Shown: positions 1-64,000 of the stretch, piece by piece
Layout: every line of letters starts with the position of its first letter
How positions within the stretch are numbered: position 1 is the first letter of the stretch
Origin: an uncultured Alistipes sp.
GTDB taxonomy: Bacteria > Bacteroidota > Bacteroidia > Bacteroidales > Rikenellaceae
Reading direction: 5' to 3'
DNA: 64,000 nucleotides
Assembly (NCBI GenBank): GCA_949283205.1
Contig: CASDSD010000020.1
Location: 1 to 64,000 of the forward strand
Made by a program: the position numbers and the translations under genes
Notes under the pieces: generated by a model
What the model was told of the DNA's origin: nothing
Database searches by the model: none
The model's input: the letters and a program-made list of their open reading frames with translations, nothing else

Positions 1-452
1 CCGCGCTCGGTGAGCCACACCTCCGAAGCGCCCGATTCGATGCACTTCTCGTAAGGGTATCTCATATCCTCGCCCGAAAGGAACTGCGCCTTCTTTATGT
101 TCACCGTACGTCCCGTGCGCGCCGCCGCAACCAGCAGGTCGGTCTGACGGCACAGGAATGCCGGGATCTGTATCACATCCACCACCTCTCCGACCGGAGC
201 CGCCTGGTACGACTCATGTATGTCGGTAAGCAGTTTCAGGCCCCATTTGCGGCGCACGTCGTCCAGCATCTGCAGGCCTCGTTCCAGCCCCACACCGCGA
301 TATGATCTCAACGATGTACGGTTCGCCTTGTCGAACGACGCCTTGAATATTATATCGACACCCAGACGGCCGTTTATCGCAACCAGCCGCTCGGCGACTG
401 CATCGAGCAGCTCCGCCGACTCTATGACACAAGGTCCTGCTATCAATTTCAT
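1..452 (-). CDS. kdsA: 3-deoxy-8-phosphooctulonate synthase, N-terminal part (cut by window edge)
   Basis: Makes Kdo-8-phosphate from arabinose-5-phosphate and phosphoenolpyruvate in the cytoplasm, the first committed step to the Kdo of lipopolysaccharide. The visible 150 codons read MKLIAGPCVIES at the start, then IFKASFDKANRTS, YRGVGLERGL, LLTDIHES, VVDVIQIPAFLCRQTDLLVA and NIKKAQF, the standard order of KdsA/DAHP-synthase-class barrel motifs. The ATG at 452 is the only ATG after the in-frame stop at about 500, so the protein begins slightly shorter at the N-terminus than some relatives. The C-terminal part lies to the left of the window. The next gene upstream on this strand is kdsB, the next enzyme in the same pathway. 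Confidence 0.93.
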   Translation of the reverse strand, partial: MKLIAGPCVIESAELLDAVAERLVAINGRLGVDIIFKASFDKANRTSLRSYRGVGLERGLQMLDDVRRKWGLKLLTDIHESYQAAPVGEVVDVIQIPAFLCRQTDLLVAAARTGRTVNIKKAQFLSGEDMRYPYEKCIESGASEVWLTER

Positions 453-869
453 ATCGATACTGTCGGCCGCAAGGCCGCCCCCTTCGTATATTCTTACTTA
501 AAAATATTGTCTTTACAACAAAACCGCAGCGCCATGGCCACAGCATCCCACAATAAGGCGGCCATGCCCTGCAGTCATGACTCCCCTCAATACAGCAACC
601 ACACCTTACAATCCCCCTACAAAAGCCGTCCCATACATCCGCAGCCTCCGCAACACGGCAGCCGCACCGGACAGCCCCCTATGACAAGGCTTTTTCCACG
701 CCTTATATCCGCGACTCCATACGACACGGCAGCCGCACCTTTCAATACCCTACAAAAAGCCGTCACATACATCCGCAGCCCCCGCAACACGGCAGTCGCA
801 CCCGAGAAGCCCCATGATAAGGACATCCTCACATCTCATATCCGCGACTCCATACAACCCGTGACGCAG
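453..869. other. Intergenic region between kdsB and kdsA with an imperfect tandem duplication
   Basis: This 417-bp gap separates two genes of the same pathway. I see no convincing gene. It holds two imperfect copies of a unit of about 134 bp (see the repeat entry). A frame that stays open on the plus strand across this region and into kdsB is antisense to kdsB and has no recognisable protein features. Confidence 0.6.
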
Positions 870-878
870 TTACCTGTC
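613..878. repeat. Imperfect tandem repeat, two units of about 134 bp
   Basis: GCCGTC followed by CATACATCCGCAGCC recurs at 625 and 759 (offset 134), and ATCCGCGACTCCATAC recurs near 707 and 840 (offset 133). CAACACGGCAG also recurs at the matching places (651 and 785), and a third partial copy of ACACGGCAGCCGCACC sits at about 724. The second unit runs into the 3' end of kdsB. The spacer between the shared blocks is less conserved, so the duplication looks old. Confidence 0.7.
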
Positions 879-1628
879 GGGATGCAGCCTCAAAAACTCC
901 TCGGCACGGGCCAGATCCTCCGGCGTGTCGATACCCACAGTCTCGACATCGCTTATGCCGACACCGATGCGATAACCGTTCTCCAGCCACCGCAGCTGCT
1001 CGAGCGACTCGGCCGTCTCGAGCGTCGAGGGCGGCAGCGATGTCACGCGACGCAACACGTCGCTGCGGAAGGCATAGAGCCCTATGTGCTTGTAAAACGT
1101 ATGCCTCGAGAGCCACTCGCTGCGATCCACCCCACGCAGGTAGGGTATCACCGAACGTGAAAAATAGATCGCATGCATACTGTCGTCGAGAACCACCTTC
1201 GGCGAGTTGGGATTCTCCAGCGCCGCCAGGCCGTCCTCCGACGAGAAGGGCTTCACAAGCGTGGCTATCTCGGTGGTCTCGTCCTCGAAGCATGACATGA
1301 CGGTATACAGTTGCGACGCCGCAATAAAGGGTTCGTCACCCTGCACGTTTATCACCACATCGAACTGTGCGCCCTGCTTGCAATAGGCCTCGTAGCAACG
1401 GTCCGTACCGCTGCGATGCCTGTCGGATGTCATCACGACACGCCCGCCGAAAGCCTCCACAGCCTCGGCAATGCGGACATCGTCCGTAGCAACGACGGCG
1501 TCGGGCACAACAGCCGCCACACGCTCGTAGACGCGGCGTATGACGGGGACGCCTCCCAGCAGGGCCAGAGGCTTGCCCTCGAAACGCGTAGACGCATATC
1601 GCGCCGGTATAACAGCTATGAATCGCAT
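870..1628 (-). CDS. kdsB: 3-deoxy-manno-octulosonate cytidylyltransferase (CMP-Kdo synthetase)
   Basis: Activates Kdo with CTP to CMP-Kdo for transfer to lipid A. The 252-residue product has the nucleotidyltransferase start [20 protein letters not shown], the Bacterial KdsB motif [25 protein letters not shown], and HIGLYAFR near the C-terminal third. I chose the ATG at 1628 because the family signature begins at that Met; a further 15 in-frame codons upstream look unrelated. Length fits the family. It lies 79 nt downstream of lon and 417 nt upstream of kdsA on the same strand. Confidence 0.95.
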
Positions 1629-1707
1629 ATCACGGTACATTATCATCTTCAACGGCCGACGGCCGCAGCGCACGTCATCCCGCCGCGACGGCAGGCGCTC
1701 CGTACTA

Positions 1708-4134
1708 CTACTTCTTCAACGCCAGATCGAGCACCTCCATTATGTTCTTGACATAGTGGAACGTCAGGCCCTTTATATATTCCGGTTTGATCTCCTCGAC
1801 ATCCTTTCGGTTGTCCTCGCACATGATCAGGTCGGTGATGCCGGCACGCTTGGCCGCCAGGATCTTCTCCTTGATTCCGCCCACGGGCATCACGCGCCCG
1901 CGCAGCGTCATCTCGCCCGTCATGGCGATACGGTCGCACACCTCGCGCCGGGTAAAGGTGGAGACGATCGACGTCACCATCGTAATACCTGCCGACGGCC
2001 CGTCCTTCGGGATCGCCCCCTCCGGAACGTGTATGTTGAGGTTGTGCTTCTCGAACGTCTCGGGCGCAATCGACAGCTCCTCGCAATGGGCCTGTACCCA
2101 TTCGTATGCTATCGTCGCCGACTCCTTCATCACATCGCCCAGATTTCCCGTCAGGCTCAGGCCTCCCTTGCCCGGCGTGAGGACCGACTCGATGTAGAGT
2201 ATGTCACCGCCCACAACCGTCCATGCCAGACCCGTCACCACGCCTATCATGCCGCTTATCTCATACTCGTCGTTGCGGAACTTCGGCTTGCCGAGGATCT
2301 TCTCCACATCCTCGGGCGTGATCTCGGGTTGATACGGCTCCTCGAAGGCGATATTCTTTGCGCGCGCACGCGCTATCTTCGCCAGGTTCTTGTCCAGCGA
2401 GCGCACGCCCGACTCGCGCGTATACTCCGAAATGATCTTCTCGATGACGGCATCGGGAACGATCATCTCGCCCTCCTTTATGCCGTGCGCCTCGCACTGC
2501 TTGCGCACAAGGTGCTCCGCCGCGATACGGACCTTGTCCTCGAGGATATATCCCGGGATGCTTATCATCTCCATACGGTCACGCAGCGCAGGGTTGATAC
2601 CGCCCACATCGTTGGCCGTGGCGATGAACAGCACCTTCGAGAGGTCGTACTCCGTATCGAGATAGTTGTCGTGGAAGGTGGTGTTCTGTTCGGGATCGAG
2701 GACCTCGAGCAGCGCACTCGACGGATCGCCGTGGTTGCTTACCGTCACCTTGTCCACCTCGTCCAGTATAATCACGGGGTTCGACGACCCGCACCGCTTG
2801 ATGGTCTGTATGATACGTCCCGGCATGGCGCCTATGTACGTACGGCGGTGTCCGCGGATCTCGGCCTCGTCGTGCAGACCGCCCAGCGATATGCGGCCGA
2901 ACTTGCGTCCCAATGCCGTGGCGACAGAACGGCCGAGCGACGTCTTGCCCACGCCCGGAGGCCCGTAGAGGCACAGTATGGGGGACTTCAGGTCGCCCTT
3001 GAGTTTTATTACGGCCAAATGCTCCAGGATACGGTCCTTGACCTCCTCCAGGCCGAAATGGTCGGCATCGAGCTGCTTGCGGGCGCACGTCAGGTCGAGA
3101 TTGTCCTGCGTCACGTCGTTCCACGGCAGCTCAAGCATCAGCTGAAGATATGTCATCTGCACCGAATACTCCGCCACGGCGGGATTCAGGCGCTCCACCT
3201 TCGAGAGCTCCTTCTCGAATAGCTCGCCGATCTCCTTGGGCCAGTTCTTCTTCGCCGCGGCCTCGCGCATCTGCTCGATCTCGGCGTCGGTGCTGTCGCC
3301 CAGCTCGTCCTGTATCGTGCGCATCTGCTGCTGCAGGTAGTAGTCGCGCTGCTGCTTGTCGATCTCGCGCTTGACCTTCTCCTGTATCTCGCCCTTGAGT
3401 TCCGCCAGCTGCTGCTCACGCACCAGGATCTCCAGCAGCTTGCGGGCACGGGCCAGCAGCCCGGGAGCCTCCAACAGCGCCTGACGGTCCTCGTCCGAGA
3501 AATCCATGTTCGAGCAGATGAAGTTGATCAACCCCCGCTGCGAATCTATGTTCTTGATAGCGAAGGCCGCCTCTTTCGGCATCGACGGCGATATGTTGAT
3601 GATGTTGAGCGACACCTCGCGCACCGAGTCTACCAGGGCCTGGAACTCGACGTTGCCGGCATCGGGCTGCGAGTCGCGTATGGTGCGCACGGTAGCCCTC
3701 AGATAGGGTTCCGACTGCAGGTACTCAACCACCTCGATCTTCTCCAGGCCGCTCAGGATAACCGTAAGGTTGCCGTTGGGCATCTCGAGGATCTTGATTA
3801 TGCGGGCCGCGGTGCCGACCTTGTACATGTCATCGGGGGCGGGTATCTCGACCTCGCTCTCGCGCTGCAGCACGGCGCCCAGCAGGCCGCCTTCGGCATT
3901 GACATCGCGAACGAGTTTTATGCTCTTCTCGCGTCCCACCGTGATGGGGGTGATGGCGCCCGGGAAGAGAACCGAGCTGCGCAACGACAATATTGGCAGC
4001 GATTCGGGTATAGCCACATTCTCGGCCACCTCGTCGCCGCCGGTTATGATGGGGATAACCTGATGTCGCCCGTCGAGGACATCCGGCATCGTTTCAAAAT
4101 CGGTCAAATCGATATTATCTTTCTTCTTACTCAT
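1708..4134 (-). CDS. lon: ATP-dependent endopeptidase Lon
   Basis: Cytoplasmic AAA+ serine protease that degrades misfolded and regulatory proteins. The 808-residue product has an N-terminal substrate-binding (LON) domain (about 43-240, beginning [14 protein letters not shown]), a coiled segment around 240-310, the AAA+ module with Walker [10 protein letters not shown] at 391-399 and Walker [10 protein letters not shown] at 454-462, and the C-terminal protease domain. The catalytic dyad is visible: Ser714 in PKDGPSAG and Lys757 in GGIKEK, spaced 43 residues as in Escherichia coli Lon. The charged N-terminal extension of about 40 residues is typical of Bacteroidota Lon. A TATATTTG -7 element lies about 20 bp upstream of the start. 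Confidence 0.97.
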
Positions 4135-4155
4135 AGCTACACTCTTTCACGGTTG

Positions 4156-4163
4156 CAAATATA
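4156..4163 (-). promoter_or_regulatory. Putative -7 element of the lon promoter
   Basis: On the minus strand this reads TATATTTG, a perfect match to the Bacteroidota TAnnTTTG box, about 20 bp before the lon ATG. I could not find a convincing TTTG -33 partner at the usual 19-21 bp spacing. Confidence 0.5.
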
Positions 4164-4399
4164 ATATATTTTGGCCGAAAACACCCCGCGGTTTAACACT
4201 TTGTTAATAACTTCCGACCCGCGGGCGTCCCCGGCAGGCGGCCCGATGCCGCCTTCGCATAAGAAACGTCGCCACGCCCGAATATCGTATGCCCCACTAC
4301 CACAAAGCGATGCTTTCATATCCTCGCGCCGTCCGCACGACACGCGTCCGCCTCCGACCCTACACCCGCTGCCGCCGCGACACAACAGCGGCGACGATC

Positions 4400-4429
4400 T
4401 TGCATATCGTTTTTATTTTATTATCTTCG
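4400..4429 (+). promoter_or_regulatory. Putative Bacteroidota-type promoter of the ion transporter
   Basis: TTG at 4400-4402, a 19-bp AT-rich spacer, then TATCTTCG at 4422-4429, one mismatch from TAnnTTTG. It lies 19 bp before the start codon at 4449, implying a very short 5' leader. Confidence 0.55.
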
Positions 4430-4448
4430 CACAAAAATAAATCTGCAC

Positions 4449-5747
4449 ATGCATCAAGTTGAACCATGGGCGATAATCCCGTTCGCCGCAATGCTGTTGA
4501 GCATAGCCATCCTGCCGCTCACCGCGGAGAAGTGGTGGCACAGCAACCTGCACAAACTGGCTCTCTCGCTTGCCCTGGCTCTTGTAGCCGGCATCTACCT
4601 CACCACAAACGGCATGGGGGAACAGTTGCTGCACCAGATGCTCTACGACTATCTGCCGTTCATCATCCTGCTCGCGTCGCTGTTCGTCGTGACCGGCGGC
4701 ATCCGGATCGAAAACGACGTCGCGCCAACGCCCGCCACCAACCTGACGATGCTCGCCAGCGGCTTCGTCCTGGCCTCCTTCATGGGGACCACCGGCGCGG
4801 CCATGCTCCTCATACGCTGCATGATCGACATCAACAGGCAACGCACGTACAAAACACACACCATACTATTCTTCATCGCGCTGGTAGCCAACTGCGGCGG
4901 TATCCTCACGCCTCTGGGCGATCCCCCGCTCTTCCTGCTGTACCTGCGCGGCGCCGACTTCTTCTGGTTCATGCACCTGTTACCGCAATGGCTCTTCACA
5001 GGAGGGGTGCTGCTGCTCATATACTATATCACCGACCGCTACTACTACGCCAAGGAGCCCGCCGAGGCGCGCATCAAGCCCGCCGGCAACGGTCCCAAGG
5101 TACGAATATTCGGCAAACGCAACATCATACTGCTCCTGGCGGTGGTGCTGACCGTATCGCTCGTAAACCGCTCCCACATTCCGGCCATGGGGGATCCCGA
5201 CGCCCCGATATTCATGCACTTCCTGCGTGAAATACTCCTTGCCGCCATTGCCATAATATCGCTGGCGGCAACGGACCGCAAGGTGCGCCGCGAAAACAAC
5301 TTCTCATGGGACCCCATAATCGAAGTCGCCATACTCTTCATCGGCATCTTCGCCACCATGACCCCCGCCCTCATATTCCTCAACGCCAACGCCGCAGACC
5401 TCGGGTTGAGCGAACCGTGGCAGTTCTACTACGGCACGGGAGTCCTGTCGCAGTTCCTCGACAACGCCCCCACGGCAATCGCCTTCCATACCGTCGCCAC
5501 GGGCCTGCCGCATGTCGACGGCGTGGAATACGTCGCCGACATCCCGACGACGCTGCTCGTGGCCATTGCCCTCGGAGCCGTCTTCTTCGGCGCCATGACA
5601 TATATAGGCAACGGGCCAAACTTCATGGTCAAGTCGATCGCGGAAAATAGCGGCGTGCGCATGCCGAGCTTCTTCGGTTACATGGCCAGGTTCTCGCTCA
5701 TAATCCTGCTGCCGGTATATATACTGATGCAGTTGATTTTCCTCTGA
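4449..5747 (+). CDS. Sodium:proton antiporter-like permease (ArsB/NhaD ion transporter superfamily)
   Basis: Predicted inner-membrane cation/proton exchanger of 432 residues with about 11-12 hydrophobic helices. Recognisable features are the IENDVAPTPATNLTML segment, the two superfamily hairpin motifs ANCGGILTPLGDPPLFLLYL (about 155-175) and LSQFLDNAPTAIAF (about 333-346), and MTYIGNGPNFMVKSIA. The repeated [DN]xPT / GDPP pattern is that of the NhaD/CitM/ArsB fold. The ion specificity cannot be read from sequence; sodium/proton exchange is the usual annotation of close Bacteroidota relatives. It is a single-gene unit: its own promoter precedes it and a 16-bp hairpin follows. Confidence 0.8.
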   Translation: MHQVEPWAIIPFAAMLLSIAILPLTAEKWWHSNLHKLALSLALALVAGIYLTTNGMGEQLLHQMLYDYLPFIILLASLFVVTGGIRIENDVAPTPATNLTMLASGFVLASFMGTTGAAMLLIRCMIDINRQRTYKTHTILFFIALVANCGGILTPLGDPPLFLLYLRGADFFWFMHLLPQWLFTGGVLLLIYYITDRYYYAKEPAEARIKPAGNGPKVRIFGKRNIILLLAVVLTVSLVNRSHIPAMGDPDAPIFMHFLREILLAAIAIISLAATDRKVRRENNFSWDPIIEVAILFIGIFATMTPALIFLNANAADLGLSEPWQFYYGTGVLSQFLDNAPTAIAFHTVATGLPHVDGVEYVADIPTTLLVAIALGAVFFGAMTYIGNGPNFMVKSIAENSGVRMPSFFGYMARFSLIILLPVYILMQLIFL

Positions 5748-5805
5748 CGATTTTCCACGACCGCACGCATCGCGTCGGCGGTCCGGATGACGCATCGCAA
5801 ACAAG

Positions 5806-5842
5806 GACATGCCCGACCGGAAGTTTTCCGGTCGGGCATGTT
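5806..5842. terminator. Perfect 16-bp hairpin between convergent genes
   Basis: ACATGCCCGACCGGAA (5807-5822) pairs without mismatch with TTCCGGTCGGGCATGT (5826-5841) around a 3-nt loop. It lies between the plus-strand transporter (ends 5747) and the minus-strand gene ending at 5863, so it can terminate both. It lacks a long T-tract on either side. Confidence 0.75.
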
Positions 5843-5862
5843 ACTTACCGCGGCGGTCCGTA

Positions 5863-7278
5863 TCACCTGGCGGCATACAGATAGCTCCAGAAACTGTCCG
5901 GATACGCCGCACGCGCTTCGTCATAACGCCCCGCAGCCATCAGATCGGTGAATTTTCCGAACGCCTCCGCGCGGAAACGGCTCACCCCATAACGTTTGAG
6001 CAGGTCGGGATTCTTACGCGACAGCACCAGCAACGCCTCCTCGTAATATCGCGGCAGCACATCCTGATTGCGGTACGCGCTGGCATAGATACGCGGGAAG
6101 AGCATCTCGAACTTGTCCATCTGACGCCAGGCGAGCATGCCGCACAACAATATGTCGGCACACATGCGGCTGCCGGGACGCCTGTCGTACAGAGTGGCCA
6201 TGTTCACCAACAGCGACTGGTCGTTCGTGGCGCCGGTCAATATGTGGTCATCCTCATGCTCCTCGCCGTTCTCCATAATATCCGAGATGAGCCACGCGCG
6301 GCTCTCCACCCACTCCCTGTGGCAAGTCGAATGGAGCAGTATGCGCATGTACTTCTCGGCCAGCGGCAGATTGCCCTCACGCAGGAAAGCCTCCGTGATG
6401 CGCCGCATCGACAGGAACGAGAATCCGAGCGGCGAGATCGAATTCATCTGGAAGGATTGATGCACCACCTCGTTGTCGAGGCCGAGGCTGCGGGCAAACA
6501 TGGCATTGAAGTTACACCCCACATGGTCGGTTCTGCCAGCAAAGTAGAAGTCGTTCGCTTCGGTTATGCCGTAACGGAACACCTTTTCGGGCAATTCGCC
6601 CTTCTCGGCCAGCGCCAACAGCGTATACCGGCGGCAAACGGGGTCTTCGGCCGACACCTCGGGCGTGACGATCTCCAGGATACGGCCCCACCTGCCATCC
6701 TCGGCAAGACGCTCGATACGGTGCAGTCGCTCACCCGCACGGTTCACGGGCAGCGACAGCGACACGGCGCAGCCCGCCGCGAGCAGCAACAGGGGAAGAG
6801 CCGCGGCACGCACCGCACGGCCTTGGGGAATACCGCCGTCGCCGACACGACGCGTGAGACACACCGCTACGAGAGCCGCTGCGATCGCCGCCCCGCTCCA
6901 CAGGATCAGGCCCGCGCCGTCGCAATAACGGCATTGCAGGGCGACGAATACGCCCACCGGCACGAATGCCAGCCATGCCCTGTCGGCACGGCGCCAGACA
7001 CGCCACACGACAATATCGGCGCACGCCATCACAATCCATGCGAACAGCGTCTGCAAAAGGGCTCCGGCGACGGCCCAGCGATAGAACTGCAACACGTATG
7101 CGGCCACATACCCCACCAGACCTTCGGGCAGCCGCGCCTGCAGGCGGGAGAAGTCGGGCAGCGTCGAGAAGAACGACATCCCCTCCATCCACCAGATTGT
7201 ATTGCGGTAGGCCAGCAGCCAGAACAGAAAAAGCGTCGGCACCAACAGAACCGTATGCAACAATATGATCTTCTTCAT
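5863..7278 (-). CDS. Membrane protein with C-terminal helical-repeat region (DUF6057-like)
   Basis: A 471-residue protein of unknown function. The first about 190 residues carry roughly five to six hydrophobic segments (starting MKKIILLHTVLLVPTLFLFWLLA), followed by a soluble, Cys-poor, helix-rich half with tetratricopeptide-like features (RIERLAEDGRWGRILEIV, LPLAEKYMRILLHS, DLMAAGRYDEARAAYP). The pattern resembles the Bacteroidales DUF6057 family as I remember it; that assignment is unverified. The start at 7278 is chosen because the hydrophobic N-terminus begins there; the frame is open further upstream into the neighbour. The upstream beta-propeller gene ends 14 nt before it, so the two form an operon and may act together at the envelope. 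Confidence 0.7.
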   Translation of the reverse strand: MKKIILLHTVLLVPTLFLFWLLAYRNTIWWMEGMSFFSTLPDFSRLQARLPEGLVGYVAAYVLQFYRWAVAGALLQTLFAWIVMACADIVVWRVWRRADRAWLAFVPVGVFVALQCRYCDGAGLILWSGAAIAAALVAVCLTRRVGDGGIPQGRAVRAAALPLLLLAAGCAVSLSLPVNRAGERLHRIERLAEDGRWGRILEIVTPEVSAEDPVCRRYTLLALAEKGELPEKVFRYGITEANDFYFAGRTDHVGCNFNAMFARSLGLDNEVVHQSFQMNSISPLGFSFLSMRRITEAFLREGNLPLAEKYMRILLHSTCHREWVESRAWLISDIMENGEEHEDDHILTGATNDQSLLVNMATLYDRRPGSRMCADILLCGMLAWRQMDKFEMLFPRIYASAYRNQDVLPRYYEEALLVLSRKNPDLLKRYGVSRFRAEAFGKFTDLMAAGRYDEARAAYPDSFWSYLYAAR

Positions 7279-7292
7279 CGTGATACTACATA

Positions 7293-8735
7293 CTACTTCA
7301 ACATCTTTTTCAACTCCTTTTTCGGCAGCCGCACCTCGCCGCGTATGAATTGCGGCACGTTGTACGACTTCAGGCGCCATACGTTATGGTCGGGATCGCG
7401 CTGCGGCAGCAGGAAAGGCTTGCTGCAGACACCCTCTGACGACACATGGGCGAAGAAGAGCCGCGTATAGCGGCCGTCGAGTCGGCGGCTGCCGATAACG
7501 ACCCAGCGGCCCGACGACGACCATTCGTGACAACCTTCGCTCCGTGCGCTGTTCAGGGCCGAGACGTCGACCGGAGAGCCGTCATCCATGCGCTGCATAA
7601 CCAGGTCGGCATCGTCATGCCACACGGGGAAGGTACCGTGGCCGGTACGCGTGAAGAGCAGATATCGCCCGTCGGGCGAAACCCGAGGGAAGGAGGCGCT
7701 GCCGCCGTCCCGATACGCCGCATAGAGCGTATCGACACGTTCGCCGAACGTCCCGCTGTCGGGGTCGAACCCTACGCGCAGAATGTCGTAATGGACCTTC
7801 TCCCGCTCGGCCGGCATCGGATAGGGATCCGCGGAACAGAAGAGCAGCGCCCGGCCGTCGGGTGTCCATGCGGGGAAGGTCTCCCAACGATCTTCCGTCT
7901 GGAAACGTTCGTCGACGATCATCTCTCCGCTCCGGGTATCGTATACCATCAGATCGGATGCCTGGTCATACACCTCGAGGGGCTGGCCGTGACCGCCGAA
8001 GAAGGATTGGTAGGTCGTATTCGACGAGAAGGCCACATACCGTCCGTCGGGGCTCCACATGGGATATACGCCCTGCTTCCCGGGCCCGATCTTCGTAAAG
8101 TCTGCCTTCGTCACCCTGCCGTCCATCATGAAAACGGTGCCGCCGCCCGTGCCGCGCGCATGGAAGAGCATCCGTTCGGGAGAATAGCCGGCAAACGAGT
8201 GGCAATTGACGCACCCCATATCATTGACCGAGTTGTCGACCAGCACCTTCTCCTCGAACGACGAGAGGTCGCGCTGATATATCCCCATCTGCCGCCACCC
8301 CTCGTAGCTCGGCTCGATCAGGCGGTATGCCACCCATCCGTCCACCGAGTCGGGAGAGACATGAAACGAAAAAGGACGGTATCTGATCCCTTCGGGCTGC
8401 GCAGGGCCCCATGCCGACACCGTGACCTGCACGCTGTCCCCCAGCGCGCCAGCCAGCATCCCGCGCCACCCGTCGATCGGGATATCGACCACACCGTGAC
8501 GCCCCCGGATATCGAGGAGGGTACGGTCCCCCGTCGAAAACTCGGCACGTATATGGTCGATACCGCGCATGGAGAAATTGAGCGGCGCAATGTTGCACGG
8601 CACCGTCACCGAAACATAGTCGGGAAATATCGGAGGCAGGGCGTCCGACACACTGCCCACCGAGACCGGACCGGTCGAACAGGCACATATGCCGACAGCT
8701 GCCAGGAAAGGGATTATCCTGCTGAATGGATGCAT
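7293..8735 (-). CDS. PD40/TolB-like beta-propeller lipoprotein with a c-type heme motif
   Basis: A 480-residue predicted lipoprotein: signal MHPFSRIIPFLAAVGICAC with lipid attachment probably at Cys19 (Cys17 is also possible). A Cys-x-x-Cys-His motif, CVNCH, lies at 175-179 in NDMGCVNCHSFAGYSPERM, the signature for covalent heme attachment. It is followed by WD40/PD40 blades with repeated SPDGRYVAFSS, TPDGRALLFCS and SPDGRYLLFTRTG. Such propellers with a heme site occur in Bacteroidota, but their substrate is unknown to me. The start at 8735 is set by the signal peptide. Two tandem promoters lie upstream, and the membrane-protein gene follows by 14 nt. Confidence 0.8.
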   Translation of the reverse strand: MHPFSRIIPFLAAVGICACSTGPVSVGSVSDALPPIFPDYVSVTVPCNIAPLNFSMRGIDHIRAEFSTGDRTLLDIRGRHGVVDIPIDGWRGMLAGALGDSVQVTVSAWGPAQPEGIRYRPFSFHVSPDSVDGWVAYRLIEPSYEGWRQMGIYQRDLSSFEEKVLVDNSVNDMGCVNCHSFAGYSPERMLFHARGTGGGTVFMMDGRVTKADFTKIGPGKQGVYPMWSPDGRYVAFSSNTTYQSFFGGHGQPLEVYDQASDLMVYDTRSGEMIVDERFQTEDRWETFPAWTPDGRALLFCSADPYPMPAEREKVHYDILRVGFDPDSGTFGERVDTLYAAYRDGGSASFPRVSPDGRYLLFTRTGHGTFPVWHDDADLVMQRMDDGSPVDVSALNSARSEGCHEWSSSGRWVVIGSRRLDGRYTRLFFAHVSSEGVCSKPFLLPQRDPDHNVWRLKSYNVPQFIRGEVRLPKKELKKMLK

Positions 8736-8787
8736 GTTACAAATAGCTTCAATAGTTATCGAAAAAAACGTTTCCGGGCGTAATATA

Positions 8788-8819
8788 CAAATATACGGAA
8801 AGTCGAGCGCAGAGACAAA
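8788..8819 (-). promoter_or_regulatory. Promoter copy 1 of the propeller-lipoprotein operon
   Basis: Read on the minus strand: TTTG (8819-8816), exactly 20 bp, TATATTTG (8795-8788). This is a perfect match to the Bacteroidota primary-sigma consensus. It is 52 bp upstream of the start codon. A perfect 7-bp palindromic arm pair, CGAAAAC/GTTTTCG, lies just upstream at 8821-8837. Confidence 0.8.
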
Positions 8820-8872
8820 TCGAAAACGCAGTTTTCGAGATTTGGCTATGCCGAGACGCATCCTATATTATC

Positions 8873-8904
8873 CAAATATAGTGAAAGTCGGGCGCAAAAC
8901 CAAA
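8873..8904 (-). promoter_or_regulatory. Promoter copy 2 of the propeller-lipoprotein operon
   Basis: The same TTTG (8904-8901), 20 bp, TATATTTG (8880-8873) arrangement on the minus strand, exactly 85 bp upstream of copy 1 and embedded in a duplicated block (about 8783-8838 versus 8868-8922). Confidence 0.75.
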
Positions 8905-9079
8905 TCAAACGCCCCGTTTCCGATCCGATTCGTAAGCCGCATCCCCATTCCCGGAATTCACGTGCCGTCATGCCGCCACACGACATCCGGGTCGCATGTT
9001 CGGAACACCCATTGCGATATATATAAGTGTTTTGGAAAAGATTGGAGGTCTGGAACGGCCATCGTAACCATTTTTTTTG

Positions 9080-9087
9080 TATTTTTG
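9080..9087 (+). promoter_or_regulatory. Putative -7 element of the valS promoter
   Basis: TATTTTTG matches TAnnTTTG after a run of T. No clear TTTG element lies 19-21 bp upstream. If used, the valS leader would be about 120 nt. Confidence 0.4.
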
Positions 9088-9215
9088 CCGCTAAATTGCG
9101 CGGCACGCAGGCCACACGCATGAACGGCGCCTGCAGGGATGCTGCGGACACTCCGCGACAGACGGCGCAACACGTTATCGGAGACCGATATATGTCAAAA
9201 TTTGAATAACACGAT

Positions 9216-11840
9216 ATGGTAGCAGACAAGTACACGCCACAGGAGATCGAATCGAAGTGGTACGAGTATTGGATCGACAACAAACTTTTCCATTCGGAGC
9301 CGGACGCCCGCAAACCCTATACGATAGTCATTCCGCCACCCAATGTCACGGGTATGCTCCACATGGGGCATATGCTCAACAACACGCTGCAGGATGTACT
9401 GATGCGCCGCGCCCGCCAGAAGGGAATGAATGCCTGCTGGGTTCCGGGCACCGACCACGCCTCGATAGCCACCGAGGCCAAGGTCGTGGCCAAGCTCAAG
9501 GCCGAGGGCATCGACAAGGCGAGCCTTACGCGCGAGGAGTTCCTGCGCCACGCCTGGGAGTGGAAGGAGAAACACGGCGGCATCATCCTCAAGCAGCTGC
9601 GCAAGCTGGGCGCCTCGTGCGACTGGGACCGCACATGCTTCACCATGGACGAGCCCCGCACCGAGAGCGTGATCAAGGTCTTCGTCGACCTCTACAACAA
9701 GGGCAAGATCTACCGCGGCGTGCGCATGGTACACTGGGACCCCGCGGCAAAGACCGCCCTTTCGGACGAGGAGGTGATATACAAGGAGTCGCAGGGCAAG
9801 CTCTACTACCTGCGCTACATGATCGAGGGGACGGACCGTTACCTTGTCGTGGCAACCACGCGCCCCGAGACCATTCTGGGCGATACGGCCGTATGCCTCA
9901 ACCCCAACGATGAGCGGTATAAGGACATTCCGGCCGACGCACGCGTCATCGTGCCCCTGGTAGGCCGCTCGATCCCCGTCATACGCGACACGTATGTCGA
10001 CATAGAGTTCGGTACGGGTGCCCTGAAGGTAACCCCCGCGCACGACGTGAACGACTACATGCTGGGCGAGAAATACGCGCTCGAGTCGATCGACATATTC
10101 AACGACGACGGCACCATCAACGACAAGGTGGGGCTTTATGTGGGCATGGACCGTTTCGAGTGCCGCCGCGTCATCGAGGGCGACCTCGAGAAGGCGGGCC
10201 TCATGGAGAAGGTCGAGCCCTACACCAACAACGTCGGCTATTCGGAGCGCACGGGCGTGGCCATCGAGCCCAAGCTCTCGATGCAGTGGTTCATGTCGAT
10301 GGAGGATATAGCCAAGCCGGCCACGCGCGCCGTCATGGAGGATGAGATAAAGTTCATACCCGCAAAATACAAGAACACCTACCGCCACTGGATGGAGAAC
10401 ATCAAGGACTGGTGCATCTCGCGCCAGTTGTGGTGGGGCCAGCGCATCCCGGCCTACTATCTCCCCAAGGGAGGGTATGTCGTTGCCGAGACCGCCGAGA
10501 AGGCCCTCGAGATGGCCCGTGCGAAGACGGGCGACATGACCCTCACGGCGGCCGACCTGCGGCAGGACGAGGATGTGCTCGACACGTGGTTCAGTTCGTG
10601 GCTCTGGCCCATATCGGTATTCGACGGCATACGCCACCCGCACAACCCCGAGATCGAGTACTACTACCCCACGAGCGACCTTATCACCGCCCCGGACATC
10701 ATCTTCTTCTGGGTTGCGCGCATGATAATGGCGGGATACGAATACCGCGGCGAGAAGCCCTTCGGCAACGTCTACTTCACCGGCATCGTGCGCGACAAGC
10801 TCGGCCGCAAGATGTCGAAGCAGCTCGGCAACTCGCCCGACCCGCTCGACCTGATCGCCAAGTACGGCGCCGACGGCATGCGCGTGGCGATGATGCTTTC
10901 GTCGTCGGCGGGCAATGACGTCATGTTCGACGAGGCGCTCTGCGAGCAGGGCCGCAACTTCGGCAACAAGATATGGAACGCCTACCGCCTCATCAACGGC
11001 TGGAGCGTGGACGAGAGTCTCGCACAGAGCGACAACGACGCGCTGGCCGTGGAGTGGTTCCGCCACGCCTTCGCCAAGGCCCTCGCGGAGATCGAGGACA
11101 ACTACGCCTCGTACCGCATATCGGAGGCCTTCATGCGTATCTACAAACTCTTCTGGGACGACTTCAGCGGCTGGTACCTCGAGATGGTGAAGCCGGCGTA
11201 CGGCAAACCCGCCGACCGCACGACCATCGACGCCACGCGCCGCTACTTCGACCTGCTGATGCGTCTGATCCACCCCTTCATGCCCTTCGTGACGGAGGAG
11301 ATATGGCAGGATCTGGCGCCCCGCGCAAAGGGAGAGTCGATAATGTACGCCGCGGCACCCGAACCGGAGCCGTGGGACGAGACTCTGCTGGCACGCTTCG
11401 AGTTGGTGAAGGAGGCCATTACGGGCATCCGCAACGTCCGCAAGCAGAAGAACATAGCACAGAAGCAGCCGCTCGCGCTCAAGGTTATCGCCGACGAGAA
11501 CTACCCTGCGGCATACGCCCCCGTGATAACGAAGATGGGCAACATCGAGAAGATAGAGAGCGTCACCGAGAAGGATCCCGCCGCCGCGGCCTTTATCGTC
11601 AAGACGACGCAATACTTCGTGCCGCTGGGCGGCAGCATCGACCGTGAGGCCGAGGTGAAGCGCCTCGAGGCCGACCTCGAGTATCTCGAGGGGTTCCTGG
11701 CCAGCGTGATGAAGAAGCTCTCGAACGAGCGGTTCGTAAACTCGGCCCCCGAGAAGGTCGTGGCCAACGAACGCGCCAAGAAGGCCGACGCCGAGGCCAA
11801 GATCGCGGCCATACGCGAACATCTGGCAGCATTGAAGTAA
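9216..11840 (+). CDS. valS: Valine--tRNA ligase
   Basis: Class Ia aminoacyl-tRNA synthetase that charges tRNA-Val in the cytoplasm. The 874-residue product shows the HIGH-type motif HMGH at 49-52 within [21 protein letters not shown], the editing (CP1) domain between about 170 and 390 with [13 protein letters not shown], the valine-specific [20 protein letters not shown], the KMSKQ motif at about 532-536, the anticodon-binding helical domain, and a C-terminal Val-type coiled coil (about 805-874, rich in [21 protein letters not shown]). Length matches the family. A strong T-tailed hairpin follows the stop, so it is probably monocistronic. Confidence 0.98.
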
Positions 11841-11848
11841 CAACACGG

Positions 11849-11899
11849 CGACGGGCGGCATGGGGACGCTGCGTGTACCCGCTCCGCCCGTCGTTTTTT
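11849..11899 (+). terminator. Rho-independent terminator of valS
   Basis: CGACGGGCGG (11849-11858) pairs with CCGCCCGTCG (11884-11893), followed by six T residues. The 25-nt loop can form a small inner stem. Confidence 0.8.
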
Positions 11900-11957
11900 G
11901 CTGTGCGGCACACGCCGCGAAAGAGCGCCTCACGGCAAAACGGTATGGAATAATGAT

Positions 11958-12419
11958 ATGCCCAATGTAACGATATATACCGACGGGTCGTCGCTCGGCA
12001 ACCCGGGTCCCGGGGGCTACGGCATAGTCCTCATCTCGGGGCCGCACCGCAAGGAGCTCTCGGCGGGCTACCGCCTCACGACCAACAACCGTATGGAACT
12101 GATGGCCGTATGCGTGGCGCTCGAGGCCCTCAAGGTCGAGGGGTGCGACGTTACGATATACTCCGATTCGAAGTATGTCGTCGAGGCCGTAAACCAGCGA
12201 TGGGTCTTCGGATGGGAGAAGAAGGGCTTTGCAGGCAAGAAGAACCCCGACCTGTGGATGCGTTTCCTGCGCATATACCGCCGCCACCGCGTGCGGTTCG
12301 TATGGGTCAAGGGCCACGCCTCCACCGTCGAGAACAACCGGTGCGACGAACTGGCCGTCGCAGCCGCCAACTCGCCGACACTTTCCGAGGATACGGGATA
12401 CGACCCCGCCGACGCATGA
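11958..12419 (+). CDS. rnhA: Ribonuclease HI
   Basis: Cleaves the RNA strand of RNA-DNA hybrids. The 153-residue product begins MPNVTIYTDGSSLGNPGPGG, containing the first catalytic Asp (D9), then TTNNRMELMAVCVALEAL with the catalytic Glu, TIYSDSKYVVEAVNQRWVFGW with the next Asp, and WVKGHASTVENNRCDELA with the His and last Asp of the DEDD set. The length is that of single-domain RNase HI. The ATG at 11958 starts at the conserved N-terminus; the frame is open upstream but unrelated. An MBL-fold gene follows 61 nt downstream. Confidence 0.96.
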   Translation: MPNVTIYTDGSSLGNPGPGGYGIVLISGPHRKELSAGYRLTTNNRMELMAVCVALEALKVEGCDVTIYSDSKYVVEAVNQRWVFGWEKKGFAGKKNPDLWMRFLRIYRRHRVRFVWVKGHASTVENNRCDELAVAAANSPTLSEDTGYDPADA

Positions 12420-12480
12420 CGGCAGGCCGGAACGGGATGCCGCCGCAGGGCATGACGATTGCAGTGAACAGCGACAGGAT

Positions 12481-13287
12481 ATGAAATTCACATTTCTGGG
12501 AACAGGCACATCGCAGGGTGTACCTGTCATAGGGTGCCGGTGCGTGGTATGCTCGTCGCCGGACCCGCGCGACCACCGTCTGCGCACGGCCGCCATGGTC
12601 GAGACGCAGGGACGACGTATCGTGATCGACGCCGGGCCCGACTTCCGCTGCCAGATGCTGCGCACGGGCGTGCGACATATCGACGCCATACTGCTCACGC
12701 ACGAACACCGCGACCACATAGCGGGGCTGGATGACGTGCGGGCCTTCAACTTCGTCGACTACCCCGTCATACACCGTGTCGACATATATGCCGCGCCACG
12801 CACGGCGGCATACGTGCGCAAGGCGTTCGACTATGCCTTTATCCCCGACAAATACCGCGGGGCCCCCGAGATGGAGCTGCACGAGATCGACACGGCACAT
12901 CCGTTCAAGGTTAAGGATGTAACCGTGATGCCCATCCGCGGCACCCACTCCGACCGGTTCGAGGTGACGGGCTACCGCATAGGGCCGTTGGCCTACATGA
13001 CCGACTTCAAGACGCTGCTCGAGGGCGAGGAGGAGAAACTCTGCGGCATAGACACTCTTGTGGTCAATGCCTTGAGATATGCGCCCCACTATTCGCACTT
13101 CAACGTCGAAGAGGCGCTCGACCTGATCTCGCGCATCAGGCCACGCCAGGCGTTCCTGACGCACATGTCGCACGAGATAGGGTTGCATGCCGAGGCCTCG
13201 CTGCGGCTGCCGCAGGACGTACACCTGGCATACGACACGCTCTCGTTCGAGATAGAGGAGCCGCAGACTGCCGCATGCGCCGGATGA
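12481..13287 (+). CDS. MBL-fold metallo-hydrolase (PhnP/tRNase Z-like)
   Basis: A 268-residue metallo-beta-lactamase-fold hydrolase. The N-terminus MKFTFLGTGTSQGVPVIGC and a Cys pair (CRCVVC) are typical of the PhnP-like subgroup; the metal-binding motif is THEHRDHIAG (His74, His76, Asp78, His79). Further ligands are in MPIRGTHSDRF and MTDFKTL, and the last in LTHMSHEIG. PhnP members hydrolyse cyclic phosphodiesters, but no phn genes are nearby, so the substrate is open; in Bacteroidota this family is usually annotated only as MBL fold. It is co-directional with rnhA and with the SDR gene 31 nt downstream. Confidence 0.85.
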   Translation: MKFTFLGTGTSQGVPVIGCRCVVCSSPDPRDHRLRTAAMVETQGRRIVIDAGPDFRCQMLRTGVRHIDAILLTHEHRDHIAGLDDVRAFNFVDYPVIHRVDIYAAPRTAAYVRKAFDYAFIPDKYRGAPEMELHEIDTAHPFKVKDVTVMPIRGTHSDRFEVTGYRIGPLAYMTDFKTLLEGEEEKLCGIDTLVVNALRYAPHYSHFNVEEALDLISRIRPRQAFLTHMSHEIGLHAEASLRLPQDVHLAYDTLSFEIEEPQTAACAG

Positions 13288-13318
13288 CAAGACAATAATA
13301 CGACAATAACCGAGACAT

Positions 13319-14137
13319 ATGAAAAACTGTATGAAGGATAAGACCGTGGTCATCACGGGCGCCTCGTCGGGCATAGGCGAGGCCATGGCCGAGGTATACG
13401 CCTCGATGGGGGCCAGGGTGGTTCTCGGCGCACGCCACGCCGACAAGCTCGAGGCTCTGTGCCGCCGCATCGAGCAGGCGGGGGGCCGGGCGGCATGGTG
13501 TGCCACCGACGTCACCCGGCAGGAAGATTGCAAGCGGCTCATAGATACCGCCGTGGAGCGTTTCGGCGGCATCGACGTGATGATCTGCAACGCCGGTATC
13601 TCGATGCGCGCGCTCTTCGACGACGTCGACCTCGAGGTACTGCACCGCCTTATGGATGTCAACTTCTGGGGGACGGTATATTGCACCAAGTATGCCCTGC
13701 CATATCTCCAGAAGTCGCACGGCTCGCTCGTGGGGATCTCGTCCGTCGCCGGCATACACGGACTGCCCGGACGCACGGGATATTCTGCCTCGAAGTTCGC
13801 CATGACGGGCTTCCTAGAGACCATCCGCATCGAGAACCTCAAGAAGGGACTCCACGTGATGGTCGCCTGCCCGGGCTTCACCGCCTCGAATGTCCGATTC
13901 TCGGCCCTCACGGCCGACGGCTCGCAGCAGGGAGCAACCCCCCGCAAGGAGGAGAAGATGATGACGGCCGAAGAGGTCGCACGCATCGTCGCACGTGGCA
14001 TAGCACATCGCAAGCGTCTGTGTCTTATGGAGATCGAGGGCCGTGCCACACACTTCGTCAAGAAGTTCGCCCCGGGACTCGTCGACCGCCTCTTCTACTA
14101 CGTCATGTCGAAGGAGCCCGACTCTCCGTTCAAGTAA
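13319..14137 (+). CDS. Short-chain dehydrogenase/reductase
   Basis: An NAD(P)-dependent oxidoreductase of 272 residues with a Rossmann fold: TGASSGIG at 13-20, the NAG motif in ICNAGIS (about 89-95), and the catalytic Ser142, Tyr155 and Lys159 in GISSVAGIHGLPGRTGYSASK. The C-terminal LVDRLFYYVMSKEP resembles membrane-associated DHRS7-like SDRs. The substrate is not predictable. Met5 at 13331 is an alternative start. It closes the plus-strand run that began at rnhA, and a 10-bp hairpin follows. Confidence 0.85.
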   Translation: MKNCMKDKTVVITGASSGIGEAMAEVYASMGARVVLGARHADKLEALCRRIEQAGGRAAWCATDVTRQEDCKRLIDTAVERFGGIDVMICNAGISMRALFDDVDLEVLHRLMDVNFWGTVYCTKYALPYLQKSHGSLVGISSVAGIHGLPGRTGYSASKFAMTGFLETIRIENLKKGLHVMVACPGFTASNVRFSALTADGSQQGATPRKEEKMMTAEEVARIVARGIAHRKRLCLMEIEGRATHFVKKFAPGLVDRLFYYVMSKEPDSPFK

Positions 14138-14157
14138 CGGACAGGCATATATAAACT

Positions 14158-14187
14158 GCGGGGAGCGATCGCAAGGTCGCTCCCCGT
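14158..14187. terminator. Hairpin between convergent SDR and ssb genes
   Basis: CGGGGAGCGA (14159-14168) pairs perfectly with TCGCTCCCCG (14177-14186) around an 8-nt loop. It lies 20 bp after the SDR stop and 50 bp before the ssb stop. The T-tail is weak. Confidence 0.65.
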
Positions 14188-14239
14188 ATACGTTTCATAT
14201 CATACCGGCGCATTTACGGCCGACATCGACCCTCACACG

Positions 14240-14689
14240 TCAGAACGGCAGGTCGTCCGGATCGTCCGCCGCGGCAGGAACCTCGGCGGGCGCCGCCTGC
14301 GGTTTCGGTTGCGGCGCGGCACCCCGATCGGCAGGAGAACTCCCCTGCTGCATGTTGTCACCGCGACGACCGAGAAGCTTCATCTCGTCGGCCAGGATCT
14401 CCGTCGAATAACGCTTGATGTTGTCCTTGTCGACCCACTCGCGCGTGCGGAGGCGTCCTTCGATATAGAGCTGGCTGCCCTTGCGCACATAGCGGTCGAC
14501 GACATCTGCCAGGCCGCGCCACAGGGTGACGGTATGCCACTCGGTCAGCTCTTTCGTCTCGTTGTTCTGTCTGTCATAGATGCGCTCGGTCGTGGCCAGG
14601 CGCACACGGGCGACCTTGACGCCCGATTCGGTGGTGCGCACCTCGGGATCTATACCCACGTTGCCCACCAGGATAACCTTGTTTACCAT
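14240..14689 (-). CDS. ssb: Single-stranded DNA-binding protein
   Basis: Coats single-stranded DNA in replication and repair and recruits partner proteins. The 149-residue product begins MVNKVILVGNVGIDPEVR and has the OB-fold core with WHTVTLWRGLADVVDRYVRKGSQLYIEGRLRTREW. A disordered Pro/Ala-rich tail ends in the acidic tip DDPDDLPF, the partner-binding peptide. lpxK ends 31 nt upstream on the same strand, so the two are probably co-transcribed; the pairing has no obvious functional logic. Confidence 0.97.
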   Translation of the reverse strand: MVNKVILVGNVGIDPEVRTTESGVKVARVRLATTERIYDRQNNETKELTEWHTVTLWRGLADVVDRYVRKGSQLYIEGRLRTREWVDKDNIKRYSTEILADEMKLLGRRGDNMQQGSSPADRGAAPQPKPQAAPAEVPAAADDPDDLPF

Positions 14690-14720
14690 ATTATAATTCT
14701 ACAATGATAATCTTGCAATA

Positions 14721-15812
14721 TCACCTCATTTCGCCTGTCTCGCGGCCGTCGCGTCCGCCGATCGACATGTCGCCCAGATGCACCTTCCCCTCCAGATCGT
14801 TCTTCAGCGTGCCGAGGAAGTCCTCGTCCGAGCCCTCGATGAACTCCAGCTTGACGGGCTGATAGAAGAGTCTCTCGCGCATATAGTCGGGCACGCGGCG
14901 GCTGCGGCGCAACTTCACGGCATCCTTCTCCGTCGTGAGCAGCATCGCCTTCGGATGGCGCTCAAGGCTCTCCATGATACTCTTTATGTCGGATACCGAA
15001 TAGACGTGATGGTCCGAGAAGATAAACGTATCATCCACACGATACCTCTCCTTCGCCCCCGACACGAACGGTCGCGGATTGCCGATGCCGGCCATCACTA
15101 TGACTTCGCCGCCCTCCTCGAGGCTGTAAGGCGTATCGAACAGGGGTATGGCCCGTGACGGCACTATGCGCGTGAAATATATCTTCTGGTATGCCACCTT
15201 GTGCAGCTCCTTGCGCCAGAGACGCTGGTCGAGCAGCGACATGTTTTCGTGACATTTGGTGACGATAAAGTAGTGCGCCCGATAGAGCGAGTCGACCTTG
15301 TCGCGCAGCGACCCGTACGGCAGGTATGTATCCTTGTAGAACGGCCGCGTCGAGTCGATCACAACCACATTTATGCGCGGGTCGACATAGCGGTGCTGGA
15401 AACCGTCATCCATGATGATGAGTTCCGTCTCGGGATGCTCGGTCTCGATGCGGCGGATGGCTTCGGCGCGCTTCTCACACACCACCACCAACGCCTCGGG
15501 GAACTTCAGTTTCACCTGCAGCGGCTCATCCCCCACCTCGCGATATGACGAGCTGGCCTTGACCTCGAGATAGCCTTTCGTACGGCGCCCGTAGCCGCGC
15601 GAGAGAAACGCCACACGACAATACTGCATCATATACGCCAAGATCAGCTCGGCCGTAGGGGTCTTGCCCGTACCGCCGACGGTGATGTTTCCCACGCATA
15701 TGATGGGCGTGGAGAACTTCTCGCTCTTAAGCAAGCCGCAATCGAACATCCAATGGCGGACATACACCACCATCCGATAGGGATAGGACAAGAGTTTGAG
15801 CAAAAATCTCAT
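14721..15812 (-). CDS. lpxK: Tetraacyldisaccharide 4'-kinase
   Basis: Phosphorylates the 4' position of the lipid A precursor at the inner membrane. The 363-residue product has an N-terminal hydrophobic anchoring segment (MRFLLKLLSYPYRMVVYVRH), the Walker A-like GNITVGGTGKTP at 41-52, FLSRGYGRR, IIMDDGFQH with catalytic residues, VVIDSTRPF, and the C-terminal TTEKDAVKL. Length and motif order match LpxK. A consensus-like promoter lies about 185 bp upstream. With kdsA and kdsB, this is the third lipid A/Kdo gene in the window. Confidence 0.95.
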   Translation of the reverse strand: MRFLLKLLSYPYRMVVYVRHWMFDCGLLKSEKFSTPIICVGNITVGGTGKTPTAELILAYMMQYCRVAFLSRGYGRRTKGYLEVKASSSYREVGDEPLQVKLKFPEALVVVCEKRAEAIRRIETEHPETELIIMDDGFQHRYVDPRINVVVIDSTRPFYKDTYLPYGSLRDKVDSLYRAHYFIVTKCHENMSLLDQRLWRKELHKVAYQKIYFTRIVPSRAIPLFDTPYSLEEGGEVIVMAGIGNPRPFVSGAKERYRVDDTFIFSDHHVYSVSDIKSIMESLERHPKAMLLTTEKDAVKLRRSRRVPDYMRERLFYQPVKLEFIEGSDEDFLGTLKNDLEGKVHLGDMSIGGRDGRETGEMR

Positions 15813-15997
15813 ATCGTGTTAGCATTCGTTTAATCTCCGCGCCACCGGTTTCATGCGCCCCGCAAGCCTTAAGCCGCGACAGCGCCCGACAACGGTCGGG
15901 GTGCCGGGCGGACAACGCGCAACCTCCGTCGCGAAGGCGGCCGAAGGCTCTCGCAGACATGGCGGAGACGGGTAATCCTCCCGATATTACCAATTTT

Positions 15998-16028
15998 CAA
16001 AGGTAACCAATTATTTCATACAAACCAA
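15998..16028 (-). promoter_or_regulatory. Putative promoter of lpxK-ssb
   Basis: On the minus strand: TTG (16028-16026), 20 bp, TACCTTTG (16005-15998). Matches TTG-N20-TAnnTTTG. The resulting leader would be about 180 nt. Confidence 0.5.
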
Positions 16029-16099
16029 CCGCAAACCGCCTTTTTTACATTTACGTCCGTATTTCCGGACATTTATCCCGCCATTCCGCATTTTTTTAT

Positions 16100-16107
16100 T
16101 AATTTTG
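16100..16107 (+). promoter_or_regulatory. Putative -7 element of the M23 lipoprotein gene
   Basis: TAATTTTG matches TAnnTTTG and ends only 6 bp before the ATG at 16114, so the transcript could be nearly leaderless. No good -33 TTTG is seen at the usual distance. Confidence 0.45.
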
Positions 16108-16113
16108 TACGTT

Positions 16114-17445
16114 ATGAAACATATTTTCCACGCAATCATCATTTCAACTCTTCTGCTCGCCGTCGGATGCAACCGCTCCGGACAGAAGCAGGAGCAGGCA
16201 GAGACAGCCGAAGCCGAAACACCCGTTCACGATATCCGGTTCGGGATCATTGCCGACAACTACCGTACCGAAGAGGGCGAAGTGGCCAACGGCCAGACCC
16301 TCGGCCAGATCCTCGCCCGCTACGGCGTATCGGCCGCCACGGTCGACAAACTCGACAAGGCCTCGAAGGATATATTCCCGCTGCGCCAGATACGCGCCGG
16401 ACGTCCCTATACGGCATTCCTCACGACCGACTCGCTCAATGCCGGCCGCCTCGACTACCTTGTCTACGAGAAAGACCTCACCGATTATGTCGTATTCGGG
16501 TTCCCGAACGACACCGTGACCATCACCACCGGACAGAAAGACGTAACCGTGAAACGACAGAAGCGATCGTCGGTGATCGAATCGTCGCTCTGGGGCGCCA
16601 TCATGCGCGACAGCCTGCCCTATGCGCTCGCAGCCGAACTGGAGGACATATACCAGTGGACGGTCGACTTCTTCGGCATACAGGAGGGCGACTCCTTCAC
16701 CGTCATCTATGACGAGCGGCTCGTCGATACCACCTTCGTCGGCATCGGCCGCGTCTGGGGCGCCAAGTTCAACCACGGCGGCAAGGAGATCTACGCCATA
16801 CCCTTCAAACAGAACGGCAAGATACAGTATTGGGAGTACGACGGGGCATCGCTGCGCAAGCAGCTGCTCAAGGCGCCGCTCAAGTTCACTCGCATCAGTT
16901 CGCGCTTCTCGCGGGCGCGTCTGCACCCCATATACCGGGTCTACCGCCCGCATCTCGGGGTCGACTACGCCGCCCCGAAGGGTACGCCCGTACATGCCGT
17001 AGCCGACGGCGTCATCATATTCAAGGGCTGGAGCGGCGGCGGAGGCAACACCCTCAAGATAAAGCATGCGGGCAACCTCGTGACGGGCTACCTGCACCTG
17101 AGCGGATATGCCAAGGGTATCGCCAACGGCACCCGCGTATCACAGGGGCAGTTGATCGGATACGTAGGCAGCACGGGCGCCTCGACTGGACCGCACCTCG
17201 ACTACCGCATCTGGAAGAACGGCACGGCGATCGACCCGCTGAAGGTGCCGCAGGAGCCCGCAGAGCCCATAAGCCAGCAGAACAGGGCCGCCTTCGAGCA
17301 GATACGCGACCGCATCGTGGCGGAACTGAACGGCACGGCGACGCCCGAGATGATCGTAACGCAGTTGGACAGCCTGCCCGGGGCCGACTCGCTCGCGACA
17401 AACGCCGCGGCGCAGACGGCAGAAGAGGAGAAGGAGAAAAAATAA
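16114..17445 (+). CDS. M23-family metallopeptidase lipoprotein
   Basis: A predicted peptidoglycan endopeptidase (LytM/M23 fold) of 443 residues in the envelope. The signal MKHIFHAIIISTLLLAVGC ends in a lipobox with Cys19. A middle region (about 60-230) resembles the LysM-like/OapA regions of other M23 proteins (GQTLGQILARYGV). The zinc site is complete: His280 and Asp284 in HLGVD, His328 in YLHLS, His361 in GPHLDYRIW, so it should be catalytically competent. A charged tail of about 70 residues follows. The ATG at 16114 begins the signal peptide; an upstream in-frame TTG is not needed. Confidence 0.9.
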   Translation: MKHIFHAIIISTLLLAVGCNRSGQKQEQAETAEAETPVHDIRFGIIADNYRTEEGEVANGQTLGQILARYGVSAATVDKLDKASKDIFPLRQIRAGRPYTAFLTTDSLNAGRLDYLVYEKDLTDYVVFGFPNDTVTITTGQKDVTVKRQKRSSVIESSLWGAIMRDSLPYALAAELEDIYQWTVDFFGIQEGDSFTVIYDERLVDTTFVGIGRVWGAKFNHGGKEIYAIPFKQNGKIQYWEYDGASLRKQLLKAPLKFTRISSRFSRARLHPIYRVYRPHLGVDYAAPKGTPVHAVADGVIIFKGWSGGGGNTLKIKHAGNLVTGYLHLSGYAKGIANGTRVSQGQLIGYVGSTGASTGPHLDYRIWKNGTAIDPLKVPQEPAEPISQQNRAAFEQIRDRIVAELNGTATPEMIVTQLDSLPGADSLATNAAAQTAEEEKEKK

Positions 17446-17481
17446 GGGTCGGGGCAACAACCGCAGCAGAGTACAACATAG

Positions 17482-17916
17482 ATGGATATAGACCAACGGA
17501 TCGAGAAATTCATACGCCGCCACCACGTACTGACGCTCGCAACGGCGACCACAAAGGGTGAACCGTATTGCTGCAACCTCTTCTATGCCTATTGCGGAAG
17601 CGGGACGTTTGTCTTCACATCCGACACGCCGACCCGCCACGCCCGCATGATGGAGCGGAACGGCCGTGTCGCCGCCTCGGTGGTGCTCGAGACCCGCATC
17701 GTGGGTCGGGTACAGGGTTTGCAGATAACGGGAGATGCGGTCAGGGCCGACGACGATGCGGCGCGGCTCGCATACATAAAACGGTTCCCGTATGCCGCCC
17801 TCGCGGAACTGAGACTATGGCGGCTGGAGGCCGACATGATGAAATATACCGACAACACGCTCGGATTCGGCAAGAAACTGATATGGCAGAGAGAGCGACA
17901 GCAACAACAGGAGTAA
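17482..17916 (+). CDS. Pyridoxamine 5'-phosphate oxidase-like flavin-binding protein
   Basis: A 144-residue split-barrel protein with the start RIEKFIRRHHVLTLATAT, then GEPYCCNLFYAY, GTFVFTSDTPTRHARMM, and GLQITGDAV, which is the PNPOx-like fold; the size and the opening motif recall the YhbP/UPF0306 group. Flavin or heme binding and substrate are unknown. Its 3' end overlaps the ispD start by 34 bp in another frame, which suggests coupled translation with ispD. Confidence 0.75.
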   Translation: MDIDQRIEKFIRRHHVLTLATATTKGEPYCCNLFYAYCGSGTFVFTSDTPTRHARMMERNGRVAASVVLETRIVGRVQGLQITGDAVRADDDAARLAYIKRFPYAALAELRLWRLEADMMKYTDNTLGFGKKLIWQRERQQQQE

Positions 17917-18587
17917 TAATCGTGGCCGGCGGTGCGGGCCGCAGAATGGGCAGCGCGCTGCCCAAGCAGTTTCTCATGCTGCACAACCGACCCGTACTGG
18001 CACATACGATAGACCGCATGCGCGAGGCGCTGCCCGGGGCCCGCATCGTCGTGGTGCTGCCCGAGGAGCATATCCCGCTGTGGCGTAACCTCGCGGCACG
18101 TTTCGACATAGCCGAACACGAGGTTACGGCAGGCGGCAGCGAGCGTTTCCACTCAGTAAGCAACGGCCTGGCCGCGCTGGGCGACGGCTGCCGACTGATA
18201 GCCGTACACGACGGCGTACGACCTTTGGCATCGAAGAAACTGATTCTGCGGACACTTCTGGAAGCCGAGAAGAGCGGTGCCGCCATCCCCGTCGTGGCTC
18301 CCGCGGACTCGTACCGCATAGTCGAGAACGGACATTCGCGCCCCATAGACCGTTCGCTCCTGCGCATGGTGCAGACACCGCAGGTGTTCCGTGCCGAAGT
18401 GCTGCGCGAAGCTTACCGGCAGCCATTCTCCGCCGCCTTCACCGACGACGCCTCGGTTGTCGAGGCCACAGGGTACACGGTCTCCCTGTGCGAGGGCGAG
18501 CGCGAAAACATAAAGATAACGACCCCTTCGGATCTGACCGTGGCCGAAGCGATACTCAATGCCCGTGACGATGAAGCGCAGTTTTGA
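17883..18587 (+). CDS. ispD: 2-C-methyl-D-erythritol 4-phosphate cytidylyltransferase
   Basis: Third step of the MEP isoprenoid pathway: joins CTP and methylerythritol phosphate. The 234-residue product shows VIIVAGGAGRRMGSALPKQF with the CTP-binding loop, VTAGGSERFHSV, VHDGVRPLAS, VQTPQVFRAEVL, TDDASVVEA and GERENIKITTPSDL, all in the expected order. I chose the ATG at 17883 because it places the nucleotide loop close to the N-terminus; upstream frame is antisense-like noise within the previous gene. It overlaps both neighbours (34 bp upstream, 17-29 bp downstream), so this is a tightly packed operon. Confidence 0.95.
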   Translation: MAERATATTGVIIVAGGAGRRMGSALPKQFLMLHNRPVLAHTIDRMREALPGARIVVVLPEEHIPLWRNLAARFDIAEHEVTAGGSERFHSVSNGLAALGDGCRLIAVHDGVRPLASKKLILRTLLEAEKSGAAIPVVAPADSYRIVENGHSRPIDRSLLRMVQTPQVFRAEVLREAYRQPFSAAFTDDASVVEATGYTVSLCEGERENIKITTPSDLTVAEAILNARDDEAQF

Positions 18588-19119
18588 ATACAGGATCGAC
18601 CGCCGCACCATAATCCGCACGGTACTGTTGTGCCTGCTCATAGTGGTCATTGCCGTAGGACTATATTTCCTGTACACGGGAGGATACGTCTCGGCATGGT
18701 TCTCGTCGATCATAATAGCTCTCCTGGCATTGATGACACTCTCCATACCGCGGCGCATAGTCGTGCTCGACCACACGCTCGAGATACAGTGCATACTGGA
18801 CATCACCGAGATCAACCTTCGGGAGATAGCATCCGTCAAGCGCGTGGACCGTCGCCGCATGCGATGGATCATACCGTTGTTCGGAGGCATAGGCTTCTTC
18901 GGATACTACGGCAAATATTTCGACCTGAAAGAGTTCGATGTGGTAACCATATACGCCTCCGAGTGGCGCAATTTCGTCGAGATAACCGACATATACGACT
19001 CCCGGACATATGTCTCGTGCCGCGAAACAGATGACCTCATAGCTCTCATCGCGCAGGCCAAGGCCGAAGACGAACGCCATCCTGCAAGCGGCGCGGATAC
19101 CGAGGAGGATGAGAACTGA
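18559..19119 (+). CDS. Small membrane protein with PH-like domain
   Basis: A 186-residue protein (182 if Met5 at 18571 is the start). Two hydrophobic helices sit at about 20-38 and 48-62, followed by a soluble beta-rich region with KRVDRRRMRWIIPLFGGIGFFGYYGKYF and YDSRTYVSCRETDDLIALI, which looks like a bacterial PH (bPH-type) domain, and an acidic tail. Function unknown. The start overlaps the ispD 3' end and the LytTR gene follows 64 nt later. Confidence 0.65.
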   Translation: MPVTMKRSFEYRIDRRTIIRTVLLCLLIVVIAVGLYFLYTGGYVSAWFSSIIIALLALMTLSIPRRIVVLDHTLEIQCILDITEINLREIASVKRVDRRRMRWIIPLFGGIGFFGYYGKYFDLKEFDVVTIYASEWRNFVEITDIYDSRTYVSCRETDDLIALIAQAKAEDERHPASGADTEEDEN

Positions 19120-19183
19120 CCGCTGGCGGAGGTGCGGCACGACATGACATGCCGCAGACCGCTCCGGCAAAAAGAACCGCAAG

Positions 19184-20050
19184 ATGTTGAAGATACTGAC
19201 AAAACCGCTGCCTCACTTTCTCTACCGGCGATCAGGCCAGACGACATTCATAGTCTTCGTGGCTCTCTTTTCGCTGATCTTCATCAACGCCTACAAGCCC
19301 TTCAGCTCCTTCGAGTGGATCCCATACATACGTTATCGCGGCAGCAACGCCGCATACCTGCTCATATCGACGGCCCTCGTGGCGGCGGGGCTGCTGGTGC
19401 TCGTCCTGAGCCGCATCATCATGACCCTCTACACGCGGCGCCGCGAGATGGTATACGGAGTATTCGTGCTGTGGGTGGCCGTCGAGACCATCGTCATGGC
19501 ATCGGTATACACGCTCTATGCCGTCCTCTCGAACGGACAGCCTTCGGATTTTCTGCAACTGTGGAGGAACACGGTGACAAATACCGTACTGGTACTCTTC
19601 ATACCATACGTAATATTCATCATCTACGTCTCGTGGCGCGAAAAGGACCGCCAGCTCCGCCAGATAACAGAACGCCTCGAGAGCGGCGACCAGACCGCGG
19701 CCGCGGGACTCATCCCGCTATATAACGACAAGGGAGAACTGCAGCTGTCGGTAAAGAAGGAGAACCTCGTGCTGCTCGAGTCGGCCGACAACTATGTATG
19801 CGTGTGGTACATGAGCAACGACACGGTAAAGAAGATCATGATACGCAATACGATGAAGTGCATGGCGCGCGACCTCGACGGATCGAGCATCGTCCGCTGC
19901 CACCGCTCCTACATGGTCAACCTCGACCACGTGAAGGTGATGCGCCGGCAGAACACCGGCATCACCATAGAACTCGGCATAGCCGGAATTCCCGACATAC
20001 CTATCTCAAAGACATACATCGACAACGTCACCCGCTGGCTTATGGGATAG
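19184..20050 (+). CDS. Membrane-integral LytTR transcriptional regulator
   Basis: A 288-residue DNA-binding protein with four predicted transmembrane helices in the first about 155 residues (FIVFVALFSLIFINAY; AYLLISTALVAAGLLVLVL; MVYGVFVLWVAVETIVMAS; TNTVLVLFIPYVIFIIYVSW) and a C-terminal LytTR domain (about 185-288) with ESADNYVCVWYMSND, SIVRCHRSYMVNL and IPISKTYID. No histidine kinase is adjacent, so it may sense a membrane signal directly; this is inference. The stop overlaps the stop region of the convergent Nudix gene by 11 bp. Confidence 0.85.
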   Translation: MLKILTKPLPHFLYRRSGQTTFIVFVALFSLIFINAYKPFSSFEWIPYIRYRGSNAAYLLISTALVAAGLLVLVLSRIIMTLYTRRREMVYGVFVLWVAVETIVMASVYTLYAVLSNGQPSDFLQLWRNTVTNTVLVLFIPYVIFIIYVSWREKDRQLRQITERLESGDQTAAAGLIPLYNDKGELQLSVKKENLVLLESADNYVCVWYMSNDTVKKIMIRNTMKCMARDLDGSSIVRCHRSYMVNLDHVKVMRRQNTGITIELGIAGIPDIPISKTYIDNVTRWLMG

Positions 20051-20594
20051 CCTCCGCGGCAGCCGCCACCATGGAGAGCTCCTCGGCATCTATGCAGGTC
20101 GGGACAGAACCCGACCGCACGGCCGCGACGCACTCCCCGAGCGGCATCCACCGCACGCCGTCAAGCTCCGACCGCTGGAAGCGCACATCCTCCGCCGCAA
20201 TATCCCGCCACAGCAGGAATATGCGGCTCACCTGATTGTCGATGAACGGCTTTCCGCCGAAACACTCCCTGCGGCGTATGCGCCGCACGCCGCACGGCAC
20301 CAGCTCTGCGGCGCCAGCCACGATGCCCAGCTCCTCGCGCAACTCCCTCAAAGCCGAATCGACGAAGCCCGCGCCGGCAGGGATATGCCCCGCGCTCGAG
20401 ACGTCATAGCATCCGGGATATGACTCCTTGGCGGCGGCGCGCAGCTGCAACAACAGCTCGGTCACGCCGTTGCGCCGCCGCACGACCCATACGTGCGACG
20501 TGCGGTGCAGGATGCCGCGCGCATGCGCCTCGGCACGCTCGACACGCGTGCCTACGGGCTCGCCCGTCTCGTCCACCACATCCAGATATTCCAT
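20040..20594 (-). CDS. Nudix hydrolase
   Basis: Hydrolyses nucleoside-diphosphate-linked substrates; 184 residues. The Nudix box is intact: GHIPAGAGFVDSALRELREELGI (G-x5-E-x7-REUxEExGU pattern; the first Glu position is occupied by Gly/Phe context, see spacing). The layout, MEYLDVVDETGEPVG at the start and HRTSHVWVVRRRNG before the box, is that of the YfcD/isopentenyl-diphosphate-isomerase-like subgroup. The gene is last in a minus-strand run starting with the DUF2148 gene, 39 nt after the ZIP transporter. Confidence 0.85.
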   Translation of the reverse strand: MEYLDVVDETGEPVGTRVERAEAHARGILHRTSHVWVVRRRNGVTELLLQLRAAAKESYPGCYDVSSAGHIPAGAGFVDSALRELREELGIVAGAAELVPCGVRRIRRRECFGGKPFIDNQVSRIFLLWRDIAAEDVRFQRSELDGVRWMPLGECVAAVRSGSVPTCIDAEELSMVAAAAEAIP

Positions 20595-20633
20595 ATGAAA
20601 AGGTTGATTTGCCGCGCGGCGCAGATACCTCTC

Positions 20634-21419
20634 CTAACCCAGCGCCACGTCAAGGATCATCATCAGCGCGAATCCCAGCGCCACGCCTATGGTGGCGATA
20701 TTCGAGTGGCGGCCGCTCTGCGACTCGGGGATCAGCTCCTCCACCACCACATATATCATGGCTCCGGCCGCAAAGCCCAGCAGATAGGGCAATACGGGGA
20801 GCAGCAGATCTATCAGAAGAATTGTAATTATGCCCGCCACAGGCTCCACGGCGCCCGACCCCGCACCGTAGGCAAAGGCTTTCCAGCGGCTGCGGACACT
20901 CATCTTGAGCGGCATCGAGACAATGGCGCCCTCGGGGAAGTTCTGTATGGCGATACCTATCGACAGCGCCATGGCCCCCGCCATCGAGATACCCGTACTC
21001 TCGGCCATGGCTCCCGCCAGCACCACGCCCACGGCCATACCCTCGGGTATGTTGTGCAGCGTCACTGCCAGCACGAGCATCGTCGACTTGCGCAGGTCGG
21101 ACTTCACACCCTCGGGTTCGTCGGAATCGATATGCTGGTGCGGAACATAGGTGTCGAAGAGCAGCAGCGAGAACATTCCCGCCAGGAAGCCGACCGTGGC
21201 AGGGAGCCACCCCGTACCGCCCTGCTCGACGGTCATGTCTATCGAGGGTATCAGCAGCGACCACACCGAGGCGGCGATCATCACGCCCGAGGCGAATCCC
21301 AGCAACAACTTCTGCACGCGCGCCGACAGGTCATGCCGCAGCAGGAAGACCATGGCCGCGCCGAGCGTCGTCCCCGCAAAAGGTATCAGCAGGCCGTATG
21401 CCACACCGCTGTCGATCAT
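20634..21419 (-). CDS. ZIP-family metal transporter
   Basis: Imports divalent metal (commonly zinc) across the inner membrane. The 261-residue product has about eight hydrophobic helices, a short His-containing loop (YVPHQHIDSD), the TM4 signature LVLAVTLHNIPEGMAVGVVLAG, and the TM5 motif SIGIAIQNFPEGAIVSMPL, with the His/Glu metal ligands of the ZIP/ZupT class. Metal specificity cannot be told from sequence. It starts 23 nt after the nucleosidase gene in the same run. Confidence 0.92.
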   Translation of the reverse strand: MIDSGVAYGLLIPFAGTTLGAAMVFLLRHDLSARVQKLLLGFASGVMIAASVWSLLIPSIDMTVEQGGTGWLPATVGFLAGMFSLLLFDTYVPHQHIDSDEPEGVKSDLRKSTMLVLAVTLHNIPEGMAVGVVLAGAMAESTGISMAGAMALSIGIAIQNFPEGAIVSMPLKMSVRSRWKAFAYGAGSGAVEPVAGIITILLIDLLLPVLPYLLGFAAGAMIYVVVEELIPESQSGRHSNIATIGVALGFALMMILDVALG

Positions 21420-21442
21420 AGTTGCGTCTATTTCAGAAAATG

Positions 21443-22033
21443 TTATTCCAGATTCTCGATATAGTCGAGGAACACGCCGAAATCGGAGTGCGAGTCGACA
21501 AATTCGTCATACGAATGCTCCGTATCGCACTCCTCGGGGATATCCGAGACCATCTTCACCACCACGACAGGGATGTCGGTCACCGTGGCCGCCCCCTGGC
21601 ACACTGCCGCCGTCTCCATATCGAAAAGTCCCCTCTCCGAACCCATGCGCCGCTTGACCTCCCCAGCGATGGCGGCATCGACAAAGGCGTCGCCCGTCCA
21701 TACCTCGACATCGTCACCTCCCAGCAGACGATATGTCTCGGCCAGTTCGGGCACGAAAGCCGCAGGCACACGGCAATCATGGTAGCGTGCCGCACGCGGT
21801 GCCACAAGAGTCCCGCGCCGCTGCCCCGCCGTCGCGGCGGCATAGCCTATGACGGCTATACGGTCGTACTGCAACCCTCCGCGCAGAAGCGCCGCCACGG
21901 TGTTGGCCGAGGCGAGAGCCTTGCCTACGCCGCACTTGCACACCTCGTAACTGTTGCGCCACGCTCCGCGGGCCAGGGCCGCCGTAATGTTGGCATACTC
22001 GCGGTCGGTAGGAGCTATGACAAGATATCTCAT
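21443..22033 (-). CDS. mtnN: 5'-methylthioadenosine/S-adenosylhomocysteine nucleosidase
   Basis: Removes adenine from S-adenosylhomocysteine and methylthioadenosine, giving the S-ribosylhomocysteine that LuxS uses. The 196-residue product is a PNP/UDP-phosphorylase-fold protein: MRYLVIAPTDREY, KCGVGKALASANTVAAL, GLFDMETAAV (ribose-binding Met-Glu) and VKMVSD with the catalytic Asp. Futalosine hydrolase is the main alternative. I prefer the nucleosidase because its ATG overlaps the luxS stop as ATGA (22030-22033), which couples the two. A second ATG two codons upstream (22039) lies inside luxS. Confidence 0.85.
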   Translation of the reverse strand: MRYLVIAPTDREYANITAALARGAWRNSYEVCKCGVGKALASANTVAALLRGGLQYDRIAVIGYAAATAGQRRGTLVAPRAARYHDCRVPAAFVPELAETYRLLGGDDVEVWTGDAFVDAAIAGEVKRRMGSERGLFDMETAAVCQGAATVTDIPVVVVKMVSDIPEECDTEHSYDEFVDSHSDFGVFLDYIENLE

Positions 22034-22551
22034 TGCCACTCGCAGTTATATATCGAACCTATGCCTGCCGCCTCGGCCTCCTCGCGGGTGTAGAGGCAGC
22101 GCATGTAGTGAGCCATCGCCTCGTTCGTCGAGGCTACGGCATAGAGTCCCGGGTTGCCGCACTGCACCTCGTTCAGGCCCACGATGTCGTCCTTCGACTT
22201 GATGGGGAACACCTGTTTGTAGACCCGGGCAAGCGCGGCGCGGATCTGTGCGGCATCGACGTTGTTCATCGTCGAGAGATAGAACCCCGTCTTGCAGCCC
22301 ATGGGGCAGAACGACACGACGCTGGCTCCGATGACGGGATCCAGACGCAGATAATATGCCATGAGATGCTCGATCGTATGGACCTCGCCCGAACCCAGAG
22401 GCGCATGCGCCATGGGGGCGCGGAAACGCATGTCCCACGAATGTACGGCCAACGTGTCGTTGATCTTGTATACCGACCTCAGATAGAGGCCCTCCTTGAG
22501 TGTAAGGTGGTCGACGTCGAACGACGACACCACCGACTTCTTGCTTTCCAT
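22030..22551 (-). CDS. luxS: S-ribosylhomocysteine lyase (autoinducer-2 synthase)
   Basis: Splits S-ribosylhomocysteine into homocysteine and DPD, the AI-2 precursor. The 173-residue product carries the metal motif HTIEH at 58-62, FCPMGCKTGFYL with the catalytic Cys86, and LNEVQCGNPGLYA near the C-terminus. FCPMGC replaces the usual ISPMGC. Length is slightly above the common 155-160. It sits between the DUF2148 gene and its metabolic partner nucleosidase; the ATGA overlap gives coupled expression of both steps. Confidence 0.97.
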   Translation of the reverse strand: MESKKSVVSSFDVDHLTLKEGLYLRSVYKINDTLAVHSWDMRFRAPMAHAPLGSGEVHTIEHLMAYYLRLDPVIGASVVSFCPMGCKTGFYLSTMNNVDAAQIRAALARVYKQVFPIKSKDDIVGLNEVQCGNPGLYAVASTNEAMAHYMRCLYTREEAEAAGIGSIYNCEWQ

Positions 22552-22608
22552 AGGGTCTTATGACTTTTTATTATACTTATTACTATTATCGAACTCTTAT
22601 CGGGAGGA

Positions 22609-23175
22609 TTACTTTTTCTGCTCCGTTCCCTCGGCCGGCTTCGCCGGAGACTTGCGGTCGAAGAATGGATTCTTCGAGGCCACAGACATCGGTATGGCAA
22701 AGACCAGATCGGCATCGCCCAGCATCCGCAGGCGCCGCGCAGCCCATCCCGCCGAGAACATAACGCGCGTATCCACGCGCAGGTCCGTCGCCGCGGCACA
22801 GGCCGAGCCGATAGCTATGCCCACATCCACGCCGTTCATCACGCACGGGGCCTCCGCAGGCTTCGCCTCGCACGTGGCGTGGCCGCAGTAACCGCAATTC
22901 AGCCCGCACGTAGACTGTGCCTCGCGTATGCCCACAATGACCACGGCCTGCGCCTGGCGTATGTTGTCGGCATCGCGCAGCAGGAACTTCATGCCCGACT
23001 CGCCGCTCATTTCGACCATCGTCGCCGACAGGCGCCCGATATCATCCCCGGTGACCACGGCCACCTCCACCGTATCGCGGCCCTTGGCCTTGGGCGCCGT
23101 GCGCGCCGCAGCCATGACGGCCTGGGCCGCAGCCAGCACCGTCTCATTGCGAATATCGCGTTCGTTGATTACCAT
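22609..23175 (-). CDS. DUF2148 ferredoxin-like domain protein
   Basis: A 188-residue protein of unknown function with a Cys cluster in the middle, CGLNCGYCGHATC, followed by GIAIGSACAAATDLRVDTRVMFS. The Cys spacing suggests an iron-sulfur centre, and the sequence is the DUF2148 arrangement (N-terminal helix MVINERDIRNETVLAAAQAVMAAARTAPKAKG). It heads the minus-strand run DUF2148-luxS-mtnN-ZIP-Nudix. The C-terminal 20 residues are charged and probably disordered. Confidence 0.85.
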   Translation of the reverse strand: MVINERDIRNETVLAAAQAVMAAARTAPKAKGRDTVEVAVVTGDDIGRLSATMVEMSGESGMKFLLRDADNIRQAQAVVIVGIREAQSTCGLNCGYCGHATCEAKPAEAPCVMNGVDVGIAIGSACAAATDLRVDTRVMFSAGWAARRLRMLGDADLVFAIPMSVASKNPFFDRKSPAKPAEGTEQKK

Positions 23176-23340
23176 AGGTATCTGTTTTTACGGGGTAAAA
23201 GTACAACTTTTTATCCAAATTATCAATTCATCGAGTTCCCGCAGCTACGCCCCCGGGAACAAACGGCGTGCCCGACGTCGGAGACATCCGGCAAGCATGA
23301 TATTTTATGCGGATGATGGCTCCCGTACCGCTTTTTATCA

Positions 23341-23348
23341 TATATTTG
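23341..23348 (+). promoter_or_regulatory. Putative -7 element of the PfkB kinase gene
   Basis: TATATTTG, a perfect TAnnTTTG match, 36 bp before the ATG at 23385. No good TTTG at 19-21 bp upstream. Confidence 0.45.
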
Positions 23349-23384
23349 CAATCGATACAGAAACACCCGAAGCATCTGACGGCA

Positions 23385-24275
23385 ATGGAGAACAAAACCA
23401 TAATCGGCATAGGCGAGGCGCTGTGGGACATGCTCCCCGCAGGGCGGCAGCTGGGCGGCGCCCCCGCCAACTTCGCATACCACATGTCACAGTTCGGCTA
23501 CGACGCCACGGCCGTCAGCGCCGTCGGCAACGATGCCGCGGGCGACGACCTGATCTCGGAACTCGAGGCGCGCTCCCTGAAACACCTCATGCCGCGCGTC
23601 GACAAACCTACCGGCACGGTCGAGGTGACGCTCGATGCCGCCGGCGTACCGCAATACGACATCCGCCGCGATGTGGCATGGGATTTCATCCCCATGACCC
23701 GCGAGCTGCGCGACATGGCCTCGGCATGCCGCTGCATATGCTTCGGCTCGCTGGCGCAGCGCAGCGAGGTGTCGCGCGCAACCATACGTGCCGTGGTGGA
23801 CGCCATGCCGCAGGAGGCCCTCAAGGTATTCGACATAAACCTGCGCCAAAGCTACTACGGGAAGCAGGTCGTCGAGGACTCGCTCGAACGATGCCATATC
23901 CTCAAGATAAACGACGAGGAGACACACGCCGTGGCGCGGCTCTTCAACATGGAGACCGACGACGAGCGGCAGATATGCACCTGCCTCATGCGGCAATACG
24001 GCCTGCGGGCCGTCATCCTCACCTGCGGCACCGACGGCAGCCACGTCTTTCACGAGGGCGGCGTATCGTCGCTGCCGACACCACGCGTCGAGGTCGCCGA
24101 CACGGTAGGCGCCGGAGACTCCTTTACGGCGGGGTTCTGCGCCGCCCTGCTCGCAGGCTGCACAATACGCCATGCACACGAGGTTGCCGTCGCCACCTCG
24201 GCATACGTCTGCACCCGGCACGGAGCCATGCCCCGTCTGCCGTGCGAGATTACGGATTCGATCACCCCAAAATAG
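23385..24275 (+). CDS. PfkB-family carbohydrate kinase (fructokinase-like)
   Basis: Phosphorylates a sugar with ATP; 296 residues. N-terminal IGIGEALWDMLPAGRQLGGAPANFAYH is typical of fructokinase-type members, LKINDEETHAVA is in the middle, and the C-terminal ATP/anion-hole motif is DTVGAGDSFTAGF with the catalytic Asp in GAGD. The sugar is inferred from similarity only. The ATG at 23385 begins the family N-terminus, and a -7 box lies upstream; the frame is open for 26 codons upstream without family features. A 12-bp hairpin follows 130 bp after the stop. Confidence 0.88.
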   Translation: MENKTIIGIGEALWDMLPAGRQLGGAPANFAYHMSQFGYDATAVSAVGNDAAGDDLISELEARSLKHLMPRVDKPTGTVEVTLDAAGVPQYDIRRDVAWDFIPMTRELRDMASACRCICFGSLAQRSEVSRATIRAVVDAMPQEALKVFDINLRQSYYGKQVVEDSLERCHILKINDEETHAVARLFNMETDDERQICTCLMRQYGLRAVILTCGTDGSHVFHEGGVSSLPTPRVEVADTVGAGDSFTAGFCAALLAGCTIRHAHEVAVATSAYVCTRHGAMPRLPCEITDSITPK

Positions 24276-24407
24276 CCACCTCCACATCACCCCGACCCGA
24301 CGTCAGGACCGCCACGTTCCGGCCGACATCCCGTCAGACATCACGGCCCGCAATCCCAGGGGCTGCAGCCATCCGAATGAGGGGATAACACATATAATAA
24401 TATGAAA

Positions 24408-24441
24408 TGTTGAAGACGCGCCGCACGGTGCGTCTTCAACA
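24408..24441 (+). terminator. Strong hairpin downstream of the PfkB kinase
   Basis: TGTTGAAGACGC (24408-24419) pairs perfectly with GCGTCTTCAACA (24430-24441); the loop can close further through CCG/CGG. No T-tract follows, so termination is plausible but not certain. Confidence 0.55.
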
Positions 24442-24698
24442 CATGCGCCGCCGCCACAAAGGGCGCTTCAACGCATAAATATCCGCCGCAATGCCCCACG
24501 AGCGCACATGCATTCGTGAACCAAAGCATACCCATGGGTGAAAAACCGTTACCCGACAACAATAAACCCGGCATCGGCTTAAAATGCGCAACGAATAAAT
24601 ACCCACCGAGGCATACAAAGATATCGTTATCACTCTGCGCGTTACGATACACGGCGTCATAAATTTTGATATTTATATGCAAAAAAGTATGAATTATG

Positions 24699-24730
24699 TT
24701 TGTTCTTAATAAATTTTACTATTATATTTG
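24699..24730 (+). promoter_or_regulatory. Promoter of the ilv-leu operon
   Basis: TTTG (24699-24702), exactly 20 bp, TATATTTG (24723-24730): a perfect Bacteroidota consensus. Expected transcription start is about 24736, giving a leader of about 213 nt that includes the attenuator. Confidence 0.85.
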
Positions 24731-24797
24731 CAAAGACAAAAAGAGGAAACCGCCGACGGCCGCGCCGTCAGGATATCCGACCAAACCGAAACTCGAT

Positions 24798-24854
24798 ATG
24801 GCAAGCAGTCTGTATATTATCATTAGCCTAATCCTCGTGGTCTTGCACAGATAA
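24798..24854 (+). CDS. ilv leader peptide (attenuator peptide)
   Basis: An 18-codon open frame reading MASSLYIIISLILVVLHR then TAA. Ten of 18 residues are isoleucine (4), leucine (4) or valine (2), including Ile-Ile-Ile and Val-Val runs, the end products of the downstream operon. It starts about 61 nt after the predicted transcription start and stops 2 nt before the antiterminator strand (24857-24867). Its position and composition match classical ribosome-mediated attenuation. No ribosome-binding site stands out, as is usual in this phylum. Confidence 0.85.
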   Translation: MASSLYIIISLILVVLHR

Positions 24855-24856
24855 CG

Positions 24857-24925
24857 GGAGAAAGGTTATGTATATATGCGGACGTAATTATATAAAGCCT
24901 TTCTCCATGCGGAGGAAGGCTTTTT
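24857..24925 (+). promoter_or_regulatory. ilv attenuator: mutually exclusive antiterminator and terminator
   Basis: Terminator: 24894-24906 (AAAGCCTTTCTCC) pairs with 24911-24923 (GGAGGAAGGCTTT), 12 Watson-Crick pairs and one G-U, loop ATGC, then a T-tract at 24921-24925. Antiterminator: GGAGAAAGG at 24857-24865 is exactly complementary to 24898-24906, extendable to 24867/24896. The two structures share the strand 24896-24906 and cannot coexist. A ribosome finishing the leader peptide would cover 24857-24867 and allow termination; one stalled at the early Ile codons would leave it free. Confidence 0.85.
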
Positions 24926-24949
24926 CGATATAAATAAAGGATTCGGACC

Positions 24950-26770
24950 ATGAAACACCAACTACGAAGCGCCGCGACGACAACGGGTCGCCGCATGGCC
25001 GGAGCAAGAAGCCTCTGGAGGGCAAACGGTATGACCAAAGAGCAGATGGGCATGCCCATAATCGGTATAGCCAACTCATTCACGCAGATGGTCCCCGGCC
25101 ACGTGCACCTGCATGAAATAGGACAATACGTCAAGTCTCTCATCGAGGCCGAAGGGTGCTTCGCCGCCGAATTCAACACCATAGCCATCGACGACGGCAT
25201 AGCCATGGGACATGACGGCATGCTCTACTCGCTCCCCTCGCGCGACATCATCGCCGACAGCGTCGAGTACATGGCCAACGCCCACAAGGTAGACGCCCTC
25301 GTCTGCATCAGCAACTGCGACAAGATCACCCCCGGCATGCTCATGGCAGCCATGCGCCTCAACATACCCACCATATTCGTATCCGGCGGCCCGATGGAGG
25401 CCGGCAACTTCCGCGGCCGCGGCGTAGACCTTATCGACGCCATGGTGATGAGCGCCGACGCCGCCTGCACCGATGCCGACGCCGACGAGATCGAGGCCAC
25501 GGCATGCCCCGGATGCGGATCCTGCTCGGGCATGTTCACCGCCAACTCGATGAACTGCCTCAACGAGGCCATAGGTCTCGCCCTTCCGGGCAACGGCACC
25601 GTAGTCGCCACGCACGAAAACCGCAAGCGTCTGTTCGCCCGTGCCGCAAAGATCATCGTAGAGAATGCCAAGCGGTACTACTTCGAGGGGGACGACTCCG
25701 TCCTGCCACGCTCGATAGCCACCAAGGCGGCCTTCGAGAATGCCATGTCGCTCGACATCGCCATGGGCGGCTCGACAAACACGGTGCTGCACCTGCTGGC
25801 CGTGGCGCACGAGGCCGGCGTCGACTTCACCATGAAGGACATAGACCGCCTCTCGCGCAAGATACCCGTATTGTGCAAGGTGGCGCCCAACGGATCATAC
25901 CACGTACAGGACGTAAACCGCGCCGGCGGCATCATGGGCATCCTCGGCACGCTGGCCGAAGCCGGGCTGATCGACACCACTGTCGGCCGTGTCGACTCGC
26001 CGTCGCTGGCCGCCACTCTCGAGAAATACTACTTCGGCTCACCGTCGTTCAGCGACGAGGCCCGCACGACATACCTCAGCGCCGCCGCAGGCCGTTACAG
26101 CCGCGAGATGGCGTCACAGGCGGAATATTACCCCGAGATGGACGGGAACCACGCCACGGGATGCATCCGCGACATGGAGCATGCCTACTTCAAGGACGGC
26201 GGCCTGGCAGTTCTCTTCGGCAACATCGCCCGCAAGGGGTGTATCGTCAAGACGGCGGGTGTCGACCCCGCGCTGTTCCGTTTCAGCGGCACGGCCAAGG
26301 TCTTCGAGTCGCAGGAGCAGGCCATGCACGGCATCCTCAACGACGAGGTGAAGGCCGGCGACGTCGTGGTGATACGCTACGAGGGCCCCAAGGGAGGCCC
26401 GGGCATGCAGGAGATGCTCTACCCAACCTCGTACCTCAAGTCGAAGCACCTCGACAAGGATTGCGCCCTGATCACCGACGGCCGCTTCTCGGGCGGCACC
26501 TCGGGCCTCTCGATAGGACACGTGTCGCCCGAAGCCGCTTCGGGTGGAGAGATAGGCATCATCCGCGACGGCGACACGATCGACATCGACATACCGTCGC
26601 GCTCGATATCGCTCCGCATATCGGACGAGGAGCTGGCAGCACGCCTGGCGGCATGGCATGACCACCGTCCGCAGAACCGCGACCGCGTGGTGCCGCAATC
26701 ACTCAGGGCATACTCGCTGCTGGTAAGCTCGGCCGACCAGGGCGCCGTGAGAATCGTCCCCGAAGAGTAA
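24950..26770 (+). CDS. ilvD: Dihydroxy-acid dehydratase
   Basis: Dehydrates the dihydroxy acids to the 2-keto acids of isoleucine and valine. The 606-residue product has FeS-ligand motifs [12 protein letters not shown] (Cys119, Cys123) and [19 protein letters not shown] (about 184-203), [16 protein letters not shown]-type catalytic context, and the C-terminal [19 protein letters not shown]. Length fits the family. It is the first structural gene of the operon, 25 nt after the attenuator T-tract. Confidence 0.98.
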
Positions 26771-26821
26771 CCGGCGCAACGGCCGCAACCGAACAGAGAA
26801 CAAGGAAAACGCTACACACAT

Positions 26822-28558
26822 ATGACATCAGGTTTCAAGGATATGGAGACACCCGAGCAGCCGAAACAGGCTCTTCCGCACATATCGGGATCGGAGGCGG
26901 TCATACGCTCGTTCCTGGCCGAGGGTGTGGATACCATCTTCGGCTATCCGGGCGGCGCCATCATTCCCGTCTACGACGCGCTCTACGACTATCGCGACAG
27001 GATAAACCACATTCTCGTGCGCCACGAGCAGTGCGCCGTGCATGCCGCGCAGGGTTATGCCCGCGCCAGCGGCAAGACGGGAGTATGTATCGTCACTTCG
27101 GGGCCGGGGGCCACAAACACCGTGACGGGACTGGCCGACGCCATGCTCGACTCGACGCCCATCGTACTCATAAGCGGACAGGTGGGATCGAAACTGCTCG
27201 GCACGGACGCCTTCCAGGAGATAAACTTCATCGAGATCACACAGTCGGTGACCAAGTGGAACTGTCAGGTGAAGCGTGCCGCCGACCTGCCCGAAGCCCT
27301 GGCCAGGGCATTCTACATAGCTTCGACGGGACGTCCGGGACCCGTGGTGGTGGACATCACGAAGGATGCGCAGGTCGGAATGCTCGACTTCGAGTACAAA
27401 CCCGTGCGATTCATACGCAGCTATCAGCCCCAGGCCGATATCGATGAGGACAAGATTCTCGAGGCGGTGCGCCTGATAAACTTCGCCCGCAAGCCCATGG
27501 CACTCGTGGGGCAGGGCGTGATCCTCGGCCATGCGGAGAAGGAGCTGCTCGCCTTCCTCGAAAAGAGCGGCATGCCCGCGGCGGCGACGCTGCTCGGGCT
27601 CTCGGCCCTGCCGTCGGACCACCCGCAGTATGTCGGCATGCTGGGCATGCACGGCAACTACGCCCCCAATATCAAGAACCGTGACTGCGACCTGCTGGTG
27701 GCCATCGGAATGCGTTTCGACGACCGCGTCACGGGCGACCCCTCGAACTTCGGCATCAACGCCAAGATCATACACCTCGAGATCGACCCCGCCGAGATAA
27801 ACAAGCTCGTCTATGCCGACGTGCCCGTGCTGGGGGATGTGAAGCAGACGCTTCCGATGATCACCGAGAAGATCTCGAAGTGCGACCACTCGAAATGGAT
27901 CGACGAATTCCGCGTATGCTACAACATCGAACGCGAGGACATAATCGAACCCGCCATCGAACGGCGCGGCCCGCACCTGCGCATGGGCGAGGTCGTGGAT
28001 GCCGTGGCACGGCAGTTCGATGACGCCATCCTTGTGACCGACGTCGGACAGCAGCAGATGTTCGCCTCGCGCTACTTCCGTTTCAAGCGCACGCGCAGCA
28101 TAATCACCTCGGGCGGTCTCGGGACAATGGGATTCGGTCTGCCCGCAGCGATCGGTGCCAAGATCGGCGCGCCGGAGCGCGATGTATGCCTCTTCGTTGG
28201 AGACGGGGGCCTGCAGATGACGCTTCAGGAGCTGGGAACGATATTCCAGTCGAACGTACCGGTGAAGATCGTCCTTATGAATAACGGCTTCCTGGGTATG
28301 GTGCGCCAGTGGCAGGAGCTCTTCTACGACCGCCGCTACTCGTTCACCGAGCTGACAAACCCCGACTTCGAGCTCATCGCCCGCGGCAACCATATACCCT
28401 ACCGCTGCATCGACAGCCACGAAGATCTGGACGACGCAATCACGGAAATGAAGGAGTGTCCTTCGGCCTTTCTGCTCGAGGTACGCGTCGAACGTGAGGA
28501 GAATGTATTCCCCATGGTACCGGCCGGCATGCCCGTAACCGACATACGTCTCGAATAA
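26822..28558 (+). CDS. ilvB: Acetolactate synthase large (catalytic) subunit
   Basis: Thiamine-diphosphate enzyme that condenses pyruvate with pyruvate or 2-oxobutyrate, the first common step. The 578-residue product shows the N-terminal FGYPGGAIIPVYDALYD, the catalytic Glu in ILVRHEQCAVHAAQGYAR, the FAD-binding middle (GMHGNYAPNIKNRDCDLLVAIGMRFDDR) and the C-terminal TPP motif GDGGLQMTLQELGT followed by MNNGFLGMVRQWQ. Met8 (26843) is an alternative start. The regulatory subunit gene follows 18 nt later. Confidence 0.97.
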   Translation: MTSGFKDMETPEQPKQALPHISGSEAVIRSFLAEGVDTIFGYPGGAIIPVYDALYDYRDRINHILVRHEQCAVHAAQGYARASGKTGVCIVTSGPGATNTVTGLADAMLDSTPIVLISGQVGSKLLGTDAFQEINFIEITQSVTKWNCQVKRAADLPEALARAFYIASTGRPGPVVVDITKDAQVGMLDFEYKPVRFIRSYQPQADIDEDKILEAVRLINFARKPMALVGQGVILGHAEKELLAFLEKSGMPAAATLLGLSALPSDHPQYVGMLGMHGNYAPNIKNRDCDLLVAIGMRFDDRVTGDPSNFGINAKIIHLEIDPAEINKLVYADVPVLGDVKQTLPMITEKISKCDHSKWIDEFRVCYNIEREDIIEPAIERRGPHLRMGEVVDAVARQFDDAILVTDVGQQQMFASRYFRFKRTRSIITSGGLGTMGFGLPAAIGAKIGAPERDVCLFVGDGGLQMTLQELGTIFQSNVPVKIVLMNNGFLGMVRQWQELFYDRRYSFTELTNPDFELIARGNHIPYRCIDSHEDLDDAITEMKECPSAFLLEVRVEREENVFPMVPAGMPVTDIRLE

Positions 28559-28576
28559 CGATTAAGCGCACACACG

Positions 28577-29155
28577 ATGGAAAAGGAGTTTATAATAATC
28601 ATATTTTCGGAGAACAAGGTGGGACTGCTCAGCCAGATAACCACCGTATTCACCCACCGCAACATCAACATCGAGTCGCTCACGGTATCGGAGTCCGCCA
28701 TCGAGGGGATATATAAATACACCATAATGGTGAAGAACGACCCCGACAAGGTGGAGAATCTCGTGAAACAGATCGAGAAGAAGATCGACGTGTTGAAGGT
28801 CTTCTGCTACACGCCCGACGAGGTGGTGCTTCAGGAGCTGGCACTCTACAAGGTGCAGCGCAGCCGCAATGTCGAGGATCTGGTGCGCCGCCACAACGTA
28901 CGCATCCTCGAGATACACGACGACTACATCGTTCTCGAGAAGACGGGACACCGCGACGAGATACGCGCCCTGTACCGCATGCTCGAACCCTACGGCGTAT
29001 ACCAGTTCGTACGGTCGGGACAGGTCGCCATAATCAAGTCGCGCCGCGAGCTGCTCAACGAGTATCTCGACTATGTCAACGACCGCTACCGTCGCTTCCT
29101 CGCCTCACAGCAGGATGGAGAGGCAGAGAATGGGGAACGGCAGGATCCGAAGTAA
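28577..29155 (+). CDS. ilvN: Acetolactate synthase small (regulatory) subunit
   Basis: Partner of IlvB that confers valine feedback control. 192 residues: N-terminal ACT domain (EFIIIIFSENKVGLLSQITTVFTHRNINIESLTVSES, about 4-75) and a C-terminal acetolactate-synthase small-subunit domain (about 80-170). The Asn-Ile-Glu-Ser-Leu segment is the valine-site signature. The last about 15 residues are charged and variable. It lies 18 nt after ilvB and 65 nt before ilvC. Confidence 0.94.
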   Translation: MEKEFIIIIFSENKVGLLSQITTVFTHRNINIESLTVSESAIEGIYKYTIMVKNDPDKVENLVKQIEKKIDVLKVFCYTPDEVVLQELALYKVQRSRNVEDLVRRHNVRILEIHDDYIVLEKTGHRDEIRALYRMLEPYGVYQFVRSGQVAIIKSRRELLNEYLDYVNDRYRRFLASQQDGEAENGERQDPK

Positions 29156-29220
29156 CGGACCGGCATACAGACATCAAACAGGAAAAAACTCAAAACTTTC
29201 AACTTAATATTACAAAAGTT

Positions 29221-30267
29221 ATGGCAAAGATCAATTTCGGCGGCGTCGAAGAGAACGTCGTAACACGTGAGGAGTATCCTCTGTCAAAAGCACTCGAAAC
29301 GCTCAAGGACGAGACCATCGCAGTGATCGGTTACGGAGTACAGGGCCCCGGACAGTCGCTCAACCTCAAGGATAACGGATTCAACGTCATCGTAGGCCAG
29401 CGCAAGGGAACCAAGAGCTGGGACAAGGCCGTAGCCGACGGCTGGGTACCGGGAGAGACGCTCTTCGATATCGAGGAGGCTGCCGAGCGCGGAACCATCA
29501 TCGAATACCTGCTCTCGGATGCCGGACAGATCGCCGTATGGCCCAAGATCAAGAAGCACCTCACCGCAGGCAAGGCCCTCTACTTCTCGCACGGCTTCGG
29601 CATCACCTACAAGGAGCGTACGGGCATCATACCTCCCGCCGACATCGACGTCATCCTCGTTGCCCCCAAGGGCTCGGGCACCTCGCTGCGCCGCATGTTC
29701 CTGCAGGGCCGCGGACTCAACTCAAGCTACGCCATCTTCCAGGACGCCACGGGCAAGGCATGGGACCGCGTCATCGCACTCGGTATCGGCGTAGGTTCGG
29801 GCTACCTGTTCGAGACCACGTTCAAGCGCGAGGTATACTCTGACCTTACGGGCGAGCGCGGAACCCTCATGGGCGCCATCCAGGGCATCTTCGCCGCACA
29901 GTACGACACCCTGCGCGCAAACGGACACACGCCGTCGGAGGCCTTCAACGAGACCATCGAGGAGCTCACGCAGAGCCTCATGCCCCTGATCGCCGAGAAC
30001 GGTATGGACTGGATGTACGCCAACTGCTCGACCACGGCACAGCGCGGCGCTCTGGACTGGTGGAAGAAGTTCCGCGATGCCACGCGTCCCGTCTTCGACG
30101 AGCTCTACCGCGAGGTTGCCGCAGGTAACGAGGCACAGCGCAGCATCGACTCGAACAGCCAGCCCGACTACCGTGTAAAACTCGAGGAGGAGTTGCGCGA
30201 GATGCGCGAGACGGAGATGTGGCAGGCCGGCGCCGTCGTGCGCAAGCTGCGTCCCGAAAATAACTAA
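29221..30267 (+). CDS. ilvC: Ketol-acid reductoisomerase
   Basis: Isomerises and reduces acetolactate and acetohydroxybutyrate with NAD(P)H. The 348-residue product has the Rossmann motif [15 protein letters not shown] (35-49), [37 protein letters not shown] with the acidic metal ligands, and a C-terminal knotted domain of class I length. GVQGPGQ instead of the common GSQGHAH is the form seen in Bacteroidota and eukaryote-like enzymes. Codon use is more biased than in neighbours, consistent with high expression. Confidence 0.97.
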
Positions 30268-30282
30268 TCCCCACAGAAACCC

Positions 30283-30321
30283 GAACCGGCATCGGGTGCG
30301 GAAATGCCCCGGTGCCGGTTC
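30283..30321 (+). terminator. Stable intercistronic hairpin between ilvC and leuA
   Basis: 30283-30296 (GAACCGGCATCGGG) pairs with 30308-30321 (CCCGGTGCCGGTTC), 13 Watson-Crick pairs and one G-U, loop 11 nt. It starts 16 nt after the ilvC stop and ends 16 nt before the leuA ATG. No T-tract follows, so it may be a partial terminator, an mRNA-stability element or a processing site rather than a full stop. Confidence 0.6.
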
Positions 30322-30337
30322 TCAAATTACGCAGATC

Positions 30338-31834
30338 ATGAGCGAAAAAGTATATATCTTCGATACCACCCTCCGCGACGCGGAGCAGGTTCCGGGATGC
30401 CAGCTCAACACCATCGAGAAGATCGAGGTGGCACGGCAGCTCGAAAAATTGGGTGTGGACATCATCGAAGCGGGCTTTCCGATCTCGAGTCCGGGCGATT
30501 TCAACTCGGTGGTCGAGATCTCGAAGGCAGTGACGCGACCCGTCATCTGCGCCCTCACACGTGCCGTCAAAAAGGATATCGACGTGGCGGCACAATCGTT
30601 GGAGTTCGCCAAGCGTGGCCGTATCCATACGGGTATAGGCACCTCGACATACCATATCTACGAGAAGCTGCGCATGACCCCCGAAACGGTCATAGAGCAG
30701 GCCGTAGATGCGGTGAAGTATGCGCGCCGCTTCGTCGACGACGTGGAGTTCTACGCCGAGGATGCGGGACGCACCGAGAACGAGTTCCTCGCCCGCGTGG
30801 TTGAGGCCGTCATCGCCGCCGGCGCCACGGTGGTCAATATCCCCGACACGACGGGATACTGCCTGCCGAGCGAGTACGGAGCCAAGATCGCATACCTGAT
30901 GAACAACGTGCCCAACATAGACAAGGCCGTCATCTCGACACACTGCCACAACGATCTGGGCATGGCCACGGCCAACACCCTGGCCGCCGTCACAAACGGC
31001 GCCCGCCAGATGGAGGTGACGATAAACGGTCTGGGCGAGCGCGCCGGCAACACCGCCCTCGAGGAGGTGGTAATGGCCATCAAGTGCCACAAGAACCTCG
31101 ACTTCGAGGTCGGCATCGACACGCGCCAGATCGTGGCTACGAGCCGTCTGGTGTCGAACCTCATGCGCGTACCCGTACAGCCCAACAAGGCCATCGTGGG
31201 CCGCAACGCCTTCGCCCACTCGTCGGGCATACATCAGGACGGCGTACTCAAGAGCCGCGAGACCTACGAAATAATCGATCCGGAGGATGTTGGAGTTGAC
31301 CAGTCGAGCATCGTCCTCACGGCCCGCAGCGGCCGCGCGGCGCTCAAGCACCACCTCGCGGAGATAGGCTACACGCCCGAAGGCGAGGAGCTGGACGAAA
31401 TATACCAGCGTTTCCTGGAGCTGGCCGACAAGAAGAAGATGGTCACCACACGCGACCTGGAGGTTCTCGTAGGTACGGCCGCCTCACGCCGCCGCATGAG
31501 CATGCAGCTCACCGCGCTGCAGGTCGTATGCGGCAAGTCGAGCATACCGACGGCCACGGTGCAGCTCAGCTTCGACGGTGACACCTTCACCGAGACGGCG
31601 AGCGGCAACGGTCCCGTGGATGCGGCCATCACCGCCGTGAAGAACATCACCAAGCGTCGTGTGCATATCGAGGAGTTCCTCGTGCAGGCCATCACGCGCG
31701 GCAGCGACGACCTGGGCAAGGTACACATACAGATCTCGCACAAGGGCAAGACCTATCACGGGTTCGGAGCCAACACGGACATCGTGACCGCATCGGTGGA
31801 GTCGTTCATAGACGCCATCTCGAAAATAGCTTAA
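30338..31834 (+). CDS. leuA: 2-isopropylmalate synthase
   Basis: Condenses 2-ketoisovalerate with acetyl-CoA, committing carbon to leucine. The 498-residue product has an N-terminal HMGL-like TIM barrel with [13 protein letters not shown] (8-20) and the metal motif [15 protein letters not shown] (about 204-218), a linker, and the C-terminal LeuA dimer/regulatory domain (about 380-498, [20 protein letters not shown]). Ala15 occupies the position of the near-invariant Gly in the LRDGEQ signature. The ATG at 30338 begins the family start; upstream codons lie in the hairpin. Confidence 0.95.
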
Positions 31835-31850
31835 CAAATACGACAGGCAG

Positions 31851-33242
31851 ATGAATACGCTTTTCGACAAGATATGGGACGCACACACGGTGAAGGTCCT
31901 CGACGGAGACTCGTGCGTACTCTACATTGACCGCGAGTATATACACGAAGTGACCAGTCCCCAGGCCTTCGCCTCGCTGCGCGAGCGCGGCACAGGGGTC
32001 TTCCGCCCTTCGCAGGTTACGGCCAGCCCCGACCACAACATTCCCACGCTCAACCAGCACCTGCCCATAGCCGACCCGCAGTCGGCCGAGCAGGTGGCGG
32101 CACTCTACCGCAACTGCGCCGAGAACGGGATCACAATCTTCCCGATAGGGTCGCCGCGCAACGGCATAATCCACGTCATAGGGCCCGAAACGGGGCTCAC
32201 GCAGCCCGGCATGACCATCGTCTGCGGCGACAGCCACACCTCGACGCACGGCGCCCTGGGCTGCATAGCCTTCGGCATAGGCACCAGCGAGGTGGAGATG
32301 GCCCTCGCCTCGCAGTGTATCCTGCAGTCGAAGCCGAAAAGCATGCGCATAAACGTCGAGGGAGAGTTGCGGCCGGGCGTCTGCTCGAAGGACATCATCC
32401 TCTACATCATCTCGAAGATCGGCACGGGCGGCGGTACGGGACACTTCGTCGAGTTCGCCGGCTCGGCCATACAGTCGCTCTCGATGGAGGCGCGCATGAC
32501 CGTCTGCAACATGAGCATCGAGATGGGGGCCCGCGGCGGCATGATCGCCCCCGACGAGACCACCTTCGACTACCTCAAGGGGCGCGAGTTCGCCCCGCAG
32601 GGCAAGGCGTGGGACGAGGCCGTGGAGCGGTGGCGCACCCTGCGCTCGGACGACGATGCCGTCTTCGACAGGGAGGTCACGTTCGACGCCGCCGACATCG
32701 AGCCGATGATAACCTACGGCACAAACCCCTCGATGGGGGTTGCCGTGGGTGGCGAGATACCCGCAGCGACGGGAGATGCCGCAGCCCGCGCATCGTTCGA
32801 CAAGGCATTGGAATACATGGTATTCCATTCAGGCGAGAAGATGCTCGGCAAGAAGGTCGACTATGTCTTCGTCGGCAGCTGTACGAACGGCCGCATCGAG
32901 GACCTGCGGGCCTTCGCCTCGATAGTCAAGGGGCGCAGGAAGGCCCCCGGCGTGACGGCATGGATCGTCCCGGGCAGCAAGCAGGTCGAGCGCCAGGCCA
33001 TCGAGGAGGGCCTGCGCGACATCCTCGAGGAGGCGGGCTTCACGCTGCGCCAACCCGGATGTTCGGCATGCCTTGCGATGAACGACGACAAGATCCCGGC
33101 AGGGAAATATTGTGTCGCCACCTCGAACCGCAACTTCGAGGGGCGTCAGGGCCCCGCGGCACGCACGATGCTCGCCGGTCCGCTCGTAGCGGCCGCCGCT
33201 GCCGTGACAGGCGTGGTGACGGACCCGCGCAGCCTCATGTAA
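31851..33242 (+). CDS. leuC: 3-isopropylmalate dehydratase large subunit
   Basis: Aconitase-family subunit carrying the [4Fe-4S] cluster that isomerises isopropylmalate. 463 residues with [41 protein letters not shown], and the cluster ligands Cys344 in VGSCTNGR and Cys404 and Cys407 in [19 protein letters not shown] near the C-terminus is typical. Starts 16 nt after leuA and is followed 19 nt later by its small subunit. Confidence 0.97.
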
Positions 33243-33261
33243 CATCCCACAGAAAAGAGCC

Positions 33262-33852
33262 ATGAGAAACAAATTCACAACACTCACATCGACAGCCGTG
33301 CCCCTGCCGATAGAGAATATCGACACCGACCAGATCATTCCGGCACGCTTCCTCAAGGCCACCACGCGCGAGGGCTTCGGCGCAAACCTCTTCCGTGACT
33401 GGCGTTACGACGCCGCCGGCAACCCCAAGAGCGACTTCGTCCTCAACTCGCCCCGCTACGGCGGCGAGATCCTCGTCGCGGGCAAGAACTTCGGCTGCGG
33501 CTCGAGCCGCGAACATGCCGCATGGGCCATCGCCGGTGCGGGCTTCCGGGCCGTGGTGTCGAGTTTCTTCGCCGACATCTTCCGCAACAACGCCCTCAAC
33601 AACGGGCTGCTGCCCGTGACGGTAAGCGAGGCCATGCTCGCCGACATTTTCGCCGCCGTGGAGCGCGACCCCGCAACGCAGCTGAAGATAGACCTCGAGG
33701 CGCAGACGATCGAGATCGTCGGCACCGGCCGCCGCGAGTCGTTCGAGATAACGGCATACAAGAAGCAGTGCCTGATGAACGGCTACGACGATGTGGACTA
33801 TCTTGTGAGCATACGCCCCGAGATCGAGGCCTTCGAGCATAAGCGCCGCTGA
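33262..33852 (+). CDS. leuD: 3-isopropylmalate dehydratase small subunit
   Basis: Swivel-domain partner of LeuC. 196 residues with [23 protein letters not shown] at the start, [19 protein letters not shown] as substrate-binding loop, and [18 protein letters not shown]. Length and motif order fit LeuD. 115 bp separate it from leuB, the widest gap within the operon; I see no promoter or terminator there. Confidence 0.97.
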
Positions 33853-33967
33853 CATCGAAACAGCCGCGAGACCGGCGACATCGGCTGTCTGCCCGCCGCA
33901 GCACGGCAGCAGGGAGGCACATACGCCCGCAAAGGGTAAAAACAACACACGCAAAACCGACAAAACG

Positions 33968-35047
33968 ATGAAAAAGATAAAGATTGCCGTACTTCCTGGT
34001 GACGGCATAGGGCCCGAGATCGTGGCACAGGCCGTAAAGGCGGTCGATGCCGCAGCCGCCCGCTTCGGATACGAGCCGCAATATACCCACGCGGTAGTGG
34101 GCGCCGCCGCCATAGACGCCGTAGGCGACCCCTATCCCGAAGCGACGCACAAGACATGCATGGAGGCCGACGCCGTACTGTTCGGCGCCATCGGCGACCC
34201 GCGTTTCGACAACAACCCCAATGCCAGGGTACGTCCCGAGCAGGGTCTGCTCGCCATGCGCAAGAAGCTGGGGCTGTTTGCCAACCTGCGTCCCGTGACC
34301 ACCTTCGCCACGCTGCTGCACCGTTCGCCGCTGCGTGCCGACCTTGTGGAGGGGGCCGACTTCCTCTGTGTGCGCGAGCTGACGGGAGGGCTCTATTTCG
34401 GGCGTCCGCAGGGCCGCTCGGAGGATGGCACCACGGCATACGACACGTGCGTATACACGCGCGCCGAGATCGAGCGCATCTGCCGCCTCGGATTCGAGTA
34501 TGCGGCCAAGCGCCGCGGCAAGCTCACCGTGGTGGACAAGGCCAACGTACTGGCCACGTCGCGCCTGTGGCGCGAGACGGCACAGAGCCTCGCCGCAGAA
34601 TATCCCTCGGTCGAGACCGAGTTCATGTTCGTGGACAACGCCGCCATGAAGATCATACAGCAGCCGCGCCACTTCGACGTCATCGTCACGGAGAACATGT
34701 TCGGCGACATCCTCACCGACGAGGCGAGTGTAATAACGGGATCGCTCGGACTGCTCCCCTCGGCCTCGATAGGCACGGGGACCTCGCTCTTCGAGCCCAT
34801 ACACGGATCCTACCCGCAGGCGGCGGGCAAGAACATAGCCAACCCCGTTGCCACGATCCTGTCGGCGGCGATGATGTTCGAGTACGCCTTCTCGGACATG
34901 GAGGCCGGCGCCGCGATACGCCGTGCCGTGGATGCCTCGATACGCGAGAACTTCACCACGGAGGACATAGCCGCCGAGGGTGTCACGCCGCGCTCGACAA
35001 CCGAGGTGGGCGATTTCATCGCGCAGCGCATCGCCGCAGGCGAGTGA
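33968..35047 (+). CDS. leuB: 3-isopropylmalate dehydrogenase
   Basis: Oxidises and decarboxylates 3-isopropylmalate using NAD and a divalent metal. 359 residues: [57 protein letters not shown] with substrate arginines, [10 protein letters not shown], and the signature [20 protein letters not shown] followed by [13 protein letters not shown]. All are diagnostic of LeuB. It is followed 28 nt later by ilvA. Confidence 0.97.
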
Positions 35048-35075
35048 ACATACACGCAAAACACTACCCACAGAG

Positions 35076-36344
35076 ATGAGTAACGAAACCAAAAAATATT
35101 TCCCGGCGCTGAACGACATCATGACCGCCGAGCATACACTCGGCGAGATACTCTCGCCCACGCCCCTCATGACGAACCGCAACCTCTCGGACCGTTACGG
35201 GGCCAACGTGATGCTCAAGCGCGAGGATCTTCAGGTCGTGCGTTCGTACAAGATACGCGGCGCATACAACAAGATCAAGTCCCTGACTCCCGAGCAGACG
35301 GCCAAGGGCATCGTCTGCGCCAGCGCGGGCAACCATGCGCAGGGTGTGGCGCTCTCGTGCAACAAGCTGGGCATCGAGGGCAAGATATTCATGCCCGTGA
35401 CCACGCCCAAGCAGAAGATCAACCAGGTGAAGATGTTCGGCGGCAGCGCCGTGGAGGTGGTGCTCTCGGGCGACACCTTCGACGAGTCGAACACGGCCGC
35501 CATGGAGACCTGCGAGCGCGAAGGCAAGACCTTCATCCCGCCCTTCAACGACCCCAAGATCATCGAGGGACAGGGTACCGTGGGACTCGAGATACTGCAG
35601 CAGAGCCGTGCCGCCGTAGACTACATATTCGTTCCTATCGGCGGCGGCGGCCTCGCCTCGGGCATAGGCAGCGTATACAGGCAGATGTCGCCCCAGACCA
35701 AGATCATAGGCGTCGAGCCCGCGGGTGCCGCCGGCATGAAGCTCTCGATCGAGCGGGGCGAGGTGACGGAGCTGGACCATGTGGACAAGTTCGTCGACGG
35801 TGCCGCCGTGCAGCGCGTGGGCGACCTGACGTTCGACATATGCCGGCAGGTGCTCGACGACATAGTGACGGTACCCGAGGGCAAGGTCTGCACCACGATA
35901 CTCTCGCTCTACAACTTCGACGCCATCGTGGCGGAGCCGGCCGGGGCCCTGAGCATCAGCGCCCTCGACCTATGCCGCGACATGATACGCGGCAAGAACG
36001 TCGTCTGCATCGTCAGCGGCAGCAACAACGACATCGTGCGCATGGAGGACATAAAGGAACGATCGTTGCTGTATGAGGGTCTGAAGCACTACTTCGTGGT
36101 GCACTTCCCGCAGAGGGCGGGCGCCCTGCAGGATTTCGTGAGCAAGGTCCTCGGGCCCAACGACGACATCACATACTTCGAGTACAAGAAGAAGACCAAC
36201 CGCGAGAAGGGTCCCGTACTCATCGGCATCGAGCTGCAGAACCGCGACGACTTCGCCGGCCTGACCGAGCGCATGAAACGCAACGACATCGTCTATGAGT
36301 ATCTGAACGACAACCCGGGCCTGTTCGAGTTCCTTATCGGATAG
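35076..36344 (+). CDS. ilvA: Threonine ammonia-lyase (single ACT-like domain form)
   Basis: PLP enzyme that makes 2-oxobutyrate, the isoleucine precursor. 422 residues: PLP lysine Lys59 in SYKIRGAYNKI, SAGNHAQGVALSC, PIGGGGLASGIGSVY as the phosphate-binding Gly loop, and VSGSNNDI. A single C-terminal ACT-like domain (about 335-422, HYFVVHFPQRAGALQDFV) suggests isoleucine regulation with one effector domain rather than the two of E. coli IlvA. The ATG at 35076 is chosen because the upstream open frame overlaps leuB. Being last in the operon puts all steps from threonine to isoleucine except transamination under the same attenuator. Confidence 0.93.
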   Translation: MSNETKKYFPALNDIMTAEHTLGEILSPTPLMTNRNLSDRYGANVMLKREDLQVVRSYKIRGAYNKIKSLTPEQTAKGIVCASAGNHAQGVALSCNKLGIEGKIFMPVTTPKQKINQVKMFGGSAVEVVLSGDTFDESNTAAMETCEREGKTFIPPFNDPKIIEGQGTVGLEILQQSRAAVDYIFVPIGGGGLASGIGSVYRQMSPQTKIIGVEPAGAAGMKLSIERGEVTELDHVDKFVDGAAVQRVGDLTFDICRQVLDDIVTVPEGKVCTTILSLYNFDAIVAEPAGALSISALDLCRDMIRGKNVVCIVSGSNNDIVRMEDIKERSLLYEGLKHYFVVHFPQRAGALQDFVSKVLGPNDDITYFEYKKKTNREKGPVLIGIELQNRDDFAGLTERMKRNDIVYEYLNDNPGLFEFLIG

Positions 36345-36374
36345 GCGGATGCAAACACACAAAACCGACGCAAC

Positions 36375-36749
36375 ATGAATATTCTCGGCAACATCATCTG
36401 GATCCTCTTCGGCGGCATCTTCATCGCGCTGGAGTACATCATCGGCGGGGCGCTGCTGTGTCTCACCATCGTGGGAATACCTTTCGGCATTCAAGTCATG
36501 CAGTTGGGGCTTTTCGCCCTGTGGCCCTTCGGCGGCGAGGTGGTCCCGACCGCAACATCGACGGGGTGTCTCTCCACGCTGCTCAATATCATATGGATAT
36601 TCATCGGCGGGATATGGATCGCCCTCTCGCACCTCGTGCTGGGAGTGATCTTCTGCATCACCATCATCGGCATACCGTTCGGGCTGCAGCACTTCAAACT
36701 CATGAGCTATGCCCTCGTACCCTTCGGCCGCACCGTCGTGCGCCGGTAA
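36375..36749 (+). CDS. YccF-domain membrane protein
   Basis: A 124-residue inner-membrane protein built of two repeats of the YccF unit: NIIWILFGGIFIALEYIIGGALLCLTIVGIPFGIQ near the N-terminus and NIIWIFIGGIWIALSHLVLGVIFCITIIGIPFGLQ near the C-terminus. Function unknown. It starts 30 nt after ilvA and may be read through from the ilv-leu operon; a strong terminator follows. Confidence 0.9.
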   Translation: MNILGNIIWILFGGIFIALEYIIGGALLCLTIVGIPFGIQVMQLGLFALWPFGGEVVPTATSTGCLSTLLNIIWIFIGGIWIALSHLVLGVIFCITIIGIPFGLQHFKLMSYALVPFGRTVVRR

Positions 36750-36765
36750 GGTAAAGCGCAATAAA

Positions 36766-36800
36766 ACCGGAGGCGGATGTTGTTCACATCCGCCTCCGGT
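36766..36800. terminator. Bidirectional terminator after the ilv-leu operon
   Basis: ACCGGAGGCGGATGT (36766-36780) pairs perfectly with ACATCCGCCTCCGGT (36786-36800), 15 bp, loop TGTTC. It lies between the plus-strand yccF-like gene and the minus-strand malQ (ends 36818). A and T tracts flank both sides. Confidence 0.8.
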
Positions 36801-36817
36801 CATTTCATGCAATACCG

Positions 36818-39295
36818 CTACCGCAGAGCCGTCAACCTCCGCACCGCCGCGGTAAAATCCTTTTCAGAAAGCAGACGCTCCAGCGTCAGATGCATGCGAT
36901 AGCGCCAGTAATACGGCGTTATGGCCGGCACGTTGATACGCTCCGCAGCGACATCATCGCGGCGAAGGCCGGCATCCATCGCCAGCCAGTCCTGCAACGG
37001 CAGAATGGCCAGCATCGACGTCGAACGCATGTGGCGCTCGACGATACTGCGCGCTATCTCCGGCGTGCACTCCTGCTGCACCGTGCCGTCACAGTGCAGC
37101 ACATCGCGGTAATATGTCTGTGCCGCGGCCGGATCCTCCTGCCACCAGCCGCGCAACGTCGGCATGTCGTGTGTCGACGTGGCCGCAACAGAGAGATAGG
37201 GATAACGTGACGGATCGGCAAAGGCCTCGCCCGACTGCTTGGGCATACGCTCGATCTCGAGCGACAGGATCCCCTCCTGCGCCATCACTTCGGGCACGCA
37301 CGCCGGGATCATACCCAGATCCTCGCCGCAGGCGAGCATACGGGAGGCGCCCGTCAGCGCCGGCAGCTTGCGCAGCGCACTCTCGCGCCAGAATGCGTCA
37401 TGGCGGTGGTAATAGAAGTCGTCGTGCAGACGGCGGTAGGCATCCTGATCCCCTCCGTCGAGAGTGCGGAACGCCTCCGTGTCGCACCCTCCGATACGGG
37501 GGAAGTAGCTGTCCTCACACCCCTCGGCCGCGAGGAAGAGCACATCGGCCGACGAAAGTCCGCGTGCCACATGGCGCGACGGGTCGAAACGGAAACCGTA
37601 TGCCTCGATCTCGCCACGCGACAGCGGCAGCTGCGGGTTGAAATGCCCGAGCAGGGCATTCACCGCACTGCGCGGTACCTCCCATATGCGGAAGAAACCG
37701 AGTATATGATCCAGACGGTAGGCATCGAAGAACTCCCCCATCTTGTGCAGGCGCCGCCGCCACCAGCCATATCCGTCGGCAGCCATACACTCCCAGTCGT
37801 ATGTCGGGAACCCCCAGTTTTGGCCCTCGGCCGCGAAGGCATCGGGAGGGGCTCCGGCCGACATCGCCGCATTGAACAGGTCGGGACTCTCCCATATGTC
37901 TACGCCCGTCGGTGCAACCCCTATGGGTATGTCGCCCTTGAGCGCCACGCCACGCGCGTGTGCATGGTCGCGCGCCGCACGCAACTGCACGTCGAGGATA
38001 TATTGTACGAATGAATAGTAATTCGTCTCACGCCGATGTGCCGCAGCGTATCGCCTCGCCCCGGCCTCGTCGTAATGTTCCAATGCGCCCCATGCCGAGC
38101 GGTCGTCATATCCATATTCGTCACGCAGGGCGCAGAATACCGCATAGGGAAGGAGCCAGTCACCATTCACCGCGACAAAACGGCGGCAGCCATCGCTTGC
38201 GACGACAGCGGCGCCGCACATCTCGTACAGACGGTGCAGGAAATCCCCCTTGAGCGCCATCACGGCCTCGTAATCGACCTCGGGAAGGGTATTCAACACG
38301 GCGCCGCGTGCCGCACACTCCGCAAGCAGAGCATCCAAAGCCTCCGGGCAGTCGGCGCCGCACTCCGCACGGCACAACGTCACGGCATCGGCTCCGCACA
38401 CGTATATCGGATGCAGGGCCATGCACGACAACGGGTTATATGGATATGAATCGCGCCATGTTCCCGTCACCGAGGTATCGTTCACGGGCAGTAGCTGTAT
38501 GAGCGACATGCCCGCCGCTGCAGCCCAGTCGGCCAAAGACACGATATCGCGGAACTCCCCCACGCCCCAATCGCGCCCGCTGCGCAGCGAGAACAGGGGC
38601 ACGGCGACACCGGCGCCGCGCCAGCGAGGCCGTCCGTCACGCAGACACAAACCCGACACAACGACGGTCGCATCGTTTGCCGCAGACGGCAGACGCCGGT
38701 TCCCGCCATCCTCCCAGCAGCGCAAAGACCCCGTGTGAAGGTCCCGAACCACGAACTTGTACTCCGAGCCGGCCGCCTCACACGGAACGCACACACGCCA
38801 CCGCGCATTGCCGGCAGGACTCATTGCAACGGCCCGCGACACATCCCAACAGCCGAGGGATTCCGCCGCACCGGCTATAGCGAGCGCCTCCGTCGCACGC
38901 ACCGTCGGAGCCTCCACCTCCACCAGCAGCCCCTTCGCTGCCGCCGTCATCTCCCCGTCGTCCGCCTCGTGACGGAATACGGCATCGGTAAACATCGACG
39001 AAAGGAACGCCGCATCGTCCGACCTCTCACGCCAACCGTCGTATATCTCCATTCGGGCGGCATCATGCGCCAGACGCACGACGTGCGAACGCGCGCCCTC
39101 GGCACGCGTCACGACATCCCCGCGGCACACGCAATAGCCGTACTGGACCACACCGCCGGCAGGCAGTTCGCATTCGCCGACCCATAGCCGGCCGTCATCC
39201 GACCGCATGTCGACCGTCGTCCCGTCATCGAAAAGGATGCGCAGCAATGCGTCGCAGGTGAAATATTCTATATGGAGGAGCGTCTTCATCCTCAC
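36818..39295 (-). CDS. malQ: 4-alpha-glucanotransferase (GH77, DPE2-like with starch-binding domains)
   Basis: Transfers alpha-1,4-glucan chains in maltodextrin metabolism. 825 residues: two N-terminal CBM20-like starch-binding domains (about 1-105 and 110-220; the second has AIAGAAESLGCWDVSRAVAMSP), then a GH77 barrel from about 240. Catalytic landmarks are YRLDHILGFFRIWEVP (nucleophile Asp), CGEDLGMIPACV (acid/base Glu) and TSTHDMPTLRGWW. The arrangement resembles plant DPE2 more than E. coli MalQ. Met3 (39289) is an alternative start. The MFS gene ends 6 nt upstream, so both are in one operon. Confidence 0.93.
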   Translation of the reverse strand: MRMKTLLHIEYFTCDALLRILFDDGTTVDMRSDDGRLWVGECELPAGGVVQYGYCVCRGDVVTRAEGARSHVVRLAHDAARMEIYDGWRERSDDAAFLSSMFTDAVFRHEADDGEMTAAAKGLLVEVEAPTVRATEALAIAGAAESLGCWDVSRAVAMSPAGNARWRVCVPCEAAGSEYKFVVRDLHTGSLRCWEDGGNRRLPSAANDATVVVSGLCLRDGRPRWRGAGVAVPLFSLRSGRDWGVGEFRDIVSLADWAAAAGMSLIQLLPVNDTSVTGTWRDSYPYNPLSCMALHPIYVCGADAVTLCRAECGADCPEALDALLAECAARGAVLNTLPEVDYEAVMALKGDFLHRLYEMCGAAVVASDGCRRFVAVNGDWLLPYAVFCALRDEYGYDDRSAWGALEHYDEAGARRYAAAHRRETNYYSFVQYILDVQLRAARDHAHARGVALKGDIPIGVAPTGVDIWESPDLFNAAMSAGAPPDAFAAEGQNWGFPTYDWECMAADGYGWWRRRLHKMGEFFDAYRLDHILGFFRIWEVPRSAVNALLGHFNPQLPLSRGEIEAYGFRFDPSRHVARGLSSADVLFLAAEGCEDSYFPRIGGCDTEAFRTLDGGDQDAYRRLHDDFYYHRHDAFWRESALRKLPALTGASRMLACGEDLGMIPACVPEVMAQEGILSLEIERMPKQSGEAFADPSRYPYLSVAATSTHDMPTLRGWWQEDPAAAQTYYRDVLHCDGTVQQECTPEIARSIVERHMRSTSMLAILPLQDWLAMDAGLRRDDVAAERINVPAITPYYWRYRMHLTLERLLSEKDFTAAVRRLTALR

Positions 39296-39301
39296 TGCAG
39301 T

Positions 39302-40699
39302 CTAACGTCGTCGCAAACCTTCGGGCAGCGGCAGATTTATACGCGAAGCGGATAGCAGCGCCCCGAAGAAGGCAAAAGCCGCCGCCACAAACAACGGCGT
39401 CATCGTCGTCTCGCCCTCATGCCAATGGAAGAAGAATGCCACCAGGGCCGCGCCGAGAGTCTGTCCCGTCAGGCGTGCCGTAGCGAGCATGCCGCTGGCC
39501 GAGCCGCTGCGGTGCTGCGGCGCCGAGGCTATCATGATACTGTTGTTGGGCGACTGGAAGAGTCCGAATCCCATACCGCACACGACCAGGCGCCATATGA
39601 TATCGAAATCCGAAGGATTATCGGGAAGCAATCCCAACATTACCAGGCCGAACGTCATCACCGACAGACCCGTCAATCCGAGATAGCCGGCATGGATCCT
39701 CTCGGCCAGGAACCCCGCCACCGGAGCCACGACCATGATCACCATGGGCCACGCCGTAAAGATAAGGCCCGTGCTTACGGCATCGTATCCCATCGTGTGC
39801 TGCAATATGAACGGCAGCGACACCATGGCCAGCATCTGCGCCGTGAAGGAGCAGATCGAAGTGACGATCGAAAGCGAGAATATCGGTATCTTGAGCAGGT
39901 CGAACGGCAGTATCGGCATCGGCTTGCGCAGCTGATCCGTAACAAAGCGCCATGCCACGACCACCGTCACCGCAACCAGTACCAGCCATATGTGCATATT
40001 CATGCCGTGGGAGTACCCCTCGACGCAGGCCATGGCCATGCCGAACGTCAGGGCGCACATCACGCCGCTGCGCCAGTCGAAACGGCGTCCCTCGACCTTG
40101 ACGGGATTCTGCGGCAGGAAGCGGTAGCTGAGGGCAAAAGCGATGAGGCCGATGGGCAGATTCACGGCGAAGAGCCAATGCCACGTCGTCACGGACAATA
40201 TGGCCGCGGCCACCGACGGTCCCGCTACGGACGACACGGCCACGACCGTAGCCGTAACACCCATACCGCGTGCCAGCATACGGCGCGGATATATTATGCG
40301 TACAAGCGTGGTGTTGACACTCGTGATGGCTGCTGCACCCAGACCCTGCGCCGCACGCCACGCGATAAGCGAGGCGAAGGTCGACGAAAGGGCACATCCG
40401 GCCGATGCTACCGTAAAAAGCACCAGACCCGAGATATATATACGGCGATAGCCCAGAATATCGCCCAGATTAGAGAATATGAGAAGCGTGGTTATCAAGG
40501 CCAGCTGATAGGCATTTACGATCCACACCGAATTGGCCGACGAGATATCGAACTCCGCCGCCAGCGTGGGCAGTGCGACATTGGCGATAACGCTGTCGAT
40601 TACCGACACGAATACACCTAATGACACCGCAATGATGGCTCCGAGCCGTCGGGGCATGGGCATCCCGTTCCACTCGGTATTTCCAATAATGTTTGTCAT
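39302..40699 (-). CDS. MFS transporter, DHA2 (EmrB/QacA-like) family
   Basis: A 465-residue secondary transporter with about 14 hydrophobic helices. The DHA2 features are ISVIDSVIANVALPTLAAEF at helix 1, the motif A-like NLGDILGYRRIYISGLVLF, and the motif C-like segment in AVSSVAGPSVAAAILSVTTWHWLFAVNLPIG. This suggests proton-coupled drug export, but the substrate is unknown. It is the first gene of a two-gene operon with malQ, a pairing with no clear functional logic. A -7 box lies about 20 bp upstream. Confidence 0.9.
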   Translation of the reverse strand: MTNIIGNTEWNGMPMPRRLGAIIAVSLGVFVSVIDSVIANVALPTLAAEFDISSANSVWIVNAYQLALITTLLIFSNLGDILGYRRIYISGLVLFTVASAGCALSSTFASLIAWRAAQGLGAAAITSVNTTLVRIIYPRRMLARGMGVTATVVAVSSVAGPSVAAAILSVTTWHWLFAVNLPIGLIAFALSYRFLPQNPVKVEGRRFDWRSGVMCALTFGMAMACVEGYSHGMNMHIWLVLVAVTVVVAWRFVTDQLRKPMPILPFDLLKIPIFSLSIVTSICSFTAQMLAMVSLPFILQHTMGYDAVSTGLIFTAWPMVIMVVAPVAGFLAERIHAGYLGLTGLSVMTFGLVMLGLLPDNPSDFDIIWRLVVCGMGFGLFQSPNNSIMIASAPQHRSGSASGMLATARLTGQTLGAALVAFFFHWHEGETTMTPLFVAAAFAFFGALLSASRINLPLPEGLRRR

Positions 40700-40718
40700 G
40701 ATTAGAGAAACTTTGTGG

Positions 40719-40726
40719 CAAAGTTA
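40719..40726 (-). promoter_or_regulatory. Putative -7 element of the MFS-malQ operon
   Basis: Minus strand TAACTTTG, a TAnnTTTG match 20 bp upstream of the ATG. No TTTG partner at standard spacing. Confidence 0.45.
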
Positions 40727-40858
40727 CAAAAAAAACATATACGCGGGCCTGCAACCGCGATGCACGGCATCGTCTGCCGCACACCACAAACCGCTCCGGA
40801 ACGCCGGCGTACGGACTCACCGTCCGTGCCGCCGTGGCGCAGGCACACGTATCGCAGA

Positions 40859-43270
40859 TCAGAAATCCTTGCCCACGAAGTTGGCGCCCGAAGATACGGC
40901 CCCCGTATGGCTCTTCTTTTCAGCCACATTGAAGGCATAGCTCAACGACAGCACTATGTTGGGATAATATGGGCGTACGTGCGTCGTGGAGACAAGCGTC
41001 GGCGTGGCGCGGCGGTTGTCGTAACGTGCCGTACGGAAGATATCGTGCACAACGAGCGAGGCCGACACCCTGTCATGCCACAGCTGCTGACGCACGGCCA
41101 GATCAAAGTAACAGTATGCCTCCTCGCGGCCCTGCGTCAGGACCGTGGGGCCGACGACATTGGCATCGAACTGCATGCGTGTCGTCTTGCCTATCGAGAA
41201 GTTGTTGATCCATCCCAGCGAGTAACTTGTATTGGCGGCGTCGGTGCAGCCCTCGTACTCGCTCGTAAAGCGGTACCGGAACAGGCTGCCGTTGACGGTC
41301 ATGTTCCACCACCTCGAGGCCTTCACGCGGCCGTTCAACTCCACGCCCACCGTAATGTCATGCCCGGCATTTATGAGCGAGTCTAGTGTCACACCCGGTT
41401 CGTATGCCACACGCACGCGGTCCATCATGCCGCGGCGCGAACGCACGAAACCCGTCACGGCGACGGAGTTCTCCTCGGCGATGGTTTTGCGGTAACCCAC
41501 CTCGGCCGAATGGATATATTCCGGATGGATATCGGGGTTGCCTATCTGCTTGGTATAGTAGTCCTCATAAGTTATATACGGCTCCAGCTGCCATATGCCC
41601 GGGCGGTTGGTGCGGTACGAATAGGCGGCCGAGATGATGTTGTCACCTCCCGCATCGTATGCCACATGTGCCGAAGGGAATAGCTCCAGGCGCTTGATAT
41701 ACCTGTCGGCGCCCTTGACAGCGATCGTCAGCTCGTCGATGGTGTTGTCGGCACGCAGACCGGCATCGAACGACACGCGTCCGATGTTGTCGCTCACCAT
41801 GACATAGGCCGAATGTATCTGACGGCGGTAGAAGAAGGGCGCCCGCAGATCATCCTGCCACACGAAGTCCTGCATGCCGCGATCCCAATATTTTATATTG
41901 TACTCGCCGTGCTCGCTGTATGAGGTATACTGGTACCCCACCTCGAGCGACCCCTCGGGGCGGTAGTTGAGCAGATACGATGCCCCGCCGTCGAAATCCC
42001 AGTGGTGCTCCTTCTCGTAGCCGCGCGTACCCTCGTAACGCGCCCCCGAGGTGTCGAACATGTTGCTCTCGGTATACTCCAGCGCATACCAGTCGTAACG
42101 CAGGCGCCCCGTCACGGCTATGCGGTCGCCACGGTCGTTGAGCTCGAACGTATAGTCCGTCGACAACTGCGCAAGGCTCTTCTCGTTCGAGTAGCGGTCG
42201 TGGCTGTCGTAGAGGTTGTCGTTGAGCAGCGCCTCGCCCTGCATGCGGTGTTCGTAATAGCTCATGTCGCCCCCGCGTGCCGTCTTCGTGTCGCCGCCCT
42301 GGAACTCCACGTTCAGGTTGTGTCCGCCGCGGGCATACTCCCATCCCGCACGTCCGATATAGGACGAGTTGTTGCTGTGGCGCACGCCGTCGGCATCCGA
42401 CGTGGTGACGAAGTCGTCGACAATGGTGGTCTTGCTCTGCTCGAAGTCGCTCTTGCCCTTGATCTCCGCCGCCGAGCCCCCTACATACCAGCGGCTGTGA
42501 CCGCGGCGGTACGACAGCAGCACATCGCTGTTCCACAGTCCTACCGTGCTGCCCGAGAGGTTCACCGCGCCGCTGAAGCCCGCATCATCATGACGTTTGG
42601 TCGTAATGTTTATTATACCCACATCGCCGTCGGTACGGTAACGCGCCGACGGTGTGGTAATAATCTCTATCTGGTCGATATTCGCCGCGGCGACCTGCTC
42701 CAGCGCCTGCGTTCCCTCCAGCATGCTCTGCTTGCCGTCGACATATACCAGGAAGCCCGTGCTGCCGCGGAACGACACCTCGCCGTCGGCATCCACACGC
42801 ACCGAGGGCGTCGAACGCAGCACATCGACGGCCGTGCCGCCCGAAGCCGACAAGGCGGCCGAGGCGTTCACCGCCTGACGGTCGAGCCGATAGACGATCT
42901 TGCTCCGCTCGCCCTGCACCACGACCTCCTCGAGACCGTTCTCGACCATCGACAGGCGCACCTCGCCCACGTCGACCGTACGGCCGTCGACAAAGTCCAA
43001 CGCGCCGCTCTCGTAGGGGATATACCCCACCAGCATGATCGTAAGGAAGAACCTGCCTTCGCGCACGCGGTCGATCTCGAAAGCGCCGTTATGCACCGTC
43101 GTTGCGGCTATCGTATTATTAAGGGAATCGGTCAGGACCACATCGGCGAACTCTACCGCCGCACCCGAACCGTCGTCCACGACGCGGCCGCGCAGGGCCG
43201 GCCCGCCGGGTTGTGCCGCCGCAGCAAAGAGTTGCGCCAGCAATATGAATGTAAAAAAACAACGCATCAT
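40859..43270 (-). CDS. TonB-dependent-receptor-type outer-membrane beta-barrel protein
   Basis: An 803-residue outer-membrane protein: signal MMRCFFTFILLAQLFAAAAQ, a carboxypeptidase-regulatory-like domain (about 27-110, LRGRVVDDGSGAAVEFADVVL), a plug (about 115-230, ILRSTPSVRVDADGEVSFRG and VYVDGKQSML) and a C-terminal 22-strand-type barrel with RTNRPGIWQLEPYITYEDYYTKQIGNPDIHPE. The plug-barrel pattern is that of the OMP_b-brl_3 family. Cargo unknown; no SusD partner is next to it. The start at 43270 (or 43267) is set by the signal peptide; an upstream in-frame extension of 40 residues has no features. Confidence 0.88.
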   Translation of the reverse strand: MMRCFFTFILLAQLFAAAAQPGGPALRGRVVDDGSGAAVEFADVVLTDSLNNTIAATTVHNGAFEIDRVREGRFFLTIMLVGYIPYESGALDFVDGRTVDVGEVRLSMVENGLEEVVVQGERSKIVYRLDRQAVNASAALSASGGTAVDVLRSTPSVRVDADGEVSFRGSTGFLVYVDGKQSMLEGTQALEQVAAANIDQIEIITTPSARYRTDGDVGIINITTKRHDDAGFSGAVNLSGSTVGLWNSDVLLSYRRGHSRWYVGGSAAEIKGKSDFEQSKTTIVDDFVTTSDADGVRHSNNSSYIGRAGWEYARGGHNLNVEFQGGDTKTARGGDMSYYEHRMQGEALLNDNLYDSHDRYSNEKSLAQLSTDYTFELNDRGDRIAVTGRLRYDWYALEYTESNMFDTSGARYEGTRGYEKEHHWDFDGGASYLLNYRPEGSLEVGYQYTSYSEHGEYNIKYWDRGMQDFVWQDDLRAPFFYRRQIHSAYVMVSDNIGRVSFDAGLRADNTIDELTIAVKGADRYIKRLELFPSAHVAYDAGGDNIISAAYSYRTNRPGIWQLEPYITYEDYYTKQIGNPDIHPEYIHSAEVGYRKTIAEENSVAVTGFVRSRRGMMDRVRVAYEPGVTLDSLINAGHDITVGVELNGRVKASRWWNMTVNGSLFRYRFTSEYEGCTDAANTSYSLGWINNFSIGKTTRMQFDANVVGPTVLTQGREEAYCYFDLAVRQQLWHDRVSASLVVHDIFRTARYDNRRATPTLVSTTHVRPYYPNIVLSLSYAFNVAEKKSHTGAVSSGANFVGKDF

Positions 43271-43316
43271 CCCTCTCAAATGAAAGGACGACCGCCGAGG
43301 CCGTCCAGAATTTCCG

Positions 43317-43324
43317 CAAAGATA
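43317..43324 (-). promoter_or_regulatory. Putative -7 element of the outer-membrane barrel gene
   Basis: Minus strand TATCTTTG, about 47 bp upstream of the ATG at 43270. No clear -33 element. Confidence 0.45.
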
Positions 43325-43411
43325 CCAAAAATGGCCGATATTGCCATCATATGGGACAACAATCGGCCTTTTGCCGCATTTTTTTAGCATAAAAATCCAC
43401 CTCCGACCGCT

Positions 43412-44110
43412 TCAGCGACGCAACGACCGCAGCAGCGCCTTCCGGTCATCGGATATGCGGAAGCTCTCGACGGCCTTCTGTATGGCCTTGTTATGCACCC
43501 ACGGATCCAGACTGCCGCGGCGCAGCACACCGATGGCGGCATCCCACTGCTTGACCAGCGCCACGCTCACATACCACGCCACGGCCATGCGGACATAGTA
43601 TTCGTCGCTGCGAAGGCTGCACACCCAGTCGAGGTGCTCGGCACGGAATCGGTCGTCGAGAAAGAATCCCAGCAGCGCGACCACAGCGAAACGCACCGTG
43701 TATGTATGGTCGCTCCGCAGCCAGCGTACGATAGCCTCCCCGGCCTGCGCGGGATGGCGGGCGAAGAGCCTGGGCGAGATCATGTCGCATGTGGCCCAGT
43801 TGTCCACATAGGGCAGCAGGCGGTCCAATTCCGCAATCAGGCGGCCGATATCCTTCGTGCGCCGCGCAAGCAGCTCGCCGTGGAGGTTGTACTCCTCATA
43901 ATAGCGGTGCGGCAGCTCGGCAAGGAACCGCTCCGACGCCGCGTCGTCACGCGACAGCTCACGTGCATAACGCCTCAACTGCGGCGTCCGTACCCCTATT
44001 ATACGATCCGCCGCTATCGTCGGAATCAGTTTGGCCTGAAACGCACGGTACCCTTCGTCGGCCATCGAGTGCAGATCGCGTTCGATACGCCCTATAACAT
44101 TCTCTTCCAT
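43412..44110 (-). CDS. DNA alkylation repair protein (AlkD-like HEAT-repeat glycosylase)
   Basis: A 232-residue all-helical protein. AlkD family landmarks: IIGVRTPQLRRYARELSRD, EYNLHGELLARRTKDI, LLPYVDNWATCDMISPRLF with the catalytic-site Trp/Asp context, and LLGFFLDDRF. Expected to excise alkylated purines. It starts 6 nt after the ribokinase stop on the same strand, so the two are likely co-transcribed. Confidence 0.9.
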   Translation of the reverse strand: MEENVIGRIERDLHSMADEGYRAFQAKLIPTIAADRIIGVRTPQLRRYARELSRDDAASERFLAELPHRYYEEYNLHGELLARRTKDIGRLIAELDRLLPYVDNWATCDMISPRLFARHPAQAGEAIVRWLRSDHTYTVRFAVVALLGFFLDDRFRAEHLDWVCSLRSDEYYVRMAVAWYVSVALVKQWDAAIGVLRRGSLDPWVHNKAIQKAVESFRISDDRKALLRSLRR

Positions 44111-44116
44111 ATCCGA

Positions 44117-45043
44117 TTATATTCTCTCCCTGTAAAATGCCTCCACCTCGGCACGTGTCGGGGCCGCCGTCTGCGCCCCCATGCGCGTGACGCTTATGGC
44201 CGCCGCCACGCTCGCCTCGCGGGCCGCCTCGACAAGGCTACGCCCCTCGGCCATGCAGCAGGCCAGCACACCGTTGAAGGTGTCGCCCGCAGCCGTCGTA
44301 TCGACAGCCTCCACACGCACGGCCTCCACATGTTCGAACCTCGTACCGTCATATACGAGCGACCCGTCGCCGCCCAGCGTGATGACGACATTGCGCACAC
44401 CCATGGCATGGATCGCTTCGGCCGCGCGCCGCGCGGCCGCCATGTCCGTAACCTCGACGCCCGATATGCGCGCCGCCTCGCTGCGGTTCGGCGTTATGGT
44501 ATCGACGTGCGACAGCAGCGACGCAGGCAGCGGCTTCGCAGGCGCCGGCGCAGGGTTAAGTATTACGGGTACACCCGCTTCGGCGGCAATCTCGGCGGCA
44601 TATTCGACCGCCGCCACAGGCACCTCCAGCTGCATCAGCACCACATCCGCCGCGCGTATCTCCTCGGCCGCACGGTCGATGTCCGCTCGGCCAAGTGCCA
44701 TATTCGCTCCCGACGCCACGACGATCGAGTTCTCGCCCTCGGCATTGACCGAGATGAGCGCCACGCCCGAGGCGTTTTCACTGTCGACCGCGACGTATGA
44801 GGTGTCGATGCCGTCCTCCCGCATCGCCGCGAGGGTCTGCCGCCCGAACATGTCCTCCCCGACACGCCCCACGAACACGACACGGCCTCCGTAACGCGCC
44901 GCAGCCACAGCCTGGTTGGCCCCCTTGCCGCCGGCATTCATCATGAACCTGCCGCCGAGGACCGTCTCCCCCGCCGCCGGCAGGTGCGGAGCCTTCACCA
45001 CCATGTCGGTATTGCTGCTGCCTATGACCACGATATTTTTCAT
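44117..45043 (-). CDS. rbsK: Ribokinase
   Basis: Phosphorylates ribose with ATP. 308 residues: MKNIVVIGSSNTDMVVKAPHLPAAGETVLGG, MNAGGKGANQAVAAARYGG (signature 1), GVALISVNAEGENSIVVASGAN, LNPAPA, TPNRSEAARISG, TLGGDGSLVYDG, and the catalytic DTTAAGDTFNGVLA with Asp of the AGD motif. This set is specific for ribokinase among PfkB proteins. No ribose transporter is adjacent. The ATG at 45043 starts the conserved N-terminus. Confidence 0.95.
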   Translation of the reverse strand: MKNIVVIGSSNTDMVVKAPHLPAAGETVLGGRFMMNAGGKGANQAVAAARYGGRVVFVGRVGEDMFGRQTLAAMREDGIDTSYVAVDSENASGVALISVNAEGENSIVVASGANMALGRADIDRAAEEIRAADVVLMQLEVPVAAVEYAAEIAAEAGVPVILNPAPAPAKPLPASLLSHVDTITPNRSEAARISGVEVTDMAAARRAAEAIHAMGVRNVVITLGGDGSLVYDGTRFEHVEAVRVEAVDTTAAGDTFNGVLACCMAEGRSLVEAAREASVAAAISVTRMGAQTAAPTRAEVEAFYRERI

Positions 45044-45162
45044 ACGCAAGATGTTTTCTCCTCCAAAGATACCCTTTTTTCGGCGTACGGCAAAAAGCGG
45101 CGCGGGCAAAGACCAGCATCATTGCCCGCGCACATTATATATATTCCACATTCACCCGCGCA

Positions 45163-46635
45163 TCACCTCAGCCGCAGGATACGGCGGAAGCAGGCATCGT
45201 GTTTGTAAAGGAACTCCTCGCCGTATATGTCCTCGTCCGTGTCGTAATACGGAGCATAAAACTTCCTGAAGCTGCGTACGGGCACCTCTACATCCACACG
45301 GCCCATATAGCAATCCTCGGGGTGTCCCTCACGCGCCCCCGTCACCTCCAGCGCCAGAGGTATGCGGTAGACGATCTTCGAGTGGTCGAGAAATCCCGGC
45401 ATGGGCGTTGTCCCCACCCCGAGCAGGAAACCCGACCTCTGGCCGACGCTCACCAGGCGGTCATCCACGGCACAGGCCGAGAGCAGCGACCCCGTCGACG
45501 AATAGCACCTGTCGGCATCGAATATGACATATATCTTGCCGCCATAGCGGAGCGACCGCTCCGACGGCTCGATCTTGTCCGGCCCCGCCACGGCATAGAG
45601 CGTATCGCGGCCATATACCACCCGTTCGGCATTTGCCCCGCTCCCTTCGGCGCGCCACCGTTCCTTGAATGCCATGCGGCAGTCGGGCGCTATCGTCCTG
45701 TCGGTTATCGCCGCAAGAAGCTCCATCCATGCCATGTCGCTGCCGCCGCCGTTGCCGCGCACGTCTATCACCACCTTGTTTATACTGCGGTCCGCATAGG
45801 CCTCTATCTGCCCGCATATCTCGGCGCTCACCTGCGGCGACATTGACGGCAGGCGCACGAACAGTATCCCGTCGCGCTCGAAATACTTAACTCCACTGAA
45901 ACCGGCATTGGGACTCGTTCTCACCTCCGTGCGAGTCCCATCGAGATCCACCGTGCGCGTGCGGCCGCCGTGACGGATCGTCCATGTATTACGGTCGGCA
46001 GCGCCGATGGTGCGCGGGTCGTTCAGATCGACCGTATAGAACTTGCCTCGCTCCCAGTCCCACAGCGTATTGGCCTGCATGCGCATATTCGCCCCTGCGG
46101 CATATTCGTCGATCGGGATGCCGCCCACGGCCAGAAGGCGCGCCCCCGACGGCACGACCTCCTCGCCCGTCTCCGCATCGACCTGCCGCAGCGTATAGTA
46201 ACGGCCGCCGACATACTTCACGGCACGCTTCTGGTCATACCCGAAGGTATAATAACGCTTCGACCACTCGTTCGTTATGGCCGACTCCTCGCGGCACCAC
46301 GGCTCCCACGACATGCTCACATGCTGGTCGTTGCAGGCGAACATCATCTGCATGATAACGCTGAAGAAACCCGCCTCGCATGTCACCGTGTCGATGGCAC
46401 CGCGCAGCTCATCGATACGCCCGCAGGCATCGTATCCCGTAACCAGACGCTGCACCTCGCCGTGAGGCCAATATTTGTGCAGCACCATGCGCAGGCTGTC
46501 GTAATCCATATACATCTGCTCCTTCGTCAGTTTCGGCAGCTCCCGCTGCTGTGCCGCGGCACGCCGCGGAAGCGGCAGCCACGCCATGACAACCATCACG
46601 GCCATAACCGCAGCACGCAGGCCGCGCCTCCTCAT
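45163..46635 (-). CDS. S41-family (C-terminal processing-like) peptidase, secreted
   Basis: A 490-residue secreted serine protease-like protein. The signal is MRRRGLRAAVMAVMVVMAWLPLPRRAAAQ. The catalytic S41 domain (about 270-420) has VVIDVRGNGGGSDMAWM and the serine context ADRCYSSTGSLLS. No clear PDZ domain is seen. The start at 46635 fits the signal peptide best; two other in-frame ATGs are at 46680 and 46695. A 12-bp direct repeat, TTCTCATAATTC, lies around those upstream starts (about 46674 and 46690). Substrate unknown. Confidence 0.85.
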   Translation of the reverse strand: MRRRGLRAAVMAVMVVMAWLPLPRRAAAQQRELPKLTKEQMYMDYDSLRMVLHKYWPHGEVQRLVTGYDACGRIDELRGAIDTVTCEAGFFSVIMQMMFACNDQHVSMSWEPWCREESAITNEWSKRYYTFGYDQKRAVKYVGGRYYTLRQVDAETGEEVVPSGARLLAVGGIPIDEYAAGANMRMQANTLWDWERGKFYTVDLNDPRTIGAADRNTWTIRHGGRTRTVDLDGTRTEVRTSPNAGFSGVKYFERDGILFVRLPSMSPQVSAEICGQIEAYADRSINKVVIDVRGNGGGSDMAWMELLAAITDRTIAPDCRMAFKERWRAEGSGANAERVVYGRDTLYAVAGPDKIEPSERSLRYGGKIYVIFDADRCYSSTGSLLSACAVDDRLVSVGQRSGFLLGVGTTPMPGFLDHSKIVYRIPLALEVTGAREGHPEDCYMGRVDVEVPVRSFRKFYAPYYDTDEDIYGEEFLYKHDACFRRILRLR

Positions 46636-46790
46636 CTCACCGCACGGGCGGCCTGTGCCGTATTCGCCACAATTTCTCATAATTCCAATTCTCATAATTC
46701 TAAATTTAGGGTTGGTAAAAATATATTCCGTTCCGCTCTTCCCGCATGTTTAGACGCAACATGTCCCTGCCGGTTACACCCTGCCCGCAT

Positions 46791-46850
46791 AAAACCGACA
46801 AGTCCCCCCTCCTCGACAACATGCGCCATCGAGGGGGGGGGACTTGTCGG
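46791..46850 (-). terminator. Long terminator hairpin downstream of deoD with a 9-G tract
   Basis: 46795-46816 pairs with 46829-46850 (22 positions, all paired if one G-U is allowed), loop 12 nt. On the minus strand the stem is followed by TTTT (46794-46791), fitting termination of the deoD operon. One arm contains nine consecutive G (46833-46841), a likely site of length variation. Confidence 0.8.
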
Positions 46851-46882
46851 TAAGCCGACAGGCCCTTCAGATATATTATGCC

Positions 46883-47593
46883 TTATATTATGCCGAAGGC
46901 AATATCCATCATATTCGTGAAGCTCGTCTGGCGCGCCTCGGCCGAGCAGGCCTCGCCCGTGACCAGAGAATCCGACACGGTACAGATGCACAACGCCTCG
47001 CCGCCGCAGCGCGCGGCATTCATATAGAGCGCGGCAGCCTCCATCTCGACAGCCAGCACACCCATCTTCCGCCACTGCTTCCAGCTGTCGGCATCGTCGC
47101 CGTAGAAGAAGTCGCTCGCCAGAAGGTTGCCCACCTTGTAGCGGACACCCAGCTCCTCGGCCTTCTCGACGGCGGCACGCACCAGCCCGAAGTCCGCGAT
47201 CGGGGCAAACGTCCCCGGCAGGCCGTACTGCGAGGCGTAGTTCGAGTCGGTGCAAGAACCCATGCCTATAACCACGTCGCCCATCTTCACGCCCTCGTTG
47301 ATCGAGCCGGCCGAGCCGGTGCGGATGATGCGCTTGACGCCGTAGAAGTTGAACAGTTCGTACGAGTAGATGCCTATCGACGGCATGCCCATGCCGTGCC
47401 CCTGCACCGAGACGCGCTTGCCTTTATACGTTCCCGTAAATCCCAGCATACCGCGCACGGAGTTGTACTGAACGGGGTTCTCGAGGAAACGCTCCGCCAT
47501 GAACTTCGCACGCAGGGGGTCGCCCGCCATGATGACACGGTCGGCAATCTCCCCCTCCCTGGCCCCTATGTGGGGTGTAGGTACCTTTGCCAT
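46883..47593 (-). CDS. deoD: Purine-nucleoside phosphorylase, DeoD type
   Basis: Phosphorolysis of purine (deoxy)nucleosides in the cytoplasm. 236 residues: [26 protein letters not shown], the hexameric-PNP signature [52 protein letters not shown]. Length fits. It is third in the operon NagB-PIG-L fusion, nagB, deoD (spacings 35 and 11 nt), pairing amino-sugar and nucleoside salvage. Confidence 0.96.
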
Positions 47594-47604
47594 ATCGCGA
47601 TGCC

Positions 47605-48396
47605 TTACAGGTTATTCTTCTCGATATCCTTGAAATAGCGGTAGGTATTCACCTTCAGCTCGCCCACGGCAGGCTCGTCGCATACAAGCACGCCCTTCGG
47701 GTGGCTCTGCAGCGCCGTGATGGTCCAGGCGTGCGACAGGGCGCCCTCGACGCACTGCTGCACGGCACGCGCCTTCTTGTGGCCCAGCGCCAGCACCATA
47801 ACCTCGTGAGCCGAGCATACCGTGCCCACACCCACCGTCAGCGCCAGCTTGGGCACCTTCGTCACGTCTCCGCCGAAGAAACGCGAGTTGACGATGATCG
47901 TATCCTGCGTCAGGGTCTTGACACGCGTGCGCGAGTCGAGCGACGAGAAGGGCTCGTTGAAGGCCAGGTGGCCGTCCTCGCCCACGCCGCCGATGAAGAG
48001 GTCGATGCCGCCCGCAGCCTCGATGCGGCGCTCGTAGTCGTCGCACTCGGCCTGCAAATCGGGCGCATTGCCGTTCAGGATATTCACATTCTCACGCTTG
48101 ATGTCGATGTGCGAGAAGAAGTTGTTCCACATGAACGAGTGGTAGCTCTCGGGATGCTCCTCGGGCAGACCCACATACTCGTCCATATTGAACGTGATGA
48201 CATTGGCGAACGACACCTTGCCGGCCTTGTTCAGCGCGATAAGCTCCGAATACATGCCCAGCGGAGTAGATCCCGTGGGAAGGCCCAGCACGAAAGGCTT
48301 GTCGCTCACGGCGGCCTTCGCATTGATACGGGCGGCGACGTGCTCCGCTGCCCAACGGCCAGCCTCGGCGGCCGTATTCTCTATGATCAGTCTCAT
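47605..48396 (-). CDS. nagB: Glucosamine-6-phosphate deaminase
   Basis: Converts glucosamine-6-phosphate to fructose-6-phosphate and ammonia. The 263-residue product keeps every catalytic residue at E. coli numbering: Asp72 in NMDEYVGL, Asp141 and His143 in GEDGHLAF, Glu148 in [17 protein letters not shown] (about 38-50) is the phosphate loop. It is the canonical enzyme beside the degenerate paralogue 35 nt upstream. Confidence 0.97.
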
Positions 48397-48431
48397 AATC
48401 TGTTCTTTTGTTGGATTTTACAACATTTAAT

Positions 48432-50366
48432 TTATAATTTCATCTTCACAAAAACCTCAATTGCCTGATACTCGGCCATTCCCAGCAGGTCGTACAGGCG
48501 CGCCGTATTCTGCGTGCGCTCCTCGGCCCTCTGCCAGAACTCACGCGTGTCGTCGCCCGGGAAGGGAACGATATCCTTCTGCGAGAGGTGGCGGTAGATG
48601 GCGTGACGCTTCTTGATAAGCTCGTCGGGACTCAAGGGCACCGCCATGTCGACCATGCCGATCTCCCACTCCATCCATGCGCCGCGGTAGAGCCATACCA
48701 CGCAATCCTTGAGCCACGCTTCACCCTCGAGGCGGCTCAGCGCCTCCAGCACGGCCTCCGTGCAGACGCGGTGCGTACCGTGCGGGTCGGCCAGGTCGCC
48801 CGCCAGATATATCTGGTGCGGCTTGACCTTCTGCAGAAGGTCGATGATGATCTCGATGTCCTTGTCCGTACGCTGGCCCTTCTTGATACCGCCCGTCTCA
48901 TAGAACGGCAGGTTGAGGAAGTGGGCGTTCGTATTCTCGTTCAGACCGAACGAACGTACCGCGGCACGCGCCTCGGCACGGCGTATCGCACCCTTGATGT
49001 CGAGCAGCGCACGCGGCTCCGGCTCGCCCTTCTTCTTCGAGGCGATGATCTTGCGAACCTCGTCCACATGGTCGCCGAAGCCCAGCTCGCGCGCCGTGTC
49101 GAGGTTCTGTATAACAACGTCGTCATGCACGGCCACATTGCCCGAGGTCTCGTATGCCACATGCACATCGTGACCCTGCTCCACAAGACGGATGAACGTA
49201 CCGCCCATCGAGATCACATCGTCGTCGGGATGGGGCGAGAAGATAACCACACGCTTGGGGAAGGGCGTCGACGGTACGGGACGCGTCGAGTCGTCGGCAT
49301 TGGGCTTGCCGCCCGGCCAGCCGGTAATGGTATGCTGCAGATCGTTGAAGACCTTGATATTGACGCTGTCGTACGAGATACCCACGGCATCGAGCAGCGC
49401 ACCCAGAGAATTTTCGATATAATCCTTGTAAGTAAGCTTCAGAATGGGTTTCTTCACCACACTGCAGAGCCATACCACCGCCTTGCGCACCAGACGCGGA
49501 GTCCAATCGCACGGTCCCACCAGCCACGGAGCCTTCTTGGCCGTGAGGCAGTCGGCAGCGGGATCGTCCACAACAGCCTCTATGTTGGGGTGGTTCTGCA
49601 GCATCGACGCGGGGATGAGCGTCGTGGCTTCGCCCTCGACCACCTTGCGGACAATCTCGGCCTTGTCCTCGCCCCATGCCATGAGGATGATCCGCTTGGC
49701 GTTCATCACGGTGTTAAGACCCATCGTAATGGCCATCTTCGGAGTGTTCTCGACACCGAAGAAGAGGCCCGACTGCGCCTTGCGCGACTGGTAGGTCAAC
49801 TGCACCATGCGCGTCGTGGACTTGGCATACGATCCGGGTTCGTTGAATCCGATCTGGCCCTGCACGCCGAAGCCGATAACCATAAGGTCTATGTTGCGCG
49901 CCATGTGGTCATAGGCGGCGCAATACTCCGACACCTTATCCACGGGAACCGAGCCGTCGATAATATGCACGTTCTCGGGCAGGATGTCCACATGGCTCAG
50001 GAAATCCTCATGTATTCGGTAGTTGCGGCTCTGCTGCTCCGCGGCCTTGATGGGATAGAATTCGTCAAGGCTGTACACCTCAACGCCCTTGAACGACACT
50101 TCGCGGCGCTGGTAACGCTTCACCAGCTCGCGGTAGACGCCCAGCGGCGTCTGACCCGTCGTAAGCCCCAGCGCGAAGAGACGCTTACCTCCGCTCTTCT
50201 CATGTTCGCAGATGGCCTCTACGATAACATCTGCCACGTAATTCACACCATCGCTCTCCGACTCGAAAATCGAGGTCGGAATCTTCTCGTAACGGTGGAT
50301 AATGTCCTTGGGGGTTCCTTCAACGATCAAACCTCCGTCCTGCGGTAACGAATACTTGCTTTTCAT
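48432..50366 (-). CDS. NagB-like deaminase domain fused to a PIG-L/LmbE deacetylase domain
   Basis: A 644-residue two-domain protein. Residues about 30-300 are NagB-fold: LGLTTGQTPLGVYRELV, VYSLDEFYPI (Asp101 kept), and VIGFGVQGQIGFNEPGS. In that last motif the deaminase catalytic Asp and His are replaced by Gln169 and Gln171, although the Glu (Glu176) remains. Residues about 370-600 are PIG-L/LmbE: VVIFSPHPDDDVISMGG with the zinc ligands at 379-383, and GDLADPHGTHRVC. This suggests an active N-deacetylase with a non-catalytic or altered sugar-phosphate domain. Such fusions are known in Bacteroidota. First gene of the operon with nagB and deoD. Confidence 0.88.
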   Translation of the reverse strand: MKSKYSLPQDGGLIVEGTPKDIIHRYEKIPTSIFESESDGVNYVADVIVEAICEHEKSGGKRLFALGLTTGQTPLGVYRELVKRYQRREVSFKGVEVYSLDEFYPIKAAEQQSRNYRIHEDFLSHVDILPENVHIIDGSVPVDKVSEYCAAYDHMARNIDLMVIGFGVQGQIGFNEPGSYAKSTTRMVQLTYQSRKAQSGLFFGVENTPKMAITMGLNTVMNAKRIILMAWGEDKAEIVRKVVEGEATTLIPASMLQNHPNIEAVVDDPAADCLTAKKAPWLVGPCDWTPRLVRKAVVWLCSVVKKPILKLTYKDYIENSLGALLDAVGISYDSVNIKVFNDLQHTITGWPGGKPNADDSTRPVPSTPFPKRVVIFSPHPDDDVISMGGTFIRLVEQGHDVHVAYETSGNVAVHDDVVIQNLDTARELGFGDHVDEVRKIIASKKKGEPEPRALLDIKGAIRRAEARAAVRSFGLNENTNAHFLNLPFYETGGIKKGQRTDKDIEIIIDLLQKVKPHQIYLAGDLADPHGTHRVCTEAVLEALSRLEGEAWLKDCVVWLYRGAWMEWEIGMVDMAVPLSPDELIKKRHAIYRHLSQKDIVPFPGDDTREFWQRAEERTQNTARLYDLLGMAEYQAIEVFVKMKL

Positions 50367-50470
50367 GATTTACAATATTTTGCATTAAATAATTTCGCAT
50401 ACAACCCGCCGTCTCACACGGCAAAAGAACCGCTTGAGAAAGCGCCCGGGACCGAAGCGCTCCCTACATG

Positions 50471-50478
50471 CAAATGTA
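50471..50478 (-). promoter_or_regulatory. Putative -7 element of the NagB-PIG-L/nagB/deoD operon within a palindrome
   Basis: Minus strand TACATTTG, about 105 bp upstream of the ATG, inside a 7-bp-arm palindrome (50463-50480). The overlap would suit a repressor operator, but that is inference and no -33 element is clear. Confidence 0.4.
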
Positions 50479-50728
50479 GGAATTTATTTTCATATCTCCG
50501 CCTCAAAAGATAAAATATTGAAAGACAAACACACATTTCAAGCTAAAAATCTATCGTCCGAGCCGTCCAATACAGAAAAAAGCAAACCTGCAGCATAATC
50601 TTTCCCACAGCGTGCGCAATCCCGCAAAAGAGACCCGCTGCAGCCGCAGCCTCCCGCGGCGGGCGCCAGGACTGCCATTTTAACAAAAAAAACACAAGCG
50701 CGGAATCCCTTTTTGGGAAATATTGTGT

Positions 50729-50736
50729 TATCTTTG
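50729..50736 (+). promoter_or_regulatory. Putative -7 element of the GDPD gene
   Basis: TATCTTTG, 74 bp upstream of the ATG at 50811. The nearest TTTG is only 13 bp upstream, so the -33 element is uncertain. Confidence 0.45.
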
Positions 50737-50810
50737 TTTGTGCTTCCATTTTGAAAGCTGTTTGCAATCAAGCCCAAGCGCACAACGTCCAAACCAAAAA
50801 CAACTGCAAC

Positions 50811-51569
50811 ATGAAAAAAATCCTGATGCTCGCCCTGTCGCTCTGCGCCGCATCCGCCATCAGCGCACAGACCCAGGTAATTGCCCACCGCGGATACCAC
50901 GCCAAGAGCGGCTCCTACGACAACACAATCTCAAGCCTCCGGAACGCACAGGATCTGGGCCTATACGGCTCGGAGTGCGATGTAAACGAAACGGCCGACG
51001 GCGTGCTGGTCGTAATCCACGGCATAATGCACGGCAAACTGAACGTTCAGAAAACCGATTACGCCACCCTCTACGCACAGGCGCTGAGCAACGGCGAACG
51101 AATACCGACGTTGGACGAATACCTCGAACAGGCCGCCAAGAACACCGCCACGAAACTCATAATCGAGATCAAGGACCATGCTACGCCGCAACAGGAGACG
51201 CGCGTGGTCAGGAACATCGTTGCGGCGGTGAAGAAATACAAGCTCCAGAACGACGTGGAATATATCGCCTTCCGCCAACACGTATGCGACGAGATACTCA
51301 AATACGCGCCCAAGGGCACCAAGGTGGCATACCTTAACGGCACCTTCACCCCAGAGTATTGCAAGGGACTGGGATATACGGGCATAGACTACAACATCAG
51401 CACGATGAAGAAACGCCCCGAATGGATCAAGCAGTGCCACGACCTCGGCCTGACGGTGAACGTATGGACGGTAAACGACACCGAGTCCCTCCAGTGGTGC
51501 ATCGACAACGGCGTCGACTACATCACCACCGACAACCCCGTGGAGGCCAACCGCCTGCTCGGCAGGTAA
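50811..51569 (+). CDS. Secreted glycerophosphodiester phosphodiesterase-family protein
   Basis: A 252-residue GDPD-fold protein with a signal peptide (MKKILMLALSLCAASAISA). Family residues visible: VIAHRGYHAKSG (His26, Arg27), SECDVNETADG (Glu55, Asp57 metal ligands), VVIHG with the second His at 70, LIIEIKD (Glu119), and YITTDNP at the C-terminus. The Asp that normally follows the second His (HD motif) is Gly71 here. Expected to hydrolyse glycerophosphodiesters in the periplasm, if active. The ATG at 50811 starts the signal peptide. Confidence 0.9.
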   Translation: MKKILMLALSLCAASAISAQTQVIAHRGYHAKSGSYDNTISSLRNAQDLGLYGSECDVNETADGVLVVIHGIMHGKLNVQKTDYATLYAQALSNGERIPTLDEYLEQAAKNTATKLIIEIKDHATPQQETRVVRNIVAAVKKYKLQNDVEYIAFRQHVCDEILKYAPKGTKVAYLNGTFTPEYCKGLGYTGIDYNISTMKKRPEWIKQCHDLGLTVNVWTVNDTESLQWCIDNGVDYITTDNPVEANRLLGR

Positions 51570-51601
51570 CGCGCTCCCGACACAAAATGCCCATCCGGCA
51601 C

Positions 51602-51631
51602 ACAAGGCCCGCCTCTTGAGGCGGGCCTTGT
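51602..51631. terminator. Terminator of the GDPD gene
   Basis: ACAAGGCCCGCCTC (51602-51615) and GAGGCGGGCCTTGT (51618-51631) are perfect reverse complements (14 bp, tight loop). It lies 32 bp after the stop. Confidence 0.75.
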
Positions 51632-51767
51632 CCATTATCCCCGGCATGAACGGCGCAATCGCGTCGCCACATTCAGCCGAAGAGGATAAATTCCTAACAA
51701 TCCGACACATGCACCATCCGCATACACGAGCGCCATGTTAAATTTAGGTTAACAAACCTTGCCGTTA

Positions 51768-51798
51768 TTGGCCGCCCAAGGGCATTGATTTATCTTTG
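51768..51798 (+). promoter_or_regulatory. Promoter of the PiT-NCS2 operon
   Basis: TTG (51768-51770), 20 bp, TATCTTTG (51791-51798). Leader to the ATG is about 180 nt. Confidence 0.65.
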
Positions 51799-51982
51799 TC
51801 TTTGATTACAAGGGACTCTGCCGCAAAGACGCACGCCCCGCAATGACCCCGCCTCCCGCCATGACGGCGATAACCGTCGCTGCGGCGTTGCGGCACGTCG
51901 TTGCGACGACACATACGCCGCCACGGCAAAATCTCACCCCAAACATGCGGCCCGCAGCCGCTCTTGCGAAGAACCTTTCGGC

Positions 51983-54202
51983 ATGGAATTTATCTACACA
52001 TTCATGCTCGCGGCGATGATACTGCTCGCCGTCACGGGCCTTTTCATAGGGGTCATGAACGATGCGGCCAATTTCCTGAACTCGGCGATAGCCTCCAAGG
52101 CCGCCCCTCTCAAGATAATAATGGCGGTGGCTTCGACCGGAATAATAGTCGGCGCCATAACCTCCAGCGGCATGATGGAGGTGGCGCGCAGCGGCATGTT
52201 CAACCCGGAACTGTTCACCTTCCGCGAGGTGATGATACTCTACCTGTCGGTCATGCTGGCCAACATCATCCTGCTCGACATATACAACACGCTGGGGCTC
52301 CCCACATCGACCACCGTAGCGCTGGTATTCTGCCTGCTGGGCGCCGCCATCGCCGCCTCCGCAGCCGAAATCGCCGCAGACCCCACAGCCACCATCGCCG
52401 ACCTCGGCCGATACATCAACTCCGCACGCGCCATGGCTATCGTCGCCGGCATAGTGCTGTCGGTAGTCATAGCATTCGCCTGCGGCTCGGTCGTCATGTA
52501 CCTCTCGCGCCTGCTCTTCTCGTTCCGATACCGCCGCATGTTCAACCGCTTCGGCGCCGCATGGTGCGGAATATCGGTGACCGCAATCATCTACTTCGCC
52601 CTCTTCAAGGGACTCAAGGGCGTACTTGCGCACTCGGCCATAATACGTTACGTCGACGAAAACCTGCTCTTCTCGCTATTCGTCATATGGTGTGTCAGCA
52701 CGGCCGTGCTCTTCTTCCTGCAACGCTTCAAGATCAACATACTCAAGGCCAACATCCTCGCCGGCACCTTCGCCCTCGCCCTCGCCTTCGCCGGCAACGA
52801 CCTGGTCAATTTCATCGGCGTCCCCGTGGCAGGGTTCGACTCCTACACCATGGCCCTGCACAGCGGCGACACCTCGATGCACATGGGGGCGCTGGCAGGC
52901 CCCGTAGCCGCCAAGGTCTACCTGCTGCTCGGCGCCGCCGCCATCATGATCGTGACGTTGTGGACGTCGCGCCGCGCACTCTCGGTAAGCCGCACCGAAC
53001 TTTCACTCTCGAACCAGAGCGAGGTGCGCGAACAATACGGCTCGACACCCGTCTCGCGCGCACTGGTCCGCATAGCGATGAACATCTACTCCGTATACGA
53101 GAAGTGCGTCCCGGGGCCGCTGCGCGAACGCCTCGCCTCGAGGTTCGAACGACTGCCCGAAGAGAGCCGCGACGGCGCCTCGTACGACCTGATACGCGCG
53201 ACGGCAAACCTCACCACCGCCGCCATCCTCATCTCGATAGCCACCTCCATGAAACTGCCCCTCTCGACCACATACGTATGTTTCATGGTATCAATGGGAT
53301 CGTCTCTCTCGGACCGCGCCTGGGGCCGCGAAAGCGCCGTATACCGCATATCGGGCGTGATGACCGTCGTCTCGGGATGGTTCGTCACGGGCCTCGGGGC
53401 TCTGGTCATAGCCTTCGTCGTCGGCCTGGTACTCTTCTACGGGGGCAATGCGGCCATCGTGGCCGTCACGCTGCTATGCGGCTGGCTGCTTGTGCGCAGC
53501 AACCTCCGCAAGAACCGCAAGGCCGCGGAAAACGACCGCCAGGCTGAAGACCCGCAGAACATGGACGAAGCGGTCAGATCGACCATCGACGACGTGGCGA
53601 CGACAATGCGCCAGATCACAAAGATATACTACCGCACGCTGATAGCCGTCTTCCGCGAGAACCGCAAGGCCCTCAAGGAGGTTGTGCAACAGAGCGAGGA
53701 GCTCTACGAGACCTCGCGCGAACGCAAGTACGGCCTGATGGCCATGCTCGCACGCATAAAGGAGAGCGAGATGAACACGGCGCAATACTACGTGCAGGTC
53801 GTGAACTACATGGGTGAGATAGCCAAGGCGCTGCTGCATATAACGCGCCCCTGCTTCGAGCATATAGACAACAACCACGAGGGGCTGTCGAACGAACAGG
53901 TCGAGGACCTGATGAAGATAAACGACGAGGTGGAGACCATCTTCTCGCGCATGAACGTCATGCTGCAGCGCAACGACTATGCCGACTTCGACGCCATCAT
54001 GGAACTGCGCGACGAACTCTTCGAGTCGATAGCCGAAGCCATAGCCAACCAGCTGCGCAGAATCCGCACCAGGAAGACCTCGACAAAGGCCAACATGCTA
54101 TATCTCAACATACTGAGCGAAACGAAGACCATCGTGCTGCAATCGCGTAATCTGGTCAAGTCGCAACGTTATTTCCTCGAACACAAAACACGACAGATAT
54201 GA
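51983..54202 (+). CDS. PiT-family inorganic phosphate transporter with C-terminal PhoU-like region
   Basis: A 739-residue inner-membrane transporter. Two PHO4 half-repeats are visible: FIGVMNDAANFLNSAIASKAAP near the N-terminus with LGLPTSTTVALVF, and FAGNDLVNFIGVPVAG with MKLPLSTTYVCFMVSMGSSL in the second half, giving the GANDxxN-type phosphate-binding motifs. About 520-739 is a soluble helical region resembling PhoU (RQITKIYYRTLIAVFRENRKALKEVV). This fusion would put a regulatory domain on the transporter itself. Its stop overlaps the next gene's ATG (ATGA). Confidence 0.9.
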   Translation: MEFIYTFMLAAMILLAVTGLFIGVMNDAANFLNSAIASKAAPLKIIMAVASTGIIVGAITSSGMMEVARSGMFNPELFTFREVMILYLSVMLANIILLDIYNTLGLPTSTTVALVFCLLGAAIAASAAEIAADPTATIADLGRYINSARAMAIVAGIVLSVVIAFACGSVVMYLSRLLFSFRYRRMFNRFGAAWCGISVTAIIYFALFKGLKGVLAHSAIIRYVDENLLFSLFVIWCVSTAVLFFLQRFKINILKANILAGTFALALAFAGNDLVNFIGVPVAGFDSYTMALHSGDTSMHMGALAGPVAAKVYLLLGAAAIMIVTLWTSRRALSVSRTELSLSNQSEVREQYGSTPVSRALVRIAMNIYSVYEKCVPGPLRERLASRFERLPEESRDGASYDLIRATANLTTAAILISIATSMKLPLSTTYVCFMVSMGSSLSDRAWGRESAVYRISGVMTVVSGWFVTGLGALVIAFVVGLVLFYGGNAAIVAVTLLCGWLLVRSNLRKNRKAAENDRQAEDPQNMDEAVRSTIDDVATTMRQITKIYYRTLIAVFRENRKALKEVVQQSEELYETSRERKYGLMAMLARIKESEMNTAQYYVQVVNYMGEIAKALLHITRPCFEHIDNNHEGLSNEQVEDLMKINDEVETIFSRMNVMLQRNDYADFDAIMELRDELFESIAEAIANQLRRIRTRKTSTKANMLYLNILSETKTIVLQSRNLVKSQRYFLEHKTRQI

Positions 54203-55494
54203 ATCTCAAATTCGGAATAGACGACCGTCCGCGGTTCGGACAACTGATGCTCTACAGCCTCCAGTGGTTCGTCCTTGCCATAGCGGTCGTAACGACGTCG
54301 CTCTTCATCGCCGTAGGCTCGCCCGCCGAGAGAGTGCTGTATGCGCAGAAGGTATTCGCACTCATGGGTGTGACAACCATAATACAGGTATTCTGGGGCC
54401 ACAGGCTCCCCATAGTCGTAGGCCCCGCAGCCGTGCTTCTCGTGGGCATAATCACGGCCCTCGCATCGCAGGGCCGGCAGGTCGATACCGACAGGATATA
54501 CACCTCGCTCATCGTTGGCGGCGCCGTCATTGCACTCATCGCCGCCGGACGCCTGCTCGAACGCATACAGCGGATCTTCACCCCCCGCATCGTCGTGGTG
54601 ATACTCATGCTCATAGCGCTCACCCTCTCGCCCACAATCCGCAACCTCATATTCCCCGCAGGGCAGGAGGAACGATACGTCTTCGGCCTGTGGTTCACGC
54701 TTGTCGGGGTGTTCGTCATGGCAATAGCCTCGCACGCGGCACGCGGCGTCTGGAAATCGGTCGTAATACCCGCGGCGCTGGTCATAGGCAGCGTCATATA
54801 CTACATGATATACGGCGGTTTCGGCGAGGTGTTCGCCTCGTACACCGAATCCGAAGGCCCGCTGCTGCTGCCGCACCTGAAATTCGACGGAGGCATGATC
54901 GCCGCATTCCTCTTCTGTTATGTGGCGCTGCTCATAAACGACATAGGGTCGATACAGTCCCTCGGTGCCATGCTCGAAACACCCGACACCGACAAACGCT
55001 GCCGCCGCGGAATCGGAATAACCGGCGCCATGAACATGGTGGCCGGAGCTCTCGGCATCATCGGCCCCGTAAACTACTCGATGTCACCGGGCGTGGTGGC
55101 CTCCTCGTCATGCGCCTCGCGCTATGCGCTCATACCCCCAGGAATAGGACTCATCGTGTGCGCCTTCGTCCCCCAGCTCATAGCGCTGCTGTCGGCCATC
55201 CCCAACACCGTCATCGGAGTCATACTGCTCTACCTCATGGGGACGCAGTTGGCCGCGGCGCTGCAGATGGCAGTATCGTCGCGCTCGGCCATCACCTTTG
55301 ACGACTGTCTTATCGTCGGACTGCCGCTGATGATGGCCCTCCTGTTCTCATACATCCCCATGCAGGTTGTGCCCGCAATCATACGCCCCATCATCGGCAA
55401 CGGCTTCGTGATGGGTGTTATTACGGTGATCATACTCGAACATGTGGTGTTCCGCAGCCACCGTAACGGCAACGACAAGCCACAGAACCGATAG
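54199..55494 (+). CDS. NCS2-family nucleobase permease (uracil/xanthine type)
   Basis: A 431-residue inner-membrane nucleobase:cation symporter with about 12-14 helices. Typical features: QWFVLAIAVV, GHRLPIVVGPAAVLLVGI, LLINDIGSIQSLGAML with the family Glu/Gln region altered, and PVNYSMSPGVVASSSCASRYALIPPGIGL. Substrate (uracil, xanthine or other) is not determined. The ATG overlaps the PiT stop, so translation is coupled. A T-tailed terminator follows. Confidence 0.85.
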   Translation: MNLKFGIDDRPRFGQLMLYSLQWFVLAIAVVTTSLFIAVGSPAERVLYAQKVFALMGVTTIIQVFWGHRLPIVVGPAAVLLVGIITALASQGRQVDTDRIYTSLIVGGAVIALIAAGRLLERIQRIFTPRIVVVILMLIALTLSPTIRNLIFPAGQEERYVFGLWFTLVGVFVMAIASHAARGVWKSVVIPAALVIGSVIYYMIYGGFGEVFASYTESEGPLLLPHLKFDGGMIAAFLFCYVALLINDIGSIQSLGAMLETPDTDKRCRRGIGITGAMNMVAGALGIIGPVNYSMSPGVVASSSCASRYALIPPGIGLIVCAFVPQLIALLSAIPNTVIGVILLYLMGTQLAAALQMAVSSRSAITFDDCLIVGLPLMMALLFSYIPMQVVPAIIRPIIGNGFVMGVITVIILEHVVFRSHRNGNDKPQNR

Positions 55495-55522
55495 CCGAAC
55501 AGGCCCCATACATATACAACAT

Positions 55523-55553
55523 AAAGGCCGGAAGCGCTGCCTCCGGCCTTTTT
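55523..55553 (+). terminator. Rho-independent terminator of the PiT-NCS2 operon
   Basis: AAAGGCCGGA (55523-55532) pairs with TCCGGCCTTT (55542-55551), followed by T residues. 29 bp after the NCS2 stop. Confidence 0.8.
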
Positions 55554-56061
55554 ACGTAACCTTAACATATATACACGCATCAATCCGCAACGTCGTACAA
55601 ACGCCCCCGAAATAATGGAAAGCCTAATCCGGCATGGCGGCATGACAAACAACGCCAACATGCAGGCATGGCGGGAAAGACAAGCATCGCGGCGGCCCCA
55701 TGAAACAATCACCCCTCGTTACGGGCAGGGACAATGGGCAGCCATAGCATACCGGAACGGAGCCAGCGGGCCCCCCCCTCATAAACCCGTATAAAATACA
55801 TCCGATATCCGCGCAGATATCCGATGCCTCATATGGCGGCCGCCAGAATATGGCCCGCATCACACCGCACAGCCTAACCGGCATGCAAATAAAAACATCG
55901 GCATGCCGGTAGCGGATATGCACCGCACCTGCCTGGGCCGTCCATGCGGCGGGGAGTGTCATAACCCTATCCGGCCACATCCGACACTCCACACCGCCAA
56001 CAACCCCGTCGCACAGACCAATACCGTGGCATCCCAACCCGGGCCCTTGATTTTGCAGATT

Positions 56062-56098
56062 CGCCGCTTCGTATTTTAATCTAAAATACGAAGCGGCG
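56062..56098. repeat. Perfect 17-bp palindrome, left repeat flanking the integrase
   Basis: CGCCGCTTCGTATTTTA (56062-56078) is the exact reverse complement of 56082-56098, loop ATC. The inner 21 bp (56070-56090), read on the minus strand, match 57861-57881 on plus at 19 of 21 positions (core CGTATTTTAGATTAAA). TTTGCAGA at 56052-56059 also precedes it, as it precedes the right repeat. Confidence 0.75.
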
Positions 56099-56277
56099 CC
56101 ATAGGGCCCGTTACGGTGTTCCGGTTGTCGGACAGCGGCAGTGCGACAGCTGTTGAATTACTGTGCGGATACCGGCCGTTATTGAGACATATGCCAGATA
56201 TCCAACCTCTTCCGACGCACGGCGGGCACATGGGAGAGTATTTGCAAATTACTGAACCGCTACTGAACTTACATACG

Positions 56278-57549
56278 ATGAGAAACTCTTTTGGAATACT
56301 TTTTTACACCAAGCGCAAGGAAAAGTTGAAGAACGGCAGGATGCCCATAATGTGCAAAATATCGGTAAACGGCAAATCATGTACATTCTCGACACTCCTC
56401 TCCGTCGAGGAAAGGCGATGGGATGTCCGCCGCAAACGTGTTACGGGACGCAGTATCGAGGCAAAAAACGTAAACACGCTTCTCGACCGCATCTACTACA
56501 ACGTTTACGACGCATACATGCGCCTGCAACGTCTTCCCCGCCTGATTACGCCGCAAGCCGTGCGGACACTCTACTCGGGTCAGCAGAGCGGCTCGGCCGG
56601 CATCGTCGAGCTTTTCCGACGCCACAACGATGAATTTGCCCGAATGGTGGGACTTAACCGCAGCATAAGTACCTTATATAAATATAGGCATGTATGCAAA
56701 CATCTCCAGACGTACATCTCCGATCGCTTCGACATGGCCGACATTCCCGTATGTCGCATTGACCAGGATTTTGTCAGAGGCTTTCACAACTGGCTGGCAG
56801 ACTCGGCCAAATGCAGCATCAATACCGTCTGGATATACCTTATCGCCTTCAAACACGTGGTGACGCAGGCTATTGCCCGCGGTCTGCTGCCACACAACCC
56901 GTTCACCGGATACAAATTACATTGCAGGCGCCCGAACAAAAGCTTTCTGACGAGCGATGAGCTGCGCCTCTTTCTTGACTACAAGCCCTCCTCCAAGGCT
57001 CAATGCAGGGTGATCGATGCATTCATATTCAGTTGCTTCACGGGATTGGCATATTCAGACCTCAAACAACTCAAGATGTCCGACATCAATATGCATAACG
57101 GGCGCTATTCATTGTCGCTAAGGCGCACAAAAACCGGAGCGGATGTGTATGTTCCTCTTCTGCATCTTCCATACGTATTGATTACCAGACACCGCAATTG
57201 CGGCGAAGGTACGTTGTTCGATTTGCCGTCGAACAATTGGTGCAATACCGTGTTGCGCAGCGCGGCCTCGGAGATGGGAATAAACAAACGGGTGTCGTTC
57301 CATGTGGCACGCCACACCTTCGCCACCACGATAACCCTTGCCAACGGAATCCCGATAGAAGTAGTGAGCAGCATGCTCGGCCATGCAAGTATCAAAACGA
57401 CACAAATATACGCGCGTGTACTACAGGCTTCCGTAACCGCCGAGATGTCCCGGGCCTCAAAAAGCATCGAGTCCAATTACCACATCCCCGACAGGTTGCT
57501 TTCCTCCGGATCGCGCAGCTCACTCCACGACCACAGCCTTTCGCCATGA
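56278..57549 (+). CDS. Tyrosine recombinase (IntDOT-like site-specific integrase)
   Basis: Catalyses strand exchange between specific DNA sites. 423 residues: N-terminal arm-binding domain (about 1-75, FGILFYTKRKEKLKNGRMPIMCKISVNGK), a SAM-like core-binding domain (about 105-210) and the catalytic domain (about 215-400). Catalytic residues: His342 and Arg345 in HVARHTFA, His369 in LGHASIKTT, Tyr378 in IYARV. The first Arg is absent: FTGLAYSDL has Ala258, as in IntDOT-type enzymes of Bacteroidota elements. The start at 56278 matches the family N-terminus; the frame is open 54 codons upstream. Base composition and A/T-rich surroundings differ from neighbouring operons, a sign of transfer. It lies directly upstream of susC. 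Confidence 0.9.
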   Translation: MRNSFGILFYTKRKEKLKNGRMPIMCKISVNGKSCTFSTLLSVEERRWDVRRKRVTGRSIEAKNVNTLLDRIYYNVYDAYMRLQRLPRLITPQAVRTLYSGQQSGSAGIVELFRRHNDEFARMVGLNRSISTLYKYRHVCKHLQTYISDRFDMADIPVCRIDQDFVRGFHNWLADSAKCSINTVWIYLIAFKHVVTQAIARGLLPHNPFTGYKLHCRRPNKSFLTSDELRLFLDYKPSSKAQCRVIDAFIFSCFTGLAYSDLKQLKMSDINMHNGRYSLSLRRTKTGADVYVPLLHLPYVLITRHRNCGEGTLFDLPSNNWCNTVLRSAASEMGINKRVSFHVARHTFATTITLANGIPIEVVSSMLGHASIKTTQIYARVLQASVTAEMSRASKSIESNYHIPDRLLSSGSRSSLHDHSLSP

Positions 57550-57672
57550 CGTCGAACCCGTCTCCTTTGTTTCAAATACAAGTAAAACAGAACAATATTA
57601 CTGTTTCCAATACGCCTCCGCTCGCTGTGGCGGCATTCTTCCGCCGCACTTGTCCACTGCACTTGTATTATG

Positions 57673-57706
57673 CATAAATATCCCATAATAATGCTGGATA
57701 TTTATG
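57673..57706. terminator. Hairpin downstream of the integrase
   Basis: CATAAATATCC (57673-57683) pairs perfectly with GGATATTTATG (57696-57706), loop 12 nt. AT-rich and without a T-tract, so termination is only possible. Confidence 0.45.
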
Positions 57707-57824
57707 TACTTATGCCGACCGGCTAACATTTGAACCATATTGACCTATTTGAGGTTACACAATGTAATGCCCGACGCCCGAATAGAGCATTATTGTAACG
57801 CATTTGTCATTTGTTTCAAAATCG

Positions 57825-57856
57825 TTTGATAATTATGAATTTAATGCGTACATTTG
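57825..57856 (+). promoter_or_regulatory. Promoter of the susC-susD operon
   Basis: TTTG (57825-57828), exactly 20 bp, TACATTTG (57849-57856): full consensus. Predicted transcription start is about 57862, at the first bases of the right repeat. Confidence 0.8.
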
Positions 57857-57860
57857 CAGA

Positions 57861-57881
57861 CGTATTTTAGATTAAAGTACA
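57861..57881. repeat. Right repeat flanking the integrase, in the susC leader
   Basis: Core CGTATTTTAGATTAAA. Matches the minus strand of 56070-56090 at 19 of 21 bases (inverted), and the plus strand at 16 of 21 plus the adjoining TTTGCAGA (direct). It separates the susC promoter from the gene. Confidence 0.65.
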
Positions 57882-57905
57882 TGTAATACAAACGTACAAA
57901 AATTA

Positions 57906-60900
57906 ATGCTTATGGTTAGGAAAATTGTACTATTATTAGTCACTTCTTTGACCTGTGGCCTGCTGGCCATGGCGCAAACGAAGCAAGTGAGCGGTACAGT
58001 TAAGGACGCCAACGGAAACGCCGTCGTAGGCGCAACCGTTCTCGTCGACGGTACCACCATCGGTACCACTACCGGTACCGACGGCTCATTCCGTATTTCA
58101 GCTCCGGCGAACGGAAGCCTGCTGGTGTCGTTCATCGGTTACGAGGATCAGAAGATCTCGATAGCCGGCAAGACCGCAATCGATGTTGTCCTGCAGGACA
58201 ACTATACCGCCATCGAAGGCGTAACGGTACAGACTTTCGGTGAGTTGAAGAAAAAGGACCTCACCGGATCCATCACCGCAGTGACGTCTAAAGACCTCGA
58301 GAAGATGACCGTATCGTCAGTCAGCAAGGCCCTCGAGGGTGCCGTGGCAGGTATTCAGTCATACAGCACTTCGGGCCAGCCGGGCAACGACGCCGCCATC
58401 TACATCCGCGGTATCGGCTCTATCAACGGTAACCAGGCTGCCCTGATCGTTGTCGACGGTGTACCCTACTCGTCGGCCCTCTCTACGATCAACCCGCTCG
58501 ACATCGAGTCGGTAGTCGTTTCGAAGGATGCCGCAGCAAACGCCCTCTACGGTTCGCGCGCTGCAAACGGCGTCGTATTCGTAACCACCAAGAAGGGCGC
58601 CCGCAACCAGAAGGCCAACATCACCTTCGAGGCAAAGTGGGGCTGGAACGAGATGGGTGTCGGCGAGCACGAGACCATGCAGAACCCCGGCGACTACTAC
58701 GAGTGGGCCTACGGCGGTCTGTATAACTACTTTACAACCTATAACGGTGATACGCACGACTTGGCTGCCGCAAATGCATATGCCAACCTCTTCTATGTAT
58801 TGGGCAACTACATGGCATACAAACTTCCCGAGGGCGAGACCCTGATCGATTTCGAGACCGGCCGTCTGAACCCCAATGCACAGTTGCTCTATGCCGACAA
58901 CTACGACGACTACCTCTTCACCAAGCAGTTCCGTCAGGAGTACACGCTCAGCATCAGCGGCGGTAACGACAAGGTGGACTACTACGTTTCGGGCAACTTC
59001 CTCGACGATCCCTCGTACGTGATCATGTCGTCGTTCAAGCGTTACTCGGGCCGTGCTGCGGTCAACGCCCAGGTTACCGACTGGATGAAGATGGGTACCA
59101 ACGTATCGTACTCGCGCCGCGACACCGACGATCCCGGCTATGGCGATGGCGCCAACACCGGCAACGTCTTCATGTGGACACAGTGGCAGAACCCGACGGT
59201 TCCCTTCTACGCCCGCGACCTTGACGGCAACATCCGTCTCAACCCCGACGGTTCGAAGATGCTCGAGAACGGAGCCGGCACCACCCTCTCGCCCTACGGT
59301 CCTACAGAGGATATGTTCAACGCCTTCAACAATTACGCCAACCCGTTGCAATCGATGAGCCGCGATATCAACAACCTTGTCCGCGACAACATCTACGCAA
59401 ACGCATATGTTGACATCACGTTCCTGAAGGATTTCAAGTTCACGGCAAACTTCACCCTCGACAACGTATACAACTACTATACATACTTCCAGAACAACGA
59501 GTACGGTTACGGCACGAACCTTAACGGATTCGTTCAGAAGGAGGTTTCGAACTACATGTCGTACAACACGCAGCAGATGCTTAACTACAACAAGACCGTT
59601 AACGATGTACACGACATCGACGTGATGATCGGCCACGAGTTCAACAAGACCGACAACAACGCATTGTCGGCATACAAGACCGACATCTTCTATCCCGGAA
59701 TGCCCGAACTCGGCAATGCCATCAATCCGTACTCGGACGCCTCTACGTCTTCACGCGTGGTAAGCACGCTCGAGGGTTACTTCCTGCGCGCCAACTACGG
59801 CTACGACGATCGCTACAACGTATCGTTGTCGTACCGTTACGACGGTTCGTCTCTCTTCAAGTACGACAAGTGGGGACACTTCTGGTCAGTTGGTGCATCA
59901 TGGCGCATCAGCCAGGAGGAGTTCATGAGGAACGCACTGTGGGTAAACGACCTGCGCCTGCGCGCAACCTACGGCGTATCGGGTAACCAGCTCAACGCGG
60001 CATACCCCTACACCAACCTGTGGGCCATAGGCGAATATACCGACGAACATACGATCAGAATGTCATCTCTCGGCAATCCCGACCTGTCGTGGGAGCGTAA
60101 CAAGCAGATCGACCTCGGTCTCGACTTCCGCCTCTGGGATCGCGTTTACGGATCATTCGACTGGTACAACCGTCGTACGCACGACCTTATATGGAACCGT
60201 CCCACCCCTGCATCTACGGGTCTGACCTCGCGTCTTGAGAATGTCGGTATCCTGCAGAACGCCGGTTTCGAGTTCGACATCACGGTCGACATCATAAAGA
60301 GCCGCAACGTATACTGGAATGTCGGCATCAACGGCGCCTTCGCACAGAACAAGTTGATCGACTACCCCGAAGAGTTGGGTAACGCGGCTCTCGGCGGAGA
60401 CTACATATCGGGAACGTTCCTACGCGGCAAGGGCAAGTCATACTACAACCTCTACCTGTTCGATTATGCAGGCGTTGATCCCGAGACCGGCGGCGAGCTT
60501 TATTGGAAGAACACCACCGATGACCATGGAAATGTAATCGGCCGCGAGCTGACGGACAGTTTCTATGAGGCTGACCAGTACGAGATGGGTGATGCCATGC
60601 CCGACATGACGGGAGGTCTGCGTACTTCGTTCCGCTGGAAGAATCTCGATATCAATGTTCAGACTGCATTCCAGATCGGCGGAAAGCAGTGGGACGGTGC
60701 TTCGGCCAACATGTACGATCCGGGACGTGTTACCTTTACCGTATCGGACGACCTTATCCGCAACACCTGGACTCCGGATAATCCCAACGCCGAATTCCCG
60801 AGCCTGATGTTCAACGGAACGTGGAACTTCCCCGCGTCGAACGTCAACGCCCTCTTCCGCGATGCATCGTACTTCAGCCTGAAGAACCTCAACGTGGGTT

Positions 60901-61088
60901 ATACGCTTCCCAGAAAGTGGACCTCGAAGCTCAGCATCGAGTCGCTCCGCGTATTCTTCAATGCCGACAACCTCTGCTTCGTTTCGGCTCACGACGGTTT
61001 CGATCCTCGTATGGGCTTCAGCGGCATGGACGGATTCATATTCCCGCAGGCAAGGACCTTTACTTTCGGTATAACGCTTAACATGTAA
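57906..61088 (+). CDS. SusC/RagA-family TonB-linked outer-membrane transporter
   Basis: A 1060-residue outer-membrane importer working with the SusD lipoprotein. Signal peptide VRKIVLLLVTSLTCGLLAMA, then a carboxypeptidase-regulatory-like domain (about 27-105, VSGTVKDANGNAVVGATVLVDG), the TonB-linked plug (about 110-240, with SVSKALEGAVAGIQ, IYIRGIGSINGNQAALIVVDGVPY, and DAAANALYGSRAANGVVFVTTKKG) and a C-terminal barrel ending TFTFGITLNM. There is no N-terminal STN domain, so no ECF-sigma signalling is expected. Met3 (57912) is an alternative start. GGT/CGT/GTT codons are frequent, suggesting high expression. Substrate unknown: no glycoside hydrolase or SGBP gene is next to it. Confidence 0.96.
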   Translation: MLMVRKIVLLLVTSLTCGLLAMAQTKQVSGTVKDANGNAVVGATVLVDGTTIGTTTGTDGSFRISAPANGSLLVSFIGYEDQKISIAGKTAIDVVLQDNYTAIEGVTVQTFGELKKKDLTGSITAVTSKDLEKMTVSSVSKALEGAVAGIQSYSTSGQPGNDAAIYIRGIGSINGNQAALIVVDGVPYSSALSTINPLDIESVVVSKDAAANALYGSRAANGVVFVTTKKGARNQKANITFEAKWGWNEMGVGEHETMQNPGDYYEWAYGGLYNYFTTYNGDTHDLAAANAYANLFYVLGNYMAYKLPEGETLIDFETGRLNPNAQLLYADNYDDYLFTKQFRQEYTLSISGGNDKVDYYVSGNFLDDPSYVIMSSFKRYSGRAAVNAQVTDWMKMGTNVSYSRRDTDDPGYGDGANTGNVFMWTQWQNPTVPFYARDLDGNIRLNPDGSKMLENGAGTTLSPYGPTEDMFNAFNNYANPLQSMSRDINNLVRDNIYANAYVDITFLKDFKFTANFTLDNVYNYYTYFQNNEYGYGTNLNGFVQKEVSNYMSYNTQQMLNYNKTVNDVHDIDVMIGHEFNKTDNNALSAYKTDIFYPGMPELGNAINPYSDASTSSRVVSTLEGYFLRANYGYDDRYNVSLSYRYDGSSLFKYDKWGHFWSVGASWRISQEEFMRNALWVNDLRLRATYGVSGNQLNAAYPYTNLWAIGEYTDEHTIRMSSLGNPDLSWERNKQIDLGLDFRLWDRVYGSFDWYNRRTHDLIWNRPTPASTGLTSRLENVGILQNAGFEFDITVDIIKSRNVYWNVGINGAFAQNKLIDYPEELGNAALGGDYISGTFLRGKGKSYYNLYLFDYAGVDPETGGELYWKNTTDDHGNVIGRELTDSFYEADQYEMGDAMPDMTGGLRTSFRWKNLDINVQTAFQIGGKQWDGASANMYDPGRVTFTVSDDLIRNTWTPDNPNAEFPSLMFNGTWNFPASNVNALFRDASYFSLKNLNVGYTLPRKWTSKLSIESLRVFFNADNLCFVSAHDGFDPRMGFSGMDGFIFPQARTFTFGITLNM

Positions 61089-61106
61089 TAAAACAGGAGG
61101 ACAAAT

Positions 61107-62573
61107 ATGAAAAAGAACATATTATATATGGCTGCTGCAGCACTGCTCTTCAGCTCTTGCAGCGCAGAGCTCGATACGGAGCCTCAGGGTGGAGCAGTAT
61201 CCGACGAGCAGATCGAAGAGATAATGAACAAGGAGCCGGAGACCATACTCGATGCCATGATGCGCGGTGCCATACTCTACATGCACGACGGCACCCGTAT
61301 AGACAACACCTGCGACACGGGATTCATGGTATGGAACCTGCGTATGGACCTCCAGGGTAACGACATGGTACTGAGCGACCTTACCAACTGGTTTGCCGAC
61401 GAGTACATGTTCGAAAACCTGCGCCAGCAGACTGCGACACTCACCGCCGACCAGTGGTACAACTATTACCAGATCGTATTCCTGGCAAATCAGGTTCTGG
61501 ACCGTATCAAGCTCGTAAAGGAACCGAGCCAGCAGGTATACATATACCAGGCACAGGCATTGACCTACCGCGCTTTGGGTTACTACTATCTGATGGCAAT
61601 CTATCAGGACGACTATATGCACGGCGGTAAGGACAAGCCAGGCGTTCCTCTCCAGCTGACCGTAGGCGAGGCACTGGGCCGTACCCCATCAACCACGGTT
61701 TACTCTACGATAATCGATGATCTGAAAAATGCGATCCAGATATTTGAGGACAGCGGTTACGATCCCATGGAGTCGCCCGTCGACATCGACCAGAGTGTCG
61801 CCAACATGCTGTTGGCCCGTATTGCCCTCACAACGGGCGACTACGAGACCGCAGCATCGGCAGCCGCCGATGTCATCGCACTACCCTACACGCTGATGAA
61901 CGAGGAGCAGTACACTTCGTCCGGATTCCTCGATGCTTCGCTGCCGGAGACCATCTGGGCCTACACCTGGTCATCGGCAACCTCAACCGAGAACGTATCG
62001 TTCGCATCGTGGATCAGCATTTTCTGCAATTATGTGGGAATGTCCAATAACCGCCAAATATATCTCCAGATCGACGAGCGTCTCTACAACCAGATCCCTG
62101 ATACTGACTATCGCAAGAACAACTTCATGCCTGTAGAGTACATGGTATTCCCTGCATACAGCAACTTTAAGTTCTATAACGAGACCTACTACACAGACGA
62201 GATCTACATGCGTCTGTCGGAGGCATACCTGCTCAAGGCCGAGGCCGAAGCCCGCGACGGCAACGACGCTGCAGCACAGCAGACCCTCTACGAACTGGTA
62301 TCGAAGCGCGACAGCGGCTACACCAAGTCTACCAAGACTGGCGATGCCCTGCTCGAGGAGATCTACCTCCAGAGCCGCATCGAGCTTTGGGGCGAGGGTC
62401 ACGAGTTCTATACCAACAAGCGTTTCAACAAGGGCGTAGACCGCACCTCGTCAGCCAACCACAAACACAAGGTCGTAAAGGCTGCCGGCAAGGAGTTCAC
62501 CTACCAGATTCCCCTGTCGATCGAGATCAACTCGAACCCCTACATCAACGACGCCGACCAGAACCCGTTGTAG
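61107..62573 (+). CDS. RagB/SusD-family surface nutrient-binding lipoprotein
   Basis: A 488-residue lipoprotein that caps the SusC pore and binds the ligand. Signal MKKNILYMAAAALLFSSC ends in a lipobox with Cys18. SusD features are the helical TPR-like region with QVYIYQAQALTYRALGYYYLMAIYQDDY, EEIYLQSRIELWGEGHEFYTNKRFNKG near the C-terminus, and the final INSNPYINDADQNPL. Starts 18 nt after susC and is followed by a terminator, so the operon is just susC-susD. Confidence 0.95.
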   Translation: MKKNILYMAAAALLFSSCSAELDTEPQGGAVSDEQIEEIMNKEPETILDAMMRGAILYMHDGTRIDNTCDTGFMVWNLRMDLQGNDMVLSDLTNWFADEYMFENLRQQTATLTADQWYNYYQIVFLANQVLDRIKLVKEPSQQVYIYQAQALTYRALGYYYLMAIYQDDYMHGGKDKPGVPLQLTVGEALGRTPSTTVYSTIIDDLKNAIQIFEDSGYDPMESPVDIDQSVANMLLARIALTTGDYETAASAAADVIALPYTLMNEEQYTSSGFLDASLPETIWAYTWSSATSTENVSFASWISIFCNYVGMSNNRQIYLQIDERLYNQIPDTDYRKNNFMPVEYMVFPAYSNFKFYNETYYTDEIYMRLSEAYLLKAEAEARDGNDAAAQQTLYELVSKRDSGYTKSTKTGDALLEEIYLQSRIELWGEGHEFYTNKRFNKGVDRTSSANHKHKVVKAAGKEFTYQIPLSIEINSNPYINDADQNPL

Positions 62574-62606
62574 CAGATACACGGTTCGGACCGTATACAA
62601 TGACGA

Positions 62607-62640
62607 CGAAGCCGCCCTTTCGGGGCGGCTTCGCTGTTTT
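62607..62640 (+). terminator. Terminator of the susC-susD operon
   Basis: CGAAGCCGCCC (62607-62617) pairs with GGGCGGCTTCG (62623-62633), loop TTTCG, then CTGTTTT. Confidence 0.8.
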
Positions 62641-63146
62641 CTCTGCGGCACATGTCCATGTCACGAGGATGGCTATACTGCCGCACATGTACGGCAGAAG
62701 AACGGAATAGATGCGGCACGACCACCATACCGGTGCGACCTACGTAAGATCGCGCCGTGCGGACGACAATAAACAGCACATGTCACAAACGGTATCATCG
62801 TCCTTTCACCGGCCCGTTTCTCGACTTGTTTCGACCTGCTTGCCGACTCATATTCCGGCCGTTTTTCAGCCCCCTGTTTTTGCCTGTTTTTTCGGGCATA
62901 CGGGCAGCCGCAAATCGAGACGGCCACTTTGTTATCCGGCAAAAGCAATGTACAAAAACGGCCGCAAAACGGGCAAAAGCGGACACGGCATGGAATTGCC
63001 CGGAACAACGGGCAGGCGAGAAGCCGACAAACAGTACAGGCTGTCGGGATTCCGCATATGTATATTATCAATTATGTATTCGGACATCGCACTCCCGCAC
63101 ACTTGTATTCCGTTGCTTCCGGTGCGACATGCGATGCGACAAAAGA

Positions 63147-63175
63147 AGAGGGTCGACCTTTCGGGTCGACCCTCT
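63147..63175 (-). terminator. Terminator of the TPR-protein gene
   Basis: AGAGGGTCGACC (63147-63158) pairs with GGTCGACCCTCT (63164-63175), loop TTTCG. On the minus strand it is followed by TCTTTTG. 54 bp after the gene's stop. Confidence 0.8.
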
Positions 63176-63229
63176 ATTCATTCATATATCAACTGTCGTT
63201 GCGGCGGCACTCACCGCCCTTCGACGCGA

Positions 63230-64000
63230 TTACTTCGTAAGCTCGGCCAACGCTGCCTTGGCAGGGGTCAGGTAGGGCTCTGCGGTTACCTTCTTGAGAG
63301 CCTCGACGGCCTTGTCCTTCATCTCCTTGCCGTTGTATGCCGAACCGAGGTTAAAGTATACGGCGCTCACGTCCTCGGGATCGCTCTGCAGAGCGGCGGC
63401 AGCCTCTCCCAGCTCGATAACCTTGTCATAGTCCTTCTTCAGGTAGTATGCCTGAACAGCCACACGCGATGCCACGGCCTTGTCGGCAATCTTCTCCGAC
63501 ATGGCGATGATGCCATCCAGATCGTTCGCCTGCTGCAGCTTGGCGATCTCGTTGTTGGTGTACATGTTCATCTTGGCGCGCGCCTCGGCGATGGCATCGT
63601 CATACTTGGGGCTGGGAAGCGCAGCCACCTCGCTGCACACCTTCATGCCGTCCTCGTACTTCTCCATCTTGAAATAGCTCTCGGCGAGGTTCAATGCCAT
63701 GGCCGTGTTCTTGGGATCGGCGGCATAACCCTTTGCAAAGATCTCGATGGCCTTCGCGAAATCGTTATTGTTGAATGCCGAAGCACCCTGTGCCTGATAT
63801 ACCTTGCCCAGAAGCGCGTTGATCTTCTGCGCAGCGGGAGCGTTATCAAACTCGGTGGCCTTGGCGGCACCCTTGGTGAGGTTATCTATGGCCTCGGCGA
63901 ACTTGGCATCGGCAGCCTCGGGCTCCGTAGCCTTCATCGCTGCAGATGCAGCCTGTGCGCCCAAACCCTGATATGCCGTGGGAAGATACTTCTTCGCATT
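63230..64000 (-). CDS. Tetratricopeptide-repeat protein, C-terminal part (cut by window edge)
   Basis: The C-terminal 256 codons of a helical-repeat protein; the frame runs open to the right edge (reading NAKKYLPTAYQGLGAQAAS at the edge), so the start lies outside the window. TPR-like units: NNDFAKAIEIFAKGYAADPKNTAMALNLAESYFKMEKY, MEKYEDGMKVCSEVAALPSPKYDDAIAEA, AVSRVAVQAYYLKKDYDKVIELGEAA and SAVYFNLGSAYNGKEMKDKAVEALKKV. Function unknown; such proteins often act as envelope scaffolds in Bacteroidota. A terminator follows. Confidence 0.85.
   Translation of the reverse strand, partial: NAKKYLPTAYQGLGAQAASAAMKATEPEAADAKFAEAIDNLTKGAAKATEFDNAPAAQKINALLGKVYQAQGASAFNNNDFAKAIEIFAKGYAADPKNTAMALNLAESYFKMEKYEDGMKVCSEVAALPSPKYDDAIAEARAKMNMYTNNEIAKLQQANDLDGIIAMSEKIADKAVASRVAVQAYYLKKDYDKVIELGEAAAALQSDPEDVSAVYFNLGSAYNGKEMKDKAVEALKKVTAEPYLTPAKAALAELTK

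Follow-up and report, generated by a model that had tools for sequence, protein, structure and literature searches.

Ribosome-mediated attenuation is a classical mechanism, and the leader that precedes the ilv-leu operon of an uncultured Alistipes sp. shares with the enterobacterial ilvL leader of ilvGMEDA a multivalent Ile/Leu/Val peptide, alternative A:B and B:C hairpins and a T-tailed terminator. Strand A of Escherichia coli ilvL begins before the stop codon, as it does in five Alistipes relatives and in most of the Phe/Tyr leaders considered below. The E. coli ilvL peptide comprises 32 codons, as compared to 18 in the window, by which we mean the whole stretch of 64,000 nucleotides analysed here. 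Unlike the enterobacterial element, that of Alistipes is preceded by a -33/-7 promoter of Bacteroidota and lacks Shine-Dalgarno enrichment, and unlike ilvGMEDA its operon contains leu as well as ilv genes.

In an abstract of Vitreschak et al. (2004) Bacteroidetes/Chlorobi are reportedly named among the groups with candidate attenuators, and thus a Bacteroides attenuator may have been predicted earlier. The Bacteroid-trp RNA (RF01692), which we take to be a Trp-codon attenuator, serves a different operon and gave no match in the Rfam scan of the window; it was presented as a cis-regulatory candidate of Bacteroidetes (PMC2864571). A transcript map of Flavobacterium psychrophilum, of the same phylum and another lineage, yielded strong clues for leader-peptide attenuation and named elements at pheA and hisG, and the section considered here contains no branched-chain amino acid leader, strand map or spacing rule (PMC9723704). 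A map of Bacteroides thetaiotaomicron noted short ORFs in long 5' UTRs as "reminiscent of leader peptides" (PMC7366714), and a review covering the his genes of the superphylum treats attenuation, in the passages considered here, for enterobacteria only (PMC8305728). Outside Proteobacteria the branched-chain amino acid operon ilvBNC of Corynebacterium glutamicum carries an attenuator, which belongs to a different phylum (PMC11857589). In the open-licence literature we found no description of a Bacteroidales attenuator of ilv or other branched-chain amino acid genes. The mechanism is already known in kind, and the conserved ilv-leu element of Bacteroidales is convincing as an attenuator by comparison among relatives. 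Based on our data we propose, with high confidence, that the element is a ribosome-mediated transcription attenuator that senses charged Ile-, Leu- and Val-tRNA ahead of the ilv-leu operon.

The first-pass annotation had claimed a promoter, an 18-codon peptide rich in Ile, Leu and Val, an antiterminator and a T-tailed terminator, and all of these parts can be read on the plus strand between positions 24699 and 24925. The promoter (24699-24730), which is by its motifs of the Bacteroidota type, consists of a -33 TTTG at 24699-24702, a 20-nt spacer and the -7 box TATATTTG at 24723-24730. Among 100 detected attenuators a TAnnTTTG motif lies within 130 nt 5' of the leader ATG in 91, as opposed to 7.7% of mononucleotide shuffles, and is accompanied by a -33 element in 79, as opposed to 1%. 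Shine-Dalgarno sequences before the leader ATG are not enriched (7 of the 100 detected leaders versus 8.75% in shuffles). The leader ORF MASSLYIIISLILVVLHR (24798-24854) starts with the ATG at 24798-24800 and ends with the TAA at 24852-24854, and 10 of its 18 codons specify Ile, Leu or Val; it is thus a short frame rich in codons for the end products of the pathway. Strand A, the 5' arm of the antiterminator or strand 2 (GGAGAAAGGTT, 24857-24867), begins in this copy 2 nt past the stop codon, and its pairing can be extended to 24874. Strand B, the shared strand 3 (AAAGCCTTTCTCC, 24894-24906), contains the stretch AGCCTTTCTCC at 24896-24906 that is complementary to A. To call this complementarity exact, as was done at first, is slightly too strong, as it includes one G-U pair (24866 with 24897). 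Strand C, the 3' arm of the terminator or strand 4 (GGAGGAAGGCTTT, 24911-24923), is followed by TT. With terminator arms at 24894-24906 and 24911-24923, the A:B and B:C pairings are mutually exclusive, placing an antiterminator and a T-tailed terminator that exclude each other upstream of a biosynthetic operon. Within the leader ORF, folds of the window locus and of the whole leader predict a protecting strand 1 at 24824-24843, on the plus strand like all other parts, with its partner at 24849-24868. The leader RNA of the window folds at -70.5 kcal/mol (z -4.76), a value that none of 200 shuffles equalled.

Downstream, the first presumed controlled gene is ilvD (24950-26770), which matches the NCBIfam dihydroxy-acid dehydratase above cut-off, followed by ilvB (26822-28558), ilvH (28577-29155), ilvC (29221-30267), leuA (30341-31834), leuC (31851-33242), leuD (33262-33852), leuB (33968-35047) and ilvA (35076-36344), each with at least one matching NCBIfam model above its curated cut-off. 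These nine genes lie on one strand, the plus strand, with short gaps, and are probably transcribed as one unit. A sugar-kinase-like gene, whose family scores are below the cut-offs, ends upstream of the leader at 24275. As the terminator arm ends just 27 nt 5' of the ilvD ATG, the hairpin might be thought to mask the start of ilvD and to attenuate its translation rather than transcription. However, the ilvD start is outside the hairpin, and both the window and the detected relatives have a T tract directly after the 3' arm (the T tail being a requirement of the detector), so that we consider control at the level of translation highly improbable.

To be recognized by the strict detector as an attenuator, an upstream region had to contain an ATG-initiated ORF 12-36 codons long, in which Ile/Leu/Val make up at least 7 codons and at least 38%, a T-tailed hairpin downstream of it and, close to the stop codon, an A strand that pairs with the 5' arm of the hairpin. 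These stricter thresholds were chosen once a looser version had been run on the same data (107/137), so that the detector was not blind. IlvD was searched for in 121 genomes of the same genus (28 with a match) and 295 of the same order (135 with a match), and we examined 137 upstream regions, 28 from genus loci and 109 from order loci. The order set comprises 109 of the 131 listed places that score above 600 bits besides the window's own, with low-scoring paralogue rows excluded; the 22 places left out include partial, interrupted and duplicate ones. The genus set leaves out L029, a partial ilvD, and L030, a distant paralogue. The full layout was detected before ilvD in all 28 genus loci and in 72 of 109 order loci (100/137 overall), whereas it appeared in none of 685 dinucleotide shuffles (five for each of the 137 regions) and none of 137 reverse complements. 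As the rule for an Ile/Leu/Val-rich ORF was by itself satisfied by 78 of the 685 shuffles, the peptide alone is weak evidence, while the combination is strong. Such an ORF was present upstream in 28/28 genus and 85/109 order regions; by the detector rule 24 of the 109 order regions lack one, and 37 in total fail the strict detector. L036, L050, L056 and L059 are among the undetected order-level ilvD loci with no Ile/Leu/Val-rich leader directly upstream.

As a positive control, the detector with a widened A window called all six E. coli K-12 leaders, ilvL, pheL, hisL, leuL, thrL and trpL, with the A strand of hisL misplaced (32 nt past the stop) and the last-codon spacing scattering from -15 to 44 nt. 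Named records gave 80 loci, of which three with less than 200 nt upstream were dropped; the layout was found in 48 of the remaining 77, including Parabacteroides gordonii and P. faecis, and in 35 of the 63 that were outside the first set. Beyond the order, 6 of 40 regions upstream of ilvD scored (4/20 of the same class and 2/20 of other classes), of which at least two are doubtful, L155 being far from the gene and L173 having its spacing off, and the underlying IlvD matches, 36-54% identical with one at 69%, may include other dehydratases. In this sample the layout is widespread in the order and sporadic beyond it. Seven loci (L340, L342, L348, L352, L358, L362 and L364) encode an IlvD that is 68-70% identical and come from bins titled Spirochaetes, Fibrobacteres or Desulfobulbaceae. 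The layout was not detected in six of them, the upstream DNA of L348 being too short, and either transfer or mis-binning could account for their presence in these bins.

Within the genus, covariation is uninformative, since A and B are nearly invariant in an alignment of 20 sequences, possibly because a single change would call for two more. Across the order both strands vary, and the end of B shows 43 distinct 9-mers in 83 loci. These 83 loci, including at most four of the 28 genus loci, were subjected to a swap test in which the A and B windows were picked independently of each other. Own partners paired with a mean of -12.76 kcal/mol as compared to -9.74 for permuted ones, the best of 2000 permutations reaching -10.64. 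For single loci, the own partner was matched by at most 5% of swaps in 26 of the 83, and the median locus was equalled by 16% of swaps. Judged by pairing energy, these data show that A:B complementarity is maintained with covariation in relatives. The core of the first-pass annotation, a ribosome-mediated attenuator before ilv-leu, is borne out in that the leader frame and the complementarity of A, B and C are conserved, with covariation, in related genomes. A likeness of A to the complement of the 16S rRNA tail was considered as a reason for its invariance and given up, because other lineages and the His and Phe leaders have a different A.

The control codons end at a characteristic distance from strand A. 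In the 100 leaders, the fraction of Ile, Leu and Val codons is 0.96 when the first base of the codon is 15-17 nt and 0.73 when it is 12-14 nt from the start of A, and falls nearer to A to 0.19 at 9-11 nt, 0.08 at 6-8 nt and 0.20 at 3-5 nt. In a step model fitted to genus and order leaders separately, the boundary is in both cases 12 nt before A, and 83.8% of the codons 12-36 nt from A are Ile, Leu or Val codons versus 14.2% of the nearer ones. The boundary is not absolute, as 15 of 72 order leaders have such a codon less than 9 nt from A. The leader stop codon was considered as its determinant and rejected: with codons touching A excluded, as with all codons, the stop-aligned fit was worse than the A-aligned one (log-likelihood -391 versus -349 for codons of the order set not touching A; bootstrap difference 23 to 65 in 200 resamples). 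In five leaders of the genus (L018, L019, L023, L024 and L026) the stop codon starts 10-11 nt beyond the first base of A. Except for a single Ile codon 4-5 nt before A, their run of control codons nevertheless ends 13-17 nt before A, as compared to 11-17 nt in other members. In these five the frame passes through a conserved GATAACGGGAGAAAGG-like stretch, the usual TAA being out of frame.

The front edge of a ribosome is some 11-12 nt ahead of the first base of its A-site codon. Given the 12-nt boundary, a ribosome halted at the final control codon would therefore just clear strand A, and we regard this spacing, read from sequence, as the strongest argument presented here for a ribosome-based mechanism. 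With this general footprint length, a ribosome at the control codons would leave A free and one at the stop codon would cover it. The suggestion that stalling at Val14-Leu16 would already cover part of A is not supported: with the front edge 11 nt past the first base of the A-site codon, a ribosome stalled at Leu16 would extend as far as 24854, short of A, and across the 100 leaders control codons run up to that same limit.

The same arrangement was found before other operons. We surveyed 22 Bacteroidales genomes with an IlvD match, hand-chosen rather than random and including that of the window, under somewhat looser structural rules. Phe/Tyr leaders preceded pheA in 19 of these 22 genomes and His leaders preceded hisG in 17, in each case with no call in 110 shuffles and 22 reverse complements; a narrower first pass had given 17/22 and 15/22, respectively, and some of the later calls of this survey (such as L200, L261 and L263) have implausible A strands. 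In the genome of the window itself, a leader with a His run, MIRFNHIHHHHILRKVR, and A, B and C strands lies upstream of hisG (L197), and a Phe/Tyr leader, MNSFFYKRFYYYRANGQEVAC, lies upstream of pheA (L249), its strand A starting inside the ORF. In most Phe/Tyr leaders strand A likewise starts before the stop codon. The codon boundary is 11 nt before A in the pheA leaders (A-alignment -102 versus stop-alignment -145) and 16 nt in the hisG leaders (-85 versus -102). Trp leaders were called at just 4 of 19 loci, and Thr leaders in 1 of 20 stretches, which were placed by an estimated gene start and may miss it. A leader-like MIRTQNWWWWHSTYSQKEVRS is found upstream of a trpE-like gene at L231, where no A/B/C call was made. 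It seems likely that Bacteroidales use attenuation generally over ilv-leu, pheA and hisG, and that the codon boundary (12, 11 and 16 nt, respectively) is an evolutionary footprint of the front edge of a stalled ribosome. If so, ribosome and RNA polymerase would be closely in step in Bacteroidales, whose leaders in this analysis are not enriched in Shine-Dalgarno sequences.

Conserved, Ile/Leu/Val-rich peptides of 15-28 residues resemble membrane helices, and the leader ORF could in principle encode a small hydrophobic membrane protein with a function of its own, the hairpins being merely its terminator. We give this explanation very little weight: the hydrophobicity is due almost solely to Ile, Leu and Val, with Phe, Ala, Met and Trp together making up 3-5% of leader residues, the end of the control run tracks strand A better than it tracks the end of the peptide, the identical layout carries His runs before hisG and Phe/Tyr runs before pheA, and strand A would be left unexplained. 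All three branched-chain residues are present in 97 of the 100 detected leaders.

Based on the attenuator reading, RNA polymerase would start a few bases past the -7 box, followed by a ribosome translating the leader. When Ile-, Leu- and Val-tRNA are amply charged, the ribosome would reach the stop codon and cover A, allowing B and C to form the terminator and transcription to end near 24925. Shortage of a branched-chain amino acid would stall the ribosome within the run of control codons with its front edge at or before 24854, and the free A would pair with the emerging B before C exists, so that no terminator forms and the nine-gene operon is transcribed. If the leader is not translated, strand 1 would pair with A and the terminator would form by default. 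We infer leader translation, termination, its relief by starvation and the strand-1 default state from these arrangements. This may provide a testable mechanism for branched-chain amino acid regulation in many gut Bacteroidales and make the leader a natural reporter for transcription-translation coupling in this phylum, and the 12-nt rule, by which control codons are suggested from sequence alone, could aid the annotation of leaders in the phylum.

Equilibrium folding is consistent with termination in two of these states, the terminator outweighing the antiterminator in 100 of 100 loci with a ribosome at the stop codon and in 96 of 100 untranslated leaders. The strand 1:A pairing is present in the fold of the window; across the family, strand 1 shows a weak excess over synonymous-codon shuffles (Wilcoxon p 0.036 and 0.020, median percentile 38 and 45.5). 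Since the terminator is convincing by sequence and is predicted to form in the untranslated leader, it might also act constitutively, or the RNA might sense a protein or a small molecule, as a riboswitch or T-box, with no role for the ribosome. Yet Rfam 15 gave no match at gathering score in the whole window and just two antisense matches, far below threshold, at E<=10. In three types of operon, moreover, the control codons fit the pathway, their runs ending about 11-16 nt before A, and we see only a slim chance for such an element.

Returning to the ribosome-mediated attenuator, with all of A free A:B outweighed B:C at equilibrium in just 26 of 100 loci, among them the window copy (A:B 0.79). 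The remaining members would therefore need A:B to be formed first during transcription, and we suppose that in these loci it does so as the RNA emerges. According to rough equilibrium folds of the window, stalls at Leu11-Leu16 give A:B of 0.40-0.73 and a stall at Leu5 gives 0.37. The expectation that Ile7-Ile9 matter most is contradicted by the same folds, in which stalls at these codons leave strand 1 available for pairing with A and favour the terminator, with A:B of 0.04-0.06 and a B:C probability of 0.94-0.96. Most of the codon ranking given in the first-pass annotation is thus not borne out. Stalls at the non-control codons Tyr6 and Ser10 also give high values (0.66 and 0.81), indicating that the stall profile is rough. 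We predict that the leader responds to Leu, Ile and Val jointly and that codons 11-16 contribute most of this sensitivity.

The leaders also differ from the gene that they precede in codon usage. The idea that rare codons, for example in the leu leader, raise sensitivity is mentioned, and called an oversimplification, in an earlier paper (PMC1183508). When the detected leaders among L001-L059 are compared with the ilvD genes that follow them, CTA, a rare Leu codon, accounts for 0.14 versus 0.02 in the genus and 0.25 versus 0.03 in the order, a seven- to eightfold enrichment, and GTC and ATT are enriched about two-fold.
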